DNA from: Kiritimatiellia bacterium
Lineage (GTDB): Bacteria; Verrucomicrobiota; Kiritimatiellia; UBA8416; JABMPJ01
Direction: 5' to 3'
Assembly: GCA_030745755.1 (NCBI GenBank)
Contig: JASLOA010000004.1
Coordinates: 92,970 to 156,969 of the forward strand
DNA length: 64,000 nt
Positions 1-64,000 of this stretch are shown here, piece after piece; position 1 is the first letter of the stretch, and each line of letters begins with the position of its first letter. A program made the position numbers and the translations under genes. The notes beneath the pieces are model-generated. The model saw nothing but the letters and a program-made list of their open reading frames with translations, searched no databases and was not told the DNA's origin.

Positions 1-618
1 GAACCGGGCGTGCATCCGGTGACGCTGACTTATCTCAACGCTCGAGGCCTGGGGCTGCATGTCGCCTTCCCTAGAGAGTTCGTCCGGTCCTTGACCGCGG
101 GCGACATCGCCAGCATCCGTCTCATGGCAGGTGCCTTGTTGGCCCAAGGTCCGCGCGAGGAAGCGAAAGCCTTGCTCACCAAGCTGCACCGCGGCGGATG
201 GCCCTTGTCGGACATGGAGCAGGAGTCTGTGGAGCAGGCACGGATGCGGATTCGGCGACTGGCCGGAACTTCCTCCGCCAACGACCGGTCGCACGCCTTG
301 AAGCTGATCGAGTCCTCGCTGGCCACCTATCCGATGTTGCGTCTGGATCCGGAGTTCATGGTCAGCGTGATCGCCGTCTACGCCAGTATGGGCGACCCGA
401 GGGCGACCATACTCGCCGAACAGATGCTCGAGGCAGAGATGAACGAAGGGCAACGACGCCACCTGATCATGACCCAGGTCAAGATCAAGCTCAACGAAGG
501 CGACCTCCCCGCCGCCGCCAAGGTCTATCAAAAGCTCAAGAAACTTGCCCCCCAAAGCGAAGAAACCATTGCAGCCCGCGAACTCATCAAAGCGGCTGTG
601 ATCAAGAAAGGAAAATGA
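1..618 (+). CDS. TPR-like repeat protein, C-terminal part (5' end probably outside window)
   Basis: ORF 10..618 is open to the window edge; helical repeat-like sequence (AKALLTKL..., AAAKVYQKLKKLAPQSEETIAARELIKAA). Stop overlaps next ATG as ATGA at 615-618. Confidence 0.6.
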   Translation, partial: EPGVHPVTLTYLNARGLGLHVAFPREFVRSLTAGDIASIRLMAGALLAQGPREEAKALLTKLHRGGWPLSDMEQESVEQARMRIRRLAGTSSANDRSHALKLIESSLATYPMLRLDPEFMVSVIAVYASMGDPRATILAEQMLEAEMNEGQRRHLIMTQVKIKLNEGDLPAAAKVYQKLKKLAPQSEETIAARELIKAAVIKKGK

Positions 619-3518
619 TGCCCATGTGCCACAAAGTAACATTGCCCTTTGTGCCATTGCTGGCGGTCGTTCTTGCAGTTTTCGTGACGCCGGCATGGGC
701 AGGGGAGGCTGACAAGTCCCGCCCCGCCCGGGACGTCCTTTCCCTTTCCGGCGTCAAAGCAGGCCTGTGTGTCCATGTCGGATGTGGCAGCGCGGATTCG
801 CCAGCACTGACGGCAGAATTGGCCTCACGCAGCAAAATGCTGGTTCATGGGATCTGCTGGGACACCCAAGCGTTGGCCCGCGCCCGAGACGCCATCGCCG
901 CCCGGAATGTTCTTGGTCAAGCCTCGGCGGAAAAGTTGAGCGATGGTCCGCTGCCTTACGTGCGACATCTGTGCAACCTGGTGGTGGTCGAGGACATGAA
1001 AACAGCGGCGGCCCACGGGGTTGGCCGCGACGAGCTGATGCGGATACTCGCACCCGGCGGGTCGTTGTGCGTTCTCGAAAAAGGGCGATGGACCCAAACC
1101 ACGCAGTCCCGCCCGAAAGGCATGGACGATTGGACTCACCCGCATCATGGCCCCGACGGGAACAGGGTTTCAACGGACCGACTGGCCCGGTTTCCGGTCG
1201 GGCTGCGATGGATCGGAAGCACAGCCAAGAGCCTCAATAAGTGGACCGGCGTTCGCGGGTGGGTTTTGGCCAATGGCCGATCCTATATCGTCACGTCCAG
1301 CGAGATCGAAAACCTGGGCTTGGAGGAAAAGCCCCATTTCCTGGTCTGTCGTGATGCGTTCAATGGCCTGCCACTATGGAAGATTCCCCTGGCCACCCCG
1401 GAAACCGGCGGCCGCCTGTATTGGCGCAATAGCAGTCCATTGGCTGCGGACGATCAACGCGTCTATGTCGCGTGCAAAGGCAAGGCCCTCATCGTGGATG
1501 GCGCTACCGGCAAGATCGAACACACCCTCAAACCGGCGCATCAACCCGAGCGGCTTTTGCTTCTGGACAAGACGCTGGTGCTGTCGTGCTGGAAAGAACG
1601 CGAGGAGACGCGGGCGAGGTTTGAGCGTCGGGGGCTTTGGGGACCTGACGTGAACACCGCGCATGGGGGCAGCGTGGAGGCGTATGACTCTGCCACGGGC
1701 AAGCGACTCTGGCGGCGAGACCACCCCGCCTATTCCATGCTCGCCGCTGACGGTGTTGTCTACCTTTTGACCCGTAACGCCAATCCCGCGACCGAAAATC
1801 ATATCATCGCAGTGGATGTCCGGACGGGGAAGGAACTCTGGCGCAAGGCCCATACAGCCTTGGGGAAAAAGGCGGACCTGCAATTCGACTTGGCTGGCCC
1901 GGGATTTCTTGCGGTGTCGAAACGATGGGAAGAGTCGCTCCATATCCTGGCGGCGAAGACGGGCAAGGTGTTGTGGTCCAAGCAGTATGGCTCGGATCGG
2001 CCTGCGAGTGGGAACGATCAGACCCCATACCGATTCATGTCGCTGGTGGACGGGCAGCTCTGGTACGCCGACAAAAAGCTCGACCCGCTCACCGGCAAGG
2101 TCGTGGGCCAATTGCCCAAAGGTGTGCCGAGAAAGGGCATCACCATTTGCGTGCCGCCGATCGTGTTCGGCAACGTGTGGGGACATAGCCGCCGATCGAA
2201 ATATCTTGAATTGCCCAAGGCGGCGGATAGTTCCGTGCCGATCCGGACCAGGATGTTCCACGCTGCCCGGGGGGCCTGTATCCAGGGTATGACGCCAGCC
2301 AATGGCATGCTTTACACCGCCCAGAACAACTGTCAGTGCGAACCGGGACAGGTCATGGGGTTCCTTGCGTTTGGCCCGAATGGCGATCCGCCCGACGTGA
2401 AGGCATTTGGCTCGGACAGGCCTGTCGAACGCGGGCCTGGCTTTGCCCGGGCCCAGCCAGCCCCGCTCGATCCCGAAGCTTGGCCGATGCAACGGGCGAA
2501 CGCCCAACGTAATCGTCGCACAGCTGGGGCGGCCCCGGCGTCGTTGGATATTCTCTGGCAGGCATCCGTGGCGAGGCCTAATTCTGGCCCGATGAAAGCG
2601 GCCTGGGATGACCGCCTGGCGCCGAGGTCCACGCCGCCCGTCGCAGCAGGGGGGCGCGTATTCGTGGCCACCACCGAGCGTGGCCAACTCAAAGCCTTCG
2701 ACCTCCAGTCCGGCAAGCCCGCCTGGACGGTGACGCTTGGCTCGCGAGTCGATTCCGCACCGACACTCATCGGAAACCTCTGCGTGATCGGAGTACGGGA
2801 TGGCTGGGTCTACGCATTCACAGCGGACAAGGGCGAATGGGTGTGGCGCACACGCGTGGCACCGCTCGAACGGCGCATCGTCGTCAACGGCTGCGTCGAG
2901 TCCACCTGGCCGGTCGTCGGAAGTGTGCTCGCACGCGACGGCAAGCTCATCGCCCATGCGGGCAGAAGCACCGAAGCGGATGGTGGACTCGCGATTGTCC
3001 AACTCGATCCCGCCACGGGCAAGGCACTCTGGACTGGCAGAGCACCCCCAGGTCCGGAGCGACTGATCGACCTGCTCTGCGTCGCCGACGATGGCACGGT
3101 TGTCTGCAACCAAACCACCATTACGCCAGGGGCTACGATTCGCCAAGAGAAAAAAAACAAAGCGAATGTGGCCAGCGGCCCGATGTTGTACGCTTATCTC
3201 GGGCAGTATGGGATGCGAGGCTACCAGGCCTCGCCCGGCGGACGGGCGATGGCGGGCGAGAAGGAAGTCCTCGCCACGGTCCTGCCAGAAGGCGGCAGCG
3301 TGCAGCTGATCCAAAAAGGAACGACCAAAGCGATCCAAACACTCAAGCTGGACTCCGCCCCGATCTGCGACGGAGTAGCCATCGCCGAGGGAAAGGTCCT
3401 GGTCGTCCTCGAAGATGGAACCCTGCTGTGCCTGGGGAGCAAAAAAATAACCCGCAGATGGCCAGGGCCAATGGGGCGGGACTCATGTAGCCCCGCGAAC
3501 TCATCAAAGCAGCTGTGA
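615..3518 (+). CDS. Secreted PQQ-like beta-propeller protein with N-terminal SAM-methyltransferase-like domain
   Basis: Signal peptide MMPMCHKVTLPFVPLLAVVLAVFVTPAWA at 615; methyltransferase-like HVGCGSADSPALTAELA...ILAPGGSLCVLE; repeated propeller motifs (DAFNGLPLWKIPL, DVRTGKELWRKA, DLQSGKPAWTV). Confidence 0.8.
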   Translation: MMPMCHKVTLPFVPLLAVVLAVFVTPAWAGEADKSRPARDVLSLSGVKAGLCVHVGCGSADSPALTAELASRSKMLVHGICWDTQALARARDAIAARNVLGQASAEKLSDGPLPYVRHLCNLVVVEDMKTAAAHGVGRDELMRILAPGGSLCVLEKGRWTQTTQSRPKGMDDWTHPHHGPDGNRVSTDRLARFPVGLRWIGSTAKSLNKWTGVRGWVLANGRSYIVTSSEIENLGLEEKPHFLVCRDAFNGLPLWKIPLATPETGGRLYWRNSSPLAADDQRVYVACKGKALIVDGATGKIEHTLKPAHQPERLLLLDKTLVLSCWKEREETRARFERRGLWGPDVNTAHGGSVEAYDSATGKRLWRRDHPAYSMLAADGVVYLLTRNANPATENHIIAVDVRTGKELWRKAHTALGKKADLQFDLAGPGFLAVSKRWEESLHILAAKTGKVLWSKQYGSDRPASGNDQTPYRFMSLVDGQLWYADKKLDPLTGKVVGQLPKGVPRKGITICVPPIVFGNVWGHSRRSKYLELPKAADSSVPIRTRMFHAARGACIQGMTPANGMLYTAQNNCQCEPGQVMGFLAFGPNGDPPDVKAFGSDRPVERGPGFARAQPAPLDPEAWPMQRANAQRNRRTAGAAPASLDILWQASVARPNSGPMKAAWDDRLAPRSTPPVAAGGRVFVATTERGQLKAFDLQSGKPAWTVTLGSRVDSAPTLIGNLCVIGVRDGWVYAFTADKGEWVWRTRVAPLERRIVVNGCVESTWPVVGSVLARDGKLIAHAGRSTEADGGLAIVQLDPATGKALWTGRAPPGPERLIDLLCVADDGTVVCNQTTITPGATIRQEKKNKANVASGPMLYAYLGQYGMRGYQASPGGRAMAGEKEVLATVLPEGGSVQLIQKGTTKAIQTLKLDSAPICDGVAIAEGKVLVVLEDGTLLCLGSKKITRRWPGPMGRDSCSPANSSKQL

Positions 3519-3695
3519 TTAAGAAACGAGAATAGCTGCGCCTACCGAAAAGTCCATCCGGTACTGAGCGGAGCGGGCTGCTGGCTTGCCAATGGAAGGC
3601 CCCCTTTCGGATTACGGTAGCGCCTGCTTATCTTGCATTCAGGGAATGTAGCAGGTACTGTGCACAGGGCGCTTTCCCAAAAGAAGGGATATCTC

Positions 3696-6119
3696 ATGAC
3701 GAATGGTCTGGGACGCGTTATCACTACACTGAAAGACGGATGGAAGTTTGAGCGCGGCGACATGCCGGACGCGGCTTCTCCGGATTTCGATGATTCGCAA
3801 TGGGAGTGCGTGCGCGTGCCACATGACTGGGCCATCACCGGGCCCTTTGACCGCGAGAACGATATCGACGTTGTGGCCATCACGGAGGACGGCGATACAG
3901 CGGCGCGTCCACAAACCGGCCGAACCGGCGGACTGCCGCACGTCGGCAAAGCGTGGTACCGGCTGAAGTGTGACCTGCCCGAAGATATATCCACGCGACG
4001 CGTACGTATCGAATTCGACGGTGTGATGAGTCATAGCAAAGTCTATTGCAACGGCCACTATGTTGATTCCTGGCCGTTCGGATACGCGTCTTTTGCGTTC
4101 GATCTGACCCCGCATGTGAAACCGGGCGAGAATACGCTGGCGGTGTTTGTAGACAACAAGCCGCATGCTTCGCGCTGGTATCCGGGCGCCGGCATCTACC
4201 GCCATGTGCGACTCGTGACGCTTGCGCCTGTGCATGTGGCGCATTGGGGTACCTGCGTGACGACACCGGACATCGACGAGACGTCGGCCACTGTCAAGTT
4301 CCGCGCCGAGATCGCATGCGATAGCACGACGAAGGTGGAACTCGAAACGACGTTTATGGATCCCGACGGAAACGCGGTGGCGTCCATAACCGACAGCCAG
4401 GATCTGTCCGCTGACGGCGTGTTCGAGCAGCAGGTAACCCTTGCCAACCCCATGCTGTGGTCCATCGACGAACCACAACGGTATTGCGCACGCTCGCTTG
4501 TCAAGGTGGACGGCGAGGTCGTGGACCGGTATGACACGCCTTTCGGGATTCGATCCCTGCTATTCTCTCCGGACGATGGCTTCCAGTTGAATGGCGAGCG
4601 GGTCCCTCTCAACGGGGTATGCATGCACCATGACCTCGGGCCTTTGGGGGCCGCCGTCAACCGTGCTGCGATCGCTCGTCAGCTCACCCTATTGAAGGAG
4701 ATGGGCTGCAACGCCATCCGCACGAGCCACAACCCGCCGGCACCCGAATTGCTCGAGCTTGCCGATGAATTCGGCATCTTGATCATCGAGGAGGCGTTCG
4801 ATGAGTGGCGTGAGAAGAAGTGTGATAATGGGTACCACACGCTGTTCGATGAATGGGCCGAAAAGGATCTGCGTGCCATGATCCGGCGTGATCGCAACCA
4901 TCCCTGCGTGATCATGTGGAGTCTCGGAAACGAGGTCCGGGAACAGCACAAGGAGGAATACGATGGCCGCGGCGTTACGAAGTTCCTGCACGACATTGCC
5001 CATGACGAGGATCCCACCCGTCCGACAACCGGCGGGTTCAACAATCCGTGGGGCGCCATCGACAATGGTGTGGCCGGCAATGTCGATGTGCCGGGCTGGA
5101 ACTACCAGCCACGCTACTATAACCGTCACCGCCTTAGGCATCCGGAGTGGCCCGTCTACGGTAGCGAAACATCCTCGTGCACCAGCTCGCGCGGCGAATA
5201 CTACTTTCCGGTCGAGGACGAGAAGGACGTCAAACGCGATAGTCTGCATATCAGCAGCTACGATTTGTCCAGCCCCGGCTGGGCCTGCTGTCCCGATGTC
5301 TCCTTCGCCGGTGTGGACGACAATCCATATGTGCTGGGCGAGTTTGTCTGGACCGGATTCGACTATCTTGGCGAGCCCACCCCCTACAATACGGAGTGGC
5401 CGAGCCGCAGTTCATACTTCGGGATCATCGACCTCTGCGGAATCCCCAAGTCCCGCTTCTACCTCTATCAGAGCCGGTGGGCCGACAAGGAAACACTGCA
5501 CCTCGTACCTCACTGGACATGGCCGGAACGCGAAGGCGAAACAACCCCCGTCCATTGCTACACCAGCTGGAAGACCGTCGAACTCTTTGTCAATGGCGTC
5601 TCACAAGGCAAGCGATCCAAACACTTCAAGAGTATGACGAACCGGTATCGAGTCATGTGGAGCGGCGTGAAGTATGCCCCCGGCGAGCTCAAGGCAGTCG
5701 CCTATGACGACGAGGGGAACGTGGCCAAAGAGACCCTGATCTGTACCGCCGGCGCGCCGGCAGGCCTCCATCTCGAGGCCGATCGCGAATCGATCGTGGC
5801 CGATGGCGACGACATGGCCTTTGTCACCATAACGGTGGTGGACGACAAGGGCAACATGTGTCCGCGTGCCGACAACCTCGTGCGGTTCACTGTGGAAGGG
5901 CCGGCCTATATTGCGGCGGTCGGCAATGGAGATCAGACATCTGTTGATCCCTTCACCGTCGACTGGCGTAAGGCTTTCAACGGAAAGTGCGTTGTCTACC
6001 TGCGCTCCACCCCGGGCGCATCTGGCGGACACATCACGCTCAAAGCCGAAATGGCACCCCAGGGCCAAACCTCTACGATAGACCTCATGGCAATGTGTCG
6101 CGGAAAGGAGGCCCGATGA
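3696..6119 (+). CDS. Glycoside hydrolase family 2 (beta-galactosidase-like)
   Basis: GH2 sandwich motif WKFERGD..W..VRVPHDWAITGPF, GVCMHHDLGPLGAAVN, NAIRTSHNPPAPELLELADEFGILIIEEAFDEW, MWSLGNEVREQ. Confidence 0.92.
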   Translation: MTNGLGRVITTLKDGWKFERGDMPDAASPDFDDSQWECVRVPHDWAITGPFDRENDIDVVAITEDGDTAARPQTGRTGGLPHVGKAWYRLKCDLPEDISTRRVRIEFDGVMSHSKVYCNGHYVDSWPFGYASFAFDLTPHVKPGENTLAVFVDNKPHASRWYPGAGIYRHVRLVTLAPVHVAHWGTCVTTPDIDETSATVKFRAEIACDSTTKVELETTFMDPDGNAVASITDSQDLSADGVFEQQVTLANPMLWSIDEPQRYCARSLVKVDGEVVDRYDTPFGIRSLLFSPDDGFQLNGERVPLNGVCMHHDLGPLGAAVNRAAIARQLTLLKEMGCNAIRTSHNPPAPELLELADEFGILIIEEAFDEWREKKCDNGYHTLFDEWAEKDLRAMIRRDRNHPCVIMWSLGNEVREQHKEEYDGRGVTKFLHDIAHDEDPTRPTTGGFNNPWGAIDNGVAGNVDVPGWNYQPRYYNRHRLRHPEWPVYGSETSSCTSSRGEYYFPVEDEKDVKRDSLHISSYDLSSPGWACCPDVSFAGVDDNPYVLGEFVWTGFDYLGEPTPYNTEWPSRSSYFGIIDLCGIPKSRFYLYQSRWADKETLHLVPHWTWPEREGETTPVHCYTSWKTVELFVNGVSQGKRSKHFKSMTNRYRVMWSGVKYAPGELKAVAYDDEGNVAKETLICTAGAPAGLHLEADRESIVADGDDMAFVTITVVDDKGNMCPRADNLVRFTVEGPAYIAAVGNGDQTSVDPFTVDWRKAFNGKCVVYLRSTPGASGGHITLKAEMAPQGQTSTIDLMAMCRGKEAR

Positions 6120-6120
6120 T

Positions 6121-7401
6121 ATGTCCGCGAAGAAGAACGTCGATAGGCTCGATTGGTGGCGTGAAGCACGCTTCGGTATGTTCATTCATTGGGGGCTCTA
6201 TTCGGCGCCTGCCGGCGTTTGGAAGGGGCAAGAGACTCCCGGCCTCGGGGAGTGGATCATGGGCAAGTTTGAGATACCCGTGACGGAGTACGAGAGGCTG
6301 GCGAAGGACTTTAACCCCGTCAAGTTCGACGCGCACGCATGGGTCAAGCTGGCCAAGGACGCGGGGATGAAGTACCTGATCATCACCACCAAACACCACG
6401 ACGGTTTCGCGATGTTTGATTCCGCATGCAGCGACTACGATATCGTGGACGCAACCCCCTGGGGCAAGGATCCCATCAAGGCGCTGGCGACCGAATGCAC
6501 GAAAGCTGGCATCAAGCTGGGCTTCTACTACTCGCAATCGCAGGATTGGCACGATCCTGACGGTATGGGTAACGGCTGGGACTTCAAGGACGAGAAGAAG
6601 AAGGACTTCGAAAAGTATCTCAAACACAAATGCATTCCGCAGCTCACGGAACTGCTCACCGGGTATGGGCCAATCAACATTATCTGGTTCGACACGCCCT
6701 GCAAAATCACGGAGCAGCAGAGCCGGCGACTGAAACGGCATGTCCACACCCTCCAGCCTGATTGCCTGGTGAGCGGCAGGATCGGGAACGGGCTCGGCGA
6801 CTACGGCAGTCTGGGCGACAATCAGCGTCCGCCCCGAGACGTCGAAGGCGACTGGGAGACCCCTTGCACGATCAATAACACATGGGCGTTCAAGACCAAA
6901 GACAAGAACTGGAAATCCGTGAAGGTCTTGCTGGAACTGCTCGTCAGCTGCGCAGGCAAGGGCGTGAACTACCTGCTCAACGTAGGGCCCACAGCCGAGG
7001 GAGTCATTCCCAAAGCCAGCGTGAACCGACTCAAGGCCGTTGGCGACTGGCTCAAGGTGAACGGGGAGGCCATATACGGGACGACCGGCAGCCCGTTCCC
7101 CTACGAGCATGACTGGGGCCGAATCACGTGCAAGAAGGGCAAGCTCTACCTGCTGATCCTTAAATGGCCTCGCGGCAAGTTCGTGCTGTCGGGACTGCGC
7201 AATCGCGTCAAGGGCGCACGCATACTTGGTGACAAACGCACCACGGTCACCGTGACTCAGTCACACAGCAAGAAGAGCGATGCGCATGTCATCGAACTGA
7301 CGCTCCCACGCAAGAAACCCGGCACGTACGTGTCGGTTGTCGAACTATCGATCGTGGGCACCGCGGATGCCAATCAGATGCCACTCCAGCAACCGGGATA
7401 A
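6121..7401 (+). CDS. Alpha-L-fucosidase, GH29-like
   Basis: WWREARFGMFIHWGLYSAPAGVWKG, YLIITTKHHDGFAMFDS, IIWFDTPCK, LLNVGPTAEGVIP. Confidence 0.92.
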   Translation: MSAKKNVDRLDWWREARFGMFIHWGLYSAPAGVWKGQETPGLGEWIMGKFEIPVTEYERLAKDFNPVKFDAHAWVKLAKDAGMKYLIITTKHHDGFAMFDSACSDYDIVDATPWGKDPIKALATECTKAGIKLGFYYSQSQDWHDPDGMGNGWDFKDEKKKDFEKYLKHKCIPQLTELLTGYGPINIIWFDTPCKITEQQSRRLKRHVHTLQPDCLVSGRIGNGLGDYGSLGDNQRPPRDVEGDWETPCTINNTWAFKTKDKNWKSVKVLLELLVSCAGKGVNYLLNVGPTAEGVIPKASVNRLKAVGDWLKVNGEAIYGTTGSPFPYEHDWGRITCKKGKLYLLILKWPRGKFVLSGLRNRVKGARILGDKRTTVTVTQSHSKKSDAHVIELTLPRKKPGTYVSVVELSIVGTADANQMPLQQPG

Positions 7402-9839
7402 TGGGGACAGGGATAATGGAAAAGGTCATTATGAGCCTAGCTACTCAGGATAACGCTTCACCCGTCGGCCACTTTTCCGGGGTAGATCTATCCTGTCTTC
7501 TCAAGAAGACCACACTCGAATCGGAGGTGGTTTTCGAACTCGATGCCCGCGCGCTTGAACAGTACGGTTCCGGCATGACGTTCCAAGAGCAGGATGGCTG
7601 CACAGTGGCCGTCGCTGAGGACGGCTTCTGCTTGCGCTTCACGACAAGGCTCTCTCCCGGCGCCTACGCCTTCCTGATGCCGGGCCACGGTCCGGACAAG
7701 AAAAGAACCGGCAGGTTTGAACTGCTCATCGACGGTGAACCCGTCCGTTTCCCGATCGGCCTGATGGGCAAACCGCTCATGATACCCTCAACGGCTTTTC
7801 ACATCCCGGAAGCACGAGAATACGAGTTCGTGCTGAAACCGGACGGCGAGCCCGGCAGCGTCATCGACAGCATGCGAATCGTACGCCGATCGGTAAAGGT
7901 CAATCGCCCGCCCATGCGCGAAGCGTTGCTCCCGAAGCACCCACGACTTTACTTCACAGAGGATGACCTGGACGCCCTGCGCGCGCGTCTCGACGACCCG
8001 CGAGTCGGTCTCTTCTACAAGCTGCCTCCGCCGCTGACCGAGAAGCCGCCTCCCTTCCAAACCGGCGAGGGCGCACGCAACGGCATGGCCTGGATCGCGC
8101 TCAAGGATCACGCCCTCGCTTACCTGCTCGACCCCACCGACGAGCGGCTCGCCGGCATTCTCGAATGGCTCGAGATGGTGACGACCTACGGCTTCGTCGG
8201 GGGCAGTCTCGATGCCGGCTACCTGATGGAGGGCCTGGGCCTGACCTACGACTGGATGTACCCGACCCTATCGGACGAACTGCGGGAAGGTGTTCGCGGC
8301 ACGATCGTGCGACAATGCGAGGGGATCCTCCCGCTCTCAATGGAAGGGCGAGACGGCAGCGGCGGCTGCTTCCAGGCGCACAGGTGCTGGTTCGCCAACA
8401 TGGCGCTTGCTCTGGGCGCGGCGGCAATCTATGAAGACGTACCCGAAGCGGAGCAATGGCTGGCCTGGGGCCTGGACCGCCTGGAACGCGTGGTCATGAG
8501 CGCCTCTCCGGACGGCGGGTGGCACGAGGGCCCGGGCTACTGGGGCTTCGGAATGCCCAGGCTATTCATATTCACAGATATCTACGAGCGCTGCAGCGGG
8601 CTGCACATACCGGCCGGCGACGGATTCTTCCGGCGCCAGACCGAGTGGCGTGCGCAACACATGTTCCCCGGACTCAAGCAGACTGCCGCCTTTGGAGATG
8701 TAGGGCGCAACGCCGAACCGCCGGACACCAAGACGCTGCTCTGGGGCGCCAAGCGCTACAGTGACCCCGTCGCGATGGGCCTGGCCGAAGCCCTGCACCA
8801 GGGGCCCTGCTCCGACGCGTTCAACTTGCTCTGGCTGGATGAGGATCTACCCTCCCATGCCCCGCAAGAAGCGGCGCCGCTGATGAGCCGGTTTGATGAC
8901 CTCGGCATGGTCCTCGCCCGGACCTCGTGGGAGGACGATGCAACCTACTTCGCCATCACCAGCCGCCCGCTCGGAGGCCAGTTGCAGGCGCGGCTCAACG
9001 GCGAGCAGAATTTCCCCGGCGGCTGCTTCCACGGCCATCCCGACCAGGGCCACTTCATCCTCTTCGGTCGCGGCCAGGAACTTGCCGGCGATCCGGGATA
9101 CAGCATCAAGAAGCTAACCATCAACCACAACACGATCCTGGTCAACGGCTGCGGCCAGTACGCCGACGGCGAAGGCTGGCCGGGGCCCAACGCCGCGCGT
9201 GCGGAGATCACGGATGCCGTGAGCGATGGTGACATCACGATCGCTGTCGCCGATGCAACGAAGGCCTATCCGCCCGAACTGGGGCTAACCCGCTTCGAAA
9301 GGACCATGGTGCTGGCCGGACCCGACATCGTTCTGGTTTACGACAGGCTTGCGGCAGAGGAGCCGAAGGCGTTCAGTTGGAACCTTCATCACTACGGCGA
9401 TCCGCCTACGGATGTGTCGCCAGAAGAGGGCGTCGCGACGTTCGTCAAAGGCGAAGCGCGCATGGATATTGCGGCGCTTCTACCATCGAACGCCCGTATG
9501 ACAGTTGCCCCCTTCGATTGCGCTGACTCCTATCCTCCGAATTGCGAACAGGAGCCGCAACACCTGGTGCAATTCCATCACGAGCCGACAACGGATGGAA
9601 CGTTTCTCGTCGCAATCCTGATCGGAGACAAGGGCACAACCCCTCCGAAGATCGAGCATGCTTCAGACGAGCGATGCGACACGGTACGCATCGGCGATCC
9701 GCTCATCGCCTTCAACCGGACCGACTCAGAGATGTCGATCGAAACGCCCTGGGGCGAGAAGCTGACCACCCCCGCAAAGGTCCTGGTAGCAGAAGCCAGG
9801 GGAGACAAATGCAGCGCTGTTACGTTGCCAAAGACATGA
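7401..9839 (+). CDS. Heparinase II/III-like polysaccharide lyase
   Basis: Alpha-barrel N-domain (HPRLYFTEDDLDALRARL..., AYLMEGLGLTYDWMYP) and C-terminal GHPDQGHFILFGRGQELAGDPGY...NHNTILVNG typical of heparinase II/III family; start codon overlaps upstream stop (TAATG). Confidence 0.82.
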   Translation: MGTGIMEKVIMSLATQDNASPVGHFSGVDLSCLLKKTTLESEVVFELDARALEQYGSGMTFQEQDGCTVAVAEDGFCLRFTTRLSPGAYAFLMPGHGPDKKRTGRFELLIDGEPVRFPIGLMGKPLMIPSTAFHIPEAREYEFVLKPDGEPGSVIDSMRIVRRSVKVNRPPMREALLPKHPRLYFTEDDLDALRARLDDPRVGLFYKLPPPLTEKPPPFQTGEGARNGMAWIALKDHALAYLLDPTDERLAGILEWLEMVTTYGFVGGSLDAGYLMEGLGLTYDWMYPTLSDELREGVRGTIVRQCEGILPLSMEGRDGSGGCFQAHRCWFANMALALGAAAIYEDVPEAEQWLAWGLDRLERVVMSASPDGGWHEGPGYWGFGMPRLFIFTDIYERCSGLHIPAGDGFFRRQTEWRAQHMFPGLKQTAAFGDVGRNAEPPDTKTLLWGAKRYSDPVAMGLAEALHQGPCSDAFNLLWLDEDLPSHAPQEAAPLMSRFDDLGMVLARTSWEDDATYFAITSRPLGGQLQARLNGEQNFPGGCFHGHPDQGHFILFGRGQELAGDPGYSIKKLTINHNTILVNGCGQYADGEGWPGPNAARAEITDAVSDGDITIAVADATKAYPPELGLTRFERTMVLAGPDIVLVYDRLAAEEPKAFSWNLHHYGDPPTDVSPEEGVATFVKGEARMDIAALLPSNARMTVAPFDCADSYPPNCEQEPQHLVQFHHEPTTDGTFLVAILIGDKGTTPPKIEHASDERCDTVRIGDPLIAFNRTDSEMSIETPWGEKLTTPAKVLVAEARGDKCSAVTLPKT

Positions 9840-9852
9840 AGGAAAAAGAATC

Positions 9853-10875
9853 ATGACCGTTCATTTTTCACCGTCGGAACACCACAAGCACGTGATGTCG
9901 CAAACTGTACCTTCACTTCGGTATGACGGCGGCGATGTGAAGAGGTGGCAGGCCAGGCTGCGACGCAAACTACGAGGCCTGGTGGGAGAGATGCCGACGG
10001 AACGCTGCGCGCTTCGCCCTAGCACGCTGTGGCAGCGAGAGCATCCGCTGGGCTCGATTGAGAAGCTGACGTTCAGGGCTGAATCACACGCCGACGTGTC
10101 GGCCTACCTGTGTCTGCCCAAAGATGTCGCGCCGCCTTACAAGGTCGTGATTTGCCTGCAGGGCCATTCAACGGGTATGCACAATTCGATCGGGGTCCAG
10201 CTTGAAGACGACACTAAGCCGCAGGCGGTTGAAGGCGATCGCGATTTCGCTATCCAATGTATGCGCCGCGGATTCGCCGCGCTTTGCATTGAACAACGGG
10301 CGTTTGGCGACCGGTGTGAGCAGGACGAGAGCCTTGCCCTGGCCGGTCAATGCCACAGCGCTGCCATGCAGGCGCTGCTGCTGGGTAGAACGCTGATAGG
10401 CGAACGAGTGTATGACGTTGAGCGCGGGATCGACTATCTTGCCACACGTGCTGACGTAGACATGAAGACTATCGGCGTCATGGGCAATTCGGGCGGGGGC
10501 ACGATCTCGATGTTCGCAGCTGCGCTTCTGCCGCGTCTGGCGTTTGCGATGCCGTCCTGCTACTTCTGTACGTTCGGCGCTTCCATAATGTCTGTCCATC
10601 ACTGCGCCTGTAACTTCGTTCCGGGCCTGCTGAAGGTTGCGGAGATGTCCGATATCATGGGACTGTTTGCCCCGAAGCCTGTCACCATCGTGGCAGGCAG
10701 AGACGACGACATCTTTCCCTGCAAGGCCACGCGGCAAGCGTTCAAGGCTCTACGACTCATCTACAATGCCTGTGACGCGGGAGACCGCTGCCGTTTTGTT
10801 GTCGGAGAGGGCGGGCACCGCTTCTATGCCGATGATGCATGGCCGGTAATGATCAAGCTAATCAGCGAGCTTTAG
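9853..10875 (+). CDS. Alpha/beta hydrolase (dienelactone hydrolase / acetyl-xylan-esterase-like)
   Basis: GVMGNSGGGTISMFAAAL nucleophile elbow; PYKVVICLQGHSTGMHNSIG; C-terminal GGHRFY. Confidence 0.8.
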   Translation: MTVHFSPSEHHKHVMSQTVPSLRYDGGDVKRWQARLRRKLRGLVGEMPTERCALRPSTLWQREHPLGSIEKLTFRAESHADVSAYLCLPKDVAPPYKVVICLQGHSTGMHNSIGVQLEDDTKPQAVEGDRDFAIQCMRRGFAALCIEQRAFGDRCEQDESLALAGQCHSAAMQALLLGRTLIGERVYDVERGIDYLATRADVDMKTIGVMGNSGGGTISMFAAALLPRLAFAMPSCYFCTFGASIMSVHHCACNFVPGLLKVAEMSDIMGLFAPKPVTIVAGRDDDIFPCKATRQAFKALRLIYNACDAGDRCRFVVGEGGHRFYADDAWPVMIKLISEL

Positions 10876-11075
10876 CGGAGCGGCACATCCGGTGCAAGCG
10901 GGAGTACTTGCGTAACTTATGCCGAACTGGCGCTTCTCGTCGCCCGTCGGCTGATTCTGATGTTTCGCATCGGGACAGCTGTGAACGCGACAGGCTACAG
11001 GATGTCGGAAATGTGCCGTAAATAGACGGATCTGGCCCCCTTGTTGAATAAGGAGGGACGATGGTATATTTCGAG

Positions 11076-11081
11076 TATAAT
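11076..11081 (+). promoter_or_regulatory. Candidate -10 box TATAAT
   Basis: Exact TATAAT about 20 nt upstream of ATG 11100, followed by GGAG Shine-Dalgarno; no clear -35 at optimal spacing. Confidence 0.35.
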
Positions 11082-11099
11082 TCTAAGATAGGAGTCAGT

Positions 11100-14000
11100 A
11101 TGTTCATGCGAGTTTGCAGGAAAATCGGTGCGGTCGGAGTCACGTTGTATCTCACCGCCATTCTTCTTTCTGTCTCGACGGCGCACGGCGCTGCATCGGC
11201 GTTGAAGGGCAAGAAGGTGAAGGTAGAGATCGAGCCGCCGGTGGAGCGTAAATGGCAGCACTGGGGCAACAAGATGGGGGTGGACTACTACGGGACGTTC
11301 GATCACGTCACGGCTAACCGCACCTATATCAAGGATCCGTGGGGTGAATTGATGGAGATCCCGCTGTTCTACTGCTCGCCGCCGGACCTCAGTTACATGC
11401 TGAACAGAATGGCGGAGTTTCCTGAATCTGTGACCGACTACAGGATCGAAGACGGTGACAAGCACAAGCTGATCGACCTGAAGGTTGATGAGCTGCCGCT
11501 CGGCGAGGTCGCCTATTGGAAGAACCACGGTGAGCTGGGGGGCGGGTTCAAGTCTTTGCACGTCCCGCCGGTTGTCGAAATGATCAAAGGCCGAAAGGCC
11601 GTGAAGTTTGACGTTTCGGATATCACCCATATCAAGATTAAGTATCAGGCATTGTCCAGTGACTTCACTGTCAGCGACCGCCTTGGCAAGAACAAGCCGT
11701 TCACGATGTCTGCCTGGATTTACGATCCCGACATGCCCGCGGTAGAGTATGAAGGAACGGTGATGAGCTGGCACAGCATGGGCGGCGACCACGGCACGCG
11801 CCTCAGCTTCAGCGGCTACAACTGCGACATAGGCGGCATGAGCAGTACATCGCGAGGGAAAAAGGGCGAGGGGAAGGGCGCGCTCGGTCTTCACGCGTCA
11901 AGTGAATGGCAGCATGTGACCTATGTCTATACGGGCGGGCTGGACGGCGAGTTCAGCGTGTATGTGAATGGCAGGCTCGTCAGCGAGCATCGCTATGACA
12001 ATATCACGCACAGGCGACCACTCAGAATCGAGGAGATCGGAGTCTCGAATGCAGTGGTTCGCGCCGATCTGTACGCCAAGAGCGGCAAGGCGTCGGTGGG
12101 GCTATACTATGACGTCGTAGACCATCATCACTGGTTCCAGCAGCGACACTGGTCGTGGCAGAAGGAACTGAAACAGGTGTGGGCACCGGAAGGTGAGGTC
12201 AGGTTCGACCTCACGGACCTGAAGCCCGGCACCAAGTACTACTACCGACTCCAATCGATCGACATGGACGGCGGCTGGTGGGGCTACCAGTACAATCCTA
12301 TGCGCCGTTGGTGCTATGGCCCCGGTGTGTTCGTGACGGCAACCGAAGACGGCAAGCCGGGCTACAATGTGCCGGAGGACACGCGGAAGCATTTCTTCAT
12401 TGGCGCGAACTGGGGCAGCCAATGGTACTACGGCTACTCGGGTCCTTCCGGTTTCCTGGATGCTCACGTTGGCGACATGAAAGTCTACGACTACGCCATG
12501 AACAAGCTCGAAGTGCGCATGAACGCCGACTTGCCCCATGCGTTCGATCCGGTGCCGGCTGACGATGCGGGACTCCTCTCGATGAGCACGGATTTCTCCT
12601 GGAAGCAGGGGAGTACCGGCGTAGCCACCTACAAGGTCTATCGGTCGAAAGACAGGGAAGCGGTCGAGAACGGCACGGCGGAGTCTGTGGTGACGGCGAA
12701 GACCGAACTGGGCTCAGTCGACATGGAACGCGGCACGCGCTACTTCTGGCGCGTCGCGCAGCTTGACGCGAAGGGCGAGGTGATCAGTCGCGGCGACGTG
12801 TGGACCTATCGGACGCTGATCGGTGAAGCGCGGGATCCCAATCCTGAAGACGGTGCCACGATCAATCCGATCCACCAGTGGAGTTGGACGCCACCCCACA
12901 ATCCGGGCACGAACATGGTGCATGTCTACATCGCCGAGAGCCCGGAAGCGTTAGCAATGATGGAGAAGCCCACGGCTGCGCTCAAACCCTACCAGGGCAA
13001 GTGGCTCATGTCGCAGTACACCCCCGGTCCGGACCTTCTGCACCACGGCGTTACGTATTACTGGCGCGTTGACACCGTGCACGACGACGGTCACATCGCT
13101 CCAAGCGAAGTATGGCACTGCACCGTGCGTGACTACGTGACGCCTGAGCCGGACTCGATTATACCCGAGCCGTTGCCCGACAATTTCGCCCACGCGGCGC
13201 TTGGCGCCAAGATGATGGAGTCCAGCATGGGCTTCCCCGGCTTGATCAGCCCCGGCGCGGACAACGATTCGCTTCTGGAGGTGGCGCTTGGCACCAGACG
13301 CTTCCTTGAGAAGAGCAAGGTGGCGCGTGACATTGCCTACTACTGGAACTGCGGCCATGTTCTCGGTAGCTACGAAGGCAGCGGCTTCGCCAAGGGGTTC
13401 ATGACCGGCAGCTATGGCGGGTTCTATATGAAGAACGGCAAGGAAGTGCTTCAGACTCTGCTGTTCCACGAAACCGGCCACCAGATCCATGGCGTATTCA
13501 ATTCAACCGACCCCGCCTTCGAGATGAGCAACCGGCAGGTCTGGCTTGATCATGCAGACGACAACGCGAGCCTCGGTGGGTATGACGCGAACAACGAGTA
13601 CGAGCAGATGGCTGTGCACAGTCAGGGCTTTATGCACGCGCCCAGGCGCTATGCCATGTATCACAACAACCGGTCGCAATATCTCGCGCTGCATCCGCAC
13701 ATGCCTGGCGATCTGTGTCTTGAGCTGGACTCGGACTACGGCCTGGAGACGGATGGCGACGGTGTTCTGCTGGCATGGAAGAACAAGGGCGGGCTGCTCG
13801 ATTGGATCGATGACGCGTGGCGGAACATGGAAGGCACCGTTGGGAAATGCGCGGCGATCGGCAAGCCAAAGGTTGAAACTGTGCGCGGCGTACCGGCGGT
13901 CACCTTCTCAGGCAACGAGGCGCTTGAGTGGGAGTTCAGGAGCCAATACGGCCTGCATGAGAATCATGATTTCTCCGTGGAGTTCTGGGCGCTCAAGACC

Positions 14001-17000
14001 GAAGCGGGTGCTCCAGGCCAGGTATTGGCGGGGTGGGGCGACGACGCGACTGGCGCCAGATTCTACTGGGGCTCCGACGCCGTTGCATACAAGCATTGTG
14101 GCGATATCACCGCGAACTGGGGTTCGAAGCCTGGCGTTGGCGAGTGGCAGCACATCGTCCACGCCTTCCGCGGCGGCGGCAAGGGCAATGGGCCCGGTCC
14201 GTATCTTGTGTATGTGAATGGCAAGCTGGTGCACGAAGGCACGCACCGGTTCGACCTCGCCGAGAACGTGCGGGTGTTCGTGGGTGGTGTTCCGGCTGAT
14301 GGAAAGGTGACTGGCGGGTTCAAGGGCTCACTGGCGCATGTGCGCATCTACAACTACGACATCAGTGAAGACCAGGTTGAAGAGCATTACGCAGAAGAGG
14401 CTCCGTACTATGCCAAGCCGTACGGACATATTGCGGGCAAGCTCTATGTCGACATGGATGTTCGTCGATTGGCCGATGTGCCGCGGCGTGAGCACAATCC
14501 GTTGTATCCCGAGAAGATGCACCGGCCGTGGCTGAGAAGCTGGGCGAACCACGGTACGTTGTCGGGCCGACTTCACAACGATATCCATTCATACATGTGG
14601 GGGCCGTCGCACAGTACGCCGACGCCGAAGAAGATCGACGGCATAGAGGCACCGGTCTTTGGTGGTAAGGACAGGATGGTTTCGGGGTTCATGCCCGACA
14701 CCGAGATGCTGTCCGCAGGCGCGCCTGGAACGCTTGAGGCGTGGGTTTACTCTGACGCGCAGTCCACCGACGAAGTGGTGCTGGAATGGGGCAAGTTTGC
14801 GCTCGATGCACGATTCCTCAAAAAAGGCTGGCAGCATGTCACGCTCATCTTCGCGCCAGACGACAATGCGAAAAAGGTCCCACGACCCAGGAACTGGCAG
14901 CCCACCGGCAGGACCAAGGTCTATGTGAACGGCAAGAAAGCGGGCGAACTCGATCGTGTCATGTGGCCGCAGAAGCATCAGCGGCTGCATGTGGGGGGGC
15001 ATTACGATCCTATACGCTGGAACTGGAAACGCTACTTCAACGGTGCGGTGGCTACGCTGAGGATCCACAAGGGGTGGCTAACGTCTGAGCAGATTGCCGA
15101 GAATTTCAAGACGCACGCTTTCAGCAATGCGCATGATCCGGTCCCCGCCGCCGCCGGCATCGTGGTTGCGGCGCGGAAGCCCGGTTTGAGCTGGACACCG
15201 GACGTTGTCGGCGGCGCAGGGAAGGGCACCGTATACCTGGGCGAGAGCCCGGACAGCATGAAGGCTCTTGGTGAGTTCGCGCCGGGTGAGTGCAAGCCTG
15301 CGCTTATGCCCGGCAAGCAGTATTACTGGCGTGTGGGTGGCAGCGAGATCTGGGCGTTCAAGACACGAGAGGGCCTGCTGGTTGACCTTGATTCGGCTGA
15401 TTTGTCCGAAGGGGACCTGACCAAGTGGGCGAACAAGGGTCGCCACGGCGGGACCTTCGTGCCGGGCGCGACGCCTGACACATGGACGCCGGTTTCGAAG
15501 ACGCATCTCGGTGTTTCGGGCATGCTGTTGGTGCCGCGCACAAAGATGCAGTCCACATTCGACGCGCCCGCCAATATGACCAATGGCACGTTTACGATCT
15601 TCTCGCGTGCAGCGCGGCAGATTCGTCACGGCGGCGTTCCTCTCCTGAGCTGGGGTCCACGCAATGCCGGCGCGGTGTTCTTGCATACCACAGGCGCTCC
15701 GCTGGGTTGGGGCAAAGCCAGGGGGCACGACAAATGGGAGCACATGGTGCCTCGCTATCCCCAGGAAGAGGGACGCGCGAAGGAGCTCGCGACGTTATCG
15801 GCCATGGCGCGGTTCTGGAAGACGCAGTGCATCACATATGACGGCACGACGTTAAGGTACTACTCCGATGGTCGTCTCGTTAACACTGTAGAGAAGGAGT
15901 TCAGCCTCCCGTCGGCCGGCAAGATGATGATCGGTGGCGATAGGTTCGCTGACGAGCACTATCTCAAGGAGCTGAAGGTATTCTCGAAGGCGTTGTCCGC
16001 AAAGGATGTGGCCAAGCTTGCCAAGGGCAAGAACGTGGCCACCAAGGAGATGCAGGTTTCCATCACGGTTCCTGTTCAGGAGGACGGAAAGAAACTGTAC
16101 AGCCTGAAGAACAACGGAACTCTCAAGGGCGAATTTGTTCCGATGGCGCCGAAGTCCAGGGACCACGTTCCTGCCGTCAAGATGCTTGAAGGTGTGAAAT
16201 GCGCGTACTTCGAAGGCGGCGCGGAACTGCTGGAGTTGGACAAGCCGATGCCTGAAGCGTTAGCCGGTGCCCGTGCGTTCACGGTTGAGGCGCGCGTCAA
16301 GCTGGAGAATGACGGCGCGTTCTTCGCGTTCGCGCCCGAGGTCGCCAAATATCAGCGTGGCGACAACAGCCTGGGCCGTCATGTCGACTTCTCCAGGAAA
16401 GGGATAGGCTCGCGTCAGCACGGGTCGGGCCGTGCGCCGAACAACAAGTGGGTCCATCTTGCCATGGTCTATGACGGCGGCTACCGGTCGCAATTCCGGA
16501 TGTATGTTGACGGTGAACTGCAGGAATCTGCCACGAAAGAGTTTGTCAGCCTGGCGACGGTCGCCGGGTACCCGATGTATGTCGGTTCGAGTTTCAACAC
16601 ATACAGGGGAGTGGTCAGGCCGTTCAGGGGCGGGGTTGCGGAGATCAAGGCGTACGACTATGTGCGTACCGCGGAGGAGATCAAGGCCGCGGCGAGTGCA
16701 GAAGGTCCGATCGAGGCGATGAGTTTTAATATTCGTCTCGGGGTGGCGAAGGACGGGGGGAATCACTGGAAGCTTCGGAAGGATTTGGTGTTCGGTGTGT
16801 TGCGCGATCACAAGCCGGACGTGGTCGGGATGCAGGAGGCTTGGGCATTTCAGGTCGATGAGATTCAGAAGGCTTTGCCCGAGTATGGTCTGATCGGCCG
16901 TTCGCGGCAGAAGGAGGCGGATGTTGGGGAGTGGTGTCCGGTGCTGTATCTGAAGGCGAAATACGAGGTGTTGGAGAGTGGAACGTTTTGGTTGTCGGAT

Positions 17001-17483
17001 ACTCCCGAGAAGGAGGGTTCGATGAATTGGGGAAACAAGATTCCGCGGATCTGCACTTGGGTGCGGCTGAAGGACAAGAAGAGCGGGCGGAGTTTTTTCG
17101 TCTACAACACCCACTTCGATCATCAGAGCCAGCCGTCACGCGAGAAGAGTGCTGTGCTGTGCGCGAAGCGGATTGCAGAGCGGAAGCAGGCTGGAGAAGC
17201 GGCGATTTTTATGGGTGATCTGAATGCAGGCGAGGAAAACAAAGCGATCACGACGCTAGGTAAATCGCTGGTGGATACCTATGGAAAATTGTTTCCGAAG
17301 GGAGAAGAGCGGGGAACGTTCGGCGGATGGGTCGGTAGGAAGGGCGGCGCGCGAATCGACTATGTCTATGTGACGCCGGGGCAATGGGAGATTGTCAATG
17401 CGAAGATTTTACACGATCACTCGACGGATGGGCGGTATCCGTCGGATCACTATCCGGTGAGTGCGGAGTTGAAGCTGAAATAG
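11100..17483 (+). CDS. Very large secreted multidomain protein: LamG/concanavalin domains, HETGH zincin-like core, C-terminal endonuclease/exonuclease/phosphatase (EEP) domain
   Basis: Signal peptide MFMRVCRKIGAVGVTLYLTAILLSVSTAHG; repeated LamG motifs (WQHVTYVYTGGLDGEFSVYVNGRLV, WQHIVHAFRGG...YVNGKLVHEG); HETGHQIHGV at 13467-13481; C-term SFNIRLG...DVVGMQE...YNTHFDHQS...MGDLNAGEEN...IDYVYV...SDHYPVSAEL. Confidence 0.88.
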   Translation: MFMRVCRKIGAVGVTLYLTAILLSVSTAHGAASALKGKKVKVEIEPPVERKWQHWGNKMGVDYYGTFDHVTANRTYIKDPWGELMEIPLFYCSPPDLSYMLNRMAEFPESVTDYRIEDGDKHKLIDLKVDELPLGEVAYWKNHGELGGGFKSLHVPPVVEMIKGRKAVKFDVSDITHIKIKYQALSSDFTVSDRLGKNKPFTMSAWIYDPDMPAVEYEGTVMSWHSMGGDHGTRLSFSGYNCDIGGMSSTSRGKKGEGKGALGLHASSEWQHVTYVYTGGLDGEFSVYVNGRLVSEHRYDNITHRRPLRIEEIGVSNAVVRADLYAKSGKASVGLYYDVVDHHHWFQQRHWSWQKELKQVWAPEGEVRFDLTDLKPGTKYYYRLQSIDMDGGWWGYQYNPMRRWCYGPGVFVTATEDGKPGYNVPEDTRKHFFIGANWGSQWYYGYSGPSGFLDAHVGDMKVYDYAMNKLEVRMNADLPHAFDPVPADDAGLLSMSTDFSWKQGSTGVATYKVYRSKDREAVENGTAESVVTAKTELGSVDMERGTRYFWRVAQLDAKGEVISRGDVWTYRTLIGEARDPNPEDGATINPIHQWSWTPPHNPGTNMVHVYIAESPEALAMMEKPTAALKPYQGKWLMSQYTPGPDLLHHGVTYYWRVDTVHDDGHIAPSEVWHCTVRDYVTPEPDSIIPEPLPDNFAHAALGAKMMESSMGFPGLISPGADNDSLLEVALGTRRFLEKSKVARDIAYYWNCGHVLGSYEGSGFAKGFMTGSYGGFYMKNGKEVLQTLLFHETGHQIHGVFNSTDPAFEMSNRQVWLDHADDNASLGGYDANNEYEQMAVHSQGFMHAPRRYAMYHNNRSQYLALHPHMPGDLCLELDSDYGLETDGDGVLLAWKNKGGLLDWIDDAWRNMEGTVGKCAAIGKPKVETVRGVPAVTFSGNEALEWEFRSQYGLHENHDFSVEFWALKTEAGAPGQVLAGWGDDATGARFYWGSDAVAYKHCGDITANWGSKPGVGEWQHIVHAFRGGGKGNGPGPYLVYVNGKLVHEGTHRFDLAENVRVFVGGVPADGKVTGGFKGSLAHVRIYNYDISEDQVEEHYAEEAPYYAKPYGHIAGKLYVDMDVRRLADVPRREHNPLYPEKMHRPWLRSWANHGTLSGRLHNDIHSYMWGPSHSTPTPKKIDGIEAPVFGGKDRMVSGFMPDTEMLSAGAPGTLEAWVYSDAQSTDEVVLEWGKFALDARFLKKGWQHVTLIFAPDDNAKKVPRPRNWQPTGRTKVYVNGKKAGELDRVMWPQKHQRLHVGGHYDPIRWNWKRYFNGAVATLRIHKGWLTSEQIAENFKTHAFSNAHDPVPAAAGIVVAARKPGLSWTPDVVGGAGKGTVYLGESPDSMKALGEFAPGECKPALMPGKQYYWRVGGSEIWAFKTREGLLVDLDSADLSEGDLTKWANKGRHGGTFVPGATPDTWTPVSKTHLGVSGMLLVPRTKMQSTFDAPANMTNGTFTIFSRAARQIRHGGVPLLSWGPRNAGAVFLHTTGAPLGWGKARGHDKWEHMVPRYPQEEGRAKELATLSAMARFWKTQCITYDGTTLRYYSDGRLVNTVEKEFSLPSAGKMMIGGDRFADEHYLKELKVFSKALSAKDVAKLAKGKNVATKEMQVSITVPVQEDGKKLYSLKNNGTLKGEFVPMAPKSRDHVPAVKMLEGVKCAYFEGGAELLELDKPMPEALAGARAFTVEARVKLENDGAFFAFAPEVAKYQRGDNSLGRHVDFSRKGIGSRQHGSGRAPNNKWVHLAMVYDGGYRSQFRMYVDGELQESATKEFVSLATVAGYPMYVGSSFNTYRGVVRPFRGGVAEIKAYDYVRTAEEIKAAASAEGPIEAMSFNIRLGVAKDGGNHWKLRKDLVFGVLRDHKPDVVGMQEAWAFQVDEIQKALPEYGLIGRSRQKEADVGEWCPVLYLKAKYEVLESGTFWLSDTPEKEGSMNWGNKIPRICTWVRLKDKKSGRSFFVYNTHFDHQSQPSREKSAVLCAKRIAERKQAGEAAIFMGDLNAGEENKAITTLGKSLVDTYGKLFPKGEERGTFGGWVGRKGGARIDYVYVTPGQWEIVNAKILHDHSTDGRYPSDHYPVSAELKLK

Positions 17484-17578
17484 GTTTGAAATACACGAAT
17501 GCCCTTGCGATGAACGATTCACTTGGGAATAGCGTTTTCGTGCGCCGTCTCCGGGGCGCTCTATTTTTGTCCCACAAT

Positions 17579-17598
17579 CTCGGGGTTAAAACCCCGAG
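17579..17598. repeat. REP-like palindrome CTCGGGGTTAAAACCCCGAG
   Basis: Near-perfect palindrome in intergenic DNA, followed by a second small hairpin-prone segment to about 17650. Confidence 0.6.
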
Positions 17599-17690
17599 CT
17601 ATGAATCGTTGTCCCCTTACGGGCGCTGCGGGTCGGAGCTAAAGACCCGGTTCGAAGATGGTGATCTGCCGGGCATAGCGGAGCTGGTCG

Positions 17691-17773
17691 GGCCGTTCAG
17701 GGGCGGGGTTGCGGAGATCAAGGCCTACGGCTATGTGCGTACAGCCGAAGAGATTGAGGCGGCGGCGCAGTAG
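17691..17773 (+). pseudogene. Orphan duplicate of the LamG gene tail (PFRGGVAEIKAYGYVRTAEEIEAAAQ*)
   Basis: Near-identical DNA to 16617-16700 inside the upstream gene. Confidence 0.8.
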
Positions 17774-17815
17774 AAGAGCGCCGAAATGGACAAGGGAAGA
17801 GCCTAAGAGATATGC

Positions 17816-17897
17816 GTGTAGGAGTACGTGTACGAGTACGGGAAGAAGAGAGCAAGGATTGCCAGATCCCCCCTTACTCGTACACGTACTCGTACAC
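17816..17897. repeat. Inverted-repeat cassette A (6-nt unit arms, GTGTAC/GAGTAC)
   Basis: Left arm 17816-17840 GTGTAGGAGTACGTGTACGAGTACG; right arm 17873-17897 is its reverse complement with 2 mismatches; 32-nt centre. Confidence 0.85.
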
Positions 17898-18046
17898 TCG
17901 AATCTCTCCATTTCCGAGTGGGGCTCAGAGGGAACAAAATGGGGGCGAACGGTCTATGTGCCGTAACCCCTTGATAAACAGCGGGTACAGGACTCAAGAG
18001 TGTAGAGGCTCTTGACATAACCGATTTAAAGAAGAAGGGGACAGAA

Positions 18047-20401
18047 ATGCGTCAAATGATGCTGCTGTTGGCTGGCCTTGTGGTTTGTGCGGGTGTGCAT
18101 GCCGCTGATACGGCTGTTGAGCTTGTGGCGCAGTCGTTTCCTTTGGAGCGTGTGCGTTTGCTGGACGGTCCGTTCAAGAAGGCGATGGAGAAGAACCAGG
18201 AGGTCCTACTGAAGTTCGATGTCGATCGTATGCTCTGGCCGTACCATGAGCATGCTGGCATGCCTACGAAGGGAGAGCGATACGGTGGCTGGGCCAAAAA
18301 GGACTGCGTCGGCCAGATATCAGGGCATTACCTGTCTGCACTCTCGCTGATGTATGCCGCCAGCGGCAAAGAGGAATTCAAGAAACGTGCTGACTACATG
18401 GTCAGTGAGCTGGCCAGGATCCAGAAGAAACATGGAAATGGCTATACCGGGCCGGTTAGACCCGAGGTGTGGGATAACACGTTTGACGGATCGATCGAAG
18501 TCCACAAGTGGGGATTGGGGACGGGCTACGTGCCATGGTATGTCATGCACAAGACCTTTGCGGGACTGATCGACGCCTACCAGCTCACGGGCAACAAGCA
18601 GGCCTTGAGCGTGGTGTGCGCGCTCACCGACTGGGCAAAGAAGGGCACGGACACGCTTACAGAGGAGCAATTCCAGAAGTCGTTGCAGTGCGAGCATGGC
18701 GGCATGGCAGAGACCATTGCCAACCTTTACGTCGTCACGGGCAACCAGGACTACCTGGCCTTGGCGAAGCGGTTTGAACACGCGCAGATTACTGAACCGC
18801 TGGCGGCGCAGCGCGACGAACTGACGGGCAAACACGTCAATACGCAGTTGCCCAAGATACTCGGCAGTGCGCGGATCTATGAATCCACCAGCGACGAGCG
18901 GCATTCAACGATTGCCAAGTACTTCTGGGACAGGGTCATCAACGAAAGGTCATTTGCGAACGGTGGATTGGAATTGCGTGAGCACTTTTTTGCGGCAGGT
19001 GAGGAGTCCAGGCATCTGGCCTGGAACACCTGCGAGACCTGCTGCGTCTACAACATGCTCAAACTCTCCGGGCATCTGTTCAGATGGACGTCCGATGTGC
19101 GCTACATGGACTACTACGAGCGCGGCCTCTACAACCAGATCCTCGGTTCCCAGGACCCGGAGAGCGGCGGGTTCACCTACTTCTATTCGCTCAAGCCGGG
19201 CCATTTCAAGATCTACAGTACCCCGTTCGATTCCATGTGGTGCTGTGTCGGGACCGGCATGGAGAACCATTCACAATACGGCAACACGATCTACGCTCAC
19301 AAAGAGAGCACACTGTGGGTCAACCTGTTTATCCCTTCGACCTTGGACTGGAAAGAACAGGGCGTCCAGATTCGGCAGGAGACGACGTTTCCGGATGCTG
19401 ACACCATCAACCTCTCGATTTCGACCAAGCGGAAGAAGACATTCGACCTCAAGATTCGTGTGCCCTATTGGGCGACGAAGGGGGCATCGGTTTGGGTCAA
19501 TGGCAAGCAGGAGACGGTTGAAGCGAAGCCGGAAAGCTACCTGACGCTGTCCCGTGAATGGACAGATGGCGACACCGTGAAGGTGCAGCTGCCGATGAGT
19601 CTGCATCTGCATCGTGCGCGGGACAATCAGGACATGGTTGTGATCATGTACGGACCGTTGACCTTGGCGGGAGAGCTGGGCAAGGAAGGCGTGCCGGCCA
19701 CGTTCGTGCAGGGCAGCCAGGCGGCGCATTCGCGCGACATGGATCCTCCTGTTCCCGTGTTGCTGATTGGCGACAAGGATCCGGGGACCTGCATCAAGCG
19801 TGTGGCGGGTGATGTCCTGCGGTTCAAGACCGTTGGCATCGGAAGTCCCCGTGATGTGACATTGATCCCGCTGCACGCGATGCATCATCAGCGCTATACC
19901 GTCTACTGGGATACCAAGAAGGGCGCCGCGGGGGTTGCGCTCGAGCCGGCGGCAAACGTCAAAGCAGAAGATCTCGCACCCGGCCTTGACTACAAGGTTT
20001 ATGAGGGGGCATGGCGCGAGTTGCCTGATTTCAGCACCCTCGAGGTGAAGCAGAGCGGCACGACTGAGGACATCGATGTTTCAAAGCGGACGCGGCGTGA
20101 CAATTTCGGGATCGTTTTCTCCGGCTACCTGAAGATCGAGAACGACAGTGAGTGCTATCTTGCCGCGACCTCGGACGACGGCAGTGCAATATCGTTGGCC
20201 GGAGAGCAGGTTGTCCTCAACGACGGGATACATGCGATGATGAGTGTGGCCAGCGGGCCACTGGCGCTCAAGGCGGGGTTCTATCCGTTGGAGGTCAAGT
20301 TCTTCGAGGCCGGTGGTGGTGAGGGACTCGACGTGACGATCTATGACGGCAAAGGCGGATGGAAGCGTGTTCCTCGGACCATGCTGTTTCGCAAGAAGTA
20401 G
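18047..20401 (+). CDS. GH127-like beta-L-arabinofuranosidase (DUF1680-like) with C-terminal PA14-like domain
   Basis: Signal peptide; VRLLDGPFKKAMEKNQEVLLKFDVDRML, CETCCVYNMLKLSGHLFRW, MWCCVGTGMENHSQYGNTIY; C-term YLAATSDDGSAISLAGEQVVLNDGIH. Confidence 0.9.
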   Translation: MRQMMLLLAGLVVCAGVHAADTAVELVAQSFPLERVRLLDGPFKKAMEKNQEVLLKFDVDRMLWPYHEHAGMPTKGERYGGWAKKDCVGQISGHYLSALSLMYAASGKEEFKKRADYMVSELARIQKKHGNGYTGPVRPEVWDNTFDGSIEVHKWGLGTGYVPWYVMHKTFAGLIDAYQLTGNKQALSVVCALTDWAKKGTDTLTEEQFQKSLQCEHGGMAETIANLYVVTGNQDYLALAKRFEHAQITEPLAAQRDELTGKHVNTQLPKILGSARIYESTSDERHSTIAKYFWDRVINERSFANGGLELREHFFAAGEESRHLAWNTCETCCVYNMLKLSGHLFRWTSDVRYMDYYERGLYNQILGSQDPESGGFTYFYSLKPGHFKIYSTPFDSMWCCVGTGMENHSQYGNTIYAHKESTLWVNLFIPSTLDWKEQGVQIRQETTFPDADTINLSISTKRKKTFDLKIRVPYWATKGASVWVNGKQETVEAKPESYLTLSREWTDGDTVKVQLPMSLHLHRARDNQDMVVIMYGPLTLAGELGKEGVPATFVQGSQAAHSRDMDPPVPVLLIGDKDPGTCIKRVAGDVLRFKTVGIGSPRDVTLIPLHAMHHQRYTVYWDTKKGAAGVALEPAANVKAEDLAPGLDYKVYEGAWRELPDFSTLEVKQSGTTEDIDVSKRTRRDNFGIVFSGYLKIENDSECYLAATSDDGSAISLAGEQVVLNDGIHAMMSVASGPLALKAGFYPLEVKFFEAGGGEGLDVTIYDGKGGWKRVPRTMLFRKK

Positions 20402-20436
20402 GTAGTGAGCAAGGGGCGTGAAAGAGGGGGATCGGT

Positions 20437-20491
20437 GAACAAGGCGTACGACTATGTGCGTACAGCCGACGAGATCAAGGCGGCGAAGTAG
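20437..20491 (+). pseudogene. Second orphan LamG gene-tail remnant (NKAYDYVRTADEIKAAK*)
   Basis: AAGGCGTACGACTATGTGCGTACAGCCGACGAGATCAAGGCGGCGAAGTAG matches the tail in 16650-16700 and 17720-17773. Confidence 0.75.
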
Positions 20492-20503
20492 AAGTCTGCC
20501 GAT

Positions 20504-20603
20504 GGAGCGCGCCGGGCTCCGCCGCGAGAAGACGCCGTCGAGGCCGACGGCGCTCCAAGGGGATGCGGTTTGGAGCGCGGCGGGCCTCCGCCGCGAGAAG
20601 TCG
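20504..20603. repeat. Two tandem-spaced REP-like GC-rich repeats (GGAGCGCGSCGGGCYTCCGCCGCGAGAAG)
   Basis: Copies at 20504-20531 and 20572-20600; internal hairpin GCCGTCG-AGGC-CGACGGC and flanking GGAGCGC/GCGCTCC. Confidence 0.7.
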
Positions 20604-20634
20604 TCGTCAACCGAAATGGACAGGAGAACGATCA

Positions 20635-21467
20635 TGAAGAGGCATAGCATATGCAGCATGCTGACAGCGGGGTTGATGGCGGGGACGTGTTTCGGGCTCG
20701 AAAAGGAGACCTCACTGGTCACAGGCAAGCACATCGGGAACCTGGCGGTTGCGGGTAAAGCAAAAGCTCAGAACTACAAACCATCGACTATTGCTGAAAT
20801 CCCTGAAAAGAAGAAACTTAAGAACATAAAGAGTCATTTTGCGCATTTATGGAAGGCTGATAAAACTACTTCCAAGGTGGCGATTAAGTCAGGTCCAATG
20901 CGCAATGTTGAATTGGAATGGAACGAACTGGGGACTCAGTGGATCGTTGAATCTGGAGAATACGAAATTAAATTGAGCATCGAAAATGGTGCGGATATGT
21001 CAATAGAAGACTTCATGAATGTTATAAGATGTATGCCTAAGCCAGCACTCTGGGGACTTTCAGAAGGCAAACATCATGGCGTTCAAATTCGTGACAAACT
21101 AGGTGGCGGATCAGCGGGTTGTGCTGGTGCTGGTGGTGTGTTTCTAGCCCAAGGAAGATGGCAATCTTTAGCAGCATATCTCCTTCATGAAGCTAGCCAT
21201 ATATTGTTTATTGTTGCGGATAAACTTACCAACACGAAACTTATGGATCAATGGGTTGAGGCGATGGCAGCTGATGACATCTCCGTCTCAGTGTATGCAG
21301 ATGGAAGATGGGATGAAGATGTTGCTGATTTTGGAAGAGTCTATTTCATTAGTCTAATGGCAGGTTCAAAAAAGCATTATGGAGATCGAACTGCCCTGGA
21401 AGAACTCGAGAGATTATCCCCTCAGCGTTTTGCTGCGTTTAAAGCCATTATTCAGGAACCGAAGTAG
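20635..21467 (+). CDS. Secreted HEAxH metallopeptidase-like protein with a borrowed signal peptide region
   Basis: N-term MKRHSICSMLTAGLMAGTCFGLEKETSLVTGKHIGNLAVAGK duplicates that of the gene at 21585; C-part contains LLHEASHIL (21186-21200 core) and DEDVADFGRVY; body is visibly more AT-rich than flanks. Confidence 0.75.
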
Positions 21468-21584
21468 TTTACGACAAAGTTCACGATGTAGTAACACCTG
21501 ATTTGTCCTCACCGAGCGTCCGTGAACCATTCAAAGTAGCGAAAATCCAGGCAGTGGGCCTGAAAAGGAATATGGAGAACGATC

Positions 21585-24500
21585 ATGAATAGACAGTTCA
21601 TATGCAGCATACTGACAGCGGGGTTGATGGCGGGTACCGCTCTTGGACTCGAAAAGGAGACCTCACTGGTCACAGGCAAGAACATCGGGAACCTGGCGGT
21701 GGCGGGCAAGCTCCTGATCGACGTGCACTCCGAGTTCATGATGAACCGGACGTTCGAGAAGGACACCGTTCTCCACTGGTACAACATGGGCCTCTCCGGC
21801 GGTGGGAAGCACAGCCTCGAAGCGGGTGGCAGCTTCGGTGATTTCGGGTTGCACGTGCCGCACACGGAGCGAGACAAGGTGTATCCGCACGCTGTGAAGA
21901 TTGGCGATGTGCCGGCGGCAAAGTTCGACGGCAACGATATCATGAAGGGCAACTTCGTTATTGAGGCGCCGGCCATGGGCGATGAAGACATGGCGATCGA
22001 GGTATGGGTGCAGGACCAGGATCCGAAGCAGGGCGAAGTGATCTTCGGCTGGCAGTCGGCCGACGGCAAGAAGACCTCCGGTGCGCTGACCTATCCTAAG
22101 CAGTTCAAGGGCTCCGGAAAGATCCAGCTCATTACAGTCAACTGCACTGCCGACAGCGAGACCTGGTATGTCAATGGGAAGAAGGTCTCAAGCGGCGAAC
22201 GCAACATGCGCATTGCTGAGGGTCACAAGACGGTGCTCGGCGGTGCTTCGGCGTCCAATCCGTCCTTCAACGGCAGTCTCGTGGCATTCCGTCTGCACAC
22301 AGAAGCCATGACGGAAGAGGAGATCGCGCACAACGCCAAAGGCGGCGTGATGCTGGGCGCGGATCTGCATGACTGGTGGCGGATGGAAGGCGACGCGGAA
22401 TGGCGCGTCGACCGGTCGAAGCATTTCAAGAACGCCATCTCGCGCAAGGGGCGACTGGCCGACATGGACGAGCGGCAGCTCAAGGAATTTGAGGAACGCT
22501 TGCCCGGCATGTTCGAAATGGCGGAGAAGCTGTATCACCTCTACTCCGAACGCATGGCGCTGCGGTCATCCGTTGTCAGCGCCAAACGTGAGTATCGTGG
22601 TGATGGCATCAAGTACACGACCCCGAACCAGCCATCCAACGGAAGCTGGATGGGTTGGAGCGGCGATCTTGGGTTTGGCTGGTCCTGCACAGGAGCGGGC
22701 CACATCAATCCGCATGAACTTGTCCACGGGTGGCAGGCGCAGAGCGGCGGTGCTATGCAGGGGAACTATTGGGAAGCACACGCGAACTTCCCGCAGACCT
22801 ATGCAGGGGTCTATCAGACGATTCCGGGCAGCTGCGTGAGCAGAGTGTGCATGTTCTTCCCTGCGAACGGCCGGGATTACTACCATGATCGCCTCATGTT
22901 CGAGCACCTGGCGCAGTCCCCTGAGTATGGCCCTATGTTCATCTCGAAATTCTGGTATGACGGTGGTACAGGCAACGAAGAGGACGAGAACTACCCGTGG
23001 TTGACGTTCCCGCTGATTGACCCCGATCCCTCGACCGACCTCGGCTACGAGTGGACGCGCATGGTTCAGAAGTGCATCACCTGGGACTACGAGATCTACG
23101 GCGACAAGCCCGGTGACCACTACAAGAGTGAAGGTGCGTGGACCAAGCCCGACATGACGCGCTACGCGCAGGTGCTGCTTGAGAAGATCCCGTACGACAA
23201 GGATTGGTGGCGTGCGCCGAAGGAGATGACCCCGCAGCAGCTCGGATACAACGTCTGCCCCATGAAGATTGATGGCGGCACGGCGACGGCGTTGCTGGAC
23301 GGCTATATCAGCGAGAAACGCGGCGGCGATTGGCGCGCGGCATTTGTGGGCGTGAAGCCGAACGGCGACCCCGTTTACGGGGATGTCGTCAAGACGGGCG
23401 GTAAGGCCACGCTGAAGACCGCGGGCCTCGATAAGCTCTACCTCATCGTGTGCGCGGTACCCACCAGGATCATGGCTATCAACATGACCGGCGACTTTCG
23501 TTCGTTCGAGCAGGAGAAGTTCCCGTACAAGCTCAAGCTCGCGGGCTGCGCTCCGCTTGACGTGCTGGCACACAAACGACCCACGTCGGGCGGCAAGGCT
23601 AACGCCAATGGCGGCGGGTTCGTGGCGAATGGCGCGCAGGTGGAGGCGTCCGCCTATGTGGGCCCCAATGCGCAGGTGTTGGGCAACTCGAAGGTGCTGG
23701 GCAATGCGCGGGTCGAAGGCTATGCCGTTGTAAACGACTCGACCGTGCGGGACCACGCGATCGTCAGCGGCCATGCGCTGGTCGAGGGCAACTCACTCGT
23801 GCAGGACCACGCGAAGGTTCGCGACTGGGGCAGGGCAATAGAGGGTGCGACGATCAAGGACTACGGCAAGGTGATCGAGCACGGCACGCAGGCCAAGAAG
23901 GTGCTTGCGGGCTATTCCACGATCAAGGGCGTCGCACATTCCTTCGGTAATGTGAGCGGCAATTCGATGGTGGATGGTTCCTATGCCAAAGGCAACGAGG
24001 TGGACAAGGGCAGGTGGTTCACCTGGAGCTGGGGCAAGGGCAAGAATGCCGGCGAAGTCGACGAGGAGTTCGGTGGCATCTATATGCGCATGAACTTCGA
24101 TACCCCGCATGAATGGATGGCGCCGGACGATTTCGGCGCGACGTGGGGTTACCTGGTAGGGAATCCCAGATTCGACGAGGATCCGGCGAGTGTGAAGTTT
24201 GAGGAGACGTCCGACGTGCTGGAAGACGCACCTAACTTCATACTGCCGCGCGACCCGAAGGAGAAGAATCCGAACCATGCACACCGCTGGGACAACTACG
24301 GCTCGCTGATGAGTGGCTACCTGCATCCTCCCGTCACCGGCGACTACACGTTCTGGGTGTATGCGGACGACAACGGTGTCGTTTCGTTGAGCACAGATGC
24401 CGATCCGGAGAACCGCGTAAGGATCTGCTCGTCCGGCGTGTCGGGCATGAACAACTACGAGAAGTTCCCGAGCCAGAAATCGAAGACGGTCCGATTGGAG

Positions 24501-26012
24501 AAGGGCAAAGCCTACTACATCGAGTGCCTGTTCAAGGCGGCAGGTGGCGGCGATTACATGGGCGTGGCCTGGGAGTACGCCGGCCAGGAACGTGCGATCA
24601 TTGACGGCAAATACCTATCGAAGACTGCAGATGGGCCGGTTGGCACGATGACCGCTCGGCACTGGCACAATATTGGCGGCGGAAAGGTTGATCAACTCAA
24701 GAGGGATCCGCGGTTCGCGCGTGGTCCTAAGCGTACGTCGAACGGCGTTCTCACGCTCAATGGTAAGGACCAGTTCGTTGAGCTGCAGAGCGATGTGGCG
24801 GACATGAGCGACCTCTCGATGGTCGCGGCGGTCACCTGGCAGGGCAAGGGCGATGCGGCGATCGCAGAGTTCTCCAACGGCAAGGGTGATCGCCTCTACT
24901 TCGGCACCAAGCGCGGCAAGGTCGTGTTCTCGATCAGCATGGGCGACGAAACGCAGTCGCTCAAGGGCCCGGCGCTGAAGAAGGGCGTTCCGACGGAGAT
25001 CATGGTGGTCCTGTCGTCGGACACAGGCAAGATGTACATCAATGATAAGGAAGTCGACAGCAACAAGAAGATGACACTGAATCCGGACGATGTGAATGCG
25101 ACGGAGTGCTACCTGGGCCGCGGGCGAGACGGAAACTACTTCGAGGGTGCGATCGACACGTTCGATGTCTACTCGGTGTCGCTCAAGGACGAAATTCCGC
25201 CAACGCCGAACCCGGCGAAGCTGACATCGGCGCCACTGTTCGTGAATCCGAAGACGGTTGTGATGCAGGCGGAAGTTGGCGCGGACCCGCTGGGCGGCGT
25301 TGAGTATTACTTCGCGGAGACCAGTGGCAATCCGGGCGGCGACGACAGTGGCTGGATCAAGGAAGCCACATACGCGGATACCGGGCTCGAGCCGGGCAAG
25401 GAATACGTCTACACGGTCAAGATGCGCGATTCGTCCGGGAACGTTGGCAAAGCGTCTGTACCGGCGAAGACCAAGTGGACGGGCGGCGAGGCGTTCAAGA
25501 GCGAGGATGGTAAGACGATCGTGATAGAAGCCGAGAGCTACACGCGCAGGGTTGCGGGTGTGGGCGCGGGCCGTGGTGTCGAGTGGAAGCTGCAGGACAA
25601 GCCGGGCTGTTCGGGTAAGGGGCTGATGGCCTGCTTGCCGGACAAGGGTACGCAGGTGGGTACCGGTTATGAGAGCCAGTGTCCGCGGTTGGACTACCTG
25701 GTCGATTTCCCGGCGAAGGGCAAGTACACGGTCTGGATGCGCTCGTGGGGCGCGAATCCTGGCAGTGATTCGATCTTTTTCGGGATGGATCTCAAGGGCT
25801 CGGACAAGAGCCTGTTCCATATTGGCAACGGCAAGCTGCAGTGGCAGAAGCATCATCACGATCACGCGTTTGATGTGAAGGAGCCGGGCATGCATACCAT
25901 CCACGTATGGATGCGTGAGGATGGCAGCGCGTTCGATAAACTGGTCATCACGCTCGACCGCGGAATGAAAGCGCCGAGTGGTGATGGTCCGGCGGAGAGC
26001 CTAAAGGAATAG
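21585..26012 (+). CDS. Large secreted protein: LamG, HELVHGW zincin-like domain (Svx/DUF6055-like), beta-helix repeats, PA14, Fn3-like module, carbohydrate-binding-like C-terminus
   Basis: GHINPHELVHGWQAQSGG (HExxH core 22713-22727); repeated NAQVLGNSKVLGNARVEGYAVVNDSTVRDHAIVSGHALVEGNSLV; PA14 YGSLMSGYLHPPVTGDYTFWVYADDNGVVSLS; Fn3-like GLEPGKEYVYTVKMRDSSGN. Confidence 0.85.
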   Translation: MNRQFICSILTAGLMAGTALGLEKETSLVTGKNIGNLAVAGKLLIDVHSEFMMNRTFEKDTVLHWYNMGLSGGGKHSLEAGGSFGDFGLHVPHTERDKVYPHAVKIGDVPAAKFDGNDIMKGNFVIEAPAMGDEDMAIEVWVQDQDPKQGEVIFGWQSADGKKTSGALTYPKQFKGSGKIQLITVNCTADSETWYVNGKKVSSGERNMRIAEGHKTVLGGASASNPSFNGSLVAFRLHTEAMTEEEIAHNAKGGVMLGADLHDWWRMEGDAEWRVDRSKHFKNAISRKGRLADMDERQLKEFEERLPGMFEMAEKLYHLYSERMALRSSVVSAKREYRGDGIKYTTPNQPSNGSWMGWSGDLGFGWSCTGAGHINPHELVHGWQAQSGGAMQGNYWEAHANFPQTYAGVYQTIPGSCVSRVCMFFPANGRDYYHDRLMFEHLAQSPEYGPMFISKFWYDGGTGNEEDENYPWLTFPLIDPDPSTDLGYEWTRMVQKCITWDYEIYGDKPGDHYKSEGAWTKPDMTRYAQVLLEKIPYDKDWWRAPKEMTPQQLGYNVCPMKIDGGTATALLDGYISEKRGGDWRAAFVGVKPNGDPVYGDVVKTGGKATLKTAGLDKLYLIVCAVPTRIMAINMTGDFRSFEQEKFPYKLKLAGCAPLDVLAHKRPTSGGKANANGGGFVANGAQVEASAYVGPNAQVLGNSKVLGNARVEGYAVVNDSTVRDHAIVSGHALVEGNSLVQDHAKVRDWGRAIEGATIKDYGKVIEHGTQAKKVLAGYSTIKGVAHSFGNVSGNSMVDGSYAKGNEVDKGRWFTWSWGKGKNAGEVDEEFGGIYMRMNFDTPHEWMAPDDFGATWGYLVGNPRFDEDPASVKFEETSDVLEDAPNFILPRDPKEKNPNHAHRWDNYGSLMSGYLHPPVTGDYTFWVYADDNGVVSLSTDADPENRVRICSSGVSGMNNYEKFPSQKSKTVRLEKGKAYYIECLFKAAGGGDYMGVAWEYAGQERAIIDGKYLSKTADGPVGTMTARHWHNIGGGKVDQLKRDPRFARGPKRTSNGVLTLNGKDQFVELQSDVADMSDLSMVAAVTWQGKGDAAIAEFSNGKGDRLYFGTKRGKVVFSISMGDETQSLKGPALKKGVPTEIMVVLSSDTGKMYINDKEVDSNKKMTLNPDDVNATECYLGRGRDGNYFEGAIDTFDVYSVSLKDEIPPTPNPAKLTSAPLFVNPKTVVMQAEVGADPLGGVEYYFAETSGNPGGDDSGWIKEATYADTGLEPGKEYVYTVKMRDSSGNVGKASVPAKTKWTGGEAFKSEDGKTIVIEAESYTRRVAGVGAGRGVEWKLQDKPGCSGKGLMACLPDKGTQVGTGYESQCPRLDYLVDFPAKGKYTVWMRSWGANPGSDSIFFGMDLKGSDKSLFHIGNGKLQWQKHHHDHAFDVKEPGMHTIHVWMREDGSAFDKLVITLDRGMKAPSGDGPAESLKE

Positions 26013-26046
26013 TAGATTGAAGACCAAGGATAGGAAGGACGTCGCG

Positions 26047-27468
26047 ATGTCACAGTATGAACCAACCTGGAACTCTCTGAGTCAGTACAGCATGCCCGCC
26101 TGGCTGCGAGACGCCAAGTTCGGGATTTACACCCATTGGGGGCCTTACACCGTTCCGGCCTACGGAGAGAACGGCACCTGGTACGGTAACAGGATGTATG
26201 ACAAGACGCGGCCGCACTACCGCCACCACGTCAAGACCTACGGCGACCCCAAGGCATTCGGCTACAAGGACCTGATCCCTCAGCTTACGGCGGAGAAATT
26301 TGATGCCGAAGAGTGGGCTCAGCTTTTCAAGGATTCGGGCGCCAGGTTCGCCGGGCCCGTCGCTATCCATCATGACAACTTCGCCATGTGGGACAGCAAG
26401 GTAAACCCCTGGAATTCGATGGCTATGGGACCCAAACGTGATGTTACCGGTGAGCTGGAGAAGGCCATAAAGGGGCAGGGGATGAAGTTCATCACCACCT
26501 TCCACCACGCCTACAACTGGTGGTTCTTCAATAAGAGCGAGGAATTTGACACACTCGACCCCGCTGCAGAAGGACTCTACAGTCGCCGCAAGAAAGAGGC
26601 GGATCTGCCGGATGAGAAGTACCTGAAGGACTGGTACGACCAAGTCATTGAGGTGATTGATGCCTACGATCCCGACATGCTGTGGTTTGATTTTGGACTT
26701 GGCAAGATCCCGGAGCGTTACCGCAAGCATTTCCTCGCCTACTACTACAATCGGGCTGAGGAAGCAGGCAAGGACGTGACCGTTGCCTATAAGGCGATGG
26801 ATGAGAGCTTCCACCTTTCGCCCCTTACGGGGCTCTTTGACCTCGAGGTGGGGAAGATGAACGATCTCACGCCCTACACCTGGCTCTCCGACACCTGCGT
26901 GGACGCAGGCCCATGGGGTTGCTGGAGTCATGTCCGGGGGATCGGTTACAAGTCGTCCGAGCGTCTGATTCACAACCTGATCGACCGGGTCAGCAAGAAC
27001 GGATACCTGTTGCTCAACGTCGGTCCCCGGGCCGATGGTACCATTCCGCAGCCTGCCCAGGACTGTTTGCGTGAAATGGGGCAGTGGTTGGCCATCAACG
27101 GCGAGGCCATCTACGGCACCGTCCCCTGGCTGGTCTACGGTGAAGGCCCGACCAAGTCCGAGGGCGGCAGTCACTTCAATGAGAACAATGAGGCCCGCTT
27201 CACCAGCCAGGACATCCGTTACACCTGTAAAGGGGACGCGCTGTATATCACCGCGCTGGGGCGCCCGGCTGAACTGCTCACCTGTCCCCGTCTGGCCGCG
27301 TGCAACCAGCTCCATCCGGACGACATCCTGAAGATTGAAATGCTCGGGGGCGAGGGGGTTGCACTGAAATACGTGCTCAACGAAGACGGACTCAGCATCG
27401 AGGTGCCCGAGGCCGTACCGTCTTCGGTCGCCGTCTCCTTCAAGCTCACCATGCGCAATGAGATCTAA
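26047..27468 (+). CDS. Alpha-L-fucosidase, GH29-like
   Basis: PAWLRDAKFGIYTHWGPYTVPAYGENGTWYG, FAGPVAIHHDNFAMWDSKVNPWNSMAMGPKRD, MLWFDFGLGKIPERY, LLLNVGPRADGTIP. Confidence 0.92.
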   Translation: MSQYEPTWNSLSQYSMPAWLRDAKFGIYTHWGPYTVPAYGENGTWYGNRMYDKTRPHYRHHVKTYGDPKAFGYKDLIPQLTAEKFDAEEWAQLFKDSGARFAGPVAIHHDNFAMWDSKVNPWNSMAMGPKRDVTGELEKAIKGQGMKFITTFHHAYNWWFFNKSEEFDTLDPAAEGLYSRRKKEADLPDEKYLKDWYDQVIEVIDAYDPDMLWFDFGLGKIPERYRKHFLAYYYNRAEEAGKDVTVAYKAMDESFHLSPLTGLFDLEVGKMNDLTPYTWLSDTCVDAGPWGCWSHVRGIGYKSSERLIHNLIDRVSKNGYLLLNVGPRADGTIPQPAQDCLREMGQWLAINGEAIYGTVPWLVYGEGPTKSEGGSHFNENNEARFTSQDIRYTCKGDALYITALGRPAELLTCPRLAACNQLHPDDILKIEMLGGEGVALKYVLNEDGLSIEVPEAVPSSVAVSFKLTMRNEI

Positions 27469-27517
27469 GGATCTGTCGGACTTTGTTTCGATCAGAATGA
27501 GAAGTGTCTCTCTCGAG

Positions 27518-27537
27518 CGTGCCGTGATAACGGCACG
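27518..27537. terminator. Hairpin between convergent genes (CGTGCCGT-GATA-ACGGCACG)
   Basis: 8-bp perfect stem with 4-nt loop, plus flanking CTCTCT/AGAGAG pairing; no clear U-tract. Confidence 0.45.
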
Positions 27538-27633
27538 CAGAGAGCCCCGCGGAAAGGCCATATGCCAACACATCCGCACTACACACTCGTGATTTGTAGC
27601 CTTGCGATGCTGGGCTCGACGCTGACGAACGGG

Positions 27634-28662
27634 CTACAGCAGCGGCTTCAGCTTCGCGGCCAGGTTGATGCCCATCTCCATCATGCCGTAGTCACCGGGA
27701 TGGATCAGGTCGCCGCCCAGGCCGGCCGTGGCGGTCAGTAGCTCAGGGCCCTCCAGCAGGCAGACGTTCGCGTTTGGACAGGCCGCTACCGCATCACGCA
27801 GCGATTGCCTGAATTCTTCGGCCGTACCGCCTCCGCTCTTTCTGGGTTTGCCGCCATCAAACGTCATGTCGTTGAAGTACGGCCACAACGTGATACAAGC
27901 GACCGGCCGGTCTGTATTGGCACCAGAAACGGTGTTCACCATGTAGGAGACACGATCGTAGAATTCGTCGAGCTGGAAGTGGTCCATATTCACTGATAAG
28001 GCCAGGCTGGCGATGTCCCAGTCGTCACGTGCGCCAATGTAATCCGACAGCGTCTTCTCGCACTGCGCCGAACCACCGGAGCCAAGGTTAATGAGGTCGG
28101 TGCCAAGCGCGCGAGCGGCGTGGCAGGCGTAGCTCAAGTGCGGCCCGCTGGCGCAATGCCCATGAGTTATCGATGTGCCATACGTCAGCAGGCAGACCCC
28201 AGGCAATTCCTCGGGTTTCGGCGGACGAATCCCCGAACTTTTGACGCCATGCAACTGCACCTGTCCGCCCCAACACATGAAACGCCAGACGTTCGGCGAG
28301 AACACCGAGCTGTCAAGGCATTCCGCATCGGTCTGGCGCAGAATCTCAGGCCTGGTTAGTGTGAGCGTACGCTTCTCGCACCCCACCTTGTATGTCTCCG
28401 AATGCTGGTACGCACCGAAGAACGGTACAACAGTCACTTCGCTCCACTCGTTTGCCGGCGCGCACGACATCGTCAGCTCACAGACAGGGTCATCGCTCAC
28501 AAAACGAATCTCGGCGCAGCCCGGGCGCAACATCTGTATTTGCGCGCCGTCATTGAGTGCCAGCCGCACATCCTCCGGCACGCGCTGAAGCGCAACACCG
28601 CTGCCGTCTTCCAGCTCCTTGACTGCGTCAATCCCGTGTAACTCAACACTCTCGTAGACCAT
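27634..28662 (-). CDS. SGNH/GDSL-like hydrolase
   Basis: LLTYGTSITHGHCASGPHLSYACHAARALG (GTSITHG block I), LSVNMDHF, DLIHPGDYGMMEMG (DxxHP block V). Confidence 0.85.
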   Translation of the reverse strand: MVYESVELHGIDAVKELEDGSGVALQRVPEDVRLALNDGAQIQMLRPGCAEIRFVSDDPVCELTMSCAPANEWSEVTVVPFFGAYQHSETYKVGCEKRTLTLTRPEILRQTDAECLDSSVFSPNVWRFMCWGGQVQLHGVKSSGIRPPKPEELPGVCLLTYGTSITHGHCASGPHLSYACHAARALGTDLINLGSGGSAQCEKTLSDYIGARDDWDIASLALSVNMDHFQLDEFYDRVSYMVNTVSGANTDRPVACITLWPYFNDMTFDGGKPRKSGGGTAEEFRQSLRDAVAACPNANVCLLEGPELLTATAGLGGDLIHPGDYGMMEMGINLAAKLKPLL

Positions 28663-28689
28663 GTTCGCTTCCCTTTTACCGCAGCGCTA

Positions 28690-30276
28690 TCACTCCCCAT
28701 ACGGTTTCGGATCTTTTTCTGCTGCCGAAAACGACTTTACCGGGTATTCCGTCGGTTGTGACGGCGTGGTGTAGGCGCGCCATCCAGGCCCTCTTTCGCT
28801 CGATAGCTGCTTTGCATTCTGCATGTCAGCTATCTCTTGCGGCGTCATATGCGCGTCCGCCGCGTTAACCCGTTTCAGGTACCCTTCCATCTTCTTCAGC
28901 AACTCATCTCGCTTTTTCGGCATCTTTTCCGACAAGTCATGCCATTCGTATGGATCGTCCTTTACGTTGAAAAGCAGGACTTCACTATCATTATAATAGT
29001 TCTTCATTAACTTGAAGTCGCCTGTGCGAATCGCCGATTGCCGCCGTGTGCCGGACCAGTTCTTTCCAGCTGGACAGTGAAACATCAACCCGTCCGGCAT
29101 ACCGCTACGCTGAACATCACCAGCGCCTTCTGTTTTGAATAGCGGCTTCAGACTTCCGCCATCCAGGTCTTTCGGTAGCGGACTCGTTGCCCCCGCCAGC
29201 TCATGAATCGTTGGCCACAGGTCGCAGCCCCAGACCAATGCGTCACTGTGCGTGTTCTTTGGAATTCCCGGCCCGGCCGCAAACATCGGCACTCGGATAC
29301 CGCCCTCCATGAAGATAAACTTGCCGCGTCGAAGCGGCATGTTCACTCTGTGGCTTTTCCTATTGATGGCCACGGCACCATTATCCGCCAGGAAAAAGAT
29401 GTAGGTATTGTCTTCGATACCAAGCGCCTTAAGCTTATCCAGGACAATGCCAATACCCGTATCAAGATCCTCCGTACAGGCCCCGAATTCGGGTCGGTAA
29501 TGCCATTTACCGCGCTTTTTCTCCTCATACTTCGCCTGCGTTTCAGCCAGTGCCAGCAGTTTCTTGTGCACCGCGTAATGCGATATCTGCAGGTAAAACG
29601 GTTTGTTTGCTTTCACCTGTTCCTCCAAAAACTCACAGGCTTTGCGCGACAGGCTGAAAATACGCTTGGGATCGTCCGCCGGCAATGGGATAGGTTTTGT
29701 TTTTGTCTTGCGGTCGCCCCGCTTGAGATAATTGCCTTCGGGATTGTCCGTCGCGCCTGTATTGACATCATAGCCTACTTCATCAGGATGGGGCCATTGG
29801 TGCCATTTGCCTATATGTGCCGTGACATACCCCAATCCGGTCTGTTTCAGCATTTTCGGCAATGACAGTGACGCGCTGATCCGCTCTTTTGCTTCCGGAT
29901 ACCGCACATAATTATCGGTATGCATCAGACGAGTCGGGCTCTTGCCGTATTGGATCGCACAGCGCGTAGGCGAACACATTGCCGCCGGGCTGTAGGCATT
30001 CGAGAACCGCATTCCCCGCTTCGCCAGGCGCTCGAGATTCGGCGTCTCAATAAAATCACTCTTCGATGCCGGATTGTTCGGGTCCATCGCAACGGATGTG
30101 CCCGTCCACCCATGATCATCACTCAAAATAACAATAAAGTTGGGAGGGTGGCCCTCACCACGCCCGGCCAGAGCTGCCTCATTCGTATTCCGGTCCAACC
30201 CGGCTATCAAACATCCCGGCAGCGCAAATGCCACCGCACCCGCAAACGCCATATTGATAAACTCACGTCGCTTCAT
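28690..30276 (-). CDS. Sulfatase (arylsulfatase family), lipoprotein/secreted
   Basis: NFIVILSDDHGWTGTS, CSPTR formylglycine motif (MCSPTRCAIQYGKSPTR), HIGKWH, N-term MKRREFINMAFAGAVAFALPGC. Confidence 0.93.
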   Translation of the reverse strand: MKRREFINMAFAGAVAFALPGCLIAGLDRNTNEAALAGRGEGHPPNFIVILSDDHGWTGTSVAMDPNNPASKSDFIETPNLERLAKRGMRFSNAYSPAAMCSPTRCAIQYGKSPTRLMHTDNYVRYPEAKERISASLSLPKMLKQTGLGYVTAHIGKWHQWPHPDEVGYDVNTGATDNPEGNYLKRGDRKTKTKPIPLPADDPKRIFSLSRKACEFLEEQVKANKPFYLQISHYAVHKKLLALAETQAKYEEKKRGKWHYRPEFGACTEDLDTGIGIVLDKLKALGIEDNTYIFFLADNGAVAINRKSHRVNMPLRRGKFIFMEGGIRVPMFAAGPGIPKNTHSDALVWGCDLWPTIHELAGATSPLPKDLDGGSLKPLFKTEGAGDVQRSGMPDGLMFHCPAGKNWSGTRRQSAIRTGDFKLMKNYYNDSEVLLFNVKDDPYEWHDLSEKMPKKRDELLKKMEGYLKRVNAADAHMTPQEIADMQNAKQLSSERGPGWRAYTTPSQPTEYPVKSFSAAEKDPKPYGE

Positions 30277-30402
30277 GATTGCTCATCCCGCTTCCCGGGG
30301 TTCTGTCAAATCTGGCAGCACTTCTTCTTGTCTAATTGGCTTTTCTGCAGGGAGTTAGCCATATCTCGACTTTCTCCCCCGTTTTCCGGTCCATTTCGGC
30401 TC

Positions 30403-30514
30403 ACGATTACGGGCGACGATTACGGTGGACGAGGGGGAGCAGTATCTACTCGTAATCCGTTCTCAGCCTGCCCTCCATAGCTCGCAGAGCGACGGATGGG
30501 TCGCCCGTAATCGT
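30403..30514. repeat. Inverted-repeat cassette B (13-nt units ACGATTACGGGCG/ACGATTACGGTGG)
   Basis: 15-bp exact inverted arms ACGATTACGGGCGAC (30403-30417) and GTCGCCCGTAATCGT (30500-30514); left arm has a second tandem unit. Confidence 0.7.
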
Positions 30515-30696
30515 CAACCCTGCCCGCTCCCTCGCTCCGCGAGTGAGGGCCGTCAACCCTCTCGCGTTTTCATACTTTTCATACACTACCATCCCATAAG
30601 CCCTGATACCGAGCAACAAATGTCCCCATTTACTAACGTTTTCGCCATCACACACCGAACCTGCATTCGAGGCTTTTTCGATACACAAGAAGACTT

Positions 30697-30775
30697 GCCC
30701 GCCCCGCTCGCGTACTCGCGAGGGGCAGGGGGGCCTGCCCGCCCTCCCGCTGGTCGGGGGCAGGCGGGCCTGACT
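30697..30775. repeat. REP-like GC-rich palindromic region
   Basis: CTCGCG-TACT-CGCGAG hairpin, then GGGCAGG-GGGG-CCTGCCC hairpin (30723-30740) and a further GGGGGCAGGCGGGCCTG copy. Confidence 0.6.
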
Positions 30776-30997
30776 CCGTGGTGCGTTCCCCTTCACCTAT
30801 GGGACATATAGGATCTGCAAGGCCAGTATCTCTTTACTCGGCTATACCTATTGCCTTGATAATTCTCCTGATATCCACCTAGTATTTGCACGTCAGAAAG
30901 AGTTTCTGGTGGTATCAATTTGTTATATTGGGTTCAGGTTTGACCCGAATGGCACAGGTGGCGGCCAGCGTTCTATGAGGGAAAGAGGAGAAGGCTG

Positions 30998-32539
30998 ATG
31001 TCACTACCGAATGTTCTATTCATCCTGGCCGACGATCTCGGTTATGGCGACGTGGGGGCCAATAATCCGGAATCCCGGATACCGACCCCGCATTTGGATC
31101 GTCTGGCTGCTGCCGGCATGCGCTTCACCAATGCACACGCCAGTGCCGCCCAATGTTCGCCGACGCGGTACAGCATTATGACGGGCCGCTACCCGTGGCG
31201 CTCGCGCCTGAAAACCGCGGTCCTGAGACATTTCGACACCCCCCTTCTAGACGTTGAGCGCGAGACGCTGGCCTCCCTGTTCAAGGCTCAAGGGTATGCT
31301 ACCGCCGGCATCGGCAAGTGGCATTTGGGGCTCGGCTGGCAGGCCAAGCCGGGGCATAGCTTTGACCCCGATTCGTGGGATCCGGAGCAGGTCCATGCGA
31401 TTGACTTCACGAAGCCCCTTACCGATTCTCCGCTGGATCACGGATTCGATACCTATTTCGGGCTGAACGCTTCGAACAACATGCTGCCATACTGCTTTAT
31501 CGAGAATGATCGTGTCGTCAAGGTTCCTGAGAAGACAAAGTATCCTGTATTCGATACCGAATCCAAGGATATGCCTGTGTCCGACGACTATGTGTCGCGC
31601 AACCTGGATCAGCTCCTGCTTGGCAAGGCCCTCGATTGGATGGACGATCACCTGCAAACCGATCCCGACCAGCCGTTCTTCCTGTACTTTCCCAGCTCCG
31701 CGATTCATCGGCCCTGCCTGCCGACGGACGAATTCGTGGGGCGCAGTGACGCCGGTCTACGCGGCGACAAGGTGGCGGAACTGGATGCTATTGTCGGGAC
31801 GCTGATGGACGCGCTCGAGACGCATGGCGTGGCGGACAATACGATCGTGATCTTCACCAGCGACAACGGCGCGCTGCCGGGCGATTTAGAAGATGCGATT
31901 CAGACGCTGGCGGACAACGAGTACGGCTCGCCCTGGCAGCCTGAACGACTACTGGCTTGGAAAGGGCAGGAGCAGGAGGAGGGGCTTTACGCACGTTGGC
32001 TCACGTATGACCATCGCAGCTGCGGTCCCTATCGGGGCTACAAGGGGAACGTCTATGATGGCGGTCATCGCGTTCCGTGCCTTGTGCGCTGGCCGGGGCG
32101 CGTGCCCGCGGGCCGTGTTGAGGACGAGACGATTTGTCTGACTGACTTTATGGCTACCTTTGCGGCCCTGTTCGATGCTGATCTGCCGGACAACGTGGCA
32201 GAAGACAGCTATAATCTTCTGCCGCTTTTGCTTGGCCGGAAACCTGAGCACCCCGTGCGCGAGGCGACTATTTGCCAATCCTGGTGGGGCGTTAAATGCA
32301 TATACAAGGGGCCCTGGAAACTGATTGTCGGCAACGGCAAGGATGGAATCCATTACGAGAAGGGCGACGCCTCGCCCATGCAGCTCTACCATATTGTCGA
32401 CGACGCCGGTGAGACCCGCAATGTTTGCGATCAGCACGCGGAGGTCGTTGCGGAACTGACTGCGCTGCTTGAGAAGGCCTGCCGCGACGAGCGTAGCGCG
32501 CCACCCATCCGTTTTGCCGTGTCGCCGACTGTTACTTGA
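30998..32539 (+). CDS. Sulfatase (arylsulfatase family)
   Basis: NVLFILADDLGYGDVG, CSPTRYSIMTGRYPWRS, GIGKWHLG, FTSDNGALPGD. Confidence 0.93.
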   Translation: MSLPNVLFILADDLGYGDVGANNPESRIPTPHLDRLAAAGMRFTNAHASAAQCSPTRYSIMTGRYPWRSRLKTAVLRHFDTPLLDVERETLASLFKAQGYATAGIGKWHLGLGWQAKPGHSFDPDSWDPEQVHAIDFTKPLTDSPLDHGFDTYFGLNASNNMLPYCFIENDRVVKVPEKTKYPVFDTESKDMPVSDDYVSRNLDQLLLGKALDWMDDHLQTDPDQPFFLYFPSSAIHRPCLPTDEFVGRSDAGLRGDKVAELDAIVGTLMDALETHGVADNTIVIFTSDNGALPGDLEDAIQTLADNEYGSPWQPERLLAWKGQEQEEGLYARWLTYDHRSCGPYRGYKGNVYDGGHRVPCLVRWPGRVPAGRVEDETICLTDFMATFAALFDADLPDNVAEDSYNLLPLLLGRKPEHPVREATICQSWWGVKCIYKGPWKLIVGNGKDGIHYEKGDASPMQLYHIVDDAGETRNVCDQHAEVVAELTALLEKACRDERSAPPIRFAVSPTVT

Positions 32540-32590
32540 AGATCATTAGGGGAAGAAGGAACACTAGCATCCCATAGTGGGAGGGAACTA

Positions 32591-32776
32591 ACCACGGAGG
32601 CGCGGAGGCACAGAGGATAGTCGTACGAATCCGTCGGCGTGGAATACCACGCCATAGGATTCGCACGACATTGCCATGGGAGGGGAAAAGAGGGATAGGC
32701 GGCGAACGTTTGGGCCGAAAGGCGGTCCGTTCGCCCTCCAATTCCGTATTTGTCTCCTCCGATCCTCCGAGCCTCT
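32591..32776. repeat. Inverted-repeat cassette C (8-nt units CGGAGGCR) with strong internal hairpins
   Basis: Left arm 32591-32617 ACCACGGAGGCGCGGAGGCACAGAGGA; right arm 32754-32776 TCCTCCGATCCTCCGAGCCTCT region; internal hairpins 32620-32669 and 32701-32735. Confidence 0.75.
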
Positions 32777-32887
32777 AGCGAAGCGGGTGGTGAATTCTGG
32801 AATTGGGTTTCTGTGTTGGATGCCGAAAACATTAGCAAAGTCGGGTGTTCGAGGGGCGATATCATGGCTTATGGATGAGGAATGCAG

Positions 32888-35158
32888 ATGAAACTGTGGT
32901 ACAGAGAAGCGGCGAGCGATTGGGTCGAGGCCCTGCCGATTGGTAATGGCAGCCTGGGTGCCATGATCTTTGGCGGGAGCGCTCACGAGCGACTTCAGCT
33001 CAATGAGGACACCATGTGGTCCGGTGGCCCGCATGACTACAACCGCAAGAACGCCCACGAGCATCTCGGGACCGTCCGGGAGTTGATCTTTGCGGGCAAG
33101 CCCGAGGAGGCCCGGCACCTGCTCGAGGAAGAGATGATGGGCAGCCCAAATCTGATACAGGCGTTTCAGCCGCTGGCTGACTTGTCGATTTCATTTGCGG
33201 GGCACGAGACGTGCGACCAATATCAACGGGAGCTGGATATCGCCACGGCTGTAGCCCGGGTGAGCTACCGCGTGAATGGGGTGACGCACCGCCGACAGTA
33301 TTTTGCGTCCCATCCTGCTCAGGCCCTCGTCGCGTGCCTCGACGCAGACCAGCCGGGACAGGTCAGCGCCAGATTCGCTATGTCAACGCCGCAGCCTGAC
33401 GGCATCACGATTCAGCACGCATGCGCCGAGCGCGGGTCCTACGTCATGACCTTCTCCGGCCAGCTCAAGTCCCGCGATGCGACGGGCCTCTGCGGGCCCT
33501 GGTCCGGTGACGGGTTGGCGTTTGGCGGGCGACTCATACTCGAAGCCACGGGCGGGCAGGTGCACGTAGAGGCGGATGAACTCGTCGTCTCCGGCGCCGA
33601 CCGCATTATTCTGCGTTTCGCGGCCGCGACCAGTTACGTGTCGGCCGATGACATGGGTGGCAGTGTTGAGGAACTTCTCAGCGTCCGGCTGGCTGAAGGA
33701 GATGACAAGGACTACGACCAACTGCTGGCCGATCATGTGGCGGATTACCGCTCCTTGTTCGACCGGGTCTCTCTGGAACTGCCCTCCTCGACCAAGGCGG
33801 CAGCACCGACGGATGTGCGAATCTGCGAGTATGCAGCTGGCGGCGATGAATCCCTGGCGGCGCTTCTGTTTCAATTCGGACGCTATCTGCTCATTGCCTG
33901 CAGTCGGTCCGGCTCGCAAGCGGCCAACTTGCAAGGGCTATGGAACGAAAGTCCGTTCCCGACGTGGGGTAGCAAGTATACGATCAACATCAATGCCGAA
34001 ATGAACTACTGGCCGGCAGATGTCACCAACCTGAGCGAACTCAACGCGCCGCTGTTCGATCTGATTCGCGATCTCGTGCCCAAGGGCCGCGAAACGGCGA
34101 AGGCGTATTATGATGCCGCAGGCTGGGTCGCCCATCACAATACCGATCTCTGGCGAAACTGCGCTCCGGTCGACTTTGCAGACTGCGGCGTGTGGCCGAT
34201 GGGCTCCGCCTGGCTCTGTATTCACCTGTGGGAGCATTACCTTTACACCGAAGAGATAGCCTTCCTGCGGGAGTCCTACCCCATCATGCTCGAAGCGTGC
34301 GAGTTCTATCTCGATTTCCTCATCCCGCATCCGGACCAGCCGGATCTACTGGTAACATGCCCGAGCCACTCGCCCGAACAGGGCGGCCTGACCGTGGCCG
34401 CCACCATGGACAATCAGATTCTGCGTGATCTCTTCCAACACACCGTGGGCGCCGCCAACGTGCTTGGCGTGGAAGATGACACGACCCGTGCCATCGCTGA
34501 TGCGTGCGACCGGTTGCCGCCGAGCACGGTCGGTCGCCTTGGCCAGCTCCAGGAGTGGATGGAGGATATTGATGACCCCGACAACAAGCACCGGCACGTG
34601 TCACATCTTTGGGGCGTCTATCCCAGCGCACAGATCTCCACGCAAACCCCGGCACTGCTGGAAGCGGCAAGGAAGTCGTTGGAGTTCCGCGGCAACGAGG
34701 CCAGTGGCTGGAGTGTCGCCTGGAAGGTGAATCTCTGGGCCCGATTCCGCGACGGCGACCGCGCGTTGAAGGTGCTGGGCAACCTTATGGTCCCGCGGGC
34801 GAGCAGCTCCGCAGGACTCTACCCCAATATGTTCAATGCCGGTCCTCCTTTCCAAATTGACGGGAACTTTGGCGCCACGGCCGGCATGGCGGAGCTCTTG
34901 ATGCAGTCACACCTGAGCACGCCTGAGCACCTGCGCATTCTGGATCTGTTGCCGGCACTGCCGCAGCGCTGGGGTTCCGGGCGCGTGAGCGGATTGCGGG
35001 CACGGGGCGGCTTTACGGTGGATATGAGCTGGGAGCATAATCGCTTGGTCAGCACCACGATCACTGCCGATCGCGCGTGCCGCGCTATGCTGCGTTACAG
35101 TGGCAAAGAAGAGACCGTGACGTTTGTTGCCGGCGAGATGAGAGACGTCTGCGTCTAA
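32888..35158 (+). CDS. GH95-like alpha-L-fucosidase
   Basis: KLWYREAASDWVEALPIGNGSLGAMIFGG, LQLNEDTMWSGGPHD, NINAEMNYWPADVTNLSELNAPLF, QIDGNFGATAGMAELLMQSH. Confidence 0.93.
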   Translation: MKLWYREAASDWVEALPIGNGSLGAMIFGGSAHERLQLNEDTMWSGGPHDYNRKNAHEHLGTVRELIFAGKPEEARHLLEEEMMGSPNLIQAFQPLADLSISFAGHETCDQYQRELDIATAVARVSYRVNGVTHRRQYFASHPAQALVACLDADQPGQVSARFAMSTPQPDGITIQHACAERGSYVMTFSGQLKSRDATGLCGPWSGDGLAFGGRLILEATGGQVHVEADELVVSGADRIILRFAAATSYVSADDMGGSVEELLSVRLAEGDDKDYDQLLADHVADYRSLFDRVSLELPSSTKAAAPTDVRICEYAAGGDESLAALLFQFGRYLLIACSRSGSQAANLQGLWNESPFPTWGSKYTININAEMNYWPADVTNLSELNAPLFDLIRDLVPKGRETAKAYYDAAGWVAHHNTDLWRNCAPVDFADCGVWPMGSAWLCIHLWEHYLYTEEIAFLRESYPIMLEACEFYLDFLIPHPDQPDLLVTCPSHSPEQGGLTVAATMDNQILRDLFQHTVGAANVLGVEDDTTRAIADACDRLPPSTVGRLGQLQEWMEDIDDPDNKHRHVSHLWGVYPSAQISTQTPALLEAARKSLEFRGNEASGWSVAWKVNLWARFRDGDRALKVLGNLMVPRASSSAGLYPNMFNAGPPFQIDGNFGATAGMAELLMQSHLSTPEHLRILDLLPALPQRWGSGRVSGLRARGGFTVDMSWEHNRLVSTTITADRACRAMLRYSGKEETVTFVAGEMRDVCV

Positions 35159-35257
35159 GTGCGGGAGTAGGGTTGTCTTGCGCTTCCTACCAGCGCAGCA
35201 GTACAGTGTATTCAGGCGGGCGGCCGTCCGGCACAATTGGGAATAGAGGAAGAGCAG

Positions 35258-36062
35258 ATGGAGAGTATGAAAAGTGATAAGCAGGATAGGCGTATCCTGC
35301 AAGAACTTGCCAAACAGGTCAGAGATATCGCTGCCCACCCGGTGCAGGAAGAGCGCAAACAGCTCTGGAAGCAGGTCAACCGACTCGAGCGTTGCCGCAT
35401 CCCCGTGCTGTTGCGCACGAATAATTTGTACTGGCATGAAGTGGTGCCTGAGACGGCGATTCTCTGTACGGGTCGTCTGGCACGGGAGTATGAGCGGCGG
35501 CTCAGGCTGCAGATCTGGCAATGGGCGAACGTCGATGACGACTGTGTAACGGAGCCGGTTGTCGAATACGCGACCAGCGTCCGATACCCGCGACGGATCC
35601 AGCCCAGGAAAGCTGAACCGGGCGCTGAGACGCTGGGCGCGTATCATGTGGAGCCCGTGATCGAGGGTGGGGCGGATATCGCATCGATCTTGATCGACAC
35701 CGAGTGCCGGGTTGACTGGGACGCCACCAGCCGCAACCGCGAATAGGCCGAGGCGGTTTTCGGCGGCATCCTGACAGTGGTCCGCGCCCAGCCGTGGGTG
35801 GCAGGCGGCCCATTCGACTACCTCTGTGAGATTCGCGGTCTACATCTACTCGCTAAAGCCCAGTGCTGCATCGATATCACGACCGGAGTGGGATGTGGCG
35901 CAGGATATGGTATACCTCGAGGACATCCTGGAGAAATCCAAAGGCTGCCACGTCGAAATTATCCACCACGAAATCGCCACCTGCCATGGCCATCCGGAAC
36001 GGCTGACGCAATGGGCCAAAGCGGCCAAACGTCTCGTGTTACGGCACGGTTCCGAAGGATGA
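35258..36062 (+). pseudogene. Disrupted uroporphyrinogen-decarboxylase-superfamily gene
   Basis: N-terminal ORF stops at TAG 35744-35746; same frame continues AEAVFGGILTVVRAQPWVAGGPFDYLCEIRG; C-terminal-like YIYSLKPSAA...WDVAQDMVYLEDILEKSKGCHVEIIHHEIATCHGHPERLTQWAKAAKRLV is in another frame with the middle missing. N-part aligns by eye to the 57382 paralog. Confidence 0.7.
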
Positions 36063-36206
36063 GGATGAATCGATTCCTGACCCCTCGATTCGACGAAGCG
36101 ACAGCAAAGCGAGCCATTTGCGCTGTTTGCAAGATACTGGACTCCAAGGACTTAAAAAGGTTACAGAAGGTTCCTCGCTACTTTGCGTGGGTGCCGGGAG
36201 GGTCTT

Positions 36207-36365
36207 GACAGGATTAACAGGATCAACAGGATAGCAGCCTTCGGCTGAGAGAAACGGGCATCCATAAATGCAACGCATTGATATGTAAATAGTTACAACA
36301 TGTGTCATTCTGTAAGTTCTTCGAGCATAGCTCGTAACAATCCAGCAGATCCTGTTAATCCTGTC
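36207..36365. repeat. Inverted-repeat cassette D (9-nt units ACAGGATTA)
   Basis: 18-bp perfect inverted arms GACAGGATTAACAGGATC (36207-36224) / GATCCTGTTAATCCTGTC (36348-36365); extra unit ACAGGAT on the left. Confidence 0.85.
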
Positions 36366-36437
36366 CAATATGTCCCGCTCATTACCCATTCAGAATAGCG
36401 AAGAACCTTACAGAACAAGTCTTTACCCCAGCAAAAC

Positions 36438-36526
36438 TGGAGTAATGGAGTCTTGGAGTACTGGATTTGGAGAGCTTGCTTCGCAAGCGTCTTCTCTGGC
36501 AATACTCCATAACTCCAACACTCCAA
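36438..36526. repeat. Inverted-repeat cassette E (8-nt units TGGAGTAN)
   Basis: Left TGGAGTAA-TGGAGTCT-TGGAGTAC-TGGA; right ATACTCCATAACTCCAACACTCCAA; central hairpin GCTTGC-TTC-GCAAGC at 36474-36488. Confidence 0.82.
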
Positions 36527-36743
36527 GATGCTTCCGCATGTCGACCGATGAAAGTGTAGATGTTTCAGGTCAAGCTCCAGAAAGCTTAACAACGCAGAAT
36601 CCTCAAAGCATCCCTCCCTTGCGCATAACCGTGCAATCGCGTAACGTGGCTGCTCTTGAATTGTTCCTATGCTGTCACAAGCGCTGTCCGGCGTGGGGTG
36701 GTCATGGCTTGAGCCCGTATTGAGAGGGCAGGAGGATCATTAG

Positions 36744-38279
36744 ATGTCGAACTACGATGAACTCGTTGAACTGTGCAACGAATTCCGCCGGCATGCGGAG
36801 CCGGATTTCAGCCAAGGCCCTGCTGACTACACCGATGAGGCCATGGCGGCGCAGATTGCGGCATTGCCGGACTTTCGGAAGCGGCTTGAATCGCTAGAGA
36901 CGAGCGGCTGGCCTGTCTCAGAACAGGTGGACTACGAGATTGTGCGTGGTGAGATGAACGGCATGGCGTTCGATCACCGCGTGCTCCGGCCCTGGAAGCG
37001 GAACCCCAGCTTCTATGCGACCGTCAGAATGGGACCCAGCGATGTGCCCAAAGACGAGGTCGCACATGTTTCGGATGTGCTGCGTCATTACAAATATGAG
37101 TTTCCGCTCAGTGCCGAGGCCAGGCGGGAATACCAGGCGAAGCTGAAACGCATTCCGGGCCTACTGGAGCAGGCCAAACAGAACCTGGACCAGGATGCGA
37201 AAGATATGTATTTCTTTGGTATCCGTCAGAAGCATAGCGAGGTCGGTGCGTTCGAGGCGATCATCAAGCAGTTCGGCGAGGTGCATCCGGAGCTGGTGCC
37301 CGATGTTGAGAAAGCCAAGGCCGCGACGGAAGACATGGTCGAATGGCTCGAGAAGCGGCATCACGATATGCCCGACTCCTATGACGGTATTGGCGTAGAG
37401 AACTTCGACTGGTACATGGCCAATGTTCACTTTGTGCCCTTCACGTGGCAGGAACAGCGGAACCTGGTGCGTCGTGAACTGGAGCGCAGCTGGACCAGCA
37501 TGGCTCTTGAGGAGCAGCGGAATCGGGCGCTACCCCCGCTTGCACCGGCCGCTACCCGGGAAGAGGCACAAGCGCGGTCAACAGCCGACCGGCAGGCGTT
37601 CTTTGATTTCTTGCGCGAGAACATCTTCACGGTGCCCGACTACATGCAGTTGGGCGATCAGGTGGGCGAACCGCAGAAAGCCGAAGATCGCTGCTTTTTC
37701 TCGCAGTGCCTCTGTCGTGACTACCTGGCGCTGCGGTGCCACGATATCCACTGGCTTGAGCTCCAGCGCGAGGAGCGCAATACGCATCCGATCCGGCATC
37801 GTCCGCCCATGTACAACTTGTGGGAGTTCAGGTCGGAGGGCCTGGCAACGGCCTTTGAAGAGACGATGCTGCAGGCCGGGTTCCTGGACCAGCGGCCGCG
37901 TGCGCGCGAAATCACCTATGTGCTCGTGGCATTTCGTGCGGCACGCGCACTGGCCGGGATGAAGCTGCAGAGCCGGGAATGGACGCTCCAGCAAGCGATC
38001 GACTACACCGTGGCGAAGACCCCGCGGGGATGGCTAAAGTCGGATGGCGGGTTGATTCTCGGTGATCTCGGCCTCTACCTGCAGCAACCGGGGTATGGCA
38101 CAAGTTACGTGGTGGGTAAGGTCCAATTCGACCGATTGATCGCCGAGTGCGCATGTCTGCGCGGCGAGAAGTTCAACCTTAAGAAGTTCTTTGACGAGTA
38201 CTTCTCGCTCAGCACCATTCCTGCCTCACTCATTCGCTGGGAAATGACGGGAAGCCGGGAGCCGATGTTCAATCCGTAG
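36744..38279 (+). CDS. DUF885-like protein, possibly lacking the canonical zinc motif
   Basis: C-terminal PGYGTSYVVGKVQFDRL and EGLATAFEE pattern resemble DUF885 proteins; no HExxPGH seen. Confidence 0.6.
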   Translation: MSNYDELVELCNEFRRHAEPDFSQGPADYTDEAMAAQIAALPDFRKRLESLETSGWPVSEQVDYEIVRGEMNGMAFDHRVLRPWKRNPSFYATVRMGPSDVPKDEVAHVSDVLRHYKYEFPLSAEARREYQAKLKRIPGLLEQAKQNLDQDAKDMYFFGIRQKHSEVGAFEAIIKQFGEVHPELVPDVEKAKAATEDMVEWLEKRHHDMPDSYDGIGVENFDWYMANVHFVPFTWQEQRNLVRRELERSWTSMALEEQRNRALPPLAPAATREEAQARSTADRQAFFDFLRENIFTVPDYMQLGDQVGEPQKAEDRCFFSQCLCRDYLALRCHDIHWLELQREERNTHPIRHRPPMYNLWEFRSEGLATAFEETMLQAGFLDQRPRAREITYVLVAFRAARALAGMKLQSREWTLQQAIDYTVAKTPRGWLKSDGGLILGDLGLYLQQPGYGTSYVVGKVQFDRLIAECACLRGEKFNLKKFFDEYFSLSTIPASLIRWEMTGSREPMFNP

Positions 38280-38310
38280 GGTAGCTGCACAGAATGAAGA
38301 AACAGACACG

Positions 38311-39456
38311 ATGAACGGGCGAGAGCTTCATCAGGCGATATACAGCGGAGAGCGCTTTGACCGACTGCCGGTCATTGGCCTTGAGGGGTGGGCCGAAGCA
38401 GTGGAGCGTTGGCGCACCGAAGGCCTCGAAGAAGGCGTGGACCCCAACGAGGCGCTCGGCCTGATCTCAGACGACAACACGAGTCTCCCGCTGGACCTCA
38501 ACATGTATCCGCTCTTCGAGCTCGAGGTCCTGGAGAAGGACGAAAAGTACGTTACTGTCATTGATGAGTTCAAGGTGACCAAGAAGCTGCTCAGAGAGGA
38601 CTTCGATCGGACCGAGGGGAACATGAGTCAGTCGGGCGCGATGAGTTCGATGTCGCACTGGATCGATTTCCCGGTCAAAGACATGAACTCATGGAAAGAA
38701 ATCTTCGAGGAGCGATTCCATGCCACACCGGAGGGCCGCATTCCGGAGAACATCAACGTAGATGGCGACACTATCAAGCAACGCGCCGAGACGAGATGGG
38801 CGTCACACTTTTCATTCCCGTTCGGCGGCATGTTCAGCGCCGTCCGTCAACTCATGGGCCTGGAAGGGGCGATCTTCGCCATGTCCGACGATCCCGAGCT
38901 GGTCCGTACGATCGTGTCGGATCTCGGCAGCTTCTATGCCGACTCATTCGCCATGCTGCTCCCGGAATACCGGCTCGATCAGATAACATGCTTTGAAGAC
39001 ATGTGTTCGAACAGGGCGCCGTTGATCTCCCCAGCGATGTTCAGGGAGTTTTTCATGCCCGCCTACAAGGAGTACCTGGGCAGGCTCAAAGACATGGGTG
39101 TACTGCAGGCATTCATTGATACCGACGGAGATGCTCGCCGAATACTCCCTGAGCTCGTGGAATGCGGCTTTACGGGGATGTCGCCCTGCGAGATCAAGGC
39201 GGGCATGGATCCATCTGAACTACTTGAGCAATACCCAGCCCTGTCCTTCGTTGGCGGCATTGACAAGGTGGCCGTGGCCACGGGCGGCGAGGCGCTCGAA
39301 CAGGAATGCGCTCGGCGCTTCAAGACCGCATGGGACCTGGGGCGCTACTTGCCCGCGCTCGATCACCTCGCGCCGCCGGATATCTCGTGGGAGAGCGCTC
39401 AGCGCTACGCCCGTATCGTACGTGCGCGGTCGATCGGGCCCAATGGGCTGAACTGA
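38311..39456 (+). CDS. Uroporphyrinogen-decarboxylase-superfamily protein
   Basis: Fold-like pattern: MNGRELHQAIYSGERFDRLPVI, EDMCSNRAPLISPAMFREFFMPAYKEYLGRLKDMGV, FVGGIDKVAVATGGEALEQE. Confidence 0.75.
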   Translation: MNGRELHQAIYSGERFDRLPVIGLEGWAEAVERWRTEGLEEGVDPNEALGLISDDNTSLPLDLNMYPLFELEVLEKDEKYVTVIDEFKVTKKLLREDFDRTEGNMSQSGAMSSMSHWIDFPVKDMNSWKEIFEERFHATPEGRIPENINVDGDTIKQRAETRWASHFSFPFGGMFSAVRQLMGLEGAIFAMSDDPELVRTIVSDLGSFYADSFAMLLPEYRLDQITCFEDMCSNRAPLISPAMFREFFMPAYKEYLGRLKDMGVLQAFIDTDGDARRILPELVECGFTGMSPCEIKAGMDPSELLEQYPALSFVGGIDKVAVATGGEALEQECARRFKTAWDLGRYLPALDHLAPPDISWESAQRYARIVRARSIGPNGLN

Positions 39457-39500
39457 TGGAAGAGATAACGCCAATGGCAGAACGACGAACCATCCGAAGA

Positions 39501-39524
39501 TCGGTTGACGCTATCGTCAACCGA
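39501..39524 (+). promoter_or_regulatory. 10-bp perfect hairpin TCGGTTGACG-CTAT-CGTCAACCGA directly upstream of an RBS
   Basis: Perfect stem, 4-nt loop, followed by GGAGGA and the TTG start at 39542. Confidence 0.5.
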
Positions 39525-39541
39525 AACTGGAGGAGAAAGCC

Positions 39542-42475
39542 TTGAGGATACTTGGTTCATGTGCGGCGCTTTGTCTTTCGGCGTCGGCCGTGTTTTGCAG
39601 TGCGGCGGAGACGATGACGCTCGAGAACGAAATGGTCAGCGTTGCGCTTAGCGCGCGCGGTTTGTCTCAGATCCATGACAAGCAGGCGGCCCACACGATT
39701 CATTTCGACAGCGACACGTTTTCGCTGACGGTGAATGATGAGGTCATTGAGAGTGCCGGCCTCGTTGCGGAACGGTCAAGGCGAGATAAGACGAGCGTCG
39801 TTTATGCCTACGACACCGACAAATGGACGGTAACGGTTGTCTACGAACTGAAACCGAGCTGGCGGTTTGTCAGCAAGCAGCTCAGGCTGACGGCTAAGGA
39901 TGGATCCGACTACAGGGTCAAGCGCATCACGTTGTTTGACGGTAAGCTGCGCAACGAGATTGACGAGACGTTTGAACTGTCCTCAAGACGCTCCATGCAA
40001 TACGGATTGTCGCTGCGGCTGAAAGATGAGGGACATCGCGGGTGTTTCGTCTTGGTCCAGAATCCGAGCACAAAGTACCTGGCGTCGGGTCAGAACATTT
40101 CGGCCGCATACGAGCCGGACATGAACTGGCAGTCCGAGCAGGGCGCGTTTCCGTCGGACCGCCTGTGTATCGGGCCGTACAGGTTGACCGGCAATACGTT
40201 CCGCCACGACATGGCCGAGGAATGGAAATATGTCCAGCGCCCTGCAGAGTTTCTCAGGGAGGGTCGTCAGATCGACTGGGCGGAGATTGAGGCGGTCACC
40301 GAGTGTGTACGGGCCTTCTTGAGGGAGGACCGGCAGAAGAGCATTCGCGTGCACATCGGCTGGTGTGAGAATGACTACCAGATCGACCGAAGCACAGCCG
40401 AAGGCAAGGCGGAATACAGAAGGATTATCGACCAGGCCGCGGCGATGGGTTGCCAGTATGTGCTGCACACATCGGCCCACGACACGCTGGCCCCACCGGG
40501 GGAGAGCCGGGATGCCTGGAACTGGGAAAACGTGTTGTGGTTCAACCTGGGGCAGAAAATCAGAAAAGACGAATGGGTTCCCGGGAAGGATCCGATAGCG
40601 GATGATGTCCTGGCGATCATAAAGTACGCCAAGTCGAAGGACGTGAAGCTACTGGCCTATGTCTATCCGTCAATGCCGTTCATGCAGAACCCGGAATGGA
40701 CCGCGTGGCGCACGAGCCAGGGCAAGCAACCGCACGGGTATTTGACGGTCGATACGGGGTTGCCCAGCTACCAGGATTGGCTTGTGAACAAGTTGGTGAG
40801 CTTCTGCGACGCGACGACATGCGCTGGATTCTCCTTCGATCACTGGTGGATTGCCTACGAAGAGAAGCTGGGGCCGGTCTCCAGTAAGTACCAGCAATGG
40901 TTTGGTACCCGACGCGTGCTTGATGAGCTCAGGGCAAAGCTCCCTGAGGTCATCATCGATACCCGGCAGCAACTGCATTGGTTCGGCACATGGACGTGGC
41001 TGGCAGGCAGCTATCCGCATCCTATGATGTCGGACGAGCAGCCCGGCAGTTTTAATGCGATTGTCGATCTGAGCACTGATCGTGTCAACGGTGCCAGGCA
41101 GAGGTACATCGCATGGCGCCTGATGACGTGTGACTTCTGTCCCACTGAAATCCTGCCCGGATTCATTACGCATCAGACGGTGCGCAGCGATGCTAAGCGG
41201 AAGATGCGGAAAGACCGGTATCGTCCACGGGATTGGGACTGCCTGGGCTGGAAGTACAACCTTCTCTCTTCCGTCGCAACGGCGCCATTCAACCATGTGA
41301 TCAACTACGTGCCGGCACGCGACGAGCAGGAATTCAAAGCGTTCTCGAAAGCGGACAAGGCGTTCTTCAATACCTGGCTGGATTTTACGGACGAAAACGT
41401 GAAGTACATGAAACACGTGCGGCCGATCATCGGGCAGCCAATGGTCGGCAGGTGTGACGGTACAAGCGCGATCGTTGAAGATGAAGGGTACATCTTCCTT
41501 TTTAATCCGAACTACCGTGTCATGAAGACCGAGTTCAGGCTGGACGCATCGATCGGACTCAGCAAAGGCGACGCCTTTACGCTGCGGGAGCTCCATTCCG
41601 AGGCTGGCCGCTACATCGCAGCGCCGGGAAAAGGTGTGTGGGACTATGGCGACGACGTTGCGCTTGAAATGGGCGGCATCTCTGCGGTGGTATTGAAGAT
41701 TGAACCGGCCCAGCCGAATCGCCCGAGGCCGATTCTCTTTGGCGCTGTCGGCAAGGTGCGCGTGTCGCGCGGTACATTGACACTCACCGGCGTCGCCGGG
41801 CGGGTGGGGGAATCACGTGTGCTCACGGTGCTGCTGCCCGGCGGACAGCCCATCAAGGAGGTGACCGTCAATGGGCACAAGACCGCATTCAAACAGGTGG
41901 GATCGCGCGTCACCTGCAAGGTGACATTTGAGGGTGAACTGTTCACCAAGGCACAGCAGATTGACGAATACGATCCAGCCTTCAAGGGGAACGTGGTCGA
42001 AGCGACCTTCACTATTCCCAAGCGTATTATGGCGCAACTTGATGCGCGCAAGAAAACATGGCCCGTGGACTGCACGGAGGACGACCTTGTCGCGCCGTGG
42101 ATGGGTCCTGAGCGACTGCTGCTGTTCGTGCAGATCGCAGATCCTTACCTCTCGGAGGAGGTCACCACGAAGAATAAGCAGGGCGAAGCCATCACCTCAA
42201 CGCGCCGTAAGGTCATACGCAAAGAGCAGGTGACGATCGAGATCGACGGTCAGCCGGTTGAGGTCAAGGAGGGTTACAACGGTGTCTATCCTTACATTCC
42301 GCGTTCCTGCATGGGCCTGTATGCCGAGATCACGAATCTGGCACCGGATGTGAAGCATGCGATCAAGGTTACCTTGCCCGATGGGCTGGCGGCCGGCCAG
42401 TTCCAGGGGCTCTTCTTTGAGCATGTTGAAGACGAGTTCACGACCACACTGCTGCCCCCTGTCGGAACGAGGTAG
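39542..42475 (+). CDS. Secreted putative glycoside hydrolase (family not recognised)
   Basis: Signal peptide MRILGSCAALCLSASAVFCSAAE; TIM-barrel-like segments (HIGWCENDYQ, LLAYVYPSMPF, CAGFSFDHWWIAYEE). Confidence 0.6.
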   Translation: MRILGSCAALCLSASAVFCSAAETMTLENEMVSVALSARGLSQIHDKQAAHTIHFDSDTFSLTVNDEVIESAGLVAERSRRDKTSVVYAYDTDKWTVTVVYELKPSWRFVSKQLRLTAKDGSDYRVKRITLFDGKLRNEIDETFELSSRRSMQYGLSLRLKDEGHRGCFVLVQNPSTKYLASGQNISAAYEPDMNWQSEQGAFPSDRLCIGPYRLTGNTFRHDMAEEWKYVQRPAEFLREGRQIDWAEIEAVTECVRAFLREDRQKSIRVHIGWCENDYQIDRSTAEGKAEYRRIIDQAAAMGCQYVLHTSAHDTLAPPGESRDAWNWENVLWFNLGQKIRKDEWVPGKDPIADDVLAIIKYAKSKDVKLLAYVYPSMPFMQNPEWTAWRTSQGKQPHGYLTVDTGLPSYQDWLVNKLVSFCDATTCAGFSFDHWWIAYEEKLGPVSSKYQQWFGTRRVLDELRAKLPEVIIDTRQQLHWFGTWTWLAGSYPHPMMSDEQPGSFNAIVDLSTDRVNGARQRYIAWRLMTCDFCPTEILPGFITHQTVRSDAKRKMRKDRYRPRDWDCLGWKYNLLSSVATAPFNHVINYVPARDEQEFKAFSKADKAFFNTWLDFTDENVKYMKHVRPIIGQPMVGRCDGTSAIVEDEGYIFLFNPNYRVMKTEFRLDASIGLSKGDAFTLRELHSEAGRYIAAPGKGVWDYGDDVALEMGGISAVVLKIEPAQPNRPRPILFGAVGKVRVSRGTLTLTGVAGRVGESRVLTVLLPGGQPIKEVTVNGHKTAFKQVGSRVTCKVTFEGELFTKAQQIDEYDPAFKGNVVEATFTIPKRIMAQLDARKKTWPVDCTEDDLVAPWMGPERLLLFVQIADPYLSEEVTTKNKQGEAITSTRRKVIRKEQVTIEIDGQPVEVKEGYNGVYPYIPRSCMGLYAEITNLAPDVKHAIKVTLPDGLAAGQFQGLFFEHVEDEFTTTLLPPVGTR

Positions 42476-42651
42476 AATCAAGGGCGCTCTATGTGACGTG
42501 ATGGGCTGTTGCACAAGAGTATGGAGTCGGCCAAGCTTATCTACTTATCGGCGATGCCGAGTCGGAATTGTGTCTCTTATATACGGACCTCGTCCCTTGT
42601 TCAATCCGGAGGTTCAAGTGTACGCTTATATGGCAACAAGAAGGATGAGGC

Positions 42652-44799
42652 ATGAGCAAGCACAAAGAACCACCCATCGTACAGGTTGAAGACAACTGGG
42701 ACGAAGCAACGCGCACACTTTCATATTCATACGCCGGGCGATTGCTGATTTCTATGGTAATCCCGGGCGAGCACGAGCCCTCATACCGCCGCGATTCCGA
42801 CGGCACCTTGAACAGCATTCCGCTCATCGAACAGATCTACGTCATGCTGAAGGAAGAGGTCACCGCCGAGGTGACTTTCTACCTGACGCACGAGGCCGTG
42901 AACATGCGGCCGCGCCGTGCAATATCAGAGCAGGCCATACTCGGCCAGATCGGTCGACCTCTGCTCCGCGACGTCAATGGCCTCTATGACATGACAGAGG
43001 ACTACATGCTGAGCTGGTACGGGAGGCCCTGGCAATGGCTATCTGACAAATTCGAAACGGACGCTGACGGTAACCTGGTAGCCCGCATGCAGGTGAAGAT
43101 GGGCAAGTCGGCCTGGTTTATAAACTTCAAACCACAATTCTATCGCACTCATCACGGCTACAAGTATCACGAGCCATGGAAGTACCGCCCGCGCCTCGAG
43201 CCGATCTCCGGCTGGTGCTCGTGGGAAGCACACCGCAGAAACATCGACCAGGACCGCGTAGACGAGGCGGCACAGTTCTGCGGCAAGCATTTCAAGCCTT
43301 ACGGCATGACGTACATCCAGATAGACGACGGGTTCCAGAAGATGCCGCTGCCAGCCAACCCGGACAAGCCCATTCCGGACGCATGGCTCAACATCGATGA
43401 CGAGAAGTTCCCGAAAGGTCACGCAGGCATAGTCGAATCCATCAGGAAAGAGGGCATGGAGCCGGGCATTTGGACGAGCGTCTCCATCTACAACGACGAA
43501 TTCCCTAAGCACCAGGCGCATTGCCTTGTCAAGGACGACAAGGGCGTGCCGATACTTGGTGACTGGATCAAGTATCTGATCGATTGCACGCCAGAGACGC
43601 TGAAGGAACAGGTTGTGCCTTATTACAAGCAACTGGCCGAATACGGCTACACCTACTTCAAGACCGATGTGACACGCCACCTGCTCTTCGACGGCTTCCA
43701 CAAGGCCGTCGAGGCCGGCACCATGACATGGCAGGAAGCTGAAGAGAAGTATCGCGCCTTCATGGAAGCAGCTCGCGAAGCCATGGGCGACAAGCCGTTC
43801 TGGTTGTTGAGTTGGGGCGTGATGATGGAAGGCGCTGGAACCGTCGATGCATGCCGCATATCGATGGACGCCCTGCCGACCTGGTCCGGACTGCGTATGC
43901 AGATCATCGAATCCGCCCGCTGGTGGCACACGCATCGCGTTGTCTGGCAGAACGATCCGGATCACATATGCATGCGTGCCAACTTGGAATGGGCGCGCAG
44001 CGTACTCTCGACCGTCTCACTGACTGGCGGACTGTTTATGCTGTCGGATTCCATCGACAAGTACGATGAAGATCGGGTCTACATGATCCAGCGCTGTCTC
44101 CCGCCACTGCCCACCGTAACCGCCGAGACCGGCCCGCTGCAGGATGACTATGCCGCTTTCACATGGACCAAGTTCCACGGATTCGGAGTGCTGGACGACC
44201 CGCCCTACGAAGCCGAGGACATGAGCGAGGAAGAAGCGCGTGATATGGCCGGCTGGTCGGAAACAATGGACGACAATCATCCGCTTGGTTCGCTGTGGTC
44301 ATTCCATCTTGATACCGATGCAGGTCGTTGGTGCGTCGCACTGCGCGCAGCTGTCCTGCCGCTAAAGGAATCGTCACTCTCCCTCTCGAAGCTCGGGCTC
44401 AATGAGCACAGAGAGTATATAGCGTTCGACTTCTGGAAGCAGCAGTATCTGGGTAAGGCTACAGGAACCCTCGCCTGTGAGGCGTTGCGAGTTGGCCATT
44501 GCCAGGTAATAGCCCTGCGAGAAGTCAGCGACCACCCGCAGCTTATCTCATCATCACGCCACATCAGCCAGGATGCCGTCAGCGTCAAGAAGCAGCAATG
44601 GAATGACGGACTGTTGACGCTGAGCCTCGACGGTGTACCCGGAACAACCGAGACATACTGGTTCCATGTTCCGGCAGGCGCCACGATCACAGCCGCCGAA
44701 GGCGATGGTCTGACAGCCGAACTCGGTGAACTAGCAGACGAGTGCCTGGCCGTAAGCGTAACGTTCAAGTCGCAGGACGCCGTCCTGCGACTGAACTAG
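42652..44799 (+). CDS. GH36/alpha-galactosidase-like hydrolase
   Basis: PISGWCSWEAHRRNIDQDRVDEAAQF, YGMTYIQIDDGFQKMP, GIWTSVSIYNDEFP, YTYFKTDVTRHLLFDGF. Confidence 0.75.
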   Translation: MSKHKEPPIVQVEDNWDEATRTLSYSYAGRLLISMVIPGEHEPSYRRDSDGTLNSIPLIEQIYVMLKEEVTAEVTFYLTHEAVNMRPRRAISEQAILGQIGRPLLRDVNGLYDMTEDYMLSWYGRPWQWLSDKFETDADGNLVARMQVKMGKSAWFINFKPQFYRTHHGYKYHEPWKYRPRLEPISGWCSWEAHRRNIDQDRVDEAAQFCGKHFKPYGMTYIQIDDGFQKMPLPANPDKPIPDAWLNIDDEKFPKGHAGIVESIRKEGMEPGIWTSVSIYNDEFPKHQAHCLVKDDKGVPILGDWIKYLIDCTPETLKEQVVPYYKQLAEYGYTYFKTDVTRHLLFDGFHKAVEAGTMTWQEAEEKYRAFMEAAREAMGDKPFWLLSWGVMMEGAGTVDACRISMDALPTWSGLRMQIIESARWWHTHRVVWQNDPDHICMRANLEWARSVLSTVSLTGGLFMLSDSIDKYDEDRVYMIQRCLPPLPTVTAETGPLQDDYAAFTWTKFHGFGVLDDPPYEAEDMSEEEARDMAGWSETMDDNHPLGSLWSFHLDTDAGRWCVALRAAVLPLKESSLSLSKLGLNEHREYIAFDFWKQQYLGKATGTLACEALRVGHCQVIALREVSDHPQLISSSRHISQDAVSVKKQQWNDGLLTLSLDGVPGTTETYWFHVPAGATITAAEGDGLTAELGELADECLAVSVTFKSQDAVLRLN

Positions 44800-45011
44800 C
44801 GCCCTCCGGAGCCCATTGTGGAACGGATGAGGGACAGGTCATGTGAGTGCGATGAAGACCATCAGAACAGAATGTGAGGCCCGGTGTATTCGCAACGTGT
44901 CGTCGCCGGCGAGCATTATGCACTCGATTGTTGGGCCTCCTGGTATTTCCGATTTCACCAAAGCGCCAACTGCTGGTGCTTCTGGATGTCCAAGCGCTCT
45001 GGGGCTCACAT

Positions 45012-47933
45012 TCATTTCATCGCAATCTTCAGGCGAATGAACTGCTGGTCTTTTCCAAGGATTGAAATCCGGTTGGTAGCCACTTTCCAAACATTGGAGA
45101 AACCAGCCGCGCCGACGAATTCCAGGCCATTGGTGTTCCAGTCATTGGAAAGCAGATTGGTGCTCTGTTCGGCCGTATAGGTCAGGTTAGAGTCGTCCGT
45201 GCGTTCGTTGTGCACATAGTAGAAATCATTATCCAAGGTTTCGAAAACCGGCCGCACGGCGACGGCATCGTTATGGGTCGGATTTCCGCCGAAAGCGTAT
45301 TCCGCGAGGTTGCTCATGCCGTCGCTGTCGAAGTCGGCGGTCGGATCGCTCAAATCCGCCTGGGCGAAGTTCCAGTCCCATATATCGTAGCCCGCCATAA
45401 AGTACAGGTTGGCCTGTTCGAGATCCCAGAGATCCGGATCTTCGTTGGTCAGCTGGTATTCCTTGGGCGTGCCGGGATTGACCCAATAGTCGGGTTGATT
45501 GAGCCAGGTATTGTCAAAATTCCACAGCATGCTGAGCTGCACGCCGGAATCAATCAACGCCTGCATGTAGCGATGGAAGGTGGTTTTCTCGTCGGCCGTG
45601 GTTCCGTCGCCGATCCCGCCCCATTCGCCGACGATCAGCGGCCGACGGAGGGCGGCGCTTTCCGCCATGAAATAATCCAGCAGCTCTTTATACTGCCCCG
45701 TCACCCATGAATTGGTTACGGGATCGTCGGTGAAATAGATTTGCGGATCCGCGCCGGGTTTCGCCGGATAGATATGCACGGAGACGGTATCCATCGGGGC
45801 CGGATTGTCCACCGGAAGTACCTGCGCGTGCTCCGCGCGGCTATCCACCGTCCATGTATGCTCCGTCATATTGTGGTAGGCACTCCTCATCGACTTGGCG
45901 TCGCCACTCGTAATCAGCCGCCAGGGATCGATGGAGCGCACGGTCTGGGCAAAGTTTGTCTTGGGAACCAACACATCCGCCCGCACCAAATCGTCGGGGC
46001 CGGTCCAGGCGGGGACCTCCACCAGGTTGGTATTGCTGTCCGCGAGGCTCATGCCCTGTACGGCGGATCCACCCCAGCGGACACGTCCATTTGGGACCAT
46101 AGGATGATCCACTTTAAGGTTATATTCATTGCCTAACTCCCAGCCCCAGATGGCAGGCGAGTTCCTGTAGCGCTCGACCATCTCGCGGGTGTAGAGGGCG
46201 ATGAAGGCATTCGACCCGCTGTCCGGACGGCCCATCGCTCGCTTGTATTCATCGTAGGTCTCCGCGCCGAATTCATCCCGGTTCAATGGGGTTGGGGGAA
46301 CAAAGTCCACGCCGGGAGTCAAATATCCCGCCACCACCGCATCATCGACCAGCTCGCCGAGCGTATCGACTGACCAGAACAAACTGAGGATCAGCCCAAT
46401 GCCATGTTGTTCAGCTTGCGCGATGAAATAATCCATCCGCCGGAAATATTCCGTCTTGTCCGCGAAATATAGGTTCCAGTCCTTCGGCCAGAATCCAGCA
46501 GCGAGCACGCGGGCAACCGGGATATGGTGGTCGCGTAGGTATTCAAAACCCGCAATGAAGCTCGTGTCGTTTACATCGTCGATATACCGGAGGAACGCCG
46601 TCTGGTAATTCACCCCGAAGACCTTCAGCACGACGGGGTTTCCCGCAGCGTTGTAGCGCACCAGCTTGCCGGCATGTTCGCCTGACGTTGCCACAAGAAC
46701 GCGGTTGGGACGCAGCTCCGGCCCCGGCGGATCTGTCGCGAGGGTCGTGGCCGCCACCGCAGACGACACGGTGCCGGTATTGCCGGACGGATCGCGCATG
46801 GTGACCGTATAGCTGTACTGCGTGTCCGGGCTCAGCCCGCCATCGGTAAAATTCGGGGAGTACTGCCATCCACTACTCGCCCCACCGGGATTGCCGCTGG
46901 TCTCGGTAAACAGGTATTCAACCACACCGGAAGCATCGCTGCCCACAGTCGCAGTCATCCAAAGCTCCGAACTGCTAATCGCGATCGGCTGGCTGACGAA
47001 TCCAGCCGGATTCGGAGTCGGCGGATCGAAATCCGGCGGGGGTGGGGGGGGCAGCGTGATGGTTGTGCCCAATGCGCCCGCGTTTACGATAACAAAAAGG
47101 TTCGTGCTTGTCTTCGCGACTCCATCAATCTGAACCTGGCCCGCTGCGATTTTAGTCTCCCAGGCACCTACAGCACTTCCGCTAACATTCGAAGAAGCGA
47201 TGGTAACGCTTGCCTCAGAACCGCTTTCAAAGTTCAGGATCATATTCTTCAGCTTCGACTTATGAGCGGGATCTGCCGAGTCACCATACATATCGGCGAG
47301 GTTGAATTGCCCTGTTCCGCCATCCAGCATGTTCACAAGAAATCTTGCGTTCGACAAATAGCCTACGTCCAATCTGCCATTGAGGATATTGACAGTGATG
47401 TCCGCAGGACTAGTACCAGCCAGGATCCCGACATCCGCATAGCCGTTTAGCACACTCAATGTATTGCCTGTGGCGCCGGCGGCGCCATTCTGGTTCCACA
47501 TCGTAAGTTGGCCCGAAATCGCCAGGTTTGTAGTGGCAAAGGCCGTATTCGAGGCATCATCAATCTCAAGGGTACTGTGAAGGCTAGACCCGTCTTGGGC
47601 TCCACCACGCATAGTTAAGGCAGTATCATATAGAGTCCCACCTGTCTGACGTACCGCAATACCATACCAAACATCCCATCCAGTAGCGGTCTCAGCAAAG
47701 CCATCCCCTACCGTCCCGTCAAACAAACCTGGATTGCTATCGCTCGGTAAACCGCTACTCCAGCTACTGCTATTCGTACTGACGATCGTACCTATTACGC
47801 CGTTAGTGGGGTCGTTGTCATACACCACATCGACAAGCGCACCACTGCCGGTATAGGTCGTCGTCGTCACCAACGCCGCCGATGCACTTCCTGCAACGGC
47901 TGCCAACACGATCATCACTAACAGTGTCTTCAT
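45012..47933 (-). CDS. Secreted GH5-like endoglycanase (mannanase/cellulase type) with N-terminal repeat domain and Fn3-like module
   Basis: Signal peptide MKTLLVMIVLAAVAGSASA; WGWELGNEYNLKVDHPM, PLIVGEWGGIGDGTTADEKTTFHRYM; C-term DFDSDGMSNLAEYAFGGNP followed by a domain typical of PVC secreted proteins. Confidence 0.8.
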   Translation of the reverse strand: MKTLLVMIVLAAVAGSASAALVTTTTYTGSGALVDVVYDNDPTNGVIGTIVSTNSSSWSSGLPSDSNPGLFDGTVGDGFAETATGWDVWYGIAVRQTGGTLYDTALTMRGGAQDGSSLHSTLEIDDASNTAFATTNLAISGQLTMWNQNGAAGATGNTLSVLNGYADVGILAGTSPADITVNILNGRLDVGYLSNARFLVNMLDGGTGQFNLADMYGDSADPAHKSKLKNMILNFESGSEASVTIASSNVSGSAVGAWETKIAAGQVQIDGVAKTSTNLFVIVNAGALGTTITLPPPPPPDFDPPTPNPAGFVSQPIAISSSELWMTATVGSDASGVVEYLFTETSGNPGGASSGWQYSPNFTDGGLSPDTQYSYTVTMRDPSGNTGTVSSAVAATTLATDPPGPELRPNRVLVATSGEHAGKLVRYNAAGNPVVLKVFGVNYQTAFLRYIDDVNDTSFIAGFEYLRDHHIPVARVLAAGFWPKDWNLYFADKTEYFRRMDYFIAQAEQHGIGLILSLFWSVDTLGELVDDAVVAGYLTPGVDFVPPTPLNRDEFGAETYDEYKRAMGRPDSGSNAFIALYTREMVERYRNSPAIWGWELGNEYNLKVDHPMVPNGRVRWGGSAVQGMSLADSNTNLVEVPAWTGPDDLVRADVLVPKTNFAQTVRSIDPWRLITSGDAKSMRSAYHNMTEHTWTVDSRAEHAQVLPVDNPAPMDTVSVHIYPAKPGADPQIYFTDDPVTNSWVTGQYKELLDYFMAESAALRRPLIVGEWGGIGDGTTADEKTTFHRYMQALIDSGVQLSMLWNFDNTWLNQPDYWVNPGTPKEYQLTNEDPDLWDLEQANLYFMAGYDIWDWNFAQADLSDPTADFDSDGMSNLAEYAFGGNPTHNDAVAVRPVFETLDNDFYYVHNERTDDSNLTYTAEQSTNLLSNDWNTNGLEFVGAAGFSNVWKVATNRISILGKDQQFIRLKIAMK

Positions 47934-47968
47934 CGCATTCTTCTCTTCGTTGCGGATCAGGGGCGCTG

Positions 47969-49750
47969 TCAAGCGTCGCCTGCATCCGTCCTGTTGTGTG
48001 CGCTGGGTTCCTTTTGAAATATGCTCGCAATCCGTTTCATATCGAATTTTTCTGACCGGTCGTAGTTGTAGATGCCGTTTTGCTCTTGCTCAACGTCGGT
48101 GAGTTGAGTGTAGCAGTAACCACAGATGTGATCCATGTTCAGAATCACGTTGGTCAAGTCTTCCAGGCGGGCATAGAACTCATCGAGAGTCTTTGGATCC
48201 TCACCGTAACCCCAGGAGTTGTCGGCAAACACGCGATCCTCCTCCGGGATCCACTTGATGCCGCCGTATTCATCAATGATGTAGGGTTGTCCGTCATACT
48301 CTGATTCGTGATCCGGTATGTTGCGCCAAACGCCCTTTTCAGGGTCAGGAGTGAGGATCTCACGCAACTCAGCAGAATCCTGCTGGTAGTTGTGGACTGT
48401 CCATACGTCGGTAATGTGATGCAGGTATCCGCTGGCGTCGTTGACCGGGCGCGTTGGATCAAGATTCTTACATTCGTTGTAGGTGTCAATGTGCAGTCGT
48501 CTGTGCTGCTCAGGTTTGCTGTAATGACTCGATTCATTCCACGGCGTCCAGGTGATGATCGATGGATGGTTACGATCGCGGACAATGATTTCACGCCATT
48601 CGCTTATGAAGTTACGGGCGCCCTCAATTGTGTTGTAGTCACAGCCCCAGGAAGATGATTCGCCCCAGGTGATGTATCCGAGCTTGTCAGCCCAGTAATG
48701 AAAGCGTTCTTCGAAGACCTTCTGATGCAGGCGTGCGCCGTTGAATCCAGCCTTCATCGAAAGGACTATATCATTCTTCAACGCTTCGTCGGTCGGCGCC
48801 GTCCAGATACCGTCCGGATAGAAGCCCTGGTCCAGGACCAGGCGCTGGTAGATCGGCTTGTTGTTCAGGAAGACGCGATTGCCTTCGATGTGGACCTTTC
48901 GCAGGCCGGCATAACTGCTGACTTCATCAATGGTGTTGCCGGTCCTATCTATGACCCTCAGGTTGATGTCATACAGGAATGGGTTCTCAATACTCCACGG
49001 AGTCACAACGGCCAGAGCTAATACGGCCGGTACGCCGCCTGCTGCCGGAACGTCAGCTTGCGCGACGACTTTGCCGTGAGCCTTTGCGTGGACGACCAGG
49101 CGGACTCCGGCCTTGTCTGCATGGTAACGTGGGATGACCGCAAGCGTGGAACCGTCGAAGTCCGGGATGACGTGTATGTCCTTGAGGCCGAAAGGGTTGA
49201 CAGCTTCCAGCCATACCGTCTGCCAGATACCGGTCGTGCGAGTGTAAGAGCATCCGGCAGACTTGAAGCTGGTGCACTGTTTGCCGCCAGGCTGATTAGC
49301 CCCACGTGTTTCATCCTTCACGCGGACGACAACGTTGTGCGCCGTGCCAGCCCGGACACATTTCGTGATGTCGAACGCAAAAGAGACGGTCCCCCCGAAA
49401 TGTGTTCCGACGGACACACCGTCAACGAACACTTCGCACTCGTAGTCTACCGCCCCGAAATGCAATAGGATCCGCTTTCCGTCCCAGGCCTCTGGTGTCT
49501 GAATCGTGCGGTGATACCATATAGCCGGGATGAAGTCCTTGTGAGCAACACCCGACAGCTCACTCTCCGGACAGAACGGCACCGTGATCGTCCCGTCGAA
49601 GCCGGTACTATTGAACAGCTCCCGGCCGGCGTTCATGCCGCTTTCACCAAAGTCGAAGGTGTAGCTCCACTCGCCGTTCAGGTTGATCCAGTCGTTGCGA
49701 AAAAATTGCGGCCTCGGATGTTCGGGCCGGGGAATACAGGTGCTTGTCAT
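47969..49750 (-). CDS. Glycoside hydrolase family 2 (beta-galactosidase/glucuronidase-like)
   Basis: PQFFRNDWINLNGEWSYTFDFGESG, YTRTTGIWQTVWLEAV, GFNGARLHQKVFEERFHYWADKLGYITWGE, ITWTPWNESSH. Confidence 0.9.
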   Translation of the reverse strand: MTSTCIPRPEHPRPQFFRNDWINLNGEWSYTFDFGESGMNAGRELFNSTGFDGTITVPFCPESELSGVAHKDFIPAIWYHRTIQTPEAWDGKRILLHFGAVDYECEVFVDGVSVGTHFGGTVSFAFDITKCVRAGTAHNVVVRVKDETRGANQPGGKQCTSFKSAGCSYTRTTGIWQTVWLEAVNPFGLKDIHVIPDFDGSTLAVIPRYHADKAGVRLVVHAKAHGKVVAQADVPAAGGVPAVLALAVVTPWSIENPFLYDINLRVIDRTGNTIDEVSSYAGLRKVHIEGNRVFLNNKPIYQRLVLDQGFYPDGIWTAPTDEALKNDIVLSMKAGFNGARLHQKVFEERFHYWADKLGYITWGESSSWGCDYNTIEGARNFISEWREIIVRDRNHPSIITWTPWNESSHYSKPEQHRRLHIDTYNECKNLDPTRPVNDASGYLHHITDVWTVHNYQQDSAELREILTPDPEKGVWRNIPDHESEYDGQPYIIDEYGGIKWIPEEDRVFADNSWGYGEDPKTLDEFYARLEDLTNVILNMDHICGYCYTQLTDVEQEQNGIYNYDRSEKFDMKRIASIFQKEPSAHNRTDAGDA

Positions 49751-49815
49751 TTTCTCTCCTCTATACACAACGCCGCCGTTCACGCGCAGCCGTAAGCCGT
49801 CGCGGTGATCGGAGG

Positions 49816-50901
49816 TCATTGCTTCTTTGTCCACTTTGCGATCGCCTCAAGTGCGGCCTCTGCTTCCTCTTTACTTGATATTCCTGAAACGCTCGAGATC
49901 CAAACGCCGCCCGGATCCAATGTTTCGAACAGAAGGTTCAGATCTTCTGCTGGCAGGGCAAGACAAAGAGCCTTCTTCTTACTCTGGATGCGTTGGTATA
50001 CATCGATCCAGTCGGCCCAGTAGTCTTGACCTGCGCCAGGAACCCACTGAATCGCATGAATCTCTCTGATCTCAAGAAGGCGGTCGAGGTGGCGTAGTGC
50101 TTGCGGACCGTCGAGATGGTAGATGCTGCGATCCATGTGCTGGCACTCTTGGATAATTGCCGGCACGAACAGGTCTTCAAATGCTTCATCTGAGATCATG
50201 CAGGAGAAATCATTCGATGGGACATGATACTTTCCCCTACAGGTTGCGGAAAGCCATGTCGTGCTCGGCATGCCGGCTGCAGACAGCATGGCGTGGAACT
50301 GATCGTACACGTCCAGAAAATCTTCCGTAATCCTGCCGCAAAGGCGCTTTATGGCCTCTTGATGCTCGATGGTATCAATGAGAAGTTCCTGTGGATCACG
50401 AAATGCGGCTATCGCATCGCCTCCTCCGTGCAAATCGGTATAGCCGACGATGAACTTATCCTTGCCGGCCTCGACCATAGCCTCGGTCATTTCAATCAAC
50501 TTGCGGAAGAAGAATGACTCCTTGTCCAGTTGAAGTTTGTCGACGGATTCGTCAGACCAGTCGGCAAGCACGGGTTTGCTCCACGCCGTGCCTTCGCCAT
50601 ACTCCATCTCACAGCCGTAGAAGGCGGAAAAGACTTCCGGTCCGAGATTGGGCCACACGATCGGGAGACTGTCTGCAACATGCACGGTATTCCGTAGGCG
50701 TGCCTCAGCCTGTGCCACAATATGCTGAGTGTCCATCCATCGCTCACGAATCGTGGCATATTCCTTCTGAGGTACGTCCTTGCGCTCAGACGACGGCACG
50801 GGGCTCGCCATCGAAACAAGGGGTCGATCCACGATCTCGCAACCCCACCACGCTTCATAGCGGTTGAGCACTTCTTCAAAATCAGGTTTCAATTCAAACA
50901 T
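49816..50901 (-). CDS. Uroporphyrinogen-decarboxylase-superfamily protein
   Basis: FKPDFEEVLNRYEAWWGCEIVDRPLVSM, YHLDGPQALRHLDRLLEIREIHAIQWVPGAG; clear paralog of the 55164 gene. Confidence 0.75.
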   Translation of the reverse strand: MFELKPDFEEVLNRYEAWWGCEIVDRPLVSMASPVPSSERKDVPQKEYATIRERWMDTQHIVAQAEARLRNTVHVADSLPIVWPNLGPEVFSAFYGCEMEYGEGTAWSKPVLADWSDESVDKLQLDKESFFFRKLIEMTEAMVEAGKDKFIVGYTDLHGGGDAIAAFRDPQELLIDTIEHQEAIKRLCGRITEDFLDVYDQFHAMLSAAGMPSTTWLSATCRGKYHVPSNDFSCMISDEAFEDLFVPAIIQECQHMDRSIYHLDGPQALRHLDRLLEIREIHAIQWVPGAGQDYWADWIDVYQRIQSKKKALCLALPAEDLNLLFETLDPGGVWISSVSGISSKEEAEAALEAIAKWTKKQ

Positions 50902-50966
50902 GAGTGTTCCCTTCTCCGAACGTCTCGCGTTAGATGTCCCTCAGTTCAGTGGCAGCGACTATGCAT

Positions 50967-52937
50967 TTAACGCCCCACCAGGATTGGCAACTGACAGTCA
51001 TCACGCAGGAACAAGGGGATCTGATCCAGCGGCGCATCGACAGTTATCCATTGCCCGCCGGCAAACGCTTCATCTGTCCATACATACTTCCATGCGACAC
51101 CAGCCGGCAGATAGACCTTCTTTGTTACAGCCCCCTTCTCTGTGACAGGTGCGACCAACACATCGGAACCGAACAGATAGGTGTCGCCTATGTCATAACA
51201 CGCGGGGTCATCCGGAAACTCAAGGAACAGCGGGCGCATAGGAGGTACGCCACTGGAACTGGCCTCCTCCATCAGCTTCCTGATGTAGGGGCGAAGGCGT
51301 TCACGCATCCTCACGTAACCGGCAAGTATTTCATAGACGTCATCGCCATAGGACCACACCTCGTTGTCGGCCCCCGTAAGTTCCGGCACCAAATCCCAGC
51401 GTGAAGGCTCTCGTACACCGTGCAGGCGGCATACGGGACAAAAGACGCCATACTGGAACCACCTGATCAGCAATTCATGAAACTCAGGACTCTCTGACTC
51501 ACCACCGGTAAAGCCTCCAATATCGCTATTCCACCACGGGATGCCGCTCATCGCCATATTCAGGCCAGCAGGGATCTGCTTCTCAAAGACCTCGAATGTT
51601 GAACTGACATCGCCCGACCACGCGATAGCGCCGTATCGCTGACTTCCAAGCCACGCGGCTCTGCACAGCGTAGCAATTTCTGTCTCGCCCTCAGCCTTCA
51701 GCCCCTCATAGATCCCTTTCTCATGCAGCAACGGATAAAGGTTCAGAACTTCCTCACCGTTGCCGGCCCACATGCGCAAGTTGTCAAAATGGGAAGGGAG
51801 GATCTCCGGCTCGCACTGATCAAGCCAGAAGGCCTTGATTCCATGGCCGTAGTAGTTTTGCTTTAGCTTATCCCAGAGATACGCACGGGCTTCTGGATTC
51901 GTGGCATCATAATACTGCGACGGCACCTTCCCCACGGGGAACGTATCAATGAATACATGATGAAACGCCTCACCACGTTCAGCGCGAATGAGCAGATTGC
52001 GATCCGCCATCTCTCTATAGTTTTCGCTGTTGCGATTGACATTCGGCCACACCGACACCATGAGCTCTACGCCCATCTCCTTAAGCTCATCGACCATAGC
52101 CTTAGGATCCGGCCAGTAGTCGTTGTCGAACTTGAAATCGCCCAACATTGTCCAGTGGAAGAAATCCACGACAATCACGGACAAAGGCAGACCACGGCTC
52201 TTGTATTCCCGCGCAACGTTGAGGAGTTCTTCCTGCGAACGGTAGCGCAACTTGCATTGCCAGAAGCCCGTGGCCCACTCGGGCATTGCCGGAGCATGGC
52301 CCGTGATGCCGGCATAGTTGCCAAGAATGTCGGCATACGAATCGCCGGTCGTCACGAGGTAGTCAATACCCGTACTCACATTGGATGTCCACCGTGTCCG
52401 GTTCTGAGCAAGCTCCACACGTCCTACAGCCGGGTTATGCCACATAAACCCGTATTGCCTGTTCGAAACAAGGAACGGAACACTGATCTCTTGATTGATC
52501 TGCACAAGATCAAGAACGCACCCCTTCTGATTCAGAAGCCCGTGCTGATACTGCCCCAACCCATAGATCTTCTCGTCCGGGTACGCTTCAAAATCGGCCT
52601 CGATGGCATAGGAATCTCCGCGTAGTGGCCGATAGGCACGTGCTGCTTCCGAGCAAAGAGGACGCTCCCCATCCGCCGTGATGCGAAAGAACGAGATCGA
52701 TCCGCCGTTGCTGATCCTGGCGAGCAACGAACCGTTGCTTGCACTGGCGCCTGCATCGCCAATTTCGATTGTGGCATTGGTCTGCCCTGGCGCCAGCAGC
52801 GCATCTGTATCCCCGTGCATCCGGGCGGACATGCTTCTGCGCACACGGAATGTATCCGATCCATGTGCCTCAAGCCAGACGGTCTCACCACCGTTCTTGT
52901 AAACCAGGCGCGATCCTTCTTCTCTGAACTCACTCAT
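50967..52937 (-). CDS. GH31 alpha-glycosidase (alpha-xylosidase-like)
   Basis: PEWATGFWQCKLRYRSQEELLNVAREYKSRGLPLSVIVVDFFHW, KAFWLDQCEPE, WSGDVSSTFEVFEKQIPAGLNMAMSGIPWWNSDIGGFTGG. Confidence 0.92.
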   Translation of the reverse strand: MSEFREEGSRLVYKNGGETVWLEAHGSDTFRVRRSMSARMHGDTDALLAPGQTNATIEIGDAGASASNGSLLARISNGGSISFFRITADGERPLCSEAARAYRPLRGDSYAIEADFEAYPDEKIYGLGQYQHGLLNQKGCVLDLVQINQEISVPFLVSNRQYGFMWHNPAVGRVELAQNRTRWTSNVSTGIDYLVTTGDSYADILGNYAGITGHAPAMPEWATGFWQCKLRYRSQEELLNVAREYKSRGLPLSVIVVDFFHWTMLGDFKFDNDYWPDPKAMVDELKEMGVELMVSVWPNVNRNSENYREMADRNLLIRAERGEAFHHVFIDTFPVGKVPSQYYDATNPEARAYLWDKLKQNYYGHGIKAFWLDQCEPEILPSHFDNLRMWAGNGEEVLNLYPLLHEKGIYEGLKAEGETEIATLCRAAWLGSQRYGAIAWSGDVSSTFEVFEKQIPAGLNMAMSGIPWWNSDIGGFTGGESESPEFHELLIRWFQYGVFCPVCRLHGVREPSRWDLVPELTGADNEVWSYGDDVYEILAGYVRMRERLRPYIRKLMEEASSSGVPPMRPLFLEFPDDPACYDIGDTYLFGSDVLVAPVTEKGAVTKKVYLPAGVAWKYVWTDEAFAGGQWITVDAPLDQIPLFLRDDCQLPILVGR

Positions 52938-52970
52938 AGGGCTCCTCCTAACGTGGCCTGCGGCCGCAAG

Positions 52971-53036
52971 TCGTTAGGCTCTAGTCGCTAGTGGCTAGTG
53001 CCCTCCTAACGCCTAACGCCTAGCGCCTAGTACCTA
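52971..53036. repeat. Inverted-repeat cassette F (7-nt units GCTAGTG / CCTAACG)
   Basis: CGTTAGG-CTCTAGT-CGCTAGT-GGCTAGT followed almost directly by CCTAACG-CCTAACG-CCTAGCG-CCTAGTA. Confidence 0.75.
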
Positions 53037-53107
53037 CCGTGTTTACTCCATCACCGTTCTTCGCCAGAACTTCTACGCAAAACACACAGAACCTACGGGT
53101 TCAGACT

Positions 53108-54871
53108 CTAACTATCCTTGTCAAGTATCGCAATCAATCCCAGCAAGCCGCCCCAATGGTAGAAGCGATCGCTCTTCGGGCTGTTGCATCCTTCGCCACT
53201 GTCACCGCAGTAGTTTTCATGAACATGGCCATGCTCCCGCCACTCCTTGAGGAGCAGGGCTTCGGACTTTTCAACCATCGCCTTTCGCGCCTCTGGCAGG
53301 TCGTAGTTGCGAATACCAAGATAGGCCAGGAAGTTCATCGGCGGCCAGATGCGACCGCGCCAGTAGTCCTGGTCCGGATAGGCAGGGTCATTGCGAGCGA
53401 TGGATGGCATGATCCACTCTCCCCAGAATTCTTCGGGGTTGAAAAAGTGCTCGTTGATCATGCGCTCCGCCTGTTCCTGCGTGGCAACGCGCGCGATCAG
53501 CGGATAGAAATGGGTCGGTGAAAGACGCGAGCCATACTCGCCAGTGGCCAGGTTCTTGTTGAGGAACAGGCCGGTCTCTTCGCACCACATTCCTTTGAGT
53601 TTCTCGGCGTAGGTGTCGGCGCGACTCTTCAATTCGTCGGCCTCTTCGCTACGGTCGATGCGTTCTGCGAGGTCTGCCAAAGCATTGCAGTCAGCAATAT
53701 ACAACCCCATGAGGCCCACATCGGCCATGAGGAGCAGATGGCTTTCCTTATCAAAAGGCACATCATCATACATGGGAGAATTATCAAGACCCGACTCAAG
53801 GGATCCCCCAAACCGCTCATTGACACCGTTCAGTTCCCAATAATGACCGTGACGCGGTTCATAGGGATCGGAGCCCCAGCACAGATACCCATCCTTGTCG
53901 CGGTTCTCTGACCACCAACGATTCCATTTCAGAAGTGCATCAAAGAGTTGCTCGGCCAGGACCGTCTCGCCAAACATATCGCAGAGCGCTTGCACGGTGA
54001 TCGCTCCAACAGGTGGTTCGGAGCGATCGTGCGACCTAAATCCGCTCGCGTGAACCACATTCGGAACAACCCCGCTCTCGCTCGCCTCGTCCGTAATCGC
54101 AATGGCATTGGCGTAAGCGAGTTCCCTATTATCGAGCCCTGCCATCCAGGCTGCGAAATAGGTGTCCCATTCGAAAAGAACCCAACCACCGGCGCCACAG
54201 CTCCAAATGCGACTTACAGGAGAGATCATGCGGTCATTGTACGGATCATAGATAGTGTCCCATGCTAGACAGCTTTGCATGGCGTCGTATGCTTCCTGCT
54301 GTTCACCATGCTCCTGACGCGTGGCCAGAAAGACCTCTTTCTTTCGCGCGATGATAGATTCTGTCTCGTCGAGTTTATCGGGGTTCGTAGATATGGCTAC
54401 CGGCTGGTCCAGAAACACTACGAGGTGCGGAGACGCAATCTCGGTGACAGGTTCATTCTCTTGGTGCTTGCCAGACGCACGAACGGTGACGGTTTTTTCG
54501 CCGCTCTGAATGATCAATGCGTCCTCTACTCGCTGGGCAAAACCAGGGCGATTCCACAATACTGCCCCCTCAATGGTAAGGGCTTCGGTCTTGATTCCGG
54601 TCTCCAGCGGGGTCACCAGTGCGTACCACTCGCCATCTTCGACGGCGGTCTCTACTCTCATCTTGAGTTTGTGCCATCCCACATTCAGACTGGTGTAGGA
54701 GCCGTCATAGGCGTGCGGCCCGGGGATAACATCGTCCCGACCGATCAGCATCTCGCGCTGACATTGGCCATTGTTGTAGTTCTTGATTCCCAGAGAGATC
54801 GCAATCCCTTCCGGCAGATGAACATGTGACAACACGCTTCTTACATTCCAGGTGTTCCAGCTTCTCTTCAT
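53108..54871 (-). CDS. GH63/GH37-like alpha,alpha-glucosidase family protein
   Basis: LFEWDTYFAAWMAGLDNRELAYANAIA, EWIMPSIARNDPAYPDQDYWRGRIWPPMNFLAYLG, HENYCGDSGEGCNSPKSDRFYHWGGLLGL. Confidence 0.85.
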   Translation of the reverse strand: MKRSWNTWNVRSVLSHVHLPEGIAISLGIKNYNNGQCQREMLIGRDDVIPGPHAYDGSYTSLNVGWHKLKMRVETAVEDGEWYALVTPLETGIKTEALTIEGAVLWNRPGFAQRVEDALIIQSGEKTVTVRASGKHQENEPVTEIASPHLVVFLDQPVAISTNPDKLDETESIIARKKEVFLATRQEHGEQQEAYDAMQSCLAWDTIYDPYNDRMISPVSRIWSCGAGGWVLFEWDTYFAAWMAGLDNRELAYANAIAITDEASESGVVPNVVHASGFRSHDRSEPPVGAITVQALCDMFGETVLAEQLFDALLKWNRWWSENRDKDGYLCWGSDPYEPRHGHYWELNGVNERFGGSLESGLDNSPMYDDVPFDKESHLLLMADVGLMGLYIADCNALADLAERIDRSEEADELKSRADTYAEKLKGMWCEETGLFLNKNLATGEYGSRLSPTHFYPLIARVATQEQAERMINEHFFNPEEFWGEWIMPSIARNDPAYPDQDYWRGRIWPPMNFLAYLGIRNYDLPEARKAMVEKSEALLLKEWREHGHVHENYCGDSGEGCNSPKSDRFYHWGGLLGLIAILDKDS

Positions 54872-55036
54872 GGTGATACTCCAACTGACAGATGTGTCCC
54901 GTATGGTGAGCGGATCAAGAGAGTATAGGCTTTGCCATCCGAACCACAAGGTCACGGATCAGTATAAATAGCGCCCGATTCCGACATTCTCTAATCGTAG
55001 CTTGAATTGCCTGCGCGCTTCTGGCAGTACTGCTCT

Positions 55037-55075
55037 TCGGGCTTGGGTGCTTCGGGCTTCCTTGGGTCCTTGGGT
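55037..55075. repeat. One-sided short-unit repeat tract (CTTGGGTN/CTTCGGGN)
   Basis: CTTCGGGCTTGGGTGCTTCGGGCTTCCTTGGGTCCTTGGGTC; no inverted partner found within about 200 nt. Confidence 0.55.
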
Positions 55076-55163
55076 CTTTTGGTATTTCGTCATTGAATGG
55101 CACGGATCATAGGCGTTTGGCATTCGCAAAGAACGTTATGTAGTGCCATTCGGGGCTTGTGTC

Positions 55164-56246
55164 ATGTGGAAACAGAATTGGAGTGAGACAAAGCAGCACT
55201 TTGCGGGCTGGTGGGGCCAGGAGGGACTGGTCCTTCGCCTGCGGGGCAGAGCGTGCCCCGGCGAGCCGCACGAGGAGACCGTGGCACCGCCGCCACCGAC
55301 ATCGATTCGTGATGGCTTCGTGAACGCCGGGCCACGCGCACAGCGCAGCCATCACAGGCTTGCGCACCACTGTTTCCCCGCCGACGCCCTGCCTGTCTCA
55401 TATACCGACATCGGGCCGGGATCTCTTGCGCTTTTCCTGGGGGCGGAGCCTGGCTTCTCCAAGGATACCGTATGGTTTGAGCCGTGTATCCACGATTGCG
55501 ACAGTCCGGAGGAGCTGCCTCCCTTCCGTTTTGATGAGGCAGCCCCCTGGTGGCAGACAACCGAAGCCATCGTGAAGGCTGCGGCAGCACTCGCCAAAGA
55601 CAAGTACCTCGTGGGATGTCCCGACCTGGTCGAGAACATAGATATCCTCGCGGCGCTTCGCGGCACGCAGACGCTCCTGGTGGATATGATCGAGAGGCCT
55701 GGCTGGGTCGAGCAGAAGGTGGCGGAAATCAACCAGGTCTGGTTCGACGCCTACCAGCGGATATATGACATCATCAAGCTGGAAGACGGTAGTTCCACTT
55801 TCGGTGCCTTCGGTATCTGGGGCCCGGGCAAGACGGCCAAGCTCCAGTGCGACGCATCGGCCATGTTCTCGCCTGACATGTTCCAGCGCTTTGTCGTCCC
55901 CAGCCTGACCGAACAATGCGAATGGCTCGACTACTCGATGTATCACCTGGACGGAACCCAGGCCATGTGCCACCTGGGTGCCCTGCTGGATATCGACGCC
56001 CTCGATGCGATCGAGTGGACCCCCGAGAGCGGCATTGAAGGTGGCGGTGAGTCACGCTGGCATGACCTTTACCGGAGGATCCTGGATGCAGGCAAGTCGG
56101 TCCAGGCCATTGGCGTAGGCAGAGACCAGATTTTGCCGCTGCTTGACGCGGTAGGTGGCAAGGGCATGTATATCGCGGCGGACTTCGCCATCGACAGCGA
56201 ACGGGATGGCGAGGCGCTCGCAGCACTCGTTGAGCCGTACAGGTAG
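55164..56246 (+). CDS. Uroporphyrinogen-decarboxylase-superfamily protein
   Basis: MWKQNWSETKQHFAGWWGQEGLVL, ALRGTQTLLVDMIERPGWVEQKVAEINQVW, MYHLDGTQAMCHLGALLDIDALDAIEWTPESG. Confidence 0.78.
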   Translation: MWKQNWSETKQHFAGWWGQEGLVLRLRGRACPGEPHEETVAPPPPTSIRDGFVNAGPRAQRSHHRLAHHCFPADALPVSYTDIGPGSLALFLGAEPGFSKDTVWFEPCIHDCDSPEELPPFRFDEAAPWWQTTEAIVKAAAALAKDKYLVGCPDLVENIDILAALRGTQTLLVDMIERPGWVEQKVAEINQVWFDAYQRIYDIIKLEDGSSTFGAFGIWGPGKTAKLQCDASAMFSPDMFQRFVVPSLTEQCEWLDYSMYHLDGTQAMCHLGALLDIDALDAIEWTPESGIEGGGESRWHDLYRRILDAGKSVQAIGVGRDQILPLLDAVGGKGMYIAADFAIDSERDGEALAALVEPYR

Positions 56247-56325
56247 TGCCGCCCCAAACGTGTGTGCGTAAGGCGAACAAATGCAGCGAGCAGTAAATAG
56301 AGATCAGAAGAGGGAGGCGAAAGCT

Positions 56326-57360
56326 ATGAAACCACGCGACATCATTCTCAGTCAGATCAATCATCAAGAAACCGATCTGATTCCTTACACACTGCCGATA
56401 GACAACGGGCTTGGCGAGAAGCTCGACGCGCACTACGGCAACGCACAATGGCGGGATCGACTGAAGCCCTTCATGCAGAACGTGAACGTCGTGGATACCA
56501 TGAAGGGCATGTGGGATAATTGTGAGTCCAACTTGAACCGCGATTTGTACGGAACACTCTGGCGCACAGACCTTCGGCCTCTGCATATGGAGGAGCCCGC
56601 CCTGAAAGAGCCAACATTTGAAGGTTACGATTGGCCTGAGCCCTCCAAGTTCATCGCAGACAAAGAGGGCGTGGCCGCACAGCGTACTATTTGTGACGAG
56701 AACAAGGACGACAAATTCATTATTACGAGCCTGGGCTGGGGCCTGTTTGAGTCTAGCTGGGGTATGCGCGGCTTTGAGAACGTGCTCATGGATGTTGCCG
56801 CCGAGCCGGAGTTCTTTGAAGAGCTGCTCGACAGGCTCACCGAACAAATCCTGGCGTACATTGAGTTCACGTGCAAGTCGCTCCCTGACATCGACGCGAT
56901 CTTTTTCGGCGATGACTGGGCCGATCAGCGCGGCGTCATTATCGGGCCCGAGCGCTGGCGCCAACTGTTCAAGCCCAGGTATGCCCGGATCTACGAGGCG
57001 GCCCGCGCGCATGGCAAGATCGTGATGTCGCACTGCTGTGGCTCTACGGTTGATATCCTGGACGACATGATCGAGATCGGATTGGATGTCTACGAGAGCG
57101 TACAGCCCGAAGCACGTGACATGAACCCCTACGAACTGAAGAAGAGATGGGGTGACCAGATCACGTTCTGGGGGTGCCTTGGCTCACAGAGCACCATACC
57201 GCGTGGAACGCCCGCCGAAATCCATGCCGAGGTCAGCAAGCTGCGGCATGAGATGGGCAAGGGCGGTGGCTACATTCTTGCTCCGGCCAAGCCTCTCCCG
57301 ACAGAGACACCCCTCGAGAATGCCGTTGCGATTGTTGAAGCCTTTACAAGTGATGAATAG
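56326..57360 (+). CDS. Uroporphyrinogen-decarboxylase-superfamily protein (MtaA/CmuA-like)
   Basis: MKPRDIILSQINHQETDLIPYTL, IFFGDDWADQRGVIIGPERWRQLFKPRYARIYEAARAHGKIVMSHCCGSTVDILDDMIEIGLDVYESVQPEARDMNPYELKKRWG. Confidence 0.85.
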   Translation: MKPRDIILSQINHQETDLIPYTLPIDNGLGEKLDAHYGNAQWRDRLKPFMQNVNVVDTMKGMWDNCESNLNRDLYGTLWRTDLRPLHMEEPALKEPTFEGYDWPEPSKFIADKEGVAAQRTICDENKDDKFIITSLGWGLFESSWGMRGFENVLMDVAAEPEFFEELLDRLTEQILAYIEFTCKSLPDIDAIFFGDDWADQRGVIIGPERWRQLFKPRYARIYEAARAHGKIVMSHCCGSTVDILDDMIEIGLDVYESVQPEARDMNPYELKKRWGDQITFWGCLGSQSTIPRGTPAEIHAEVSKLRHEMGKGGGYILAPAKPLPTETPLENAVAIVEAFTSDE

Positions 57361-57381
57361 ATAGATGAAGAGGAAGTGCTG

Positions 57382-58635
57382 ATGACAGCGAAGGATAAGC
57401 AACGGCTCAGGGATCTGGCCGGCAAGTACGCAGAATACGCCTTCGGCGAAACGATGAACGAGCGGCGCGAGAAGTGGCGCCTTCACAATCGGTTGCAGGA
57501 GAAGACCTTTCCTTTTCACATCGAGGACAACGGTTCCTACTTCAGCGATCTGACGCCGCCACTCGAGTGTGAGGACGACCGATGCAGACAGCTCGAAGGG
57601 CGACTGCTCCATACCTTGACCGCCTACGAAATGATCAATGACGACCGCATCATTCCCGATCGGTTCATCGTTGACTGGCGTACTTCCATGACCAGCATCT
57701 GCGACGAACTCAACATCAGGCATGCCGACAACGGGCAAGGGAGTTCGTTGGGTTACGAGACCAACAGGCCGATCGCCGACATTGACCGTGACATGGGAAA
57801 GCTGAAGAAGCGCGAGATCTCCCTCGATGCAGAGGAGACAGATCGCCACGCAGAGCTTGCCAAAGAAGTGTTTGCTGGGCTACTGCCGGTCGAGGTCGGT
57901 CGGCCAAGCTCACTCTACTCCCATGGTATCACCAACAAGGCCGTAGATCTCATGGGCATGGAGGGGCTCTATCTGCAGATGGCGATGAATCCTGACGCCG
58001 TGCATCGCCTCTTCGGGTTTCTGGCCGAGGACAACCTTGCCCTCGGTCAATGGGAAGAGGACCAGGGCCTCTTGACACTGAATCACGACGGCAACCAGGG
58101 CTACTGTTCCGGCAGTTCCCTCTTCTCTGACGAGACCTCCACGGCAGCGGGCGAACAGGTTGTCTCAACGGATCGTTACGGGTACCTCGAGTCTCAGGAA
58201 TCAGCAGGCGTCTCCGCCGATATGTTCGACGAATTCCTGATGCCACATTTCAGCAAGCTCGCTGCCAAGTTCAAGCTCCTGAAGTTCGGTTGCTGCGAAG
58301 CGGTTCACAACCTGATGCCCGTTCTCAAACGGCTTCCCGGCCTGCGTAAAGTGAGCGTGACGCCCTGGTGTGACCTTGATGTTCTGGTCGAGACCTGCCC
58401 GGCCGACATTATCTGGTGCCGGAAGCCGATCCCGTTGAAACTATGCGGCACTACCTTCGATCCGGACGATCTGCGTGCGCATTTGCAGGAGACACTCGAT
58501 AGAGGCGCGAGCCACTTCATCGAGTTCGTGTACCGCGACACCAATCTGCTTACGGGAGAGATGACAGACCGAGTCGCACAAACATGCGATATGATTCGCG
58601 ACCTGACCGGCCGTCCCGAGGGAAGTCGACACTAA
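57382..58635 (+). CDS. Uroporphyrinogen-decarboxylase-superfamily protein
   Basis: MTAKDKQRLRDLAGKYAEYAFGETMNERREKWRLHNRL; GCCEAVHNLMPVLKRLPGLRKVSVTPWCDLDVL. Confidence 0.72.
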   Translation: MTAKDKQRLRDLAGKYAEYAFGETMNERREKWRLHNRLQEKTFPFHIEDNGSYFSDLTPPLECEDDRCRQLEGRLLHTLTAYEMINDDRIIPDRFIVDWRTSMTSICDELNIRHADNGQGSSLGYETNRPIADIDRDMGKLKKREISLDAEETDRHAELAKEVFAGLLPVEVGRPSSLYSHGITNKAVDLMGMEGLYLQMAMNPDAVHRLFGFLAEDNLALGQWEEDQGLLTLNHDGNQGYCSGSSLFSDETSTAAGEQVVSTDRYGYLESQESAGVSADMFDEFLMPHFSKLAAKFKLLKFGCCEAVHNLMPVLKRLPGLRKVSVTPWCDLDVLVETCPADIIWCRKPIPLKLCGTTFDPDDLRAHLQETLDRGASHFIEFVYRDTNLLTGEMTDRVAQTCDMIRDLTGRPEGSRH

Positions 58636-59498
58636 GCCCCGTGGTCGCTAGCTGCCCTGGCGGCTTCGAGATTGTCATCAAGCTGTTTGATTCGCTTCTT
58701 CCACTGCTCGCTGTAGTCGCGTGACTTTGCCGGCGCAGGCGCATCCGCCTGTCTGGCTCCGGAAAGCTTGAGCATTTTCTCCCACAGGTCGAACCGCGCC
58801 GGGGAGAACGCCCTCAGCTCCGCCAGCATGTTGCTGCCCAGTGTCTGGTCACTGCAAAATGCGTAGATACGGGCGAAGTCGGCCTGGTCCTCGTGGTTGG
58901 TGCCGTTGCCATAGTTGGATACGTCGATATTGTCCTTCTTAACTGCCTCAGCCCATTTCTCCAGGATATCCTTGTCCGTATTACGAGCACGCTGTTCGAG
59001 TATGTGTCCCGCTTCGTGTACGATCACGCTCGCAGCGCGCGCTGGCTTCAGCGGGATCATATTGAGATAGCTCTGTCCGCCGTGTGCCGCCGCGCCGCCG
59101 AGTGTCTTGTAGAATGCCAGCCCGGCCTTTTCGTCCTCCGACACCACCTCGAGCGCACGCAGGTAGACCGTCGGAATGCGCTCCGCGCAGACCAGCGCGT
59201 TCGTGAGTGTGAGCCCGGCTGAATCCTCGATCGTGACCTTGAACCTGCTCTGGTCGAGTCGAACCCACCATTGCTTACCGGGCTGCTTGTTGTTCGCCAT
59301 CTTCATCTCGACTGGGCCGGAGACTACTTCCGCTTTCTCCGTGTTGCGCGATCCGATGTCATGCATAATTGGTCGAAAGATTGTGAAGAGCATTTGCCGT
59401 TTCGGCTTAGCCTCGTCGTTCTTGGCCTTCTGCTTCGCATCATTCGCTATCGCCCCCGTAACGACGGCCAGAGCCAGCAATATCCATAGGTGTTTCAT
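58632..59498 (-). CDS. Secreted HEAGH metallopeptidase-like protein
   Basis: Signal peptide MKHLWILLALAVVTGAIA; SVIVHEAGHILEQRA and NHEDQADFARIYAF; paralogous to the 20635 protein. Confidence 0.72.
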   Translation of the reverse strand: MKHLWILLALAVVTGAIANDAKQKAKNDEAKPKRQMLFTIFRPIMHDIGSRNTEKAEVVSGPVEMKMANNKQPGKQWWVRLDQSRFKVTIEDSAGLTLTNALVCAERIPTVYLRALEVVSEDEKAGLAFYKTLGGAAAHGGQSYLNMIPLKPARAASVIVHEAGHILEQRARNTDKDILEKWAEAVKKDNIDVSNYGNGTNHEDQADFARIYAFCSDQTLGSNMLAELRAFSPARFDLWEKMLKLSGARQADAPAPAKSRDYSEQWKKRIKQLDDNLEAARAASDHGA

Positions 59499-59725
59499 GT
59501 CAGGGACTCCTACGCTATCCCCACTTCCGTCCGGAGCCGACCTCCGCAACGGTGTCTATTCACGATCGTGTTTCTCCCATATTCGTGTGCGGGGTGCGAT
59601 GAGAATCTGGTTCCCACCGCCGAAATGGCAGGCGAAGATGTGGTGTAATCCTTTGACAAACAAGTGGTCCAAGCATCAGGATTCCTCGGACTATTGACGA
59701 ATCCCGGAAAGCAGAGAGAGAAGCT

Positions 59726-61114
59726 ATGCGCGAACCAACAGATCAGCCGAACATCATTCTCATTAACTGTGACGATCTCGGGTATGGCGACCTTGGGTGC
59801 TACGGGTCCGAGGTCAATGCCACACCCTTTCTGGATAGAATGGCCGCAGAGGGCATGCGGTTCACGGATTTCTACATGGCCTCGCCCGTCTGCTCGCCCA
59901 GTCGCGGTGCCATGATGACCGGCTGCTATCCACCACGCATCGGATTCGGCTCATTTGAGGGGGAATGGGTGCTGTTTCCCGGACAGGGAGTCGGGTTGGC
60001 TCCCGAGGAGACCACGGTCGCCACGCTCTTGAAGGAGCGCGGTTATTCGACCATGCTCGTCGGCAAGTGGCATTGCGGTGACCAGCCGGAGTTTCTGCCG
60101 ACCCGCCACGGTTTCGATCACTACTTTGGCATCCCATTCAGCAACGACATGGGACGATACCAGAACCGGGAGAAGCAATTCCCGCCACTGCCGCTGCTGC
60201 ACGACGAGGAGGTGGCTGAGGAGCAGCCTGAGCAGGAAGGGCTAACCGAACGCTACGTTGAACACGCCATCCGGTTCGTCCGCAAGAACAAGACCAAGCC
60301 GTTCTTCCTCTACCTGGCGCACATGCATGTTCATCGACCGATTTTGGTCTCGCGGCGCTTCGCCGAGCACGCGCAGAACGGTCGCTATGGCGCTGCGGTC
60401 GAGTGTATTGATTGGGCGGCAGGCGCACTGTTTCATGAGCTGCGTGAGCTGGGACTGGACAGGAATACGCTGGTGGTATTCACCTCCGACAATGGGTCAC
60501 GCGGGGACCTGGGCGGCAGCAATGGTCCGTTGCGCGGTGGCAAAGGGAGCACATGGGAGGGCGGACAGCGCTTGCCCTTCATCGCCTGGTGGCCGGGCCA
60601 GATTCCTGCCGGACAGACCTGCTGCGAGATCACCACCTCTATGGACTTTCTGCCAACGCTGGCCGGGCTGGCCGGCGGACGGGTGCCTGGTGACAGGATC
60701 CTGGACGGAAAGGATATTCAGCCGCTCCTCATGGGGGAACCCGGTGCCAGCTCTCCGCACGACGCGTTCTTCTTCTACATCCGCAACGACCTCGAGGCCG
60801 TCCGGTGTGGAAAATGGAAACTGCATGTTTTCAAGACGGGGTGGAACGACGAAGGGAAGAGTATGCTGGAGCTTTATGATCTTGAGGCGGATATCGGCGA
60901 AACCAATGACGTGTCCGCACAGCATCCGGATGTTGTGGCTGAGCTGCAGGCAAAACTGCAGGCCTGCCGCGAGGATATCGGCGACGAAAGAACCGGTGTT
61001 GCCGGCGCCAATGTCAGGCCGATTGGCAAGGTCGATAACCCGCAGCCGCTGACGCAGTTCGATCCTGACTGCCCGTATATGTGGGCCGAGTATGATACGG
61101 AAGAGGTGGGGTAG
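59726..61114 (+). CDS. Sulfatase (arylsulfatase family)
   Basis: NIILINCDDLGYGDLGCYGS, CSPSRGAMMTGCYPPRIG, VGKWHCGDQPEFLPTRHGFDHYFGIPFSND, FTSDNGSRGD. Confidence 0.94.
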   Translation: MREPTDQPNIILINCDDLGYGDLGCYGSEVNATPFLDRMAAEGMRFTDFYMASPVCSPSRGAMMTGCYPPRIGFGSFEGEWVLFPGQGVGLAPEETTVATLLKERGYSTMLVGKWHCGDQPEFLPTRHGFDHYFGIPFSNDMGRYQNREKQFPPLPLLHDEEVAEEQPEQEGLTERYVEHAIRFVRKNKTKPFFLYLAHMHVHRPILVSRRFAEHAQNGRYGAAVECIDWAAGALFHELRELGLDRNTLVVFTSDNGSRGDLGGSNGPLRGGKGSTWEGGQRLPFIAWWPGQIPAGQTCCEITTSMDFLPTLAGLAGGRVPGDRILDGKDIQPLLMGEPGASSPHDAFFFYIRNDLEAVRCGKWKLHVFKTGWNDEGKSMLELYDLEADIGETNDVSAQHPDVVAELQAKLQACREDIGDERTGVAGANVRPIGKVDNPQPLTQFDPDCPYMWAEYDTEEVG

Positions 61115-61192
61115 GGGGGGCATGAATAGACAGTGTCGTGTGGGGTTTGCGTGGCGCTCCGTGTAGGGTTGTCTGCCCTGAGTGGACCGATT

Positions 61193-61300
61193 GACGAGGA
61201 TCGGGACGAGGATCGAGACTAAGATGGGAGGGACGAGGATCGGGACTAAGATCGGGACGAAGATGGGGGAGACGAGGATCGGGGAGACGAGGATGGGGAG
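61193..61300. repeat. Left array of GACGAGGATCGG-type 12-15 nt units
   Basis: GACGAGGATCGG, GACGAGGATCGA, GACTAAGATGGGAG, GGACGAGGATCGG, GACTAAGATCGG, GACGAAGATGGGGGA, GACGAGGATCGGGGA, GACGAGGATGGGGA read directly. Confidence 0.92.
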
Positions 61301-61308
61301 GCTTTAAG

Positions 61309-62073
61309 GTGGGACCAGTAGTGTTGGGACATGAGAAGCTGCGTGTATATCAGCGGGGGCTGGATTACGCGTCCTGGACGCATTCGGCGCTTGCCAACAT
61401 CGAGCAGTCGGCGGCGGTGCTTGATCACTGGGATCGGGCGGCGGAAAGCATCGTCGAGAACTTGGCCAATGGAAACAGTCGTCACGCAGCAGCCGATAGA
61501 AATCGGTTCTTCGATGTGGCCTTCGGGTCGGCGCTGGAATGTGCGGCTTGCCTGGATATCTGCGCGTGTAAGAAGCTGATCACGGTTGAGCGGCAGGTCG
61601 AAGGGAAAACTGCGCTCCAACAGATTGTCAATATGACCATCGGTCTGCGGAGATCTCGTAGCTCATTCGTGAAAGAGGAGCGCGAAGAGTACATCGTACG
61701 CCAAAACCATGACATCTTCTTCGCTCACGAGGGCTTGGACGTCTACCAAGTTGCGCTGAAATTGATTGTCTGGCTCGACGGAGTTCTTGATATCACTGAC
61801 CTTGGTGCATCGTATGCAACACGATTGGATAAGTGGACTACGAGCCTGGTGCTGAACATCGCAGAGGGGAATGGCCGCTTCAGTGAAGCCGATCAGGTAC
61901 GGTTCCTCGACATTGCACACACAAGTGCCATGCGGGTAGCTGCGTGCCTTGACCTTCTGGTGGCAAGGCACCAGGTTCAGGTATCCCAGATTGAGGACGG
62001 CAAGCAGATCCTCGCAAGAATCGTTCCGCTGCTGCTGGGTTTGAGAGGGTATCTGGATAAACAGACGGATTAA
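61309..62073 (+). CDS. Tandem-duplicated four helix bundle protein (S23/IVP-like family)
   Basis: Two homologous halves: LRVYQRGLDYASW...ENLANGNSRHAAADRNRFFDVAFGSALECAACLDI and LDVYQVALKLIVW...LNIAEGNGRFSEADQVRFLDIAHTSAMRVAACLDLL. Confidence 0.85.
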   Translation: MGPVVLGHEKLRVYQRGLDYASWTHSALANIEQSAAVLDHWDRAAESIVENLANGNSRHAAADRNRFFDVAFGSALECAACLDICACKKLITVERQVEGKTALQQIVNMTIGLRRSRSSFVKEEREEYIVRQNHDIFFAHEGLDVYQVALKLIVWLDGVLDITDLGASYATRLDKWTTSLVLNIAEGNGRFSEADQVRFLDIAHTSAMRVAACLDLLVARHQVQVSQIEDGKQILARIVPLLLGLRGYLDKQTD

Positions 62074-62101
62074 GGATGATGACGAGATCGCAGTCTGAAT
62101 A

Positions 62102-62175
62102 TCGTCGTCTCGATCTTCGTCTCGATCCTCGTCGGGCTCATCTTCGTCTCGATCCTCGTTCCGATCGTCGTCGAC
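62102..62175. repeat. Right array of ATCYTCGTCTCG-type units, inverted relative to 61193-61300
   Basis: ATCGTCGTCTCG-ATCTTCGTCTCG-ATCCTCGTCGGGCTC-ATCTTCGTCTCG-ATCCTCGTTCCG-ATCGTCGTC. Confidence 0.92.
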
Positions 62176-62180
62176 CCGCC

Positions 62181-62206
62181 CGCATCGCTACGCGAAGCGT
62201 TGCGGG
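62181..62206. terminator. Hairpin CCGCATCGCT-ACGCGA-AGCGTTGCGG
   Basis: 10-bp stem with one mismatch just outside the right array; no U-tract, so only a possible terminator. Confidence 0.4.
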
Positions 62207-62304
62207 CTGGGTTGGGCGCGCATGTCACTGGTGACCCACAATAAAGTACATACGCGGCGCAAAGGATTTCGTAACCCGCAAGTGGCACAAGTTTCCGATA
62301 TCGC

Positions 62305-64000
62305 CTATTTCTTCGTCACTGGCGGTGCGTCGATCGGGGGCACGGGCAAGATGGCCAACCCCAATGATCCCCACCAATCTTTCTCGAGCATCACCGCCAC
62401 CCGTCCGTCGGGGAGCACGGCGAGGTCGCTGTAGGCACTGGTGTGCGGATAGATCATGCGTCCGGCGGGCCACGTTTTTCCATCGTCATAGCTGTAGCGC
62501 ACCATCACGTGCGTCCGCCAAGGGTAGGCGGGGTTGCTAAACGCGATCACGCCGGGCTTGCCGTCATCGGCCCATCGCACGCGACGAATCGAGCCGTGGC
62601 AACGCGGCTCGAGCAGCGTCTTGTCGAAATAGTGACGGCCGAACGTCTTGCCACCGTCGCGCGAAATCGACACGCCGCGATGATGCTGATTACCCGTCGC
62701 GCCACCATGAAGCCGGCAGTTCAGCATCACGTTTCCGTTCTCCAATTCCACCGCCATCGATTCGTTGTGTCCGGCCACTGTCGGTTCGCCAATGTTCCAC
62801 GACTCACCGTGGTCATCACTGTACACGATGAACCCGTGCTGGGTCCGTCCGGTTTTGGGCGAGTGGGCATCGTGGGTGGCGGGTATGATCAAGCGGCCCT
62901 TGTGCTTTCCACGCGTCAGCTGAATTCCTCCGCCCGGGCCGGTGGCGTACCACGACCAATTCTCTTTCTTGACCTGCTTGGTGATCTCTTTGGGCGCAGC
63001 CCAAGTCTTGCCATCATCGTTGCTGTAGGTCACGAAGGCTCGTCGCGAATCTTTTCCGAAACCGGGCTTGTATCCCCCCTCGGGCGGCTTGTGTCCATTC
63101 CAGGAAAGGTGCAGCCAAATCCGGCCCGTGTCCTGATCGACCACCGGGCAGGGATTGCCCATGGTGTTGTCGCCATCGTCGGCGACGATAAGCTCCGGCT
63201 CCCAGGTCTTCCCGCTGTCTTCACTGCGTCGAACGACCGTGTCGATATTGCCATGGTCGGCTGCGCTGTCGCGTCGTGCTTCGGCGAACGCCAGCAGCGT
63301 TCCCTTCTTCGTCACCAACAGTGCGGGGATGCGATACAAGTGCGTCGTTCCCGGTTTAAGCTCTCCCGTGCGGAAGCTGCGGACGCCTTTGAACACTTCC
63401 TGAATCTCGGGCATTTTCACAATCTTGCCCGGCGTCTCGACGGAGAAGTCGTAGACCTTCATCTCTTTTTCCTGCCATGGACGCAAGCACACCGTCAGGC
63501 CTAGCCGTTGACTGGCGACCATTTCTGCTGGCTGGGTGTGGATCATCTGCGGACACTGGGGAAGGTAGCACGCCTCTTTCCCGTTGACCTTCACCATCAG
63601 GCCGCCGTCTTTGAGAGTCACGTCCATCTCGAAAGGCGTTCTCTGGGGAATGAGGGGCAGCGGCGGGCCGGCATGTTTCGCCATCCGCCTCTTGCCGTTG
63701 AAATCGTTCACCCCGTAGTCCACACTAAAGCGACCCTCGACATCCTGCTGCAAATGGATGCCGATGCCGTTAATCGAAAGAATCGCTCCATAGTTTCGGC
63801 CGGGCACGTGCGTATCGGAACTGGCGAGCGACAGCTTGACGTGTATCTGCGCTTCGGGACTGGTGAATCCCGCCCCGGCGTAGAGGAAGTTGTGTAAGTT
63901 GCCGAAGGTGAACGTGCCATCATCTTTCTGATCCCGCTGCGGATGGAACGAGCCGACGAATCGCGCGTATTGGGTCAACTTTCCTGCTTTGACGATATCG
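62305..64000 (-). CDS. Sialidase / BNR-repeat exo-alpha-sialidase-like protein (5' end beyond window)
   Basis: YRIPALLVTKKGTLLAFAEAR, RSEDSGKTWEPELIV, TYSNDDGKTWAAPKEIT, YSDDHGESWNIGEP Asp-box motifs; frame open to the window edge. Confidence 0.88.
   Translation of the reverse strand, partial: DIVKAGKLTQYARFVGSFHPQRDQKDDGTFTFGNLHNFLYAGAGFTSPEAQIHVKLSLASSDTHVPGRNYGAILSINGIGIHLQQDVEGRFSVDYGVNDFNGKRRMAKHAGPPLPLIPQRTPFEMDVTLKDGGLMVKVNGKEACYLPQCPQMIHTQPAEMVASQRLGLTVCLRPWQEKEMKVYDFSVETPGKIVKMPEIQEVFKGVRSFRTGELKPGTTHLYRIPALLVTKKGTLLAFAEARRDSAADHGNIDTVVRRSEDSGKTWEPELIVADDGDNTMGNPCPVVDQDTGRIWLHLSWNGHKPPEGGYKPGFGKDSRRAFVTYSNDDGKTWAAPKEITKQVKKENWSWYATGPGGGIQLTRGKHKGRLIIPATHDAHSPKTGRTQHGFIVYSDDHGESWNIGEPTVAGHNESMAVELENGNVMLNCRLHGGATGNQHHRGVSISRDGGKTFGRHYFDKTLLEPRCHGSIRRVRWADDGKPGVIAFSNPAYPWRTHVMVRYSYDDGKTWPAGRMIYPHTSAYSDLAVLPDGRVAVMLEKDWWGSLGLAILPVPPIDAPPVTKK

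What the first reader, a model, noticed from the sequence alone, without database searches (positions are those of the whole stretch)
61193..62175. IVS-like cassette: two-domain four-helix-bundle (S23) gene enclosed by inverted arrays of a 12-nt unit
Seen directly: about 8 units of GACGAGGATCGG on the left and about 6 units of its reverse complement (ATCCTCGTCTCG) on the right, immediately bracketing a single ORF made of two tandem S23/IVP-like four-helix domains. Established knowledge: 23S rRNA intervening sequences (e.g. Leptospira, Coxiella) are stem-forming inserts with inverted termini that sometimes encode an S23 four-helix protein, and the DGR accessory protein Avd has a related fold. 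Inference: this is an IVS-like selfish or mobile element living outside rRNA, between a sulfatase and a sialidase gene.
Basis: partly seen in the sequence, partly recalled or inferred. Interest (0 to 1): 0.88.

Follow-up and report, generated by a model that had tools for sequence, protein, structure and literature searches.

The report
Mobile S23 gene with inverted-repeat-array ends
A small gene for a four-helix-bundle protein is carried, here and in bacteria of many phyla, inside a tiny mobile DNA element whose two ends are mirror-image arrays of a short repeated word, and the length and wording of that word follow the protein family, which points to an undescribed way for genes to spread.

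Summary
Confirmed and general. The window holds a 254-aa two-domain S23 protein (PF05635) between inverted arrays of a 12-nt unit; the arms score 51 against 12 (sd 2.3) for shuffles. All four S23 loci of this genome have inverted short-unit arrays, each with its own unit. In related genomes about 79% of 87 S23 loci exceed the 95th percentile of a mismatched-flank null (19.1); the 90th percentile of control genes is 18. Unit length follows the protein family: 7 nt (6-8) for one-domain S23, 12-13 nt for two-domain S23, mostly 8-10 nt for an unrelated nuclease-like family (GxxExxY) that turned up in control DNA. Unit sequence follows protein subfamily across phyla.

These are mobile elements. Cyanobacterial plasmids show filled and empty sites at about 98% identity: a 428-bp insertion, arrays at its termini, a 5-bp target duplication. 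The window's cassette recurs in other neighbourhoods in two congeners. Gene-less inverted arrays with the same arms accompany the S23-bearing copy in two of the four genomes that hold one. S23 is under purifying selection, and insertions are sense-oriented in operons (96:9).

Best reading: an IVS-like, RAYT/REP-like element in which S23 recognises its arrays. The enzyme that moves it is unknown.

The parts
61137..62175 (+). whole S23 cassette (about 1.04 kb)
   Evidence: blastn to the copies in two congeners ends at 61137/62175 (G003, L051) and 61136/62174 (G001, L037); no further homology in the stretches compared
61137..61192 (+). left terminal segment outside the array, shared with the copies in G003 and G001
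61193..61300 (+). left array of the 12-nt unit GACNANGATCNN; 61193-61264 is the conserved arm (three units, linker, three units)
61309..62073 (+). two-domain S23 / four-helix-bundle protein gene (254 aa, GTG start)
   Evidence: PF05635 1.2e-26 and TIGR02436 5.8e-23; dN 0.054, dS 0.598 against the G003 copy
61333..61638 (+). S23 domain 1
   Evidence: profile built here, 4.1e-28
61732..62028 (+). S23 domain 2
   Evidence: 1.1e-14
62101..62173 (-). right array, inverted copy of the arm
17815..17898 (.). gene-less inverted 12-nt array (CGTGTACGAGTA), hairpin; the same unit flanks two-domain S23 genes in G001 (L033) and G015 (L088)
   Evidence: DNA fold z = -8.2

Best explanation
The feature is one copy of a small mobile element, an S23 cassette: inverted arrays of a short unit as termini, one S23 gene inside. 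Shown: it is inserted as a unit, with the arrays at or near its ends and (in a cyanobacterial copy) a 5-bp target duplication; it lies preferentially in sense orientation between genes of an operon; the protein is under purifying selection; unit length and sequence are tied to the protein subfamily; gene-less elements with the same arms occur in some genomes that also hold the S23-bearing copy. Inferred: the S23 protein, a ring of four-helix bundles like XCC0516 and Avd, binds the array with about one domain per 6-7 nt; in the transcript or in single-stranded DNA the two arrays pair into a long stem with the gene in the loop; protein bound to the arms steers insertion of the element and, in trans, of gene-less arrays, much as RAYT proteins are thought to spread REPs. 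In RNA the stem is probably cut by RNase III as in 23S rRNA IVSs, which lets operons tolerate the insert. The strand-transfer enzyme is not identified; it is either S23 itself or a host or transposon enzyme.
For: Own genome: 4 of 4 S23 loci bracketed. Related genomes: median inverted-flank score 26 in 87 S23 loci against 12 in 66 control genes; both arms with arrays of the same period in 51 one-domain and 11 two-domain loci and in 66 loci across phyla, against 3 of 475 random positions. Periods: one-domain 6-8 nt in 50 of 54, two-domain 12-14 in 12 of 14 with the other two scored 6, Fisher p = 2e-8. Array similarity rises with protein identity, strand-specifically, while far flanks stay nearly flat up to 85% identity; S23 clades and units agree. 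Insertion: T. variabilis plasmid C against N. linckia and Aulosira plasmids, 428 bp, flanks overlap by exactly 5 bp, GTAAT; reciprocal insertions in Nostoc ATCC 53789 plasmids; the window's cassette at other positions in G003 and G001. Gene-less copies with identical arm architecture: two in this genome, five in G001, which also has one S23-bearing copy; G003 and G008 have the S23-bearing copy and no strong gene-less one. Sense:antisense in codirectional neighbours 96:9, p = 2e-19; control genes 31:16. GU-type exceed AC-type mismatches in the sense strand, 245:173, p = 5e-4. dN well below dS in close comparisons. Fold: 2gsc, 2rld, Avd 4dwl, DGR RNP 8ub7.
Against: No transposase, integrase or RT ORF in the cassette. 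Only one target duplication is clean; TTCTA at a second site overlaps the array's own letters, and other empty sites show none that is clear. About a quarter of loci lack detectable arrays, including several Balneolaceae S23 genes of the cross-phylum set (L222, L240, L247, L250). Binding of arrays by S23 is untested. The sense bias could reflect selection for expression rather than an RNA step. G002 has gene-less arms of the family without a detected intact S23 partner of that clade.
Confidence: 0.68

Rival explanations
1. Passenger model: the hairpin-ended cassette and its gene-less relatives are moved by an unrelated transposase in trans (for example a Y1/HUH enzyme, as for IS200/REP), and S23 is cargo or a modulator.
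For: Y1 transposase genes were found in all 8 S23-bearing genomes tested; hairpin ends are the usual Y1 substrate (established knowledge of IS200/IS605); the cassette has no recognisable transposase.
Against: Unit length and sequence track the S23 protein, which a passenger would not explain; a 5-bp target duplication is not expected of IS200-type insertion (established knowledge); Y1 genes also occur in 5 of 14 control genomes, where S23 was not found.
Confidence: 0.25
2. Retroelement model: S23 works as Avd does, partnering a reverse transcriptase in trans, and the cassette moves by an RNA intermediate.
For: Fold match to Avd and to the DGR ribonucleoprotein; sense orientation and GU-type bias; group II intron RT on T. 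variabilis plasmid C near its cassette.
Against: No RVT_1 match in G016 and G036 (92% and 96% complete), which have 8 S23 matches each; template and variable repeats were not looked for.
Confidence: 0.12
3. The arrays are host-made repeats (regulatory hairpins or STRRs) and S23 genes merely settled between them.
For: Heptamer STRRs and inverted heptamer arrays are abundant without S23 in cyanobacteria and Xanthomonas (PMC2670836, PMC4692102).
Against: Empty sites lack arrays; S23 genes of 64-84% identity in many phyla share a unit; unit length differs between protein families inside one genome.
Confidence: 0.06
4. A purely RNA-level IVS-like insert: the arms serve only for RNase III excision, and spread is by vertical descent and ordinary recombination.
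For: The predicted RNA fold pairs the arms; Coxiella's 23S IVS has heptamers ahead of S23 and RNase III excision (PMC4990558); GU bias.
Against: Clean insertion with target duplication; the same cassette at different loci in congeners; gene-less families.
Confidence: 0.1

Closest known systems
23S rRNA intervening sequences (IVS) with an S23p ORF (Coxiella, Leptospira)
   Same: S23 gene inside a stem with inverted termini; about 430 nt; Coxiella's IVS has heptamers (GACAGAT) just before the S23p start (PMC4990558); described as selfish.
   Different: Here the element sits between protein genes, both ends are arrays, gene-less relatives exist, unit length depends on the protein, and the protein is under purifying selection instead of decay.
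REPIN / RAYT systems (REP-associated tyrosine transposases)
   Same: One gene flanked by inverted repeats and, in some genomes, gene-less copies of the same ends scattered about.
   Different: RAYTs are Y1/HUH enzymes and REPs are single palindromes with a tag; S23 has no known catalytic motif and the ends are tandem arrays.
DGR accessory protein Avd
   Same: Four-helix-bundle fold; Foldseek matches 4dwl_D (TMt 0.82) and 8ub7_B.
   Different: No RT or template repeat in the cassette.
Cyanobacterial STRR heptamers and Xanthomonas GGGAATC repeats
   Same: Short-unit arrays, often as inverted pairs between genes (PMC2670836, PMC4692102); TCAGRAN arrays of the cross-phylum S23 subfamily are abundant in Sphaerospermopsis (659 hits, 4 for the control pattern).
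   Different: In the passages read, those papers do not connect the repeats with S23 or with a mobile S23 element.
MITEs
   Same: Short gene-less elements with inverted ends, next to a coding relative.
   Different: Termini are arrays whose unit length is specific to a small non-transposase protein.

Membership tests
S23 / PF05635 protein family | Profile score above the curated cut-off | tested here: met
   93.4 bits against 33.8; TIGR02436 81.2 against 24
S23 / PF05635 protein family | Four-helix bundle fold | tested here: met
   eight helices, mean pLDDT 69; best matches 2gsc and 2rld, TMt up to 0.91, though Foldseek E is only 3e-3 for the two-domain model
S23 / PF05635 protein family | Homopentamer | not testable with these tools
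   2gsc and 2rld have five chains; no complex was predicted for the window protein
23S rRNA IVS | Located within rRNA | tested here: not met
   no Rfam match in the window or in 20 sampled loci; flanked by sulfatase and sialidase-like genes
23S rRNA IVS | Inverted termini forming a stem around the insert | tested here: met
   sequence and predicted fold
23S rRNA IVS | RNase III excision | not testable with these tools
   needs RNA data
REPIN/RAYT | Y1/HUH transposase encoded by the flanked gene | tested here: not met
   the only Pfam hit of the protein is PF05635
REPIN/RAYT | Gene-less copies of the flanking repeat in the same genome | tested here: met
   G000 (2) and G001 (5); not found at comparable strength in G003 and G008
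DGR (Avd) | Adjacent reverse transcriptase with template and variable repeats | tested here: not met
   no RT in the cassette; RVT_1 not found in two S23-rich genomes; the repeats themselves were not searched for
DNA transposon / MITE | Target-site duplication at a filled site compared with an empty site | tested here: met
   GTAAT, 5 bp, one clean site compared with two empty plasmids; not testable for the window's own copy
DNA transposon / MITE | Encoded or identified transposase | tested here: not met
   none in the cassette

The most novel reading that the evidence does not exclude
A new class of mobile element in which a small non-transposase protein (a ring of S23 bundles, or a PD-(D/E)XK protein of the GxxExxY family) is itself the mobility factor: it reads a tandem array whose unit length equals its binding footprint (about 7 nt per S23 domain, 12-13 nt for the tandem-domain form, about 9-10 nt for GxxExxY), and the inverted arrays act as ends. 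This one principle would also account for many unexplained short-unit repeats of bacteria, including cyanobacterial STRRs.
Probability: 0.35. Interest if true: 0.95.

Novelty: new variant of a known kind. Interest (0 to 1): 0.86.

Why it matters
S23/IVP proteins have been known since the rRNA intervening sequences but have no assigned function, and heptamer repeats such as STRRs have been recorded in cyanobacteria and Xanthomonas without an agreed origin. The two appear to be halves of one mobile system. If S23 recognises its arrays, the questions of what S23 does and where these repeats come from become directly testable. Such insertions also account for S23 genes lying inside cas and conjugation operons, which could otherwise be read as functional association.

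Tried and rejected
Chance or simple low complexity: rejected by shuffles, control genes and random positions. 'Inverted arrays everywhere': the scan of 404 kb found 13 candidate pairs, several of them spurious, and none in shuffled DNA. Viral origin: no relative of the window protein in viral contigs; no phage record matched a one-domain S23. Known RNA: no Rfam match. Defence system: no PADLOC match. Empty site for the window's own copy: none found; only one congener has a sialidase relative, at 49% identity. The cross-phylum mismatched-flank null is uninformative because the loci share one unit; replace it. The last Fisher value used a control count read off percentiles and is not relied on.

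Full report
1. The left array (61193-61300) and the inverted right array (62101-62172) of a 12-nt unit flank one ORF, 61309-62073, which is a two-domain PF05635/TIGR02436 protein. The arms are 81 nt, ungapped and 81% complementary, with a 3-nt phase shift at the same place in both. The arm score of 51 compares with 12.1, sd 2.3, max 23 in 2000 Markov shuffles.

2. It is not a singularity. The genome has four S23 loci, and all four have inverted short-unit arrays, each of a different unit: ACTGATN (7 nt), GAGGTCG-like (7 nt), CTTTGTCGCGAG (12 nt, around what looks like a frame-shifted gene) and the window's unit. In 38 related genomes, 34 have S23. For 87 loci the median left-versus-inverted-right score is 26; for 66 control genes it is 12 with a 95th percentile of 20; 79% of S23 loci exceed the 95th percentile (19.1) of mismatched flank pairs. 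An independent measure, arrays of the same period on both sides, gives 51 one-domain, 11 two-domain and 66 cross-phylum loci against 3 of 475 random positions.

3. Unit length follows the protein family. One-domain S23: 7 nt (33), 8 (13), 6 (4) of 54. Two-domain S23: 12 (7), 13 (4), 14 (1), and 6 (2, where 12 scores nearly as high) of 14. A scan of control stretches made without regard to genes hit an inverted array around a GxxExxY gene (TIGR04256, PF13366 PD-(D/E)XK). Of 29 such loci, 22 have inverted flanks above the null's 95th percentile, with periods 9 (7), 8 (3), 10 (2) of 15. Fisher p for one- versus two-domain is 2e-8, and for one-domain S23 versus GxxExxY at 9-10 nt 9e-8. Related loci are not independent, so these p values overstate the strength.

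4. Unit sequence follows the protein subfamily. A one-domain S23 from a congener has relatives of 64-84% identity in records named as Bacillota, Desulfobacterota, Acidobacteria, Lentisphaerae, Cyanobacteria, Bacteroidota, Chloroflexi and others, many with the same heptamer, TCAGRAN. Across all pairs, similarity of a left array to the inverted right array of another locus rises from about 9.5 below 35% protein identity to 20.0 at 75-85%, while the wrong-strand control reaches 12.1 and far flanks 11.0. In the highest bin (above 85%) the far flanks also rise, presumably because some of those pairs are orthologous loci. Two-domain clades match their units: L003, L051, L037 and L066 with GACNANGATCNN, L033 and L088 with CGTGTACGAGTA, L043 and L044 with GATTAAGTAG-type.

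5. The elements move. Plasmid C of Trichormus variabilis ATCC 29413 has a 428-bp S23 insertion relative to N. linckia NIES-25 plasmid2 and Aulosira plasmid3. The flank alignments overlap by exactly GTAAT, and the inserted DNA begins AAATCAGAATTCAG and ends CTCCTGAGTTCTTCTTT, so the arrays are the termini. The same site is filled in Scytonema NIES-4073 and holds what looks like a decayed copy in Nostoc C052 pC052_E. Nostoc ATCC 53789 plasmids pNsp_a and pNsp_c show reciprocal insertions of two different S23 cassettes at adjacent junctions of the same operon, one with a TTCTA duplication that overlaps array letters, the other with no clear duplication and some extra nucleotides beyond the array. 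Picosynechococcus PCC 7003 has S23 between cas10 and cmr3 where PCC 7002 has none, and Anabaena sp. 90 has one between cas6 and cas4 where Dolichospermum has none.

6. The window's own cassette moved within the genus. Homology to the copies in G003 and G001 stops at 61137/62175 and 61136/62174; the G003 copy lies beside an ORF that looks like an ammonium transporter (by eye), and G003 has no match to the sialidase. Between the window's copy and those in G003, G001 and G008 dN is about 0.05-0.19 and dS 0.6-1.7; among most cyanobacterial plasmid copies dN/dS is about 0.1. The protein is under purifying selection.

7. Gene-less relatives. The same arms, three units, linker, three units of GACNANGATCNN, surround short spacers instead of S23 at two other places in this genome and five in G001. 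With a profile of the arm, the strong matches outside the genus are at one S23-bearing locus in G008; G003 has only its S23-bearing copy; G001 and G000 have one S23-bearing copy plus gene-less ones; G002 has weaker gene-less arms. In Sphaerospermopsis the TCAGRAN array pattern occurs 659 times (4 for the reversed control), with 7 S23 matches. One-to-many is thus shown in some genomes, not in all.

8. RNA or DNA? Where both neighbours run the same way, S23 is sense in 96 and antisense in 9 (control genes 31:16); gene calls here were heuristic. Mismatches in the sense-strand stem lean to GU over AC, 245:173, significant on its own only for the GxxExxY loci. The predicted transcript folds with the arms paired. 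This favours a stem in the sense RNA, though selection for expression could also give the orientation bias.

9. Mechanism. The S23 fold resembles the Avd fold; the solved S23 proteins have five chains. One-domain arms have mostly 4-5 units of 7 nt. I infer that the protein binds its array about one domain per 6-7 nt and steers insertion, in trans as well for gene-less copies. Catalysis is unassigned: the cassette has no transposase; RT was not found in two S23-rich genomes; Y1 genes are present in all eight tested but are common and would not be expected to make a 5-bp duplication.

10. Known or new. The pieces are known: S23 in rRNA IVSs, with heptamers before S23p in Coxiella (PMC4990558), STRR hairpins (PMC2670836), inverted GGGAATC pairs (PMC4692102). 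I found no paper in the open library that links S23 or GxxExxY to inverted arrays or describes the free-standing element; subscription papers and preprints were not searchable.

Noticed in passing
L113:5548-6232 (G010); L114-L143: GxxExxY (PD-(D/E)XK_3) genes are also bracketed by inverted arrays, with units of mostly 8-10 nt and about three units per arm; in this genome (L114) the unit is CACGGAGG-like.
   Followed up: partly
window 32590-32780: Gene-less inverted CACGGAGG-type arrays around two inner hairpins; the unit resembles that of the genome's GxxExxY cassette (L114) and of L105:7181-7504.
   Followed up: partly
window 36437-36527: Gene-less inverted 8-nt array (TGGAGTNN) with an inner GCTTGC..GCAAGC hairpin.
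   Followed up: no
L166-L168, L171, L175 (G000, G001): Gene-less 12-nt-array elements: several share a central hairpin (GATGCGGACGG..CCGTCCGCATC) and an outer segment near CTTCCGG..TCCGGGTGTTTT, like a MITE family.
   Followed up: partly
L261 and L262: S23 cassettes inserted inside CRISPR operons (cas10|cmr3; cas6|cas4), which may explain the reported CRISPR association of the 23S rRNA IVP family (PMC10910872, figure legend) as insertion rather than function.
   Followed up: partly
L043, L044 (G001): Each flank of these two-domain S23 genes itself contains arrays in both orientations, a nested palindrome.
   Followed up: no
L222, L240, L247, L250 (Balneolaceae): S23 genes of the cross-phylum subfamily without recognisable arrays; three of them share similar flanking sequence: possibly domesticated.
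   Followed up: no
window 55143-58635: Three consecutive ORFs that resemble uroporphyrinogen-decarboxylase-type methyltransferases (by eye, not searched).
   Followed up: no
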